A stretch of DNA of 38,702 nucleotides from Flammeovirga sp. SJP92 (GTDB taxonomy: Bacteria > Bacteroidota > Bacteroidia > Cytophagales > Flammeovirgaceae), in NCBI RefSeq assembly GCF_001583495.1, contig NZ_LQAQ01000019.1, positions 274,836 to 313,537 on the forward strand, read 5' to 3'. The position numbers were made by a program, and so were the translations under genes. The stretch's first letter is position 1. Every line of letters begins with the position of its first letter. Positions 1 to 38,702 of the stretch are shown one piece after another. The notes beneath the pieces were generated by a model that saw only the letters and a list, made by a program, of their open reading frames with translations, did no database searches and was not told the DNA's origin.

Positions 1-550
1 AGGATACTTCATTCAACATGCCTCCCAAGGTCATTTCCATTCCCATATAAATAGGTCCAGAAAAGCCTTGAACAGTGTTGTGAAGCATATTCTCAAAGTA
101 AAGTGATCTTAGTCTTCCGCTTTGATAAATTTCTGCATAGCAAAGGTCGCCTTTCATCTTTACGACTACCTCTGCATCATTTTCATATTTCTCTTTTAGT
201 CTTGTAGCAATGTCTTGGGCCCACTCCTTATTGTGAAGTGATTCACCCATTCCAGAATGAAAAGAAATCATTCCAGCTTCTTTTGTTCGTTTTTTAGCAA
301 TCGGTCTTACCATACCATATTCCCCCAACACATAACTTCTCCCCTCTGAAATCAGCCCTGCCTGTACAGTGTGTTTCACTGCAAAATCAGTCACTAATTT
401 TGGTGCAAAAAATTCATTTTCGATCGTAGAAATACTCTCATGCAAATCCGATCTATCCAAAGGACCGTAATAAGCAAAGAATCCAAACACACCAAAAACG
501 AGGAGGGTAAGAATAGACTTTCTATAATCTATTTTTAATTGCTGTTTCAT
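1..550 (-). CDS. Hypothetical membrane-anchored protein, C-terminus cut by window edge
   Basis: An open frame runs from an ATG at 550-548 down to the window edge, giving about 183 residues with no stop. It begins MKQQLKIDYRKSILTLL and has one hydrophobic segment at about residues 12-28 (ILTLLVFGVFGFFAYY), so it is probably a membrane-anchored protein with its bulk outside the cytoplasm. The rest is mixed alpha/beta with no motif I recognise; GMISFHSGMGESLHNKEW at about 95-112 may be a useful search tag. It lies upstream of the chelatase lipoprotein in the same orientation but is separated from it by the palindromic element at 639-776, so co-transcription is uncertain. A role in iron or tetrapyrrole handling is only guilt by association. 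Confidence 0.7.
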   Translation of the reverse strand, partial: MKQQLKIDYRKSILTLLVFGVFGFFAYYGPLDRSDLHESISTIENEFFAPKLVTDFAVKHTVQAGLISEGRSYVLGEYGMVRPIAKKRTKEAGMISFHSGMGESLHNKEWAQDIATRLKEKYENDAEVVVKMKGDLCYAEIYQSGRLRSLYFENMLHNTVQGFSGPIYMGMEMTLGGMLNEVS

Positions 551-638
551 CCATCTACTTTTACAAAACCGATATTATATTTATGAATAACGGATTTATA
601 TAAACTTAATTTACAATTCTTATATATCTATTCTGTTT

Positions 639-776
639 CAAGTGTTAAGCGATAGCGTCACTTGGAACTGTTTTTTGGCGAAGTCTCCTGACTTCGAATT
701 TTATGTTGATTTGTTTCGAAGTCGGGAGACTTCGCCAATATTGAATCACAAGTGACGCTTGTCAGCTTAACACTTG
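639..776. repeat. Composite palindromic repeat, nested inverted arms
   Basis: Outer arms at 639-664 and 749-776 are inverted copies: CAAGTGTTAAGC faces GCTTAACACTTG and AGCGTCACTTG faces CAAGTGACGCT. Inside them are two 24-base palindromes at about 675-698 and 715-738, each folding by itself (CGAAGTC, 4-base loop, GACTTCG) and matching each other in inverted orientation at 23 of 24 bases. The whole could fold as a cruciform and may also end transcription of the minus-strand gene that stops at 825. A rearranged relative is at 28216-28354. Confidence 0.85.
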
Positions 777-824
777 CGATATAGAAGTGCACGAAGCACT
801 TATTACATTTATTAATGCTTGTTA

Positions 825-1775
825 CTATTTCGTAGCAACCGTTTTTCCTTTTACCTCAGCCACTGTTTCAGCAACGATTTTTACTACCCACTTATTGATG
901 TTCGCATCTGGAAGAATCGCATCTTGCTTGTATACAACACGCTTTTGATCCTCTACCATATCCACGCCTTTTTGGATAATTTCACCTTGGAAATGCTCAT
1001 CATTAGCTACTAATACAGGAATCACAATTGCTCTTTCCTCTAACTCTAAGATTTGGTCAATTGCTTTTTTAGTAGGCTCAGAAGAGTATCTTACTAAGTG
1101 ACCGCACCATCCGTAAGAGATAGAACCAATACCTGTTTGTGCTTTTAAATAACGACCGATATCCTCTACCATTTCTTCCCACTGCTGGTTAAACTCCTCA
1201 TCACCATAAGCGATTAAAGCTACACCTTCGTCACCAGAACCGTTAGATAATGCTTTGGCTCTACGTGTGATATTTTTCTTCAATACTGTAGGGAAATCTA
1301 AAAGTGGAGTTACAACTACTCTCGCCTTAGAAGTATAAGTATCAATACCTTCTTCTTTTAAGCTCGCTTTCACTTTTGGATCGTTGGCCAATCCTACAAT
1401 ATTAGGAATGTCATTTGATGTGTGTGATGAAATTGTCAAGAAGATAGGCACTACAATCACTCTATCGTAATTTTCTTCATCAAATTTCTTCATTTGAGTT
1501 GCAATCGATGGCTCAGTGTACTCCATGAATGCTGTACGAACGTCAGTGATTTCACCACTTTTCATGATATCATCTTTGACGTCAATCTCAATATCTTTCA
1601 ACATTTGTCTCCACCCTTTAGAGTGAGATCCGTGATTTACTAATAACACACCGATTTTTTCACCTGTGCTTGAGTTGGATGCCGTTTCACTTTCCTGACT
1701 TTTCTTTTCTCCCGTTGCACAAGAGAAGACTATCATTGATACTAAAGTGAAAAGGAATGAGTTGAATAATTTCAT
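825..1775 (-). CDS. CbiX-type sirohydrochlorin/tetrapyrrole chelatase, predicted periplasmic lipoprotein
   Basis: This 316-residue protein has an N-terminal signal with a lipobox-like end (MIVFSC, Cys19) and a Ser/Glu-rich linker, followed by two chelatase-like halves. The first half begins VLLVNHGSHSKGW (about 43-55) and continues with VVPIFLTISSHTSNDIP; the second begins ALIAYGDEEF and continues VIPVLVANDEHFQGEII. This is the pattern of the CbiX/CbiK family, which inserts Co2+ or Fe2+ into sirohydrochlorin. Cobaltochelatases of B12 synthesis are cytoplasmic, so a lipoprotein form points to a periplasmic job such as haem or metal binding; Desulfovibrio has a periplasmic CbiK. It is divergent from the AraC gene, and its start codon lies about 10 bases from the shared operator motif. 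Function in metal uptake is inferred. Confidence 0.8.
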   Translation of the reverse strand: MKLFNSFLFTLVSMIVFSCATGEKKSQESETASNSSTGEKIGVLLVNHGSHSKGWRQMLKDIEIDVKDDIMKSGEITDVRTAFMEYTEPSIATQMKKFDEENYDRVIVVPIFLTISSHTSNDIPNIVGLANDPKVKASLKEEGIDTYTSKARVVVTPLLDFPTVLKKNITRRAKALSNGSGDEGVALIAYGDEEFNQQWEEMVEDIGRYLKAQTGIGSISYGWCGHLVRYSSEPTKKAIDQILELEERAIVIPVLVANDEHFQGEIIQKGVDMVEDQKRVVYKQDAILPDANINKWVVKIVAETVAEVKGKTVATK

Positions 1776-1785
1776 TATTATTTGT

Positions 1786-1798
1786 AATTAATCTAAAT
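1786..1798. promoter_or_regulatory. Operator-like 13-mer upstream of the chelatase gene
   Basis: AATTAATCTAAAT lies 10 bases upstream of the chelatase start codon. The identical 13-mer occurs before the AraC gene (1993-2005), and an 11/13 match occurs before the TonB receptor (3132-3144). Read on the other strand it is ATTTAGATTAATT, which resembles half of an iron-regulator palindrome of the DtxR/IdeR or Fur type; the regulator is not identified. Confidence 0.55.
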
Positions 1799-1992
1799 AA
1801 GAATAACACAAATGTAGGAGGAAACAGCTTGAAAGGTTTATCGAAATCGGAAATGATTTTTTCGAAATGAGAAAAACATTGCTTACACAATTTGATAAAA
1901 CACCTTAATTTAAAATATAAACAATTGACTACCTGATATTTAATTATTATTTATTTAATAAAACAAACAGTCACAGCTTTTACACTATTTTT

Positions 1993-2018
1993 AATTAATC
2001 TAAATTAAACTACTTTTG
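1993..2018 (+). promoter_or_regulatory. Operator 13-mer plus TAnnTTTG promoter element for the AraC gene
   Basis: The 13-mer AATTAATCTAAAT (1993-2005) sits five bases before TACTTTTG (2011-2018), an exact match to the Bacteroidota -7 element TAnnTTTG. A repressor bound there would cover the promoter spacer. Transcription would begin near 2025, downstream of the GTG at 2018, which argues that the GTG is not the start codon of the regulator. Confidence 0.6.
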
Positions 2019-2113
2019 TGATAGAAATTATTAGAGCAATCTATTATAATTCTACAACGCAACTAATCAATACAATTAGATTTCAGACTTTTTCAAGTAC
2101 GAAAAATAGAAGA

Positions 2114-3061
2114 ATGCTTCACTTTTTTAATAAAATAAATAAGCAAAATACAGTAGTCATTTCTTCGAAAGAAGAATTTGGATTATTGAATGAACATAGG
2201 CAGTATTTACCTCACTTCGGAACGGGTGATGTGAAGGCTATCTCTTATGAATCATGGGCTATTTATTTAATTCAGCTGGAAAAATGCTTATTCAAACAGG
2301 AAGTATTCCATCTTGCTACAAAGAGTAAATGTATTGTTTTTAATATAGATCAGAAACATAATATAGAATGGTTTGCTGGTGATGAAAACACCTTTAAAAT
2401 CAAACCTCAGACAGGCACTTTTTTTAATACCATAGAAAAGGAGTTTCAACTGAATCTTTCCAAGCCAATTCATATGCTGATCATTGAATTGAGGGAAAAT
2501 TACTTTGAACAAGGACTCTTCCATCCATCTTTAAAACAACTAATCCATTCTGTTTTTGATGAAAATGATCGGCTTTCTTTTTCTATTTCCAAACGACTTT
2601 CTACTTATCTCGAAGAAATCAACCAATCAACAAAAAGAGGCGTTTGTCAATTGATGTTCCTCAATGCAAAAATATTTGAGGTCCTTTCTGAAATTACCGA
2701 TGATCTAGAAACGTTATCTGATGTTGACGTAATTCACCCTTATCAAGAACAATTAGATCAGATTACAAACTTGATTGACACCCAACTTCATATTCAATTT
2801 TCCATTAATGAATTAGCCAAAAGTGTTGGATTGAATACTTCTTATCTCAAAAAGTATTTCAAGGAAGTTTTCAATGAAACAGTTTTTGAATACGCTACTC
2901 GAAAAAGGATTGACTATGCAAAAGAATTATTGGAAACTACAGATCTTCCTATTTCTTCAATTGCCGAAAAGATAGGCTATCAACAAGGTGCACACTTCTC
3001 TTATGCTTTTAAGAAAAATACAGGGCAAACTCCAAATCAATACAGAAAAAACTTCAATTAA
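2114..3061 (+). CDS. AraC-family transcriptional regulator of the siderophore locus
   Basis: This is a 315-residue regulator when started at the ATG at 2114. A GTG at 2018 would add 32 residues but overlaps an exact -7 promoter element, so the internal ATG is preferred. The last 100 residues form an AraC-type double helix-turn-helix: INELAKSVGLNTSYLKKYF is the first, ISSIAEKIGYQQGAHFSYAF the second, followed by the family signature GQTPNQYRK. The N-terminal part is a poorly conserved sensor region. PchR/YbtA-like members of the family sense ferric siderophores and activate the adjacent receptor gene. Here a TonB siderophore receptor follows 126 bases downstream, so that role is likely but inferred. 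Confidence 0.85.
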   Translation: MLHFFNKINKQNTVVISSKEEFGLLNEHRQYLPHFGTGDVKAISYESWAIYLIQLEKCLFKQEVFHLATKSKCIVFNIDQKHNIEWFAGDENTFKIKPQTGTFFNTIEKEFQLNLSKPIHMLIIELRENYFEQGLFHPSLKQLIHSVFDENDRLSFSISKRLSTYLEEINQSTKRGVCQLMFLNAKIFEVLSEITDDLETLSDVDVIHPYQEQLDQITNLIDTQLHIQFSINELAKSVGLNTSYLKKYFKEVFNETVFEYATRKRIDYAKELLETTDLPISSIAEKIGYQQGAHFSYAFKKNTGQTPNQYRKNFN

Positions 3062-3131
3062 CACCCTTTAAGATACTCACTTACAGTTTGTTAATTTAGA
3101 ATTATTAAAAAAGTAACAATCTATAAAATGG

Positions 3132-3159
3132 AATCAGTCTAAATAAAGAATTATGTTTG
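3132..3159 (+). promoter_or_regulatory. Operator 13-mer plus TAnnTTTG promoter element for the TonB receptor
   Basis: AATCAGTCTAAAT (3132-3144) matches the chelatase and AraC operator sites at 11 of 13 positions. Seven bases later is TATGTTTG (3152-3159), an exact TAnnTTTG -7 element, 28 bases before the ATG at 3188. No good -33 TTG is visible, which fits a promoter that needs an activator such as the AraC protein. Confidence 0.6.
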
Positions 3160-3187
3160 CAACTGAAACAATTCACTTTATTAGACC

Positions 3188-5515
3188 ATGACTATTTTTA
3201 GACTTACCCTAATTTTATTACTATCTCCTATAGTTCTGTTGGCTCAACAATCCGTGTCAGGTAAAGTAACAGATCAAAATGGAGAAGCACTTCCGAGTGT
3301 AAGTGTAGGTATTCTCAATACAAGTATAAGCCAAACCACTGATACGGATGGTTCTTTTACTTTAGCAGACGTTCCTGCAGGTGAGCATCAACTTGTTGCT
3401 TATTTTGTAGGGTATGAAAAGTCAATCACTTCTATTCGAATAAAAGAGGGGGAAAATCTGAGTCTATCGATTTCATTAAAGGAGAATACAAGAGAACTCC
3501 AACAAGTAGAAATTATTGGTGTAGAAGAAGAATCTTATAATAACTCCTATACTTTCAGTGCTACAAGAACAGGTACACTTATAAAAGATGTACCTCAATC
3601 TATTTCTACAGTTACCAAAGAATTAATCATTGATCAGCAGGCTTATTATTTGAGTGATGTGGTCCGAAATATTGCAGGAGTAAACCAGCATACTATTTAC
3701 AATGACTTTACAGTAAGAGGGTACAGAAATCAAGATGGTCAATTGGTCAATGGCCTTAAGACGTCTTTCAATATGTGGACGCAACCCATTATTGGTTTAT
3801 ATGAAAGAGTAGAAGTCATCAAAGGACCTGCTTCCGCTTTGTTTGCCAATGCCAACCCTGGAGGAACCATCAACTTTGTAACGAAAAAACCACTGACTAC
3901 ACAGCAAGGTACAGCTACCGTTTCCGCCGGCAGTTTCAATACTTACAGCACTAATGTAGATGTAACAGGACCACTTACTAAAAATAAAAAAGTATTATAC
4001 CGTTTGAACACTGGCTACCAGCGTTCTGATACATTCAGAGACAACAGCGGTGGTGAATCTTTCTATGTCGCTCCATCTATTTCATATATGCCTACCGATA
4101 ATACAAGGTTCAATGTAGATATGGTGTATATGAAAAATAATACTGTATTGGATAGAGGTAAACCGAATTACGAAGGCAGTAAAGATTTGAATCAAACACC
4201 TATTCACCTTTCTACTTCTCAGCCAGGAGATCATCTGAATAATGATAACTTGTACATTACATTCTCTTGGAATCAAAAAATCACGGATTGGTTGTCTTTC
4301 AACTCTTCGTACTTGATGTTTAGATCTGAATCCGACCTTGCTGAGCACAGAACCAACGGAAAGTACATTACTCCTAGTGTGTTAGAAATGCGCTATGTGG
4401 AAAGAGATGAATATCAGAATTCAGACAATATCACCAATTATTTTGTTTCAAAATTCAATACAGGTCAAGTAAAACATACCGTTATGGTGGGGATGGATTA
4501 CAGTGAAAAGGTATACGATAAAAACGAGAGACAAGCACGCGGTGAAGCACAGGGAGTTCCTAATTTTGATTTGGATAATCCCCAATATGGCAACAGCAAC
4601 CCTGCGGATTATTATTTTGATCCGAATAGGTCCATTACAATGGGTACAACCGCCTATACTAAAAACTACACTACAGGGCTTTACATTCAAGAGCAACTCA
4701 ATTATAAAAAGTTGAATGTTCTAGTAGGACTTCGTCAAGAGTTTTATAAAGACGTACGTCTAGAAAATGGTAATGAACTGACCAAAGAACAATCAGCCTT
4801 GCTTCCTCGTCTTGGAGTAACGTATGAACTGACCAATACCATCAACATCTATGGCACTTACACTGAAGGTTTTGAGCCACAAGACTTTGGTATGAATGCG
4901 GAACAGAATGGAGGTCCTTTCGATCCTCGAATTTCTAGTATGTGGGAAACTGGTTTGAAAGGTGACTTTTTTGATGGAAAATTATCAGCCACTACCTCGG
5001 TCTATTGGATTACAGTCAACAATATATTGGTGCAAGACCCTAATGATGTAGACCGCCTGATTCAAAGAGGGCAAGAACAGTCGAAAGGGTTTGAAATTGA
5101 AGTCAATGGACAAATCACCAAAAACCTGAGCTTGACCACCAACTATGCTTTCAATAATGCTATTATCACCGAATCAGATAATCCGGAGGAGATTGGAAAT
5201 CAGAAGGAAAATGCTCCTCAGAACCAAGCGGGGTTCTGGGCAAAATATGATTTTCTAGAAGGTTCCTTAAGAGGATTCGGTGTTGGTTTTGGTGGACAAT
5301 ATATTGGTCAGCGCAATACAAACACTGCTGATCTTGTACTGGATGATTACCTTCTTTGGGATGCGGCAATGTATTATAATTTCAAGAATTTCAGAATCTC
5401 GGCCAATCTCAAAAACATCACCAATGAAACATATTATGTGGGTGGTTACAGTTATGATAGAGTGTTCCCTGGTGCTCCAAGGAATTTCACGATTGGTTTG
5501 ACTTATAAATTCTAA
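3188..5515 (+). CDS. TonB-dependent siderophore receptor
   Basis: This 775-residue outer-membrane receptor has a signal peptide (about 1-19, ending VLLAQ), a carboxypeptidase-regulatory-like domain typical of Bacteroidota receptors (about 23-105, VSGKVTDQNGEALPSVSV), a plug domain (about 130-240) and a 22-strand barrel ending in the aromatic GLTYKF. The plug motif LIKDVPQSISTVTKELI and the plug end ASALFANANPGGTINFVTKK are characteristic of ferric-siderophore receptors (FhuA/FoxA-like) and not of SusC, and no SusD follows. It would import a ferric siderophore using TonB-ExbBD energy. The AraC regulator lies upstream and a PepSY protein downstream, a common siderophore uptake grouping. The exact ligand cannot be read from sequence. 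Confidence 0.9.
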   Translation: MTIFRLTLILLLSPIVLLAQQSVSGKVTDQNGEALPSVSVGILNTSISQTTDTDGSFTLADVPAGEHQLVAYFVGYEKSITSIRIKEGENLSLSISLKENTRELQQVEIIGVEEESYNNSYTFSATRTGTLIKDVPQSISTVTKELIIDQQAYYLSDVVRNIAGVNQHTIYNDFTVRGYRNQDGQLVNGLKTSFNMWTQPIIGLYERVEVIKGPASALFANANPGGTINFVTKKPLTTQQGTATVSAGSFNTYSTNVDVTGPLTKNKKVLYRLNTGYQRSDTFRDNSGGESFYVAPSISYMPTDNTRFNVDMVYMKNNTVLDRGKPNYEGSKDLNQTPIHLSTSQPGDHLNNDNLYITFSWNQKITDWLSFNSSYLMFRSESDLAEHRTNGKYITPSVLEMRYVERDEYQNSDNITNYFVSKFNTGQVKHTVMVGMDYSEKVYDKNERQARGEAQGVPNFDLDNPQYGNSNPADYYFDPNRSITMGTTAYTKNYTTGLYIQEQLNYKKLNVLVGLRQEFYKDVRLENGNELTKEQSALLPRLGVTYELTNTINIYGTYTEGFEPQDFGMNAEQNGGPFDPRISSMWETGLKGDFFDGKLSATTSVYWITVNNILVQDPNDVDRLIQRGQEQSKGFEIEVNGQITKNLSLTTNYAFNNAIITESDNPEEIGNQKENAPQNQAGFWAKYDFLEGSLRGFGVGFGGQYIGQRNTNTADLVLDDYLLWDAAMYYNFKNFRISANLKNITNETYYVGGYSYDRVFPGAPRNFTIGLTYKF

Positions 5516-5546
5516 TACCTTTTTTCGGGGTACACAAAATATACAG

Positions 5547-5573
5547 CGGGCAGTCACGCAGGACTGCCCCTAC
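5547..5573 (-). repeat. REP palindrome with GTAG foot
   Basis: Read on the minus strand, GTAG at 5573-5570 is followed by a hairpin with stem GGGCAGTC/GACTGCCC (5548-5555 with 5562-5569) and a six-base loop. It fills the gap between the TonB receptor and the PepSY gene and could attenuate transcription between them. Confidence 0.75.
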
Positions 5574-5584
5574 GGAACAACATT

Positions 5585-6895
5585 ATGAATAAAAAACGAC
5601 TTTGGAAATGGCATAGCTGGCTGGGACTGTATAGCGGTCTTGTGATCTGTATATTGAGTTTTACAGGGGCTTTGGCGGTTTTCAAGTTTGAAATAGATTA
5701 TCTATTAAATAAGGATTTATTTTACGTTGCTCCACAAGAAAAGATGGGTAATGTGAATCAATTCATTTATGATATACTTGCCCACTACCCTGAACATAGT
5801 GGCTATATTGTTGAACCTGTAGAAGATAAGGAGCGCTCTTGGAAAGTTGCTTTTAGACTGAAAGAAGATGGACGAAATATAGCAAAAGAAGTCTTTTTTA
5901 ACCCTTACAATGGTAAAATATTGGGCGAAAGAGACATGTATAAAACTGTGTCGTTTTTTATCAGAAATATCCACGTTAGACTATTTGATCATTGGTACGG
6001 AAGACAGTGGGTTGGGCTGGCAGGTATATGCATGTTAGTATCACTGATCGTCAGCATTCCACTGTATTTCGACTTCACTAAAAAACAACAATTCGGCAAA
6101 GTAAGAAACAAAAGAAGCCGTCAGAAATGGGCAGACCTTCATAAGTTCATCGGGTTGACTACAATTGTTTTCCATTTGATTATCGCATTTACGGGAGCTT
6201 GGTTGGGGTTGCAACCCAAAATTCAAAAACCTTTGATGGGCGACCGTCCGGGCATCTATAAACCCTCCGAATTTCCTTTATCCAAAATAGAAGATAATCT
6301 CTTCAAAGTAGATTTTCCTTCACTCCTTTCCAAAGTCAAAAAAGAATTTCCGGAGTTGAGTTCTTTAAAAATAAAAGCGTCTGCTGATGGAAGTAGAACA
6401 GCTACGGTCTTTGGTAATATTCCATGGATGCCTTATGAAAGACAAACCAATTTTATAGTATTGGATAAAAAGGATTTATCTCCCATTAAAAAACTAGACA
6501 TTAGAAATGCAGGAGTAGGAAGTCAGTTTTTCTATATGCAGGAAGCACTGCATTTTGGGGATTTTTTAGGAATAGGTTTAAAAATAGTGTATTGTCTTTT
6601 TGGACTGATTGGAGGCTTTTTAGGCATCAGTGGTTTCTTTGTTTATTACAAAAGAACGGAGAAGAAAAGAGTACAGCAATATCCAATACTAACTACTTCT
6701 AATATTCTTTATGGCTTTACATTGAGTGGTGTATTGATCACTGCATTGATAGCTTATAGCAGTGTGACTTTTGGAGCAAACAACCCTACAAGTACCATTA
6801 CCACACCTTCTTTTTACGTTATTCTTTCTATTTACATCATTTATAAGTTGATGCGTTATCTCATTAAAAGAGGTTTTCTTCACGTAGAAGCGTAG
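5585..6895 (+). CDS. PepSY-domain (PiuB-type) membrane protein
   Basis: This is a 436-residue inner-membrane protein of the PepSY-associated TM family, often encoded beside siderophore receptors and thought to act in periplasmic reduction or release of ferric siderophores. It starts with the family signature KWHSWLGLYSGL and a first membrane helix at about 14-37. Further helices lie at about 139-160, 189-208, 325-353, 372-392 and 403-420, with PepSY-like periplasmic regions between helix 1 and 2 and after helix 3. It follows the receptor by 69 bases that contain a REP. The last codons (Val-Glu-Ala-stop) lie inside the first REP of the array beginning at 6884, so the native C-terminus has been replaced or extended by the repeat. 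Confidence 0.85.
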   Translation: MNKKRLWKWHSWLGLYSGLVICILSFTGALAVFKFEIDYLLNKDLFYVAPQEKMGNVNQFIYDILAHYPEHSGYIVEPVEDKERSWKVAFRLKEDGRNIAKEVFFNPYNGKILGERDMYKTVSFFIRNIHVRLFDHWYGRQWVGLAGICMLVSLIVSIPLYFDFTKKQQFGKVRNKRSRQKWADLHKFIGLTTIVFHLIIAFTGAWLGLQPKIQKPLMGDRPGIYKPSEFPLSKIEDNLFKVDFPSLLSKVKKEFPELSSLKIKASADGSRTATVFGNIPWMPYERQTNFIVLDKKDLSPIKKLDIRNAGVGSQFFYMQEALHFGDFLGIGLKIVYCLFGLIGGFLGISGFFVYYKRTEKKRVQQYPILTTSNILYGFTLSGVLITALIAYSSVTFGANNPTSTITTPSFYVILSIYIIYKLMRYLIKRGFLHVEA

Positions 6896-7364
6896 CCTGC
6901 TACGCAAAAACTATCAAACATCGATGCATTTCAAGTTTTAAAGTAAGCAATAAACGAAAGCTGACTACATAAGGTCAACAACACGTAGCAGGCTACGTGG
7001 CTACAGACACCTCTATCTGATACGAAAGTAATCATAAGGTTTTGCAACAACATCAGGTACAGCTCCATGTAGAAGCGTAGCCTGCTACGCAAAAAACTAT
7101 CAAACATCGATGCATTTCAAGTTTTAAAGTAAGCAATAAACGAAAGCTGACTACATAAGGTCAACAGCACGTAGCAGGCTACGTGGCTACAGACACCTCT
7201 ATCTGATACGAAAGTAATCATAAGGTTTTGCAACAACATCAGGTACAGCTCCATGTAGAAACGTAGCCTGCTACGCAAAACCCGTCAAACACTGATGCTT
7301 TTCAAATTTGAAAGTAAGCAATAAACGAAAGGATACCTGCATAAAATCAACGGCACGTAGCAAG
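6884..7364. repeat. Tandem REPIN array, 185-base period, 2.6 copies
   Basis: Each unit has a plus-strand REP (GTAGAAGCGTAGCCTGCTAC) at 6884, 7069 and 7255, and an inverted partner ending CTAC at 7004 and 7190, about 121 bases from foot to foot. A 64-base linker joins the units. Copies 1 and 2 are almost identical over the full 185 bases, so the amplification is recent. The third unit is more diverged, and its right REP has decayed to CACGTAGCAAGTACTCG near 7354-7370. Confidence 0.9.
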
Positions 7365-7384
7365 TACTCGAGATCCAACAATAG

Positions 7385-7417
7385 AAAAAACCTCAGCTAT
7401 ATAAATAACTGAGGTTT
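7385..7417 (-). terminator. Intrinsic terminator, minus strand
   Basis: A nine-base stem AAACCTCAG/CTGAGGTTT (7388-7396 with 7409-7417) is followed on the minus strand by a run of six T. It lies about 150 bases beyond the stop codon of the minus-strand gene ending at 7564. The stretch 7418-7563 holds nothing else recognisable. Confidence 0.75.
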
Positions 7418-7563
7418 AAATGTGATCTAGATTTACTAATCTACATAAAAATTATAGGAAACTTCAACGACAAATCATCGTTGATCGACACTTTATTATG
7501 ACTAATACTTTAGTCAATAGGGAATTTTATAAACTTATCTCATATAGAGTGTTTATTGGGTTA

Positions 7564-7887
7564 TTATACCTTGCTCAAGATCTTATCTGTTTCTATCATT
7601 AATATAGCAATCTGCATCCCTGTTTTCAGAGCTTCAAATTCCTGATCATTCAAACAGTAATTCACTTGTTTATCTTTTGTTTTCAAGACCAATTTTGCTT
7701 CATCATCCTCAAACTGAAATGCATGCTGCTGAAAATCAATGCTTGATACCTTTTTGGCGTAATTAAAAAATTCTTTCTGTTCAAAATTGAATAAGAGGCC
7801 TTTCATCTGTATACCTACCTTTTTACAATCTTGACACTGACTTATAATTAGTTCTTCTTCTGAGTATAATTTCTTTGCTCTACACAT
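7564..7887 (-). CDS. Small cytoplasmic Cys-containing protein of unknown function
   Basis: This 107-residue protein has no signal peptide or membrane segment. Cys2, and Cys18 with Cys21 in SQCQDCKKVGI, could form a small metal site near the N-terminus. The rest is alternating beta and helix, with a C-terminal helix rich in Ile/Met (GMQIAILMIETDKILSK). It recalls small Bacteroidota proteins of unknown function with an N-terminal CxxC (possibly DUF6686), but that link is weak and needs a profile search. A complete promoter (7931-7960) and a terminator (7385-7417) make it a single-gene transcription unit, which supports it being a real gene. Confidence 0.7.
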   Translation of the reverse strand: MCRAKKLYSEEELIISQCQDCKKVGIQMKGLLFNFEQKEFFNYAKKVSSIDFQQHAFQFEDDEAKLVLKTKDKQVNYCLNDQEFEALKTGMQIAILMIETDKILSKV

Positions 7888-7930
7888 TTCACAATGCTTA
7901 TTTTAATCTATTTGTTATTTTTATTTAGAT

Positions 7931-7960
7931 CAAATATAAATAACATATTTTGATTTACAA
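7931..7960 (-). promoter_or_regulatory. Bacteroidota-type promoter for the gene starting at 7887
   Basis: Read on the minus strand, TTG (7960-7958), a 19-base spacer and TATATTTG (7938-7931) match the -33/-7 consensus of Bacteroidota sigma-ABfr promoters exactly. The predicted leader is about 35-40 bases. Confidence 0.7.
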
Positions 7961-8012
7961 TGAAATGATCATAAATTATATGAGAATAAACATATCTTAA
8001 TTCTTTTTTCAC

Positions 8013-8020
8013 TAACTTTG
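8013..8020 (+). promoter_or_regulatory. -7 element TAACTTTG for the gene at 8043
   Basis: An exact TAnnTTTG lies 22 bases before the ATG at 8043. No clear TTG is seen at the -33 position. Confidence 0.5.
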
Positions 8021-8042
8021 ATTTACAATTTAAGTCGATAAT

Positions 8043-8345
8043 ATGGGGTTTATAGATACACTAAAAAAGAGGTGGAATGTAAAGAGTGGCTGGCAAGTAG
8101 GTGTTATATTACTTGTTTTCGCCCTAACAGGTACAACATTTATGTACACTGTGAAGCCGTATGTTTACCCATTATTTGGTATTACAAGCGAATCAAGTAC
8201 TTGGATTAGAGTACTCGCTTTCTTCTTCATTGGTCTCCCTTGTTATCAGGTTCTTTTGCTCATTTGGGGTACTTTACTTGGTCAATTTAAGTTCTTCTGG
8301 GAATTCGAAAAGAGAATGTTCAGAAGAATGATCGGCAAAAAATAG
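8043..8345 (+). CDS. Small two-helix inner-membrane protein of unknown function
   Basis: This 100-residue protein has two membrane helices at about 18-36 (WQVGVILLVFALTGTTFMY) and 58-80 (IRVLAFFFIGLPCYQVLLLIWG), and a basic, aromatic tail (FFWEFEKRMFRRMIGKK) that probably lies in the cytoplasm. It looks like a conserved Bacteroidota family sometimes mis-named as a diacylglyceryl transferase (DUF6787-like). It lacks the residues of a real Lgt, so no enzyme role is assigned. A TAnnTTTG element precedes it. The SpoIIE-type phosphatase gene begins 66 bases after its stop, possibly on the same transcript. Confidence 0.75.
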   Translation: MGFIDTLKKRWNVKSGWQVGVILLVFALTGTTFMYTVKPYVYPLFGITSESSTWIRVLAFFFIGLPCYQVLLLIWGTLLGQFKFFWEFEKRMFRRMIGKK

Positions 8346-8411
8346 CAGTTTCAGCTCCCTTGTCTTCTTATTCACTTATTATACAAATTTACAGTACTAG
8401 CAGTCCAATTT

Positions 8412-9899
8412 ATGCTTCTTCCATTTACAGCATCAAAAGATGATGGTCACTTATTATCATTATATTATCAAGAACGTATCAGAAAATGCTATACAGCAAT
8501 ACCTTTTTTCTTTATCAGTTATTTGGTGGTGATCTCTTATTATGTTCTGGATGACTTCAGAGTATTTGAGCCTTCTACTGCCTTTACGCTCAACAGAATT
8601 CCTTCTATCATTTTCTCTTTGATCTTGATTGTGCTCCGTTTCACTAATCCTAGAGAAGGAATATTAAAGAATTATTGGATTCCCATGTATACCGTTACCA
8701 TGGTCTCCATTATTTATAGTTTATACGCGGTTACGTTCCTCACTTATGAGCAATCGGATTATTTTCTTTCTGGTTTGTATATCATAAGTGGCTGTCAGCT
8801 TATTTTCCTATTGTACAGTATTATGTCCATTACAATCATTCTCGGAATTATTGGATTGGGGACGGTGGCTTTTGTCAGTGCTATTTTTTATGAATATGGA
8901 ACCATTACAGCATACAATGTACCCAACTTCATTGCTATTAATATTGGTATTATCATGGTGCTTGTGGTCAAATACAATAACACTTTCAAGCATTTCAAAA
9001 ACTATGTTTTACTCAAAGAAGAAAAGAGTAAATCAGATTCTCTATTCCAACTGACTTTGGAGCAGAATCAAAAACTTCAATCGCAAAAAGAGTTTATCAA
9101 TCATCAGAAAGAAATACTTTCCAATCACAATAATGATATGCAGGAAAGTTTGCATTATGCACAACGTATTCAAAATGCAATGCTTCCTCTCCCCTTCTAT
9201 AACATTGAAAAAGTGAAGGAATATTTTAATTATTCTGCCCCTAAACATATTGTCAGCGGAGATTTTCATTGGTTTGGAAAATCAGAAAATGCACAAGTTA
9301 TAGTAGTTGGTGATTGTACTGGACACGGTGTGCCTGGCGCTTTAATGAGTATGCTAGGTGTCTCTATTCTAAACCGTCTTGTTACACAGGAAAATGTAGA
9401 TGACCCTCTCTATATTATAGAGAAAATGCATATCCGACTCAATACTTTACTGCAACAAAACTCTACACATAACAATGATGGAATGGCTTTGTCGGTTATC
9501 CGTATTCCACTCTACCATGATGAAAATGTCATTACTTTCTGCGGTGCCAAAAGCCCTGTTTTATTTGTAAAGAAAGAAGGTGTAGAATTTCATAGAGGAG
9601 GCCGTTATTACATAGGAGGTAATATATCTCCTATCAATAAATGTCAGAATATTTCCATTAAAATTGAGCCCGGTATGATGATGTACTTGTATTCTGATGG
9701 TTTCAGAGATCAGTTTGGAGGTGTGCAGGATAAGAAATATACCGCTCATCAGTTCAGAACTTTTCTCCGTGAGATCTCTAATGAACCTACTGCTATACAA
9801 AAACAGCTATTGGCATCTGAATTCATGAAATGGAAAGATGCTAAGACTGAAAACAACGTACAGGTAGACGATGTATTGGTGGCTGGTTTTAGGTTTTAA
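8412..9899 (+). CDS. Membrane PP2C-type (SpoIIE domain) serine phosphatase
   Basis: This 495-residue signalling protein has six or so membrane helices in residues 20-190, a coiled-coil linker (about 200-240, rich in Lys/Glu/Gln) and a C-terminal SpoIIE/RsbU-type PP2C phosphatase domain (about 245-495). The linker end HYAQRIQNAMLP and the metal-site motifs SGDFHWF, DCTGHGVPGALMSML and YLYSDGFRDQFGG are all present, so it should be catalytically active. Such proteins dephosphorylate anti-anti-sigma factors in partner-switching circuits in response to a membrane-sensed signal. No STAS protein or anti-sigma kinase lies next to it, so its partner is elsewhere. The sensor region has no recognised ligand-binding fold. 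Confidence 0.9.
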   Translation: MLLPFTASKDDGHLLSLYYQERIRKCYTAIPFFFISYLVVISYYVLDDFRVFEPSTAFTLNRIPSIIFSLILIVLRFTNPREGILKNYWIPMYTVTMVSIIYSLYAVTFLTYEQSDYFLSGLYIISGCQLIFLLYSIMSITIILGIIGLGTVAFVSAIFYEYGTITAYNVPNFIAINIGIIMVLVVKYNNTFKHFKNYVLLKEEKSKSDSLFQLTLEQNQKLQSQKEFINHQKEILSNHNNDMQESLHYAQRIQNAMLPLPFYNIEKVKEYFNYSAPKHIVSGDFHWFGKSENAQVIVVGDCTGHGVPGALMSMLGVSILNRLVTQENVDDPLYIIEKMHIRLNTLLQQNSTHNNDGMALSVIRIPLYHDENVITFCGAKSPVLFVKKEGVEFHRGGRYYIGGNISPINKCQNISIKIEPGMMMYLYSDGFRDQFGGVQDKKYTAHQFRTFLREISNEPTAIQKQLLASEFMKWKDAKTENNVQVDDVLVAGFRF

Positions 9900-9909
9900 A
9901 GAAGGATTA

Positions 9910-9984
9910 TGAGACAAGAAATAATGCTTATTGCTTTTTAATTCAAATGGCTTGAAAGAAAAGACTGCATCATTTCTTATCTCA
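9910..9984. repeat. Imperfect long inverted repeat between genes
   Basis: GAGACAAGAAATAATGC (9911-9927) pairs with GCATCATTTCTTATCTC (9967-9983) at 15 of 17 positions around a 39-base loop. It lies just after the SpoIIE gene and may help end transcription. The remaining 9985-10159 shows no gene. Confidence 0.5.
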
Positions 9985-10159
9985 TATTTTAAAACGAAAT
10001 TATCGTCAACTATCAATTGAAATTTCTGCAAGCTTTTATGTTCTACTTCCTAGTTGCCTTCTTCTTTATTTTGTCTTAACACAAAAAAGAACCAAGAAAT
10101 TCAAGGCTTTGAAGTCCAAGTGTAGATCAAATTAATTTAGTTGACATCCTACTAGAGAA

Positions 10160-11554
10160 TTAATAAATCATGATCTCATTGATCTCCCATTTCCCTTCAG
10201 TCGCCTCTACAGCCGGCTGTAATGCCACTTGCATGATCCTTGATTTTATCTCCGAAAACTCTGCAAGATCAATCGTATACGTCTTGAATTCTTTTTGATG
10301 AGGAGTGATTGGAATACTGATCCATTGTTGCTCGCTCCAGTCCAATTGTTCCGTATTGGTTTTCCAAAATCCTCTGCCCTCATTTCTAGAGTAAACTGCA
10401 AATTTCATTTCCTTTGCCGATGTATTATTTTTGATTTGGAATGATACTTTTGAACAGAGACTAGCTTGTGTATACAACCATGGAGCACTTTGAATCGTTG
10501 CATTTTGGGCATTGATCTCTCCTTTTATTTTCCCTTCCTCAAACGTTACTTCTGTGCCGTTGAGTGCCATCCAGCCCATTGTACTTTTCTTAAATTTAAA
10601 CGGCCTTCCAGGAGCAGGATACATACGGTCGTCTTCAGGAATTAAAATGGTGTTGTCTTTATTGAAAAATACAGGCTTCAAACTTGCCCCTCTGTAAAAC
10701 GCACTGATATCATGATTCTCCTGTAATACATAAAGCTGACCATCTGTCCACTCAAAAAAGCTTGTATGTCCTCCTTCTAGAAAAGCACCTTGATATTCAT
10801 ACGGTCCATAAAGTTGTTTAGCCATAGCGTACTTATTGCCGTACACCAAATAATACCATTCTCCCTTTTTGAATAAAGTCGACTTATCACTCACTCGTAT
10901 CTTCTTTCCTTCTTTTGTCTGTACCAGAATAGGTTGAGGTTCCGTGGACAGCGATTTCATATCTTCCGCCAAAGTAGCCATATAATACGTTCCACTTCCG
11001 AAACAAATCGTATACACCCCATCTTCTTCAAAAATTTCAGGGTCATAAGGTGATTCTTTGATAATGTCTGTAGGAAGCAACGGTTTACCTAGTAAATCTT
11101 TGTATTCTCCATCCACTTGATCCGCCACGGCAACTCCTGTATTATAATAGCGGTTGGAGAAAAACCAGTAGTACTTCCCATTTCTCTCACAAATATCTCC
11201 CGCAAAACAATTGGGTAGATCTCCTATATAAAAATCTTTAGGATGAATACTCCTGTGATACTGCCAGTCTTTTAAGTTGGTAGTAGACCAAACCTCCCAT
11301 CGGTCCATTGGGAAAGAAGAAGTGGGATTCCATGTCTGATCATGTCCACAAATAATGTACAATGTATCTCCTTTCATCAATGCATGTGGGTCTGCCATGC
11401 CATGTTCCTCTACAATGACATCAATTTTAATAGCATCAGGATTAACACCATAAGTCAGTTTGGATGATTTCTCCTGCGTGGAGCAACCTATGAAATTCAA
11501 GGCTGTTAGAATTGAAAGTAAGCTTGTTAATACTTTTAATAAATAATCACTCAT
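10160..11554 (-). CDS. GH43-like five-bladed beta-propeller glycosidase, lipoprotein
   Basis: This is a 464-residue protein from the ATG at 11554; an ATG 33 bases upstream is possible, but the signal peptide fits the inner start better. The signal ends in lipobox FIGC (Cys24), so it is probably surface or periplasmic. The propeller has the three acidic residues of clan GH-F: Asp55 in MADPHAL as likely base, Asp120 in FAGDICERNGKYY, and Glu260 in LEGGH as likely acid. Blade repeats such as NGKYYWFFS, DGVYTICFG and GEWYYLVYG are visible. Residues from about 330 form a jelly-roll-like C-terminal domain that may bind carbohydrate. GH43 enzymes act on arabinans, xylans or galactans; the substrate is not predictable here. 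It stands alone, with no SusC/D pair nearby. Confidence 0.75.
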   Translation of the reverse strand: MSDYLLKVLTSLLSILTALNFIGCSTQEKSSKLTYGVNPDAIKIDVIVEEHGMADPHALMKGDTLYIICGHDQTWNPTSSFPMDRWEVWSTTNLKDWQYHRSIHPKDFYIGDLPNCFAGDICERNGKYYWFFSNRYYNTGVAVADQVDGEYKDLLGKPLLPTDIIKESPYDPEIFEEDGVYTICFGSGTYYMATLAEDMKSLSTEPQPILVQTKEGKKIRVSDKSTLFKKGEWYYLVYGNKYAMAKQLYGPYEYQGAFLEGGHTSFFEWTDGQLYVLQENHDISAFYRGASLKPVFFNKDNTILIPEDDRMYPAPGRPFKFKKSTMGWMALNGTEVTFEEGKIKGEINAQNATIQSAPWLYTQASLCSKVSFQIKNNTSAKEMKFAVYSRNEGRGFWKTNTEQLDWSEQQWISIPITPHQKEFKTYTIDLAEFSEIKSRIMQVALQPAVEATEGKWEINEIMIY

Positions 11555-11617
11555 TTTTTTATTTCTGTTCGTCAAAAAATTAATCAACGGAAAATAAAAA
11601 AGAGAATAGAGATGTTT

Positions 11618-11641
11618 AGGTGGTATATATAGAAACCACCT
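11618..11641. terminator. Short hairpin between rof-like gene and GH43 gene
   Basis: Stem AGGTGGT/ACCACCT (11618-11624 with 11635-11641). There is no T-run on either strand, so it is a weak terminator or a leader structure of the GH43 gene. Confidence 0.35.
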
Positions 11642-11712
11642 TATTTCAATTTAATTTCACCATGTCATTCCAAGCGAATTGCACTCGCTGTAAACCAACT
11701 TTCCAATGACGC

Positions 11713-11937
11713 TTATATTTTAACTTCTTTCACCTCCACAATTTCATCCAACCTCACTTTTTCAGTATTATCAAGTACTGCATATTCCACTTTTTCCTCC
11801 ACGATGAGTGTCTTTATTTTGGCCTCTATTTCTCGGTTTTTCAATTGAAAATGAAGTAATGTACCGTGCATTGCCCAGATTTCATATTGATCATAGGTGG
11901 CACATGCTATGGGTTTGTAATTTTTATTTTCTGACAT
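11713..11937 (-). CDS. rof: Rof/YaeO-like Rho-binding antiterminator
   Basis: This 74-residue protein aligns by eye with the Rof family. KPIACATYDQYEIWAMHG corresponds to the family start (P-I-x-C-x-x-Y-D-x-x-E), and EKVEYAVLDNTEKVRLDEI to the conserved second half (VEYLV...RLDKI). Length matches the family. In E. coli, Rof binds Rho near its RNA-binding site and blocks Rho-dependent termination, folding as an Sm-like barrel. The acidic C-terminus (DEIVEVKEVKI) fits binding to a basic partner. It lies between the DinB-like gene, from which it is separated by a terminator, and the GH43 gene. The function in Bacteroidota is inferred from the family. Confidence 0.75.
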   Translation of the reverse strand: MSENKNYKPIACATYDQYEIWAMHGTLLHFQLKNREIEAKIKTLIVEEKVEYAVLDNTEKVRLDEIVEVKEVKI

Positions 11938-12003
11938 ATCAATGTATTTTTTTTAATGAGTAGTAATGCAAACAAATAGCTGACAAAATGGTGTGCAATT
12001 TCA

Positions 12004-12046
12004 TAAAAAAACGGAAGGTATGGACCTAAACCACACCTTCCGTTTT
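12004..12046 (-). terminator. Strong intrinsic terminator after the DinB-like gene
   Basis: A 16-base stem with one mismatch (12007-12023 with 12031-12046; core ACGGAAGGT/ACCTTCCGT) has a run of T on the minus strand. It ends the gene stopping at 12072 and separates it from the rof-like gene. The A-rich left arm makes it potentially bidirectional. Confidence 0.85.
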
Positions 12047-12071
12047 ACAGCGTTTTCATTCTCAAAAATTG

Positions 12072-12578
12072 CTACTGAGTTACAACAACCGCTTCCTTAG
12101 TTACGGCTTCTTCTTGTTGTTGTTCTTCATACTGCAACGCTTTTTTGAGGCTCAATGCATACCCTAAGTGCACGCCTTCATGCACATTGTTGAATTCTAC
12201 AGCTTCGGCTACGGTGTGAATTCTTACACCCAAGCCCGTAACATAAGATTCGTATTTTCGGAAAATACCCGCTACTTGGTCCTCATCTAGCTTTTCAAGT
12301 AAATAAAGTGCCAAGTACTTCAATTCGTTGACTTCATCTTCTGATAAACTTCGCTCTGGTTTCGATCCTTTACGGAACATCTGAATCCATTTTTTGTCCA
12401 TGGGAGGTGTCAGGCCTGAGAGGCCATAAGTAAGCAGTTGATGGGTGACTATCGCGTGTCCGAAATTCCAAATGATGTTGTTGTTGTATCCAACAGGAAT
12501 GCTATTTAATTCCTCTGTGGAGAATTGGTTAATAAACTCAATAAATCTCTTACGTAATTTTCTAGTAGTGTTCAACAT
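12072..12578 (-). CDS. DinB-like (DinB_2) four-helix metal-binding protein
   Basis: This 168-residue helical protein has the DinB/YfiT arrangement: NNIIWNFGHAIVTHQLLTYG places His at about 41 and 45 in helix 2, and NNVHEGVHLGYALSLKK places His at about 132 and 136 in the last helix. These would form the metal site of the superfamily. DinB-like proteins include thiol-dependent S-transferases (bacillithiol or mycothiol users), but many have no known reaction. The C-terminal 20 residues are Gln/Glu/Val-rich and probably disordered. It is cytoplasmic, with its own terminator downstream (12004-12046). Confidence 0.75.
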   Translation of the reverse strand: MLNTTRKLRKRFIEFINQFSTEELNSIPVGYNNNIIWNFGHAIVTHQLLTYGLSGLTPPMDKKWIQMFRKGSKPERSLSEDEVNELKYLALYLLEKLDEDQVAGIFRKYESYVTGLGVRIHTVAEAVEFNNVHEGVHLGYALSLKKALQYEEQQQEEAVTKEAVVVTQ

Positions 12579-12662
12579 GAAAATAGATCCTTAATGATGA
12601 TAGTACTGATGCGAATGTTGATTGAATTTACGAAAAAAACGTAGGATTTTTAAAGTATTTTA

Positions 12663-12708
12663 AGAAAAAAAATAAAGGCCTTGCAACACAATTTTGTATT
12701 ACAAGACC
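12663..12708 (-). terminator. Intrinsic terminator after the 12755-13120 gene
   Basis: The minus-strand hairpin CTTGTAATACAA/TTGTGTTGCAAG (12681-12705, some G-U pairs) is followed by a T-rich run at 12670-12663. It lies about 50 bases past the stop at 12755. Confidence 0.65.
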
Positions 12709-12754
12709 CTGATATTGTACTTTTTATATAGAATCATAACTGGTTGAAAGAAGG

Positions 12755-13120
12755 TTAGTTTTGATGCATATTACATGTTTCTAATAGGATTATTCTATCC
12801 ATGTACGCATTTATCTCTTCCTCCACATTATATTTTAAATCTTTACTGAATTGTATATTCACAAGACGGTCTAATTCCGATTGTAAATCAGCAATTTTTG
12901 ATTTTAAAGAAACTCTTCTCTCTAGCTCCTCAATAATTGCCTCTAAGTGAGGGATATTGTGGGCTTTTATAAATACTTTTAATTCTTCTTGGTCATCTGG
13001 TGCTAACCCCTCATGAGCAATACGTGCTAACTTCAACCCTTCTACTAGATCTGCAGAATTTATATACTCGTAGAATTTTTCTTTTAAAATTTCTGATAGA
13101 AAAGATGATGAGATATTCAT
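12755..13120 (-). CDS. Small helical coiled-coil protein of unknown function
   Basis: This 121-residue, all-helical, Glu/Leu/Lys-rich protein has no signal peptide or membrane segment. A likely coiled coil spans about residues 55-95 (EAIIEELERRVSLKSKIADL then QSELDRLV). No catalytic motif is visible. It could be an oligomerising adaptor or regulator, but I do not recognise the family. A terminator follows and 820 bases of non-coding DNA precede it, so it is probably transcribed alone. Confidence 0.65.
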   Translation of the reverse strand: MNISSSFLSEILKEKFYEYINSADLVEGLKLARIAHEGLAPDDQEELKVFIKAHNIPHLEAIIEELERRVSLKSKIADLQSELDRLVNIQFSKDLKYNVEEEINAYMDRIILLETCNMHQN

Positions 13121-13944
13121 AGTATTCGTTCCTTAAGTATTACAATGATTTCATTTCGCACACATTAACCGCTTTCAATAATTAGTGGGTTAATAATGTT
13201 TACATGTAATTTAACTCCTAACTCCCTCATTGCGTTTGTTTTATTGATTTGCATTAACAATTAAATTTATCATTTAGAAATCAATGTATCCTAAACTACA
13301 GCTTTCAAGGGTATGAAATGTTTGTTTCTAGCCAAGCTAAGAGGAGGCTATAAGGGTAAACGATAGTTTGATGCACACATGCAATTGCACTGGAAATTGA
13401 TGCATAAAAAAAGAGCTCCGCAAAGCAAAGCTCTTTTCCAACCCAAAAACTAACTATTTCTCATTGCTATAATCTTTAATGATTCTATCAGATGAATAGA
13501 ATAATCATTTTTATATTTTGACTTCAAAATTATCCGTTATGCATTTTGAAGATGTTCTTCTGTGTGTTCTATATCTTATACACCTACCCCCTCTTTTCCC
13601 CTACCTTTTTTATAAAAAACAAATGTTAATTTTAATCTTTTTTTTACTACACATTCAAAATCAATATTTTACATATTATTATTTTTAAAATAATTTCTTA
13701 AATAAATTACCAAACAGCTCTTTCGTTAAGCTTCATTAGGATATGATTTAAACATGGAGACCTCAAAAACTTCGAGTTACTATTATATTTAAGTACCTAG
13801 TACTTTTATCTGACTGAGATGAATGAATAAAACCTAACAACAACTCCTAGAAAAAGAGCACTAGAACCACTAAAACAATAAACTATTTAAGGATAGACGC
13901 AACATATTAATGCTATCCTCATAATTGTACTAAAAACTTCAACC
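13121..13944. other. 824-base gene-free stretch with an orphan terminator
   Basis: No frame of convincing length is open on either strand, and 13540-13740 is very AT-rich with T and A tracts. Two structures stand out: a terminator-like hairpin at 13403-13437, and a 15-base palindrome AAGTACCTAGTACTT at 13791-13805. It presumably holds the promoters of the K+ channel gene (13945, plus) and the coiled-coil gene (13120, minus), and possibly a small RNA on the minus strand ending at the hairpin. Confidence 0.6.
13403..13437 (-). terminator. Orphan intrinsic terminator
   Basis: Stem AAAAGAGCT/AGCTCTTTT (13409-13417 with 13429-13437), with seven T on the minus strand. No gene on either strand ends within 300 bases of it, so the transcript it terminates is unknown. 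Confidence 0.6.
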
Positions 13945-14745
13945 ATGACCATAGGGCAAAGAACTTATCAAATCATCGAGAAAAGCGATGGAACAGACAA
14001 ATCAAGTAAAGTTTTTGACATCTTAATCATGTCACTCATCTTGCTGAACGTCTTGTCTGTTATTCTTGAATCTCATCAGTCGCTTTATGACGAATACCAA
14101 AGAGAATTTATGCTGTTTGAGCACTTCTCCGTCATTATTTTCACCATTGAATACATTTCCAGACTTTTTACAGCACATTATAAATACCCCAACAAGTCAA
14201 AATTAGCCGCTGTATTTGCATTTGTATTTTCATTCTATGGCCTTATTGACTTGCTTGCTATTGCTCCATCATACCTTATGCTTATCCACTTGGACTTACG
14301 CTTTGTCAGAATATTAAGATTATTCAGACTGTTCAGGATTTTTAAATTCGGCAGGTACAACAGTGCTCTTTATGTTCTTATCAGAGTCATAAAATCACGA
14401 AGAGAAGAATTAATTCTTACGTTATTCATGTCGTGCATTTTAATATTGTTTTCTGCTTCGCTCATCTATTTTGTGGAAAGAGACACCCAACCTGATGTCT
14501 TTACAAGCATCACTCAGTCCATGTGGTGGGCTGTAGCCACACTAACCACTGTTGGTTATGGAGATATGTATCCCATTACTCCGCTCGGTGACATTATTGC
14601 AAGCTTTGTGGCCATTATGGGAATTGGTTTGGTTGCGTTGCCTACAGGCATTATCGGTACAGGATTTATTGAAGAAATTTCAAAAAATAAAGAAAAGAAA
14701 AAGTGCACTTGTCCAAAATGTGGCAATACATTTCATGCTGAATAA
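13945..14745 (+). CDS. Voltage-gated potassium channel with C-terminal zinc-ribbon-like motif
   Basis: This is a 266-residue six-helix channel subunit. S1-S3 are at about 22-42, 56-76 and 88-113. S4 carries a positive residue every third position (Arg119, 122, 125, 128, 131 and Lys134), the voltage sensor. S5 is about 155-176, the pore helix FTSITQSMWWAVATL, and the selectivity filter TTVGYGD is at 201-207, with S6 at about 215-240. It should form a K+-selective tetramer in the inner membrane. The short cytoplasmic tail ends in CTCPKCGNTFH (Cys254, Cys256, Cys259, His264), a possible metal site not found in KvAP or KcsA. UmuC follows 177 bases downstream but has its own promoter. Confidence 0.92.
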   Translation: MTIGQRTYQIIEKSDGTDKSSKVFDILIMSLILLNVLSVILESHQSLYDEYQREFMLFEHFSVIIFTIEYISRLFTAHYKYPNKSKLAAVFAFVFSFYGLIDLLAIAPSYLMLIHLDLRFVRILRLFRLFRIFKFGRYNSALYVLIRVIKSRREELILTLFMSCILILFSASLIYFVERDTQPDVFTSITQSMWWAVATLTTVGYGDMYPITPLGDIIASFVAIMGIGLVALPTGIIGTGFIEEISKNKEKKKCTCPKCGNTFHAE

Positions 14746-14831
14746 AAAAAGTCAATCTATTCTTCATTTACATCTTCCTTTATAGGCATATTTTGCAATA
14801 ACTTATATTTTGATTATTTTTTAAACATTTA

Positions 14832-14861
14832 TTGATTAATAAATAAACATCACTATATTTA
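14832..14861 (+). promoter_or_regulatory. Promoter for umuC
   Basis: TTG (14832-14834), a 19-base spacer and TATATTTA (14854-14861, 7 of 8 to TAnnTTTG) lie 61 bases before the umuC start. No LexA-type operator could be identified with confidence. Confidence 0.55.
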
Positions 14862-14922
14862 CAACTGCTCTCCCTTTAACAATTAGACGACATCGATTCA
14901 AACTTTTAAAAGAAATAGGAAA

Positions 14923-16221
14923 ATGACAAAAGATTTGCTGGGGAGACCGCAGAATAAATATGCTTTGATCGATTGCAATAGTTTTTATGCGTCGTGTGAA
15001 ATTGTTTTTAGGCCAGACTTGGAAGACAAACCTGTGGTGGTATTGTCCAATAATGACGGTTGTGTGATTGCCGGTAACAAAAAAGCAAAAGAACTGGGGT
15101 TTAAAATGGGGACGCCTTTCTTTAAAATGAGATCAGTAATGCAAAAACAGGAAATAGCAGTATTTTCGTCCAATTATGCATTGTATGCCAGTTTATCTCA
15201 ACGTATCATGGCATTGCTGAGAGAATACGGTTCTGCCATTGAGGTCTATTCAATTGATGAAGCATTTCTAGACCTTACCAATACAGAAGAAACCACGGGC
15301 ATTGGCACATTGATCAGAGAAAATATCAAAAAGCAGACGGGAGTTCCTGTTGCCGTGGGGATTGGCAGTACCAAAACTTTAGCAAAACTGGCCAATCATA
15401 TTGCCAAAAAAGATCCTAACTTCCCTGGAGTTTGTGAACTGCGTTCTTATAAAGAAGACCGAAAATGGATTGCACACTGGCCCATTGATGAACTTTGGGG
15501 TATTGGCCGACAACATTGTAAATCACTGCAAGAGCATAATGTATTTACAATCGGCAGTTTTATGGATCTTCCAGAAGCTTATATCAAAAAGAAGTGGCAT
15601 GCTCCTGTATGGCGTATCTATAAAGAACTACAAGGGGTTCGTTGTCACACATTCAAAGAAAGACCTCCTGCAAAACAGGGCATTGGCACAGCAAGAACAT
15701 TTTCAACACCTGTCAACAATTGGGCTAAGCTGAAGGAAATCATGTGTGGATTTGTAGCATCCGTCACAGAGAAACTCAGAAAACAACACAGCTTGACACA
15801 ACAAATTTCCGTTTTTGTGATGACGGATAAACACCGTGAACAAAATCATTATTATGCCAGTCAAAAAATTAAACTTGATGTACCTACAGATGACACCGCT
15901 ATTTTGATCAAAGTTATGTTCATTTTATTAAGGAAAGTTTTTAAAGAAAAACATAATTACAAAAAGGCGGGTATACAGCTTATGAAAATCACACCTAATC
16001 AATCTTTCCAACAAACACTTAACAATGTTCACAATAAAAATGAGATTGAGAAAAAATTTCATTTACTAGGTACTTTAGACCATATTAACAGGAAGTATGG
16101 AAAAAATACCTTAGTATTTGCATCGCAACGTTTATCTTCTCGTCAGCCTTTTGACATGAAACAAGAAAATAAGTCCCGCAAATTCACAACAAATATTAAC
16201 GAAATTGCTTTTGTTCGATAA
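14923..16221 (+). CDS. umuC: UmuC, DNA polymerase V catalytic subunit (Y-family)
   Basis: This 432-residue protein has the full Y-family layout: palm motif ALIDCNSFYASCE with the first catalytic Asp and the steric-gate Tyr, RPDLEDKPVVVLSNNDGCV, finger region AKELGFKMGTPFF, second catalytic motif VYSIDEAFLDL, the little-finger domain and a UmuC-type C-terminus. Length is close to E. coli UmuC (422). It performs error-prone translesion synthesis, normally with UmuD' dimer and RecA. The usual umuD partner is not adjacent: the gene upstream is the K+ channel, and downstream is non-coding. UmuD must be elsewhere or absent. No frameshift or missing catalytic residue was seen. Confidence 0.92.
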   Translation: MTKDLLGRPQNKYALIDCNSFYASCEIVFRPDLEDKPVVVLSNNDGCVIAGNKKAKELGFKMGTPFFKMRSVMQKQEIAVFSSNYALYASLSQRIMALLREYGSAIEVYSIDEAFLDLTNTEETTGIGTLIRENIKKQTGVPVAVGIGSTKTLAKLANHIAKKDPNFPGVCELRSYKEDRKWIAHWPIDELWGIGRQHCKSLQEHNVFTIGSFMDLPEAYIKKKWHAPVWRIYKELQGVRCHTFKERPPAKQGIGTARTFSTPVNNWAKLKEIMCGFVASVTEKLRKQHSLTQQISVFVMTDKHREQNHYYASQKIKLDVPTDDTAILIKVMFILLRKVFKEKHNYKKAGIQLMKITPNQSFQQTLNNVHNKNEIEKKFHLLGTLDHINRKYGKNTLVFASQRLSSRQPFDMKQENKSRKFTTNINEIAFVR

Positions 16222-16343
16222 TTTTACTAGAAATAACGAAAGAAGTATACACAATTTAGATGGTGTTAAGGATTTAAAAGTGGACTTTTATAACATAAAC
16301 TAAAAAAATATTACGTAAGCAGTAACTTTTTCTATCAAATGCA

Positions 16344-16374
16344 TTGCATAATTATAGGATTTTACTGACATTTG
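16344..16374 (+). promoter_or_regulatory. Candidate promoter in the umuC downstream region
   Basis: TTG (16344-16346), a 20-base spacer and GACATTTG (16367-16374; 7 of 8 to TAnnTTTG) predict a start near 16381, at the head of the structured region ending in a terminator at 16592. Confidence 0.4.
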
Positions 16375-16380
16375 TAATGT

Positions 16381-16592
16381 ACATTTCTAAGAAGGAGTTA
16401 AAAGTGTTAAATTTCCTCCTACTAATGGAACGAAAAACGTTCCAAATCAGTTAGATAAGTACGAAACAAAAAAGACATAAAGTACTCTTGATAAGTCAAG
16501 AGGATATTTATAAAGAACTCATTTTTAATTGGTTTTAGTTTTTAGCTAAGTTGTTAAAGGTCCTGCTCTATGAGCACGACCTTTTTCTTTTT
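16381..16592 (+). ncRNA. Candidate structured small RNA, about 210 nt, with possible 16-codon ORF
   Basis: Four hairpins lie in order on the plus strand: AGGAG/CTCCT (16393-16420), GGAACG/CGTTCC (16427-16443), CTCTTGA/TCAAGAG (16485-16502) and a terminator (16556-16584) with T-run. A promoter-like pair precedes it. AAGGAG, a strong Shine-Dalgarno rare in this phylum, stands 6 bases before a GTG at 16404 that opens a 16-codon frame to TAG at 16452-16454. The first hairpin would hide that site. Either a regulatory RNA, a small peptide gene or the structured 3' region of umuC is possible. No known RNA family was recognised. Confidence 0.4.
16556..16592 (+). terminator. Strong intrinsic terminator, plus strand
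   Basis: AAAGGTC, C, TGCTC, loop TAT, GAGCA, C, GACCTTT (16556-16584) forms a 12-pair stem with one C-C mismatch, followed by a T-rich tail. It lies 335 bases after umuC, too far to be a typical umuC terminator. Confidence 0.85.
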
Positions 16593-16622
16593 ATATCCCC
16601 TTTAAAACGGCTGTTTAAGCAC

Positions 16623-16670
16623 AAAAAAGGGTTTAAACCCTCCAATCAGAAACAGTTCAAACCCTTTTTT
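16623..16670. terminator. Bidirectional terminator after the TetR gene
   Basis: AAAAAAGGGTTT (16623-16634) pairs with AAACCCTTTTTT (16659-16670); T-runs flank both arms. It serves the minus-strand TetR gene ending at 16688 and backs up the plus-strand terminator 40 bases away. Confidence 0.75.
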
Positions 16671-16687
16671 CATACTTCAATAACACT

Positions 16688-17176
16688 CTACTGTAATCCC
16701 TTTGTGAGGTATTGAATAATCACTTCGTGTTCAACCTGTATATCTCTTGCCAGCATAGATTGTGCTCCTAACATTACGGTGCCGGCAAAAATCATCTTGT
16801 TTATATCCCCATCGAAAAGGCTCATATAAGCATCACGGATATAAAGCATAAATGGATTGGCACCTCTACCTTTTGACTCTAAAAACTGAATTAAAATCTG
16901 ATTGTCGTAATAAAAATCAATCTCAAAACGATAGAAGGCGGCGATAGTTTGTTCCAATTCCTGATATTGCTTTGCTTTTCGTTCCCCGATAAATTTTACA
17001 ATCTCATCTACAAGACCATATTCTCCGTCAAATCGAGTATAAAAAACTTTGGTAGTCGTACCACAGTGCGCTGCTAACTTTCTCAAAGACCACTCTCCTC
17101 CGTCTAAAATGTATTGAATAGTCATCTCAACCATGGATTCTTTTGAGGGAGCTGCGTTTTTTCTAGTTTTAATCAT
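16688..17176 (-). CDS. TetR-family transcriptional regulator
   Basis: This is a 162-residue protein from the ATG at 17176. The frame is open a further 34 codons upstream, but that extension (CFILSYDCHNTTNYI) looks non-coding and the DNA-binding domain starts just after the inner ATG. The helix-turn-helix is WSLRKLAAHCGTTTKVFYTRF, with the TetR pattern of a Tyr before the domain end. The ligand domain is short (about 100 residues) and carries no ligand signature. It is divergent from prmC with a 218-base spacer and ends at a bidirectional terminator. Its targets are unknown; self-regulation is usual for the family. Confidence 0.75.
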   Translation of the reverse strand: MIKTRKNAAPSKESMVEMTIQYILDGGEWSLRKLAAHCGTTTKVFYTRFDGEYGLVDEIVKFIGERKAKQYQELEQTIAAFYRFEIDFYYDNQILIQFLESKGRGANPFMLYIRDAYMSLFDGDINKMIFAGTVMLGAQSMLARDIQVEHEVIIQYLTKGLQ

Positions 17177-17363
17177 TTTCTTGCTTTTCGTGCTAATTAT
17201 ATAATTCGTAGTATTGTGACAGTCATATGATAAAATGAAACATCGTTTCAAATATGATATTTTTTTAGGAAAAAACAAGTGATTTTAAGCAAAACAGAGC
17301 GGTTTAAAAGGTGTTTTAAGTCCTATTAAGAAGTCTTTAACAAAAAAACTGAAGGACAATAAA

Positions 17364-17371
17364 TATTTTTG
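17364..17371 (+). promoter_or_regulatory. -7 element TATTTTTG for prmC
   Basis: An exact TAnnTTTG lies 23 bases before the prmC ATG. The -33 region (near 17340) has only TTTAAC. Confidence 0.45.
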
Positions 17372-17394
17372 CAGAAACAAAGAAAGATAAACTT

Positions 17395-18225
17395 ATGAAG
17401 GCAAAGGAATTACATCAGCAATTGACCAAGGCATTAACTTCAATTTATGAAGAAAATGAGGCACAAAGTATTGCGTACATTTGGTTAGAAGAACGCCTTC
17501 AGCTGGATAAAGTGAATATCCTTTTAGATCAAAATGAGATAGACGTTAAGGCTACAACGTATGAAAGTGACTTGGATAGGTTGTTGAATCATGAACCTAT
17601 TCAGTACATTATTGGCGAAGGGGACTTTTACGGAAGAAAGTTTTTACTCAATAAAGATACATTGATTCCAAGATCTGAAACTGAGGAATTGGTATGGCAC
17701 ATTTTACAAAACCATAAGGAAGGGCTACTAATTGATATTGGGACAGGTTCAGGCTGTATTCCCATTTCATTGGCTTTGGAAAGTAACCTTCAGACTATTG
17801 GCCTTGATATCAATAAAAATGCACTTGAAAAAGCGAAAGAGAATGCTGAAAAACTAGGAGCATCCACCCGTTTTTTCCATAAAAATATACTGGAAGAAAA
17901 TCTCGACGACCTTGATCAGCCAGACATCATCGTCAGCAATCCACCTTACGTTACAGAGGCTGAGAAAGCAATTATGAATGAAAATGTGGTGCGCTATGAA
18001 CCTGATTTAGCCCTCTATGTTTCTGATGATAATCCTTTGATTTTCTATAGAAGAATTGCTGATCTTGCTCAAAAAAGATTAAAGAAAAACGGTTGGCTTT
18101 ACTTCGAAATCAATGAACAGTTTGGGAAAGAAACGGAACAGTTACTGCTCGAAAGAGGTTTTACAAAAACTGAAATCATTAAGGATTTCCAAGGCAAAGA
18201 CAGAATAGTGAAAGGGCTGATTTAG
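17395..18225 (+). CDS. prmC: PrmC, release-factor glutamine N5-methyltransferase
   Basis: This 276-residue protein is nearly the same length as E. coli PrmC (277). It has the N-terminal helical domain that binds release factor (about 1-85, including LLNHEPIQYIIGEGDFYGRK), then a Rossmann methyltransferase with SAM motif LIDIGTGSGCIPISLA, an acidic motif GLDINKNAL, and the substrate motif NPPY at residues 182-185 that binds the target glutamine. It methylates the GGQ glutamine of RF1 and RF2 in the cytoplasm, raising termination efficiency. It is a single gene with its own promoter element and a very strong terminator downstream. No unusual features. Confidence 0.93.
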   Translation: MKAKELHQQLTKALTSIYEENEAQSIAYIWLEERLQLDKVNILLDQNEIDVKATTYESDLDRLLNHEPIQYIIGEGDFYGRKFLLNKDTLIPRSETEELVWHILQNHKEGLLIDIGTGSGCIPISLALESNLQTIGLDINKNALEKAKENAEKLGASTRFFHKNILEENLDDLDQPDIIVSNPPYVTEAEKAIMNENVVRYEPDLALYVSDDNPLIFYRRIADLAQKRLKKNGWLYFEINEQFGKETEQLLLERGFTKTEIIKDFQGKDRIVKGLI

Positions 18226-18250
18226 ATTAATTTATTGTATTTCAATATAA

Positions 18251-18298
18251 AAACACACCACAAGCTACAGTTTAAATGCTGTAGCTTGTGGTGTGTTT
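18251..18298. terminator. Perfect 20-bp-stem bidirectional terminator
   Basis: The arm at 18251-18270 (AAACACACCACAAGCTACAG) pairs perfectly with 18279-18298 around an 8-base loop. It lies between the convergent prmC and GH2 genes and probably serves both. Its stem is unrelated to the GTAG-type REPs. Confidence 0.85.
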
Positions 18299-18316
18299 AC
18301 TTCTAGAAACAACCTT

Positions 18317-20812
18317 CTAAAAAGTCATTTCAAACTCACTTTCTCCCACCACTATATTATCCATTAAGGCCTCTACAACCACTTTTTCTTCCGTTTTCCC
18401 TGCCTGTACCAGCAATAAAACTCTGCCTTTAGAAGTCATACAATGATCCGCTTTAAATGGATTAGTGTTATTGGTAAGACCATTATCAATTCCAATGATT
18501 TTCGCATTACCTTTTACTTTAAATCGAACTTCTTTATCGATATGCTTTACTGGGTTTCCGTTGACATCATGCAATTGAGCCACTACATGTACCACATCTT
18601 TTCCATTGGCCTTTACTTTTTTCTGATCAAGATTCAACTGAGCAAATTGTGGTTTTTCAGCTGTTTTGATTTCGTATTCCGCTACAACACTACCTTTCGT
18701 TTTGGCCACTGCCTTTATCTTTCCTTTTTGATAAGGAATAATCCATTTTAGAATTCTGTCTTCATTCTCTTTCAATGCCCTTTTGCCTAACGATTTATCA
18801 TTGAGGAATAATTCTACTTCTTCTGCGTTCGTATACGCTTCGATGTACACAGATTCATCGTTTTGGTAATTCCAGTGACTATTTAGTGTAGCCCAGTGCC
18901 ATTTTGTAGGTCTCTTCTTCTTTGGATTTTCTACAACTTTCCCATTTTTCAATAAGTAATGAGAAGCTTCTGTTTTTTGAGTACCGAAGTACACTACAGG
19001 TTTTTCTTGCCAGAACGTTTTGAAGAAATGATAAACCGGGTTTTTAAAACCTGCAATATCCATCAAACCAATATCTAATGCTTTGCTTGGATAACCGCTC
19101 GTTTCACCTAGGTAACTGATGCCAGGCCATAAGAATACACCCGAAATATAATCTCTTTCCAAACAGTCTTTCCATTCCTGCCACTGTGCAAAATTCTCTG
19201 AACCATAAATCACACGATCTGGGTACGCTTCGTGATGTGCATCATAATGATGAGATTGATAATTATAACCCGTTACATCTACGGCGTCACAATAGCCCGT
19301 TAGGTTTCCTGCCTGAGGTAGCACTTCTCCGGCTGTAGAAGGACGGGTTGTATCTTCTTCTTTGATCCATTGATGCAGTTGACGGGCCAATGCCACCAAT
19401 TGAAGATTTCCTCCACTTGTTTTATCCAATACTTTATTGAAGTCCGCTTGATTAGAAATGGCCGTTTTCCAATAGTAACCAAACGTCCATTCTATTTCAT
19501 TACCGATACTCCACATGATCACTGAAGGATGGTTGCGATCACGTCTGATCATGTCTTTCAAATCACGTTCCGCCCATTCTTCATACAAACCTGCATAACC
19601 TGTTGTTTTCTCTCCAAAGTCATATTTCCAAGCATTGGGCTTATCATCGATCCACTTGTTTTTATTGACCGTCCACTCATCAAATGCTTCTGCCTGTACC
19701 AAGAAGCCCATTTCATCGCATAGATCCATAAAGTCAGCTGATGCAGGGTTGTGTGCCGTTCTGATGGCATTGACTCCCGCTTCTTTTAAGATACGAAGTC
19801 GACGTTTCCATACGTCAATCGGAACGGCACTACCCACTGCACCTGCATCATTATGTAAGCACACACCTTTTAGTTTTTTATTTTCTCCATTAAGGAAAAA
19901 GCCTTTTTGAGCATCAAAACGAATCGATCTCACGCCAAAAGTAGTCGTGTATTCATCCAAAACTTCCCCTTCACTTTCCAATGTGGTCAGCATCTGATAA
20001 AGGTTCGGGCTTTCATCTGACCAAAGGAAAGGTTTTTCAATCAGCAATTCCTGATTCAAACTATTCTCCCCTTCTTTCAACTGTATTTTCGATGAAGTAG
20101 ACTGTATTACTTTTCCTTTAGCATCCTTGATTTGTTGAGTCACCTTGATGCTTTTCGGTGATTTTTCCTCGTTAATAATAGAAGTTTTAATGGCTACTTT
20201 ACTTTCCACTTTGCTCACTTCAGGAGTAGTCACAAAAGTACCCCAATGAGCAATATGTACAGGATTGACAGTAACCAATTTTACATTTCTGTAAATACCA
20301 CTTCCCGGATACCAACGTGCATCCATAAAGGCTTTTCGGTTAACCTTTACAATAATTTCATTGGTCGTTTCACCATAATTCAAATGATCTGTCAAGTCGA
20401 TTTTAAAGGCCGCATAACCATAAGGTCTTCCTCCTACGTATTTGCCATTGACCCAGATTTTTGAATCTCTATAAATGCCATCAAACTCAATCCAAGTTTT
20501 CTTATTTTTTGCTTCAGAAGGCACTGTGAACGTTTTCTTGTACCACCCAATTCCGCCAGGAAGATAGCCTGTACACCCTGCCGTATTGTCGTGTGTATAG
20601 TCCATTTCTATACTCCAATCGTGGGGTAAGGTCACTTCATTCCATTGTACTTTGTCCTTTTCTACCATTTCTGAATCGATAGAATCGGCCCAATAGAATT
20701 GCCAATTTTCATTGAAATCAGCTGTAATTCTTGGTGATGTCCCTTTGGTATTGCATGCTCCAAGTAGTGCGAAAAGCAAAAACAAGAAGCTATATATTTT
20801 TATCTTTTTCAT
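18317..20812 (-). CDS. GH2 beta-galactosidase-type lipoprotein
   Basis: This is an 831-residue lipoprotein (lipobox LGAC, Cys20). Order: jelly-roll sugar-binding domain (about 30-210, with LPHDWSIEMDY and GGIGWYKKTF), Ig-like GH2 domain (about 210-310), TIM barrel (about 310-610) and C-terminal beta domains of the DUF4982/invasin type (about 620-831). Catalytic acid/base is Glu439 in MWSIGNEIEW, and the nucleophile is Glu539 in IYGSENFAQW. GVCLHNDAGAVG and RTAHNP are typical barrel motifs. It should release terminal beta-galactosyl or related residues in the periplasm. It is the second gene of a two-gene operon, 15 bases after the GH97 gene. Galacturonidase or glucuronidase activity cannot be excluded. 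Confidence 0.85.
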   Translation of the reverse strand: MKKIKIYSFLFLLFALLGACNTKGTSPRITADFNENWQFYWADSIDSEMVEKDKVQWNEVTLPHDWSIEMDYTHDNTAGCTGYLPGGIGWYKKTFTVPSEAKNKKTWIEFDGIYRDSKIWVNGKYVGGRPYGYAAFKIDLTDHLNYGETTNEIIVKVNRKAFMDARWYPGSGIYRNVKLVTVNPVHIAHWGTFVTTPEVSKVESKVAIKTSIINEEKSPKSIKVTQQIKDAKGKVIQSTSSKIQLKEGENSLNQELLIEKPFLWSDESPNLYQMLTTLESEGEVLDEYTTTFGVRSIRFDAQKGFFLNGENKKLKGVCLHNDAGAVGSAVPIDVWKRRLRILKEAGVNAIRTAHNPASADFMDLCDEMGFLVQAEAFDEWTVNKNKWIDDKPNAWKYDFGEKTTGYAGLYEEWAERDLKDMIRRDRNHPSVIMWSIGNEIEWTFGYYWKTAISNQADFNKVLDKTSGGNLQLVALARQLHQWIKEEDTTRPSTAGEVLPQAGNLTGYCDAVDVTGYNYQSHHYDAHHEAYPDRVIYGSENFAQWQEWKDCLERDYISGVFLWPGISYLGETSGYPSKALDIGLMDIAGFKNPVYHFFKTFWQEKPVVYFGTQKTEASHYLLKNGKVVENPKKKRPTKWHWATLNSHWNYQNDESVYIEAYTNAEEVELFLNDKSLGKRALKENEDRILKWIIPYQKGKIKAVAKTKGSVVAEYEIKTAEKPQFAQLNLDQKKVKANGKDVVHVVAQLHDVNGNPVKHIDKEVRFKVKGNAKIIGIDNGLTNNTNPFKADHCMTSKGRVLLLVQAGKTEEKVVVEALMDNIVVGESEFEMTF

Positions 20813-20827
20813 TGTTGTTTATTGTTA

Positions 20828-22924
20828 TTATTGAGCGATAAATGCAATAGCTTGTCCGCCACTAGTTGCTAAATTGATATCTAGTTGATCCTTTGATGTC
20901 ACTTTCTTTTTAGTGATTTCCACCGGATAAGGATTTGTGACCCAGTCCGCATCTTTTCCATCTGCATAAATGGTAGCTTCATAGGTTTTATCAGGATCCA
21001 AGAAATCTAATTTTACTGTAAGCTGACGTGCATTTTCATCTGTGATACTTCCCAAATACCAGTTATCCGTTCCTCTTTCCTTTCGAGCAACTGTATAGTA
21101 ATCGCCAATTTTTGCATTCAATACTTTCGTTTCACTCCAGTTGGTTGGTACATTTTTGAGGAATTCAAAAGCAGGTTTTCCCTTATAGTTTTCTGGTAAA
21201 TCAGCTAGCATTTGAATCGGGCTGAACATTGTCAGATAATAGGCCAATTGCTTAGCGACAGTGGTTCTTACACGGATTTCAAACTTGGCCCATTTTCTTT
21301 GCGGAAGCATGACTTCAAAAATACCCGGAGTGAAATCAATGGGTCCGCCTAAGATTCTTGTGAAAGGAAGTACCACACCATGTTCGGGAGAATTACCTTT
21401 ACTCCATGCGTTGTATTCCTGTCCTCTTACACCTTCACGGGCCATGATATTAGGGTAAGTACGCTGTTCACCTGTGAATTTGATGGGTTCATGATTGACA
21501 ATAAGTAATTCGTGCTTTCCTGCTGTTTGAATCATTTTTTTGTAATGACGCACCATATATTGTCCATGGTGATGCTGTCTGTAAGTGTTTTTCTCATAAT
21601 CATAATTCACATCACCCGTATACCCCACTTTTACGGTTTTGATTCCCAAATCATGGCACATTTTGAATAAAGTATCCATCCTTGGTTCGTAATGATCTAT
21701 ATCCGAAATCGTCTCATGATACATCATCATCCTCACCCCTTTTTTCTTGGCGTAGTCACACACCTCATGAATATCAAAATCACTTGTAGAAGTACTCCAA
21801 TCAAAAATGCCATAACCGGTCCACGAACCCGTCATATCATCCCAACCTTTGTCCCAGCCTTCAATCAACACATCTTTAATTCCATGCTCTGAGGCGAAAT
21901 CAATATGGTATTTGGCATTTTCAGTCGTAGCGCCATGCGGTCTTGTTTTCGGTAAAGGCTTTCCGAATTGTGTTTTCTCCGCCCAAGACGTTTTACCGAT
22001 ATGCAATTCCCACCAAATACCGATATAAGTATAAGTTTCTATCCAATCTGTATTCTTATAAATATTGGGTGGATTTAAATTCATAATCAGATTAGATTCT
22101 ACTAAATCACCTGCATTCTCGCCGATCTGCACCGTTCTCCAAGGACTCTGAAAAGGAGCTTTTGCTCTCACCAAATCACCATTCATCCAAGGTGTCAAAT
22201 GTGCTTTAAGATTCGGGCCATTCTTTTGATTCAATAAATTCATTCCAGCATAATCCGTTAGGTCAGCTTCGTGAATACTGATCACTAAATCATCACTCAC
22301 TTCTATTGTCAACGGGGTATTACACATGTTCGCTCGCTCCTCTTTATCAGGTCTTCGGGCAAAATTCACCGTATCTCCAATGGAAGTAATCGGTGAGTTA
22401 TAATACTCTTTTTCATAATTATCATAATCCGCAAAATTCCACCATGCTTTATAGTCTCCTGCAAAGTTGAACTCTGTTTTTTCGTCCATAATAATAAATT
22501 CTTTCATTCCTTCCTGCTCCGGAAAAACATAACGGAATGCGATACCATCATCATAAGCTCTTGCGATAAGGTCCAGTAAAATACCGCTTTGTTTTTGCTT
22601 CAAATGTAACGTCAATTCATTGTAATGATTTGCGATCGTCTGATGTTGTCCCCAAACCGTTTCCCAAACAGAAGAATGCGTAGTAGTAGTAGAAGATAAT
22701 ACTTCAAAGCCTTCACTCAAATCTGTTTTTTTCAACGTAAAACCCAATGCCGATTTTGACAAAACAGGGCGTCCAACACTTTGAATTTCGTAAAAAACAC
22801 TTCCTTTTTCATTAATGGAAAAGTGGATTTTGTTTTTAGCATCAGGAGATGAGACATCAAGTATTTCGTTCTTTCCACAGGAAAAAAACACTAAAGAGAG
22901 TAACAGTAATAATTCAGATTTCAT
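20828..22924 (-). CDS. GH97 family alpha-glycosidase (SusB-like), lipoprotein
   Basis: This is a 698-residue protein with a short signal ending FFSC (Cys16), then the GH97 N-terminal beta-sandwich (about 20-270), TIM barrel (about 280-560) and C-terminal beta domain. Glu479 (VNHEPIK), Glu497 (AREGVRGQE) and Glu503 (GQEYNAW) have spacings of 18 and 6, the same as the Ca2+/catalytic glutamates I recall in SusB (508, 526, 532); Glu404 in YHETIS may be the other base. At the position of the retaining-type nucleophile the sequence is KVGYTGD, with Gly in place of Asp, suggesting an inverting alpha-glucosidase and not an alpha-galactosidase. It starts the operon with the GH2 gene. Substrate choice is inferred. 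Confidence 0.88.
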   Translation of the reverse strand: MKSELLLLLSLVFFSCGKNEILDVSSPDAKNKIHFSINEKGSVFYEIQSVGRPVLSKSALGFTLKKTDLSEGFEVLSSTTTTHSSVWETVWGQHQTIANHYNELTLHLKQKQSGILLDLIARAYDDGIAFRYVFPEQEGMKEFIIMDEKTEFNFAGDYKAWWNFADYDNYEKEYYNSPITSIGDTVNFARRPDKEERANMCNTPLTIEVSDDLVISIHEADLTDYAGMNLLNQKNGPNLKAHLTPWMNGDLVRAKAPFQSPWRTVQIGENAGDLVESNLIMNLNPPNIYKNTDWIETYTYIGIWWELHIGKTSWAEKTQFGKPLPKTRPHGATTENAKYHIDFASEHGIKDVLIEGWDKGWDDMTGSWTGYGIFDWSTSTSDFDIHEVCDYAKKKGVRMMMYHETISDIDHYEPRMDTLFKMCHDLGIKTVKVGYTGDVNYDYEKNTYRQHHHGQYMVRHYKKMIQTAGKHELLIVNHEPIKFTGEQRTYPNIMAREGVRGQEYNAWSKGNSPEHGVVLPFTRILGGPIDFTPGIFEVMLPQRKWAKFEIRVRTTVAKQLAYYLTMFSPIQMLADLPENYKGKPAFEFLKNVPTNWSETKVLNAKIGDYYTVARKERGTDNWYLGSITDENARQLTVKLDFLDPDKTYEATIYADGKDADWVTNPYPVEITKKKVTSKDQLDINLATSGGQAIAFIAQ

Positions 22925-23214
22925 ACTTTAATAGGTTTGTTAATTTAATACTCCAAAGTAAAAAAGCAGAGGCTACGAAAGCCATACAAATACTATGAAA
23001 AGTCGGGTAGTTTTTGTCCTGTATGACTTTTGACGAATTATTACCTTATAATAATAGTGTTTTTTGGAAGTAATAACAGAAGGAATCATAGGAATGAAAA
23101 GCCTCTTTTTAGCATCAATACATTAATTTCAGTTCACTTGGTAGTAGTATACTCAAGAAAAATAATAATCTTACCGTTCAGAATTGCAACTTTAATTTAA
23201 ACAGCTCCTCTACT

Positions 23215-24711
23215 ATGAAAAAATTGACTAAGCTACTCTTTTTACTCTTATTGTTTTTGACTCAAATCTCACTCGCTCAAGATTTCAGGAAGTTTGAAAC
23301 CATACCACAGTATGCCAAGCAAGCCGTACTTTCTGAAAACTTCGATGACAATAGAAATGAATGGACCATTGTAAACTACTTATCAGATGAGGTCCGTGAA
23401 AGTAAAATCAAAAAAGGGGAATATCGATTAACCTCTTACTCTAAAGATGAAATGGTAGTAGAAATCAAATCAGGTTTTGGTTATACACAACTGAAAAATT
23501 TTGAAATTGAAACCAGTATAAAGCATGAGGACTTTCAAAAAAATAATGATAACGGATTGATATGGGGAATGTCTGCTGACGGACAAAATGCCTACGGAAT
23601 TGGCTTTACAAGAACGGGTTATTATACCATTCAGCAGATGACCAATGGTGTTGAACATAATCTTGTCGAAAAAACCTATTCTGAGGTGCTTCATAAAGAT
23701 GATTTCAACCATTTCTTAATCCGAAAAATAGGCGAATGGTATCACATATTTATCAATAAACAATACGTCTATTCTTTTCCTTATCAACCACTACAACAAG
23801 ATCAGGACATCACAGGGTTCTTTGCAGAAGGAACTTCAATACGCGTGGATTACATTAGAGTTTCAAAGATCAATACAGATCAAATACAAACTTATACCCA
23901 ACCGACACCTGAAGTGGCATCACAACCTTCTAACAATAATGACGCTAGAGGATTGGTCATCACTAACCCAGTCAACACAAGTAATTATCAAAAAGCGGGT
24001 GATTATCATGCGCTGATCATTGGTGTTCAAAATTACAAGGACAACTCTATCAATGACCTTCGCTTTCCACTAAGAGATGCACAAAACTTCAATAACATAC
24101 TGGTACAGAAATACGGTTTCCTCCCTAAAAATATCATTTTCCTTGCTGATCCGACCCGATCGGAAGTACTTCAAGCACTGAATAAACTCAGACAAAATGT
24201 AAAGCATGATGACAATGTCATTATCTTCTATGCAGGTCATGGGTATTATGATCAAAAAGTAAAAGAAGGCTATTGGTTACCATCTGATGCAGTAGAAGGA
24301 GATGATTCTAATTGGCTCGCGAATGCCAACTTGAGCACAAAGCTAAAAGGTATAGATGCAAAGCATATTCTGCTGATTTCAGACTCTTGCTTTGGTGGCA
24401 GTATCTTCAAGCCTTCAAGAAGTGCTTTTGCTGACGCGAACCGTTCCATCACTAATTACTATGAAAAAAGAAGTAGAAAAGGCATGACGAGTGGTACACT
24501 TAAAACTGTTCCTGATGAAAGTGTTTTTGCGAAATATCTTCTTCAAAACTTGAAAGAAAATCGCGATAAGTTTTTAACCGCTTCAAAATTATTTTATCGT
24601 TTTAATGATGCAGTAGCCAACAATAGTGAGAATGCACCTCAGTTTGGTACGTTGTATAATGTCGGAGATGAAGGCGGGCAATTTGTCTTTATCAATACGC
24701 AAGCGAAATAA
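23215..24711 (+). CDS. Secreted caspase-like (C14) cysteine peptidase with lectin-like N-domain
   Basis: This is a 498-residue protein with a cleavable signal peptide (about 1-22, ending SLAQ). Residues about 35-215 form a beta-sandwich like LamG/concanavalin domains (LSENFDDNRNEW, GLIWGMSADGQNAYGIGF, GEWYHIFINKQYV, TGFFAEGTSIRVDYIRVSK), typical of sugar-binding modules. After a Thr/Pro/Gln/Asn linker the caspase domain runs about 260-498, with catalytic His342 in YAGHGYYD and Cys392 in SDSCFGG; ALIIGVQNYKD marks the first strand. Bacterial orthocaspases cut after Arg or Lys. Export makes cell-death signalling inside the cell unlikely, so processing of secreted or surface proteins is more plausible. 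It sits alone between glycosidase genes, with its own terminator. Confidence 0.88.
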   Translation: MKKLTKLLFLLLLFLTQISLAQDFRKFETIPQYAKQAVLSENFDDNRNEWTIVNYLSDEVRESKIKKGEYRLTSYSKDEMVVEIKSGFGYTQLKNFEIETSIKHEDFQKNNDNGLIWGMSADGQNAYGIGFTRTGYYTIQQMTNGVEHNLVEKTYSEVLHKDDFNHFLIRKIGEWYHIFINKQYVYSFPYQPLQQDQDITGFFAEGTSIRVDYIRVSKINTDQIQTYTQPTPEVASQPSNNNDARGLVITNPVNTSNYQKAGDYHALIIGVQNYKDNSINDLRFPLRDAQNFNNILVQKYGFLPKNIIFLADPTRSEVLQALNKLRQNVKHDDNVIIFYAGHGYYDQKVKEGYWLPSDAVEGDDSNWLANANLSTKLKGIDAKHILLISDSCFGGSIFKPSRSAFADANRSITNYYEKRSRKGMTSGTLKTVPDESVFAKYLLQNLKENRDKFLTASKLFYRFNDAVANNSENAPQFGTLYNVGDEGGQFVFINTQAK

Positions 24712-24733
24712 TATCAATTTACAGCTCCAATAG

Positions 24734-24772
24734 AAACCACCTTGATGTAAGCATTGAGGTGGTTTATTTTTT
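24734..24772 (+). terminator. Intrinsic terminator after the caspase gene
   Basis: AAACCACCT (24734-24742) pairs with AGGTGGTTT (24757-24765), followed by a T-rich run. Confidence 0.85.
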
Positions 24773-24955
24773 TTAATGGATTTATGGAGGGGAAATAATT
24801 ATCCAATTTGGAGAGACATTTCTACGCAACACTTTAATCCGAAAAAAACTAACCTTATCCTACTTTCAAAAAAGCCTATTTTAATTCTTAAGAATTAGGA
24901 TGATGTTTCACTATCAAACTATTATTCATAACATAAGACCTATTTGACTACATAA

Positions 24956-28177
<3,222 letters not shown>

Positions 28178-28215
28178 GCCGAACCACCATAATAAAGATT
28201 AAACAAATAGTGTTT

Positions 28216-28354
28216 AGAAATCGGGAGATTTCTGATGATCAATAAGACACGAATGACGCTGTCGCTTAACATTCGCGCCAGTGCTCCCTAGCGCAAGAGT
28301 TAAGCGACAGCGTCTCTTGTGCTTTTAAGATCTTTAGAAGTCTCTGACTTCTAA
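28216..28354. repeat. Composite palindromic repeat, inside-out relative of 639-776
   Basis: The order is a small palindrome AGAAATC/GATTTCT (28216-28233), a 16-base arm GACGCTGTCGCTTAAC (28255-28270), its exact inverse (28299-28314), then the palindrome TTAGAAGTC/GACTTCTAA (28334-28354). The same two modules occur at 639-776, but there the small palindromes are inside and the GTTAAGCG arms outside. Confidence 0.8.
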
Positions 28355-28357
28355 CCA

Positions 28358-28394
28358 AAAACCGCACTTTTAGATTTATAAAGGTGCGGTTTTC
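28358..28394 (+). terminator. Intrinsic terminator downstream of lacZ
   Basis: AAAACCGCAC (28358-28367) pairs with GTGCGGTTTT (28384-28393). The A-rich and T-rich arms suggest it can act in both directions. The rest of the gap to 28487 holds no gene. Confidence 0.7.
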
Positions 28395-28487
28395 TTCATA
28401 TAATAAACATCAAACTAATTAACTATATCATTTGAAAAAATAGTGAGATTTCCTCCTTTTCCAATTTACTCGTCAGTGGCGAGTAAA

Positions 28488-30056
28488 TTAAATATAATTA
28501 TACCCATCAAAGAATATCACTTCACCTTCAATAGCATCTAAAGATTGATACAAATGCTCCTTATATTCTTTCAAATTAAAGTCTTCGAGGTTGTCAACAT
28601 TAATTGCTATTCTATCTACAACTTCAACTTTTTCTACATTCCAGTTGTATCTATCCATGCCATTCAAAAAATTTACGCCTCCTTCAAATCTTAAAAATGA
28701 TAAAAGTCTAAAATTTTTAAGATCATAAACAAAAGGACGAATTGTAACAGCTTTTTCTAAATTAGATTTTTCAGTTTTATCTAACGTGAACTCAAATTTT
28801 AATGCATGACATTCTCCTTTGAGTAAAGCATAATACATCTTCGGCTTATCAAAATGTTGTGCTAAATCTTGAATACTAATTTTTAAATCATCGTCGATTT
28901 CAAAATATGTTTTCAAGCTTTTAAGAGAGTATAATGTATTATATATTTTATTTATTTCATTAAGTTCATTTTCACTTACTGAAATAGAATCAATTCTCAT
29001 CTTGATCTCCTTGCTTCCTTGTTTCTTTATTCTTACTGTAGTTTCCGAATTTGGCTCATGCATTTTTTTAAAGATACTCCACCTTTTAAGGAGCTCTGAA
29101 AATTTATACTCTTTACAATTATCAATATCTATCTTAAAGTTAATTGTCTTATTGCCTGAGATAACTAGACTAAAAAAATCTGAATGAATTGCTAACCTAT
29201 TTTGGTAGTCAGGTAAGCTCTTATCTACAAATCCTAAAGAATACCCTTCGAATGTATACTTGTATAAAAGATCATTTTTCCACTTAAAAGATATCTTACA
29301 ATCATTTTTATGACTCTTTGGAGTTGATACTTGTATGGAAGATATTGGTTTTGGATTATCATAAACTCCAAATCTTTTTTCTTGAATTGTAGCAGACTTT
29401 AAAGTTATATCTTCTTTTACTCCTATCAGTACATCTATTAAATTACTTAGGTTTTCTTCTGATAAATTGGTTAAATTAATAAGTCCAGTATCATCATTAT
29501 CTACCCCACAATTTTGAAGGTTCTCAATTTTGGCTTTAGAGTATTCTTGAATATCCGTTCCTATATATTCTTCTATTTTATCTCTAAACACCTTTCCACT
29601 TAATGATTTTAGAAGTTGCGTTTCATCATAAGTCAAACTCATAGTACTCTTATGGAGATTTTCGACTCCCTTCGTTGACTTTTGAACTCTTTCAAGTATT
29701 TTCTCTTGAAGTTTATGATCAATATGAATTAAAAAAGCTCTTTGTGGTTGCTCTGTTGAATCATATTCAAAGATTATAAAAAAAGTTGGATATGGATCCG
29801 AAGCAAGAGCTCTTAAATTAAATAATTTTACTTGAATCTTCCTCTTTTGAGAATCAGTAGCTTTAACTTGTATTTTAAAATTCAGCCCTGACTTATGTAG
29901 ATCTGAAAACTTTTGGTGCTTATTAGATGAATAAACTTCGAAATCCCATCCATTTTTATCTTTATCTGCTTTTTCTGAAGTTAAATTAGAAAAAATGCAA
30001 AGTCTTTCTAAGTCATTTTCTCCTGCATATCCAATTATTTGTTCTCGATTATCCAT
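28488..30056 (-). CDS. Isolated large protein with PD-(D/E)XK/DUF4365-like N-terminus
   Basis: This is a 522-residue protein from the ATG at 30056; a longer frame upstream adds 16 hydrophobic residues that look like leader noise. The first 110 residues resemble DUF4365/Mrr-type endonuclease folds: Glu13 in YAGENDLERL, Asp38 in NGWDFEVY and Gln63-Val-Lys65 in KIQVKATD, spaced as E...D...(E/Q)xK, followed by a strand FFIIFEYD. The remaining 400 residues have no recognised domain; they are mixed alpha/beta with many Lys, Asn and Ile codons. It is more AT-rich than its neighbours and stands alone between two unrelated catabolic loci, flanked by repeats. This is the profile of a single-gene defence or nuclease-related cargo gene, but neither nuclease activity nor defence is shown. 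Confidence 0.6.
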   Translation of the reverse strand: MDNREQIIGYAGENDLERLCIFSNLTSEKADKDKNGWDFEVYSSNKHQKFSDLHKSGLNFKIQVKATDSQKRKIQVKLFNLRALASDPYPTFFIIFEYDSTEQPQRAFLIHIDHKLQEKILERVQKSTKGVENLHKSTMSLTYDETQLLKSLSGKVFRDKIEEYIGTDIQEYSKAKIENLQNCGVDNDDTGLINLTNLSEENLSNLIDVLIGVKEDITLKSATIQEKRFGVYDNPKPISSIQVSTPKSHKNDCKISFKWKNDLLYKYTFEGYSLGFVDKSLPDYQNRLAIHSDFFSLVISGNKTINFKIDIDNCKEYKFSELLKRWSIFKKMHEPNSETTVRIKKQGSKEIKMRIDSISVSENELNEINKIYNTLYSLKSLKTYFEIDDDLKISIQDLAQHFDKPKMYYALLKGECHALKFEFTLDKTEKSNLEKAVTIRPFVYDLKNFRLLSFLRFEGGVNFLNGMDRYNWNVEKVEVVDRIAINVDNLEDFNLKEYKEHLYQSLDAIEGEVIFFDGYNYI

Positions 30057-30354
30057 ATTCAAATTAAGTTCGATGGTTGGTAAGAATATTAAGCCTATTA
30101 CCAATTTAAAGATAGTAATACGCTATTAGAATATTAAGTATAATATGAATTACATTACTTATCTCAAGAATTTTCATCATTCCAATACCTAACTATCAAC
30201 CCCCTAAAAACACTCCCAAACCAGGTACAAAGTTGAACTTTTTATGCATTTACAGGGGGTAAATGTGTAACAAATACATTTCTCTCTCGGATTTAAAAAT
30301 AATATGTGTTATTGCATTCATATTTAAAATACTTATTCATATTTGAAATAAACA

Positions 30355-31425
30355 ATGCAACAAAATCCAATAATCGGTACTTTATTACATGCAGTAGGAG
30401 GCGTTTCGGCATCTACTTGTTATGTGCCTTTTCAGAAAGTAAAGCAATGGAATTGGAATTCCTATTGGTTGATTCAGGCCGCTTTCGCTTGGTTTATTTT
30501 CCCTTTAGTTATTGGTTACATTACGGTACCTGATTTATGGGAAGTCTTCGCAGAATCGCCTTCTGAAGTGATCTTCAATGCTTTTCTTTTAGGGACGATT
30601 TATGGTTTTGGAGGCATGTGTTTCGGGTATGCTATTAAAGAAATTGGGTACTCACTTACCTATACCATTTCTATTGGTATCTCTGCCATTTTGGGTACGA
30701 TCGTGCCGTTGATTATGCATGGTGAATTGGTATCTAAATTCTATGAACCGGGTGGAAATATTATCTATCTGGGAATGTTTATCTCTCTTATTGGTATTGC
30801 ACTTTGTGGGGTTTCGGGGTATAGAAAAGAAAAAGATCTTAAAGCACTAAATATTGAAACAGGCGACCAACCTTCTTTTAATATGAAGAAAGGTTTTATG
30901 CTCACTTTAATTGCCGGTGTGCTTTCGGCGGTGTTTGGTATCTCATTAGAAGTAGGGGCTCCAATTGCTGAAATCGCAGGAAAACATGGGGCTGGTTATT
31001 TCGAAGGAAATGCCAATCTGATGTTATCGACAATGGGTGCTTTTGCGACGAACCTTGTTTGGTTTGTAGTTGTTGGAATTAAGCAAAAAACATTAAAAGA
31101 AATTGTGGATGTAAAAGGGCTTGGGTCAAAAACAATCGGCACCAACTTCCTAATGTCCATTCTAAGTGGTGCATTATGGTACGGGCAATTCTTCTTCTAC
31201 AATATGGCCCATGTGAGAATGGGTGATTTCAAATTTGCCAGCTGGGTGATTCATATGTCAATGCTCATTTTCTTCAGTTACATCTTGGGGATCTTGATGA
31301 AAGAATGGTCGCAAGTAAGCAAGCGAACTTACAATACATTACTCTTTGCCTTGGGCGTACTTATCATTTCTTTCTTAACCATGACTTACGGAAGTAGTAT
31401 GGGAACGGAAGCAATAGGGCATTAA
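30355..31425 (+). CDS. rhaT: RhaT-family sugar:H+ symporter
   Basis: This is a 356-residue inner-membrane protein with ten predicted helices, near E. coli RhaT (344). Landmarks match by eye: HAVGGVSASTCYVPFQKVKQW against [21 protein letters not shown], the GTIYGFGGMCFGYAIKEIGYS segment, and near the end LSGALWYGQFFFYNMAHVRMG with SWVIHMSMLIFF and LGILMKEW. RhaT imports L-rhamnose (and lyxose or mannose) with a proton. No rhamnose isomerase, kinase or aldolase follows, so here it may carry another deoxy sugar or sugar acid. It is the first gene of a tightly packed operon, 37 bases before the solute-binding-protein gene. A weak -7-like CATATTTG lies at its start. Confidence 0.85.
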   Translation: MQQNPIIGTLLHAVGGVSASTCYVPFQKVKQWNWNSYWLIQAAFAWFIFPLVIGYITVPDLWEVFAESPSEVIFNAFLLGTIYGFGGMCFGYAIKEIGYSLTYTISIGISAILGTIVPLIMHGELVSKFYEPGGNIIYLGMFISLIGIALCGVSGYRKEKDLKALNIETGDQPSFNMKKGFMLTLIAGVLSAVFGISLEVGAPIAEIAGKHGAGYFEGNANLMLSTMGAFATNLVWFVVVGIKQKTLKEIVDVKGLGSKTIGTNFLMSILSGALWYGQFFFYNMAHVRMGDFKFASWVIHMSMLIFFSYILGILMKEWSQVSKRTYNTLLFALGVLIISFLTMTYGSSMGTEAIGH

Positions 31426-31462
31426 TAAAAAGATACAATTAGACTAAAAATATTAAACTGAA

Positions 31463-32608
31463 ATGAAAAAGTTAAAAGGAATTACTTGGAACCACAGCCG
31501 TGGATTTACCTCAATAGTAGCCGTTTCACAGCGTTTTGAAGAGCTTTATCCTGATGTGCAAATCTCTTGGGAGAAAAGATCGCTCCAAGCATTTGCTGAT
31601 GAACCAATAGACCAATTGGCAGAAAGATATGACTTCTTGATTATCGATCATCCATGGGCCGGTTTTGCTGCCCGAACTCAAGTGATTATGCCTTTGGATA
31701 CTTTGCTTCCGCAAGATTTCATGAAAGATCTGGAAGAAAATACGGTGGGTAGATCACACGAAAGTTACGCTTACAATAATCATCAATGGGCATTGGCAAT
31801 TGACGCAGCAACTCCAGTTGCTTCTAGCCGTCCGGACCTTTTTGAAAAAGAAGGATTGAAGTTTCCTGAAACCTGGGATGATTTAGTAGAGTTATCGAAA
31901 ACTGGAAAAGTGGCAATTCCTGGTATTCCTCAAGATACATTGATGAGTTTCTACATGGTTTGCTCTACGTTAGGTGAAAATGTGTGTGAGACAAAAGAGT
32001 ATGTTGTTTCAGAAGAGGTTGGATTGAAAGCACTTCAGATGCTTCGTGATTTAGGAGAAAATATTAAAGAAGAAAGTTACGATTGGAACCCTATCAAAGT
32101 TTGTGAGGCCATGACCAAAACAGACGATTATGTATACGCTCCTTTCGGATATGGATATACGAATTACTCTCGTGAAGGCTATGCTCGTGTTCCTTTGAAA
32201 TACCATGATATGGTGGCCATCAACGATCAAAAACTGATCAGTACATTGGGCGGAACAGGCTTGGCTTTATCGTCTAAATGTGAAGAAAAAGAATTGGCTT
32301 CAAAATTCTTAGAGTTTGCAGGTTCTTTGGATGTTCAGAAGGGTATTTTCTTTGACAATGGTGGTCAGCCCGGACATAGAAAAGCTTGGACGGATCAGAG
32401 GGTAAACAGCAAGTGCATGGACTTCTTTAGCGATACACTTCCGGCTTTGGATCGTGCATTTTTAAGACCTCGTTACAACGGTCATATGTACTTCCAAGAT
32501 AGAGCCGGTGCACCGATTCGTGAATTTATGATGAAGGGTGGTGATCCCAAAACGCTCTTGTCACAATTAAATGAATTGTACATCAAATCGCTTTCTCAAA
32601 ATGACTAA
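31463..32608 (+). CDS. Solute-binding-protein fold without signal peptide (first of pair)
   Basis: This is a 381-residue protein of the extracellular solute-binding family 1 type. It has the usual start ([32 protein letters not shown]), [14 protein letters not shown], a hinge region [33 protein letters not shown], and a C-terminal helical region. The mature fold begins at residue 3: there is no hydrophobic signal or lipobox, and an in-frame TAA stands two codons before the ATG, so no longer form is possible. It must stay in the cytoplasm unless exported by an unknown route. It overlaps the first CoA-transferase gene by 8 bases (ATGACTAA). No ABC permease or ATPase is encoded nearby. The ligand is unknown; it could bind or shield the sugar-derived substrate of the CoA-transferases. 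Confidence 0.85.
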
Positions 32609-33749
32609 TTCAAAACCATTAGAGGGCCTTTTGGTGTTGGAATTCTGTCAGTTTTTGGCAGGTCCATCCGCAGGTTTGCGATTAGCAGATTTGGGGGCTC
32701 GCGTGATCAAAATTGAACGTCCAAATCATGGTGAAGCAGGTCGTCAGATAGCTATTAAAAATTTAAGAGTGGATGGAAGCAGTTTGGTTTTCCATACCCT
32801 CAATAGAAATAAAGAATCTTATGCCGCCAATTTAAAGGATGCGGAAGATCTACAAAAAGTAAAAGAACTTATCGCCAAAGCAGATGTGATGACCCACAAT
32901 TTCCGTCCGGGTGTGATGGAAAAAATTGGGTTGGACTACCCTACTGTCAAGGCGATCAACCCACAAATTGTATACGCGACTGTTACTGGTTATGGTACTG
33001 AAGGTCCTTGGTCTGCGAAACCCGGACAGGACCTTTTAGTACAGTGCATGTCGGGCTTGGCACACCTTACTGGTGATAAAAATGACGGCCCTACTCCTTT
33101 CGGATTGGCGGTCGCTGATATCATCACAGGGTCACATATGGCACAAGGGATTTTAGCCGCTTTGCTAAGAAGTGCCAAAACCAAGAAAGGTGCTTTCGTG
33201 GAAGTGAGCTTATTAGAATCAATGTTGGATTTCCAATTTGAAGTCATCACCACTTACCTCAACGATGGAAATAAACTTCCTCAACGAGCAGAAAAAGGAT
33301 CAGGACATGCCTACCTCAGTGCTCCTTACGGTGTTTACGCTACCAAAGACAGTCATATTTCTTTGGCAATGGGAGGCTTTGAAAAGCTAGTTGAATTGCT
33401 TGATACAGATCGATTAAGGGGGTATTCAGAAGAAGAGACGTTTACGAAGCGTGATGAAATTATGAATACACTTCGTGAAATACTAGCCACCAAAACAACT
33501 CAGGAATGGTTAGATATTTTCGAACCCGCTGGAATTTGGTGTTCAGCCGTTTTAGACTACGAACAATTGCTACAACATGAGGCTTATAAAGTATTGGAAA
33601 TGGATCAAAAACTACCACTTGATACAGGCGAGTTTATCCATACCACACGTTGTCCTATCCGCTTAAATGATGAGAAATTATTTGCATCAAAACCAGCTCC
33701 TAGAGTGGGTCAAGATACAGATGCGATTGCCAAAGAGTTTAACTTATAA
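32601..33749 (+). CDS. Class III (CaiB/BaiF) CoA-transferase, first copy
   Basis: This is a 382-residue protein started at the ATG at 32601 inside the stop of the preceding gene; an in-frame ATG 30 bases upstream lies within that gene and adds no conserved residue. Family III landmarks: [20 protein letters not shown] with RVIKIERP at the N-terminus, [27 protein letters not shown], and [14 protein letters not shown], where Asp144 is the likely catalytic aspartate that forms the acyl anhydride/CoA thioester. The later [15 protein letters not shown] is also typical. Such enzymes move CoA between carboxylic acids; relatives include racemases. The next gene encodes a close paralogue, so a heteromer is possible. 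Substrate unknown; a sugar-derived acid is inferred from context. Confidence 0.9.
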
Positions 33750-33759
33750 AGACAAAAAT

Positions 33760-34938
33760 ATGCTTCCATTAAAAGATATATTAGTAGTTGATCTAAGCCA
33801 GTTTTTGTCTGCTCCATCAGCTACACTCCGATTGGCAGATCTTGGTGCTAGAGTTATCAAAGTAGAACGCCCCGAAACAGGTGACATCTGCCGTCAGCTT
33901 TATGTTTCCAATGTGATGCTGAATGGTGAGTCTTCTGTTTTTAGAGCCATCAATAGAAATAAAGAGAGTTTTCAAGCCGATTTAAAATCGGATATCGATA
34001 AAGAAAAAGTACTAAAGCTTATCGCGAAAGCGGATGTTTTGGTACACAATTTCAGACCGGGTGTGATCGAACGTTTAGGATTGGATTATGATACGGTAAA
34101 AGCAATTAATCCTTCGATTGTTTACGGCGATATTTCTGGATATGGATCAGAAGGGCCATGGTCGGCCAAGCCAGGGCAAGATCTATTGCTTCAATCGTTA
34201 TCAGGTGTTACGTGGTTAAGCGGTAATGCCGATAAAGGACCGGTACCTATGGGGATTGCGATCGTCGATATTTTGGCGGGTGCTCACTTGGCACAAGGTC
34301 TCATCGCCTCCTTAATCAAAAGATTCAAAACCAATCAAGGAAGTAAGGTCTCAGTGAGTATGCTGGAATCGATTCTTGATTTCCAATTCGAAACGATCAC
34401 GACCTATTATCACGATGGTGGCGAACCTACAGTTAGAACTGCAAGCAATAATGCTCATGCTTATTTAGGTGCTCCTTATGGGGTTTACGCTACTAAAAAC
34501 GGTCATTTGGCATTGGCTATGGGTGCCATTCCTGTATTGGGAGAATTATTGAGCTGTCCATCATTGACCAACTACCCTGAGCCTGATACTTGGTTTACAC
34601 AGAGAGATGAAATCAAGAATATTTTAGCCGATCATTTACTGACTGAAACCACTGAACATTGGCTTTCGATTTTAGAACCTGCCGATATCTGGTGTGCAGA
34701 TGTATTGAATTGGGACACCCTTTTCAACCATGACGGTTTTAAAGCCCTCAACATGATTCAGAATGTAAAAATGGGCGATGGATTCGAGTACAAAACCACT
34801 CGTTGTCCTATTAAAATTGATGGAGAATACCTCACTTCCACATTAGGATCTCCTGCTATTGGAGAACATACGCAAGAAATTTTGAAAGAACTAAACGCTT
34901 TGGATCATGAAGGAAAAGTTGAGAATTGCTGTTCGTAA
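33760..34938 (+). CDS. Class III (CaiB/BaiF) CoA-transferase, second copy
   Basis: This is a 392-residue paralogue of the preceding gene, 10 bases downstream, begun at the ATG at 33760 ([10 protein letters not shown]); the frame is open further upstream but only through the previous gene. It shares long blocks with it, including [37 protein letters not shown] (Asp141 catalytic), [20 protein letters not shown] segments and TTRCPI near the end, so the pair arose by duplication. Both keep the catalytic Asp, so neither is obviously inactive. The 3' end overlaps the second solute-binding gene by 32 bases, which points to translational coupling. A heterodimer or sequential action on two related acids is possible. 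Confidence 0.9.
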
Positions 34939-36142
34939 ATTCGGACCTTTTGAAAGTGCTATCCAAAAGATTTGGGACGACTTCTGCTCACAGCGTGCAT
35001 GTGATGTTGAATTGGAAGCTGTACCAATGGACTTGCACCCTCTTTATGATACTATTTTAAAAGAGGATGGTTTGAAGAACGGCGAATGGGACATTGCATT
35101 AATGAATACCGATTGGATAACGGAAGCTTACAGCAATAATGCCATCGCTGATTTAATGCCTTTTATGGGTAATGATTCCTCTGCTTTGGAAGAGGCATGG
35201 AGTCCTTCTCTTTTAGGAAAACAACGTTTCGGTAATGCAGTAATGGGACTTCCATTTCACAATGGTCCTGAGTGCTTAATGTACAGAACAGACCTTTTTG
35301 AAGATCCAAAAGAACAAGAGGCTTTCAAGAAAAAATACAACAGAGCACTGACGGTTCCCAAAACATGGAACGAGTTGATGGAAGTCGCTTCTTTCTTCCA
35401 CCGTCCTCAGGCAGGTTTATACGGAACTACTTTCGCCGCTTACCCTGATGGTCATAATACCGTCTTTGATTTCTGCCTTCAATTATGGACAAGAGGTGGA
35501 CAATTAATTACTGAAGATGATAAAGTAGTTCTTCATTCGAAAGCGACTGTTGAAGGCATGAAATTCTACCGTAAAGCTTTACAAAACAAAGAGGCCATTC
35601 ACCCTAAATCAAGAGAATTTGATTCTGTAGAAGCTGGTTTGGCGTTCGCCAATGGTGAGTTAGCCTTAAGTGTCAACTGGTTTGGCTTTGCAGCCAACTG
35701 CGAAGTGAGCCCTGATTCAAAAGTAAAAGGCAAAGTGGATGTGGCTTACATCCCTGCCGGAGAAGGTGGCGAAGGCGTTTCTCTCAATGCCTATTGGATG
35801 TACGTGATTGGAGCAGGCAGTAAGCATCAACAATTGGCTTACGACTTTATTCAATTTGCTACTTCAGTTAAAAACGACGAGCTCTTGACTTTAGAGGGAG
35901 GCATCGGGTGTAGAGTTTCGACTTGGAGAAGTCCAAAGGTCAATCAAGAAATACCTTATTATCATAAACTAGAAGAACTGCATCAAAACACCGAATCACT
36001 TCCTCGAATGAACAATTGGTCGCAGGTCGCAGACATCATCGACGAGTTAGTGCTGAAGGTGATCAATACAGAAGAAGACATCGAAAATATCTTAGCTACT
36101 GCACAGGAGAAAGTGGATCATTTGGAGCTTGTGAATACATAA
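34907..36142 (+). CDS. Solute-binding-protein fold without signal peptide (second of pair)
   Basis: This is a 411-residue protein of the extracellular solute-binding type: [94 protein letters not shown] and [20 protein letters not shown] all fit family 1 sugar-binding proteins. It starts directly with the first strand ([13 protein letters not shown]); an in-frame TAA five codons upstream excludes a signal peptide. It overlaps the CoA-transferase gene by 32 bases. It differs clearly from the first solute-binding protein and is not a simple duplicate. Its conserved aromatic and acidic pocket residues suggest it still binds a sugar-like ligand. No ABC transporter partner is present. Cytoplasmic function is inferred and not shown. 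Confidence 0.85.
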
Positions 36143-36166
36143 TACATGGCTTTTAAGATGGTTCGT

Positions 36167-36191
36167 GAGCCACAAAGCATTGTGGCTCTAC
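36167..36191 (-). repeat. REP palindrome with GTAG foot, minus strand
   Basis: GAGCCACAA (36167-36175) pairs with TTGTGGCTC (36180-36188), ending in CTAC (36188-36191), which is GTAG on the minus strand. It lies 25 bases after the second solute-binding gene. Confidence 0.75.
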
Positions 36192-36244
36192 ACAGCGACA
36201 TCTTTTCAATTTAGTATATCATTTTTATTGAAAGAACACCTCCT

Positions 36245-36268
36245 GTAGAGACGCAATGCTTTGCGTCT
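36245..36268 (+). repeat. REP palindrome with GTAG foot, plus strand
   Basis: GTAG (36245-36248) is followed by AGACGCAA, loop TGCT and TTGCGTCT. With 36167-36191 it forms a back-to-back REP pair, 53 bases apart, between the solute-binding gene and the Gfo/Idh gene; transcription may be attenuated here. Confidence 0.75.
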
Positions 36269-36331
36269 AACGGACCACAACACGAACCTTTTCTCTAAAA
36301 AACTCTTCACAGTACTTAAATCAATAATGAA

Positions 36332-37405
36332 ATGGAAATAAATTATCAATATACCCTACCAAAAACAGCCCGCCCGATCATCATCATCGGAGCAGGAGGT
36401 ATTGTCAACGATGCACATATGCCCGCTTATAGAAAAGCTGGATTTGAAGTATATGGCATCACCAACAGAACAAAAGAACGAGCAGAAAAAATAGCAAAGA
36501 AATTTGACATTCCTAGAGTATTTGACAGCATCGATGATGCCATAGCTCAAGCTCCAGAGAATGCCGTTTTCGACCTTACACTCATGCCAAATCAGTTTGT
36601 TGCCACCTTAGAAAAACTACCTGATGGCGCCCCAGTTCTGATTCAAAAACCTTTAGGTGATTACTTTGAACAAACGAAACAAATCATCGAAGTCTGTAGA
36701 AGAAAAAAGCTTATCGCAGCCGTAAACTGTCAGTTGCGTTTTGCCCCTTACATCATGGCGGCACGTGATCTGATCAACAAAGAAACCATCGGCAAAATCT
36801 ACGATATGGAAGTGAAGGTTTCGGTATATACTCCATGGGAAATCTTCCCTAACGTAATGTATCACCCGAGATTAGAAATCCAACAGCACAGTATTCACCA
36901 CATCGATTTGGTAAGATCATTTTTGGGTGATCCAAAAGGAATTATGGCGAAAACCTTAAAGCACCCTGCCAAAGAAATGTCGTCTACTCGTACCAATGTC
37001 ATCATGGAATATGAAGATGATGTACGTGCATTAGTCAGCACCAACCACGATCACGTTTTTGGGTTTGATCATCAAGAAAGCTATGTAAAATGGGAAGGTA
37101 CAAAAGGTGCTATCTATGCTAAAATGGGCCTTTTGATGAACTACCCCGATGGTGTGCCAGACGCTTTTGAATACTGCATTTTAGAGGAAGGGAAAAAACC
37201 AGAGTGGAAAACCAAACAATTGGAAGGGTCATGGTTCCCTGATGCTTTTATCGGCACCATGTCTTCATTGATCTGTTATGCCAACGGAGAATCTGACCAA
37301 TTGGATACTTCTATTGAAGATATTTTGAAAACCATGCATGTGGTAGAAGCTGCGTATAAGTCGAGCGATATGGGTGGAGTGAAACCAGAATATGGATCGA
37401 TTTAA
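36332..37405 (+). CDS. Gfo/Idh/MocA family NAD(P)-dependent oxidoreductase
   Basis: This is a 357-residue protein with an N-terminal Rossmann domain (PIIIIGAGGIVNDAHMPAYRK at about 15-35, then GITNRTKERAEKIA), the family lysine motif LIQKPLGDYFEQ (usually EKP), and a C-terminal alpha/beta dimerisation domain with MYHPRLEIQQHSIHHIDLVRS, where His residues sit at the substrate site. These enzymes oxidise or reduce hydroxyls of sugars, inositols or sugar acids. It is 189 bases after the CoA-transferase operon and the same strand, with two REPs in between, so it may be a separate transcript of the same pathway. The following gene is another dehydrogenase. Substrate unknown. Confidence 0.88.
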   Translation: MEINYQYTLPKTARPIIIIGAGGIVNDAHMPAYRKAGFEVYGITNRTKERAEKIAKKFDIPRVFDSIDDAIAQAPENAVFDLTLMPNQFVATLEKLPDGAPVLIQKPLGDYFEQTKQIIEVCRRKKLIAAVNCQLRFAPYIMAARDLINKETIGKIYDMEVKVSVYTPWEIFPNVMYHPRLEIQQHSIHHIDLVRSFLGDPKGIMAKTLKHPAKEMSSTRTNVIMEYEDDVRALVSTNHDHVFGFDHQESYVKWEGTKGAIYAKMGLLMNYPDGVPDAFEYCILEEGKKPEWKTKQLEGSWFPDAFIGTMSSLICYANGESDQLDTSIEDILKTMHVVEAAYKSSDMGGVKPEYGSI

Positions 37406-37412
37406 TCACCCC

Positions 37413-37663
37413 GTAGAAGCGTAGCCTGCTACGCAAACATTGAAATACGATGATGTAAAAAGGTCATAACAATACATCAAAATCGATACTGTAATCAAAC
37501 TCCATACAAACACGTAGCAGGCTACGTGACTACAAAAAACATGTAGAAGCGAAGCGTGCTACGCTAAACATTAAAAGTGATGATGTAAAAAGATCATAAC
37601 AATGTATCAAAACCGATACTGTAATCATACTTCACACAAACACGTAGCAGGCTACGTGGCTAC
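37413..37663. repeat. Tandem REPIN pair, 130-base period
   Basis: Plus-strand REPs start at GTAG 37413 and 37543; inverted partners end in CTAC at 37533 and 37663, each 121 bases foot to foot. The REP ends match those at 6884-7190, but the inner spacer (with GATGTAAAAAGGTCATAAC) is different. The second unit's left stem is altered to GTAGAAGCGAAGCGTGCTAC. The arrays begin 8 bases after the Gfo/Idh stop codon. Confidence 0.88.
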
Positions 37664-37708
37664 GGGAGTTTACAACATCATACTAAACTTAGACTAAACC
37701 TGAAACCA

Positions 37709-37745
37709 GGGACACGAATGTGAAGCGAAAGCATCATCCGTGTCC
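37709..37745. repeat. REP-like palindrome GGACACG/CGTGTCC
   Basis: GGACACGAATG (37710-37720) faces CATCCGTGTCC (37735-37745) around a GAAGCGAAAGC core that can form a small inner stem. GACACGAATG recurs at 28247-28256 beside the second composite repeat. No GTAG foot is present. Confidence 0.5.
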
Positions 37746-37785
37746 TAGAAATTATTTTGATAAAAAAGGTATAAAAAATAAAACA

Positions 37786-38702
37786 ATGAAAGCATCATTA
37801 TACGAAGGAAATCAAACCTTCACTGTTGTTGAAAAAGAAATAGAAGCACCTGCTGCAGGTGAGGTGAGAATTAAAGTAGCCTATTGTGGGGTGTGCGGTA
37901 CCGATGTACATATTTATCATGGTATGATGGACAAGCGTGTCAGCATTCCTGTAACGATCGGGCATGAAATGTCGGGTACGGTAGATGCGGTTGGTGAAGG
38001 TGTGGAAGGGTTTCGTGTGGGCGAAAAAATCACAGTTCGTCCATTAGACAACAGAGGTGAAACGCCTGCTGATAAAGGACACAGTCATATTGCAAAAGCA
38101 TTGAAGTTTATCGGAATTGACAGCCCAGGCGCCATGCAACAATATTGGAATGTTCCTGCTTTCACATTGCATAAACTGAAAGAGGAAACGGACCTTAAGT
38201 TAGCGGCACTTATTGAGCCTCTATCAGTAGCTTGCCATGATGTACGCATGAGTAAATTGAAAAAAGGCGAAGTGGCCGTTGTTTTAGGTGGAGGTCCTAT
38301 CGGTTTGCTTGTTGCAATGGTGGCCAAAAGCAAAGGAGCTAGAGTTATTATTTCAGAAGTGAATGATGCTAGAATTAAAATGGCAGAAGACATGGGCTTT
38401 GAAGTAGTCAATCCTGTCATCACTGATTTAGTAGCCTATGTTGACCAACAAACAGAAGGCGGATTAGCGGATGTTGTATTCGAAGTAGCTGGCGTGCAAG
38501 CTTCATTAGATGTAATGACGGAAGTGGCAGGTATCCGTGGCCGTATTGTAATGGTGGCCATTCATGGAGAGAAAAAGCCCGTGGACCTGTTTAAGTTCTT
38601 CTGGAAAGAATTAGAGTTGATTGGTGCTCGTGTCTACGAAAAAGAAGATTACGAAGAGTCAATCCAATTGATCACAGAAAACAAATACAATTTCGATAAG
38701 AT
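37786..38702 (+). CDS. Zinc-dependent medium-chain dehydrogenase lacking the structural-zinc cysteines, 3' truncated
   Basis: The frame opens at ATG 37786 and runs 305 codons to the window edge with no stop, leaving out about 40-50 residues by comparison with the family. It is a MDR-type alcohol/polyol dehydrogenase: catalytic zinc Cys37 in YCGVCGTDVHIYHG, GHEMSGTVDAVG with His60 and Glu61, and the Rossmann motif VVLGGGPIGLLVAMVAKSKGA. The usual four-cysteine structural-zinc loop is absent; the equivalent stretch (about 85-125, PLDNRGETPADKGHSH onwards) contains no Cys. Relatives act on threonine, sorbitol or other polyols with NAD(P). Same strand as Gfo/Idh, 380 bases away beyond REPIN repeats, and probably part of the same sugar pathway. 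Confidence 0.88.
   Translation, partial: MKASLYEGNQTFTVVEKEIEAPAAGEVRIKVAYCGVCGTDVHIYHGMMDKRVSIPVTIGHEMSGTVDAVGEGVEGFRVGEKITVRPLDNRGETPADKGHSHIAKALKFIGIDSPGAMQQYWNVPAFTLHKLKEETDLKLAALIEPLSVACHDVRMSKLKKGEVAVVLGGGPIGLLVAMVAKSKGARVIISEVNDARIKMAEDMGFEVVNPVITDLVAYVDQQTEGGLADVVFEVAGVQASLDVMTEVAGIRGRIVMVAIHGEKKPVDLFKFFWKELELIGARVYEKEDYEESIQLITENKYNFDK

Follow-up and report, generated by a model that had tools for sequence, protein, structure and literature searches.

Leaderless solute-binding proteins conserved beside family III CoA-transferases in Flammeovirga and its relatives

Why should solute-binding proteins (SBPs) that carry no export signal share an operon with CoA-transferases? The question is raised by the last genes of the window, the whole stretch of 38,702 nucleotides that was analysed:

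30355..31425, + strand, RhaT-like sugar/proton symporter (PF06379; ORF list)
31463..32608, + strand, SBP1, an SBP_bac_1 protein without signal peptide, 381 aa (PF01547/PF13416)
32601..33749, + strand, CaiB1, family III CoA-transferase (PF02515, 343 bits)
33760..34938, + strand, CaiB2, family III CoA-transferase (PF02515, 315 bits)
34907..36142, + strand, SBP2, a second SBP_bac_1 protein without signal peptide, 411 aa (PF01547/PF13416)
36332..37405, + strand, Gfo/Idh/MocA dehydrogenase (Pfam)
37786..38700, + strand, zinc-dependent dehydrogenase (Zn-ADH), cut by the window and contig end (Pfam)

The gene order from the RhaT-like symporter to SBP2 and the spacings of +37, −8, +10 and −32 bases, reported in a preliminary description of this DNA, were recomputed and are identical. 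CaiB1 and CaiB2 are taken to start at internal ATGs (32601 and 33760), downstream of the starts of their mechanical open reading frames. As the Flammeovirga contig ends with the window, what comes next in close relatives, genes for an SDR, a MaoC hydratase and an IclR regulator, cannot be seen here. The best score of the RhaT-like protein (300 bits) lies below the 468-bit NCBIfam equivalog cut-off for true L-rhamnose RhaT. CaiB1 and CaiB2 are 53.6% identical, and the CoA_transf_3 domain spans the full length of each. Both have an Asp at the expected position, which we take to be the catalytic position of family III CoA-transferases, in the motifs ADIITG (CaiB1) and VDILAG (CaiB2). This Asp is conserved in 79/79 CaiB1 and 93/93 CaiB2 sequences and is retained in both halves of four Hymenobacter CaiB–CaiB fusions. 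No SBP–CaiB fusion was found among 20 matches in a 395-genome sample of the phylum, where the longest open frame was 443 aa.

Both SBPs contain the SBP_bac_1 domain (54 and 91 bits, against a Pfam cut-off of 26). At E 0.001 their Pfam scan returned only PF01547 and PF13416 and nothing outside the transport SBP families; the TctC domain is absent from the Pfam matches of the window proteins. Their PDB matches are named sugar-binding or substrate-binding proteins. In profile alignments position 61 of SBP1 corresponds to residue 64 of 1eu8, and position 34 of SBP2 to residue 32 of the solved chain 6dtq; BLASTP gives no significant match between the two SBPs. SBP1 is preceded by an in-frame TAA at 31454-31456, two sense codons upstream, and SBP2 by an in-frame stop at 34892-34894, four sense codons upstream. 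With all proteins trimmed to the homologous start, a leader-like stretch was detected in 0/95 SBP1 and 0/40 SBP2 sequences, compared with 6/6 SBPs of importers. A hydropathy threshold was dropped: because of how the stretch was cut, it recognised only two of the six importer SBPs, and its single SBP1 hit (L080) fell in an extension upstream of the homologous start. The upstream stops, together with leaderless SBPs throughout the relatives, bear out the earlier claim that no signal peptide is hidden.

In public records proteins of this family are called "extracellular solute-binding protein" or "ABC transporter substrate-binding protein", and the window SBPs could be conventional periplasmic receptors of ABC importers whose starts have been mis-called or whose export is unusual. 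Family membership fits this idea, as do the ABC sugar importers often found near SBP–CaiB loci in Proteobacteria. The upstream stops and the leaderless starts across relatives argue against it, as do the permeases. This genome has four PF00528 permeases, whose best models are peptide (two), nitrate/taurine and molybdate; none of the four is of sugar type, and all lie off the contigs of the two SBP–CaiB clusters, in agreement with the earlier statement that no ABC permease is near. The preliminary description had set a co-conserved ABC transporter against its proposal; the proteobacterial importers are indeed often nearby, but 5/5 of those read carry their own SBP. We therefore regard periplasmic receptors as a highly improbable explanation.

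How widely the arrangement is kept was examined in the 80 top-ranking loci from related genomes. All but one of these (79/80) have a CaiB next to SBP1, so the pairing is not due to chance, and the loss of gene order in all relatives that had been named as a counter-sign was not seen. The same adjacency is found in 17 of 18 further matches of the 395-genome sample (two own-genome copies excluded) and in 20/21 plasmid loci; SBP1 stands without adjacent CaiB in L048, L116 and L131. The predicted SBP–CaiB–CaiB–SBP neighbourhood is thus conserved in its SBP1–CaiB core only. SBP2 is optional (36/80 loci, all 36 with a Gfo/Idh relative), and the second CaiB is not universal, there being two copies in Bacteroidota and gammaproteobacterial relatives, whereas most alphaproteobacterial loci inspected have a single one. 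In Flavobacterium sp. UMI-01 the single SBP1 and the two CaiBs occupy separate, neighbouring clusters about 11 kb apart. All four PF02515 and three PF01547 matches of the present genome fall within its two SBP–CaiB clusters. Such co-location is a sign of a shared pathway, not of contact.

The operons of relatives add a CoA hydratase, dehydrogenases and an IclR regulator. The hydratase differs by branch, being MaoC in type A loci and crotonase, accompanied by an aldehyde dehydrogenase, in type B loci; MaoC of Flammeovirga is 60–67% identical to that of six proteobacterial loci (L102, L106, L107, L108, L111, L117). On trees, without support values, of the 72 labelled loci (out of 77) that carry SBP1, CaiB1 and CaiB2 together, the type A/B label changes four times for SBP1, four for CaiB1 and five for CaiB2, against about 24 when shuffled, and the block therefore travels together. 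The same trees do not separate the three members, and they were set aside as a test of which one sets specificity. An IclR-type regulator (cluster c2) occurs in 51/90 loci. Its frequency and the sugar-binding fold would suit SBPs that are free cytoplasmic sensors or buffers of sugar acids, regulating the pathway and not partnering CaiB. We consider this very unlikely, since the regulator slot is already taken by IclR, and SBP1 follows CaiB more tightly than IclR does, with CaiB–SBP1 pairs lacking a neighbouring IclR in the S. meliloti/S. medicae stretches inspected.

Neighbouring genes point to particular sugars. A relative of RhaT, the feeding symporter of the earlier proposal, is present in 30/36 type A loci; FucP replaces it in some relatives. 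In eight Flavobacterium-like genomes the module is divergent from genes for L-fucose dehydrogenase, lactonase and Zn-ADH (8/8) and FAH hydrolase (7/8). In L123 the L-fucose dehydrogenase and FucP score above their curated cut-offs, the lactonase and FAH hydrolase below; FAH hydrolase was not found in the L126 locus. GH29, agarase and sulfatase genes also lie near SBP–CaiB loci. Since GH50 (3/36) and GH2 (13/36) matches occur at type A loci too, the link to agar is not exclusive to type B. Cluster c23 resembles GH117 by look only; Pfam assigns GH43 (42 bits). The GH2 of type B loci might be an agarolytic β-galactosidase like VejABG, an idea drawn in part from PMC5943477.

Our preferred explanation, to which we assign a probability of about 45%, is a cytoplasmic CoA-thioester route for the acids of L-fucose- or L-galactose-like sugars, with SBP1 as an acid-binding partner of the CoA-transferase. 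The RhaT-like symporter, or FucP, would import the sugar, and dehydrogenases, with a lactonase in relatives, would oxidise it to the sugar acid. CaiB1 and CaiB2, probably as a heteromer, would then transfer CoA to this acid. SBP1, an SBP_bac_1 fold kept in the cytoplasm, would be their obligate partner, capturing the polyhydroxylated acid and handing it to the CoA-transferase. The hydratase of each branch may next take off water or open a ring, after which further dehydrogenases would complete the route; SBP2 may be an additional binder linked to the Gfo/Idh branch. The preliminary description had already proposed CoA activation of a sugar-derived acid, with the SBPs binding or processing it. 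Activation of an acid is likely, because a CoA hydratase sits in the operon of relatives; the role of the SBPs we infer. The assignment to L-fucose relies on the neighbouring genes.

SBP1, and SBP2 with it, may instead be enzymes in their own right that have the periplasmic-binding-protein fold. Working next to CaiB, they would turn over the sugar acid or its CoA ester, perhaps as a lyase, dehydratase or epimerase. MqnA, MqnD and HemC are cytoplasmic enzymes sharing this general fold. The SBPs are leaderless, and 60 positions of SBP1 are at least 97% conserved over 95 sequences, many of them W, H, R, D, Y or Q, although proteobacterial members are only 31–37% identical. Against an enzyme stand the Pfam matches, confined to SBP_bac_1/8, the PDB matches, all to binding proteins, and the hydratase that the operon already has; moreover, we know of no catalytic motif in the SBP1 subfamily. 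We find this somewhat unlikely. Rate of conservation was dropped as a sign of enzymatic function: across the 80 genome loci SBP1 (67%) equals CaiB1 (63%) and CaiB2 (65%) in conservation, but in six proteobacterial loci the SBP of the importer is more conserved than SBP1 (72.5% against 61.5%).

The CoA-thioester route we prefer could be extended, without excluding it, such that the SBP–CaiB–hydratase set substitutes for an enolase-superfamily aldonate dehydratase or cycloisomerase, namely L-fuconate dehydratase in type A and 3,6-anhydro-L-galactonate cycloisomerase in type B. Four tblastn queries placed an MLE-type gene within 0/36 type A and 6/41 type B loci (12–21 kb). The module also faces the L-fucose genes in the Flavobacterium-like genomes, seven of which have PF13378 matches only to two short MLEs and one of enolase length, besides an extra below-cut-off match in G202; of the short MLEs, those of G170 and G343 were scanned and resemble DgcA and MenC. 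However, G206, with an L-fucose dehydrogenase locus lacking SBP1, CaiB, SBP2 and MaoC, is likewise limited to a pair of short MLEs plus one of enolase length. One or two UxaA-type (PF04295) genes lie elsewhere in all nine genomes, and this family fills the slot in L188/L189. Module parts and an MLE occur together in seven proteobacterial or archaeal loci. Because of G206, the UxaA-type genes and these loci, the idea of a pathway hole was kept as a rival only, and we judge it improbable. PMC6581685 reports an AHGA cycloisomerase gene in Flammeovirga species, which also speaks against substitution. That enzyme of F. pacifica was assayed jointly with AHG dehydrogenase, while a second dehydrogenase, AHGAD4649, is given there as inactive. 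This makes it less likely that type B acts on 3,6-anhydro-L-galactose alone. Unlikely, too, is the most far-reaching version, in which SBP1 would be an ABC-type sugar receptor kept in the cytoplasm as an indispensable subunit that gives a heteromeric family III CoA-transferase its specificity. This enzyme would load L-galacto-configured aldonic acids (L-fuconate, L-galactonate, 3,6-anhydro-L-galactonate) onto CoA, with MaoC/crotonase β-elimination in place of metal-dependent enolase-superfamily enzymes.

The pairing seen in this seaweed-degrading host recurs in distant bacteria, pointing to an undescribed route for the breakdown of unusual sugars. Among the papers that full-text searches in open-licence PubMed Central brought up, no title or abstract described the module recognisably. 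SBP1 has 5402 scored database matches, a total taken without regard to membership in the module. If the route is correct, the annotation of such "extracellular" proteins would change, the degradation of algal sugars and the use of L-sugars by rhizobia would gain CoA-thioester chemistry, and there would be a testable example of a transport receptor that has become the partner of an enzyme. Were SBP1 a specificity subunit, sugar acids would be degraded by a distinct chemical logic found across at least three bacterial phyla and touching the haloarchaea.

Among known systems, the CUT1 sugar-binding proteins (trehalose/maltose-binding 1eu8, 6dtq) match the window SBPs in Pfam family, length and sequence; the latter differ in that they lack a signal peptide, come from a genome where no permease of sugar type was found, and are tied to CoA-transferases. 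Succinyl-CoA:mesaconate CoA-transferase with mesaconyl-CoA hydratase is reportedly a family III route with a MaoC hydratase, and the RipA/RipB itaconate route is another. Both likewise combine a CaiB-type transferase and a MaoC hydratase in one neighbourhood, whereas the present module has a sugar-catabolic context, a duplicated CaiB and an SBP-fold partner, with no lyase identified. The oxidative L-fucose pathway consists of L-fucose dehydrogenase, fuconolactonase, fuconate dehydratase and a 2,4-diketo hydrolase. Its dehydrogenase and lactonase flank the module in all eight Flavobacterium-like genomes and FAH in seven, but no MLE was found alongside and the SBP/CaiB/MaoC set is in that place. 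Finally, orphan Bug/TctC receptors, which are exported members of the TctC family, adjoin CoA-transferase genes in Bordetella-type bacteria. An SBP next to CaiB is common to both arrangements; the window SBPs are distinct in belonging to SBP_bac_1 and in being leaderless.

The five genes of the window operon, encoding RhaT, SBP1, CaiB1, CaiB2 and SBP2, were re-read from the open reading frames, and the gaps and overlaps claimed in the preliminary description (+37, -8, +10 and -32) agree with this reading. The in-frame stops reported upstream of both solute-binding proteins (SBPs) are likewise present in the sequence. Pfam assigns the genes, in order, to RhaT, SBP_bac_1, two CoA_transf_3 and SBP_bac_1, followed by Gfo/Idh and a zinc dehydrogenase. 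SBP2 is nearest, among the matches listed, to a protein of Flammeovirga sp. EKP202 (96% identity). A search of the whole genome (E 0.001) located four PF02515 and three PF01547 proteins, all inside two clusters:

G000:C19:274836-313537, the window, at a contig end in a Flammeovirga-like genome of 8.49 Mb
C43:59360-63304, the second cluster of the same genome, SBP1-CaiB-CaiB with aldehyde dehydrogenase and crotonase alongside

The four PF00528 permeases of this genome sit on contigs C18 and C87, away from the contigs of both clusters. Their best NCBIfam models, each scoring under its curated cut-off, are of oligopeptide/nickel type (two), nitrate/taurine type and molybdate type; thus no sugar importer for the SBPs to serve was found among them. 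A separate sugar cluster (L211, G000:C37:55000-70000) contains a UxaA-type dehydratase and a fuconolactonase-like gene and, by look only, KDPG-aldolase-like, mutarotase-like, MFS permease, Zn-ADH and aldo-keto-reductase-like genes; it has no SBP or CaiB matches.

The claimed lack of signal peptides extends to the relatives. Proteins were trimmed to the homologous start and the first 40 residues examined for a hydrophobic stretch. A leader-like stretch was seen in 0/95 SBP1 and 0/40 SBP2 sequences, as against 6/6 importer SBPs, and the conserved first motif lies at most 7 residues from the homologous start in every SBP1 and SBP2 tested. When the proteins were instead read from their longest possible starts, a single SBP1 (L080) acquired a hydrophobic extension, which later starts avoid.

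One genome per species was scanned with SBP1, and the best 80 loci of 330 relatives were kept and their neighbourhoods clustered. The proposed conservation of SBP-CaiB-CaiB-SBP held in part: CaiB adjoins SBP1 in 79 of these 80 loci, while SBP2 is present in only 36, accompanied by Gfo/Idh in every one. These 36 loci, defined by SBP2, form type A (SBP1, CaiB1, CaiB2, SBP2, Gfo/Idh). A RhaT relative is present in 30/36 and MaoC was detected in 24/36; often there are also Zn-ADH, a KduD-like SDR and, on the opposite strand, an IclR-family regulator. Type B (41/80), defined by ECH and ALDH without SBP2, often runs GH2, SBP1, CaiB1, CaiB2, crotonase and an AldA-like aldehyde dehydrogenase. Three loci belong to neither type. 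In a sample less dependent on similarity rank, 395 genomes of the phylum, SBP1 was found in 19 genomes and 10 of 171 genera; the module is therefore patchy. All 18 matches outside the own genome were fetched, and 17 have CaiB beside SBP1 (19/20 including both own-genome copies). The sole exception, L131 (G286:C11, 6885-8045), is an SBP1 relative of 50% identity with an IclR gene and no CaiB within the 15-kb stretch.

Both CaiB proteins align to solved CoA-transferases almost end to end. An aspartate, which we take to be the catalytic residue of family III CoA-transferases, occupies the presumed catalytic position in 79/79 CaiB1 and 93/93 CaiB2 sequences. A midpoint-rooted tree of a subset of sequences, drawn without support values, puts CaiB1 and CaiB2 in two distinct clades. 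One Croceibacterium sequence groups next to CaiB1, and the remaining proteobacterial single CaiBs fall outside both clades, a pattern as expected from duplication. In four Hymenobacter loci CaiB1 and CaiB2 are naturally fused and both aspartates are retained, which suggests that the two proteins form a heteromer.

The pairing recurs in other lineages. A tblastn search of plasmids returned 151 records, mainly from rhizobia, and a second query added further subfamilies. Of 22 plasmid loci opened, 21 contain SBP1; a same-strand CaiB adjoins it in 20 of them, frequently overlapping by a few bases. In 19 of the 21 the search also detected a relative of MaoC or crotonase (the L098 MaoC was itself a query). 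The stretches opened from S. meliloti and S. medicae hold the CaiB-SBP1 pair alone, and Streptomyces L115 has CaiB-SBP1-crotonase. On the Jannaschia plasmid (L116) SBP1 adjoins an SDR and an alcohol dehydrogenase; genes for a CoA transferase, a crotonase, an ALDH and an IclR regulator lie a few kb away on the opposite strand. In the haloarchaeon Halostagnicola larsenii an SBP2 relative shares a plasmid locus (L103) with genes for a CoA transferase, MaoC, an AMP-binding ligase-like protein, Gfo/Idh, L-rhamnose mutarotase and alpha-L-fucosidase; SBP1 was not found there. Five proteobacterial clusters combine an enolase-superfamily dehydratase (MLE), L-rhamnose mutarotase, Gfo/Idh and MaoC, with an amidohydrolase in three, and may be read as L-fucose-type catabolism; their ABC importer has its own separate SBP.

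L-fucose genes also accompany the module in eight genomes, apparently Flavobacterium-like, that belong to a single genus group. In all eight the module and the sugar permease FucP lie divergent from genes for an L-fucose dehydrogenase, a lactonase and a Zn-ADH, with an FAH hydrolase gene at the same locus in seven (not found at L126). At L123 the L-fucose dehydrogenase (357, cut-off 300) and FucP (364, cut-off 280) score above curated cut-offs and the lactonase (268, cut-off 400) and hydrolase (378, cut-off 500) below. No MLE was found at these loci. Genome-wide, PF13378 detects only two short MLEs and one of enolase length in seven of the eight (G202 adds a below-cut-off match); the short MLEs of G170 and G343, the two genomes for which they were scanned, are DgcA- and MenC-like, and G021 has a galactonate-dehydratase-like MLE. 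Inferring module function from the missing MLE is opposed by two observations: G206 has the same L-fucose-type locus without SBP1, CaiB, SBP2 or MaoC, yet an equally poor MLE set, and all nine genomes carry one or two UxaA-type genes elsewhere. The G206 locus (L187), lacking both CaiB1 and CaiB2, keeps Gfo/Idh and FucP.

Agar genes lie near type B: a GH50 query matched 10/41 type B and 3/36 type A loci, a GH2 query 29/41 and 13/36, and Agarase_CBM was found near type B loci by family search; GH29 occurs at 6/36 type A and 2/41 type B loci. This suggests L-galactose or 3,6-anhydro-L-galactose as the type B substrate. According to PMC6581685, however, a dehydrogenase/cycloisomerase route for anhydrogalactose is already present in Flammeovirga, which counts against the anhydrogalactose reading. 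The L-galacto configuration common to L-fucose, L-galactose and 3,6-anhydro-L-galactose would explain one shared SBP1+CaiB1+CaiB2 unit. Near the module, six loci (L037, L038, L046, L059, L065 and L069) carry genes for a P450, a ferredoxin, a ferredoxin reductase and an alcohol dehydrogenase; by look, these are presumably the set with which porphyran degraders demethylate 6-O-methyl-galactose. In Flavobacterium sp. UMI-01 a type A cluster (CaiB1, CaiB2, SBP2, Gfo, MaoC) lacks SBP1. About 11 kb from it lies a type B cluster (SBP1, crotonase, ALDH) that lacks CaiB. The genome-wide totals are one SBP1 and two CaiBs, and we read this single case as one unit apparently common to both branches.

Beyond the observed gene order, leader absence, aspartate and hydratase partner, family knowledge makes CoA-thioester formation followed by hydration or dehydration likely, and we infer that the substrate would be a sugar acid. 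For SBP1 we prefer a putative role in binding only over one in catalysis. In titles and abstracts of the open-licence PubMed Central literature we recognised no description of the SBP-CaiB pairing. The component families and CaiB+MaoC routes are known already; the new element is the predicted cytoplasmic SBP partner of a CoA-transferase.
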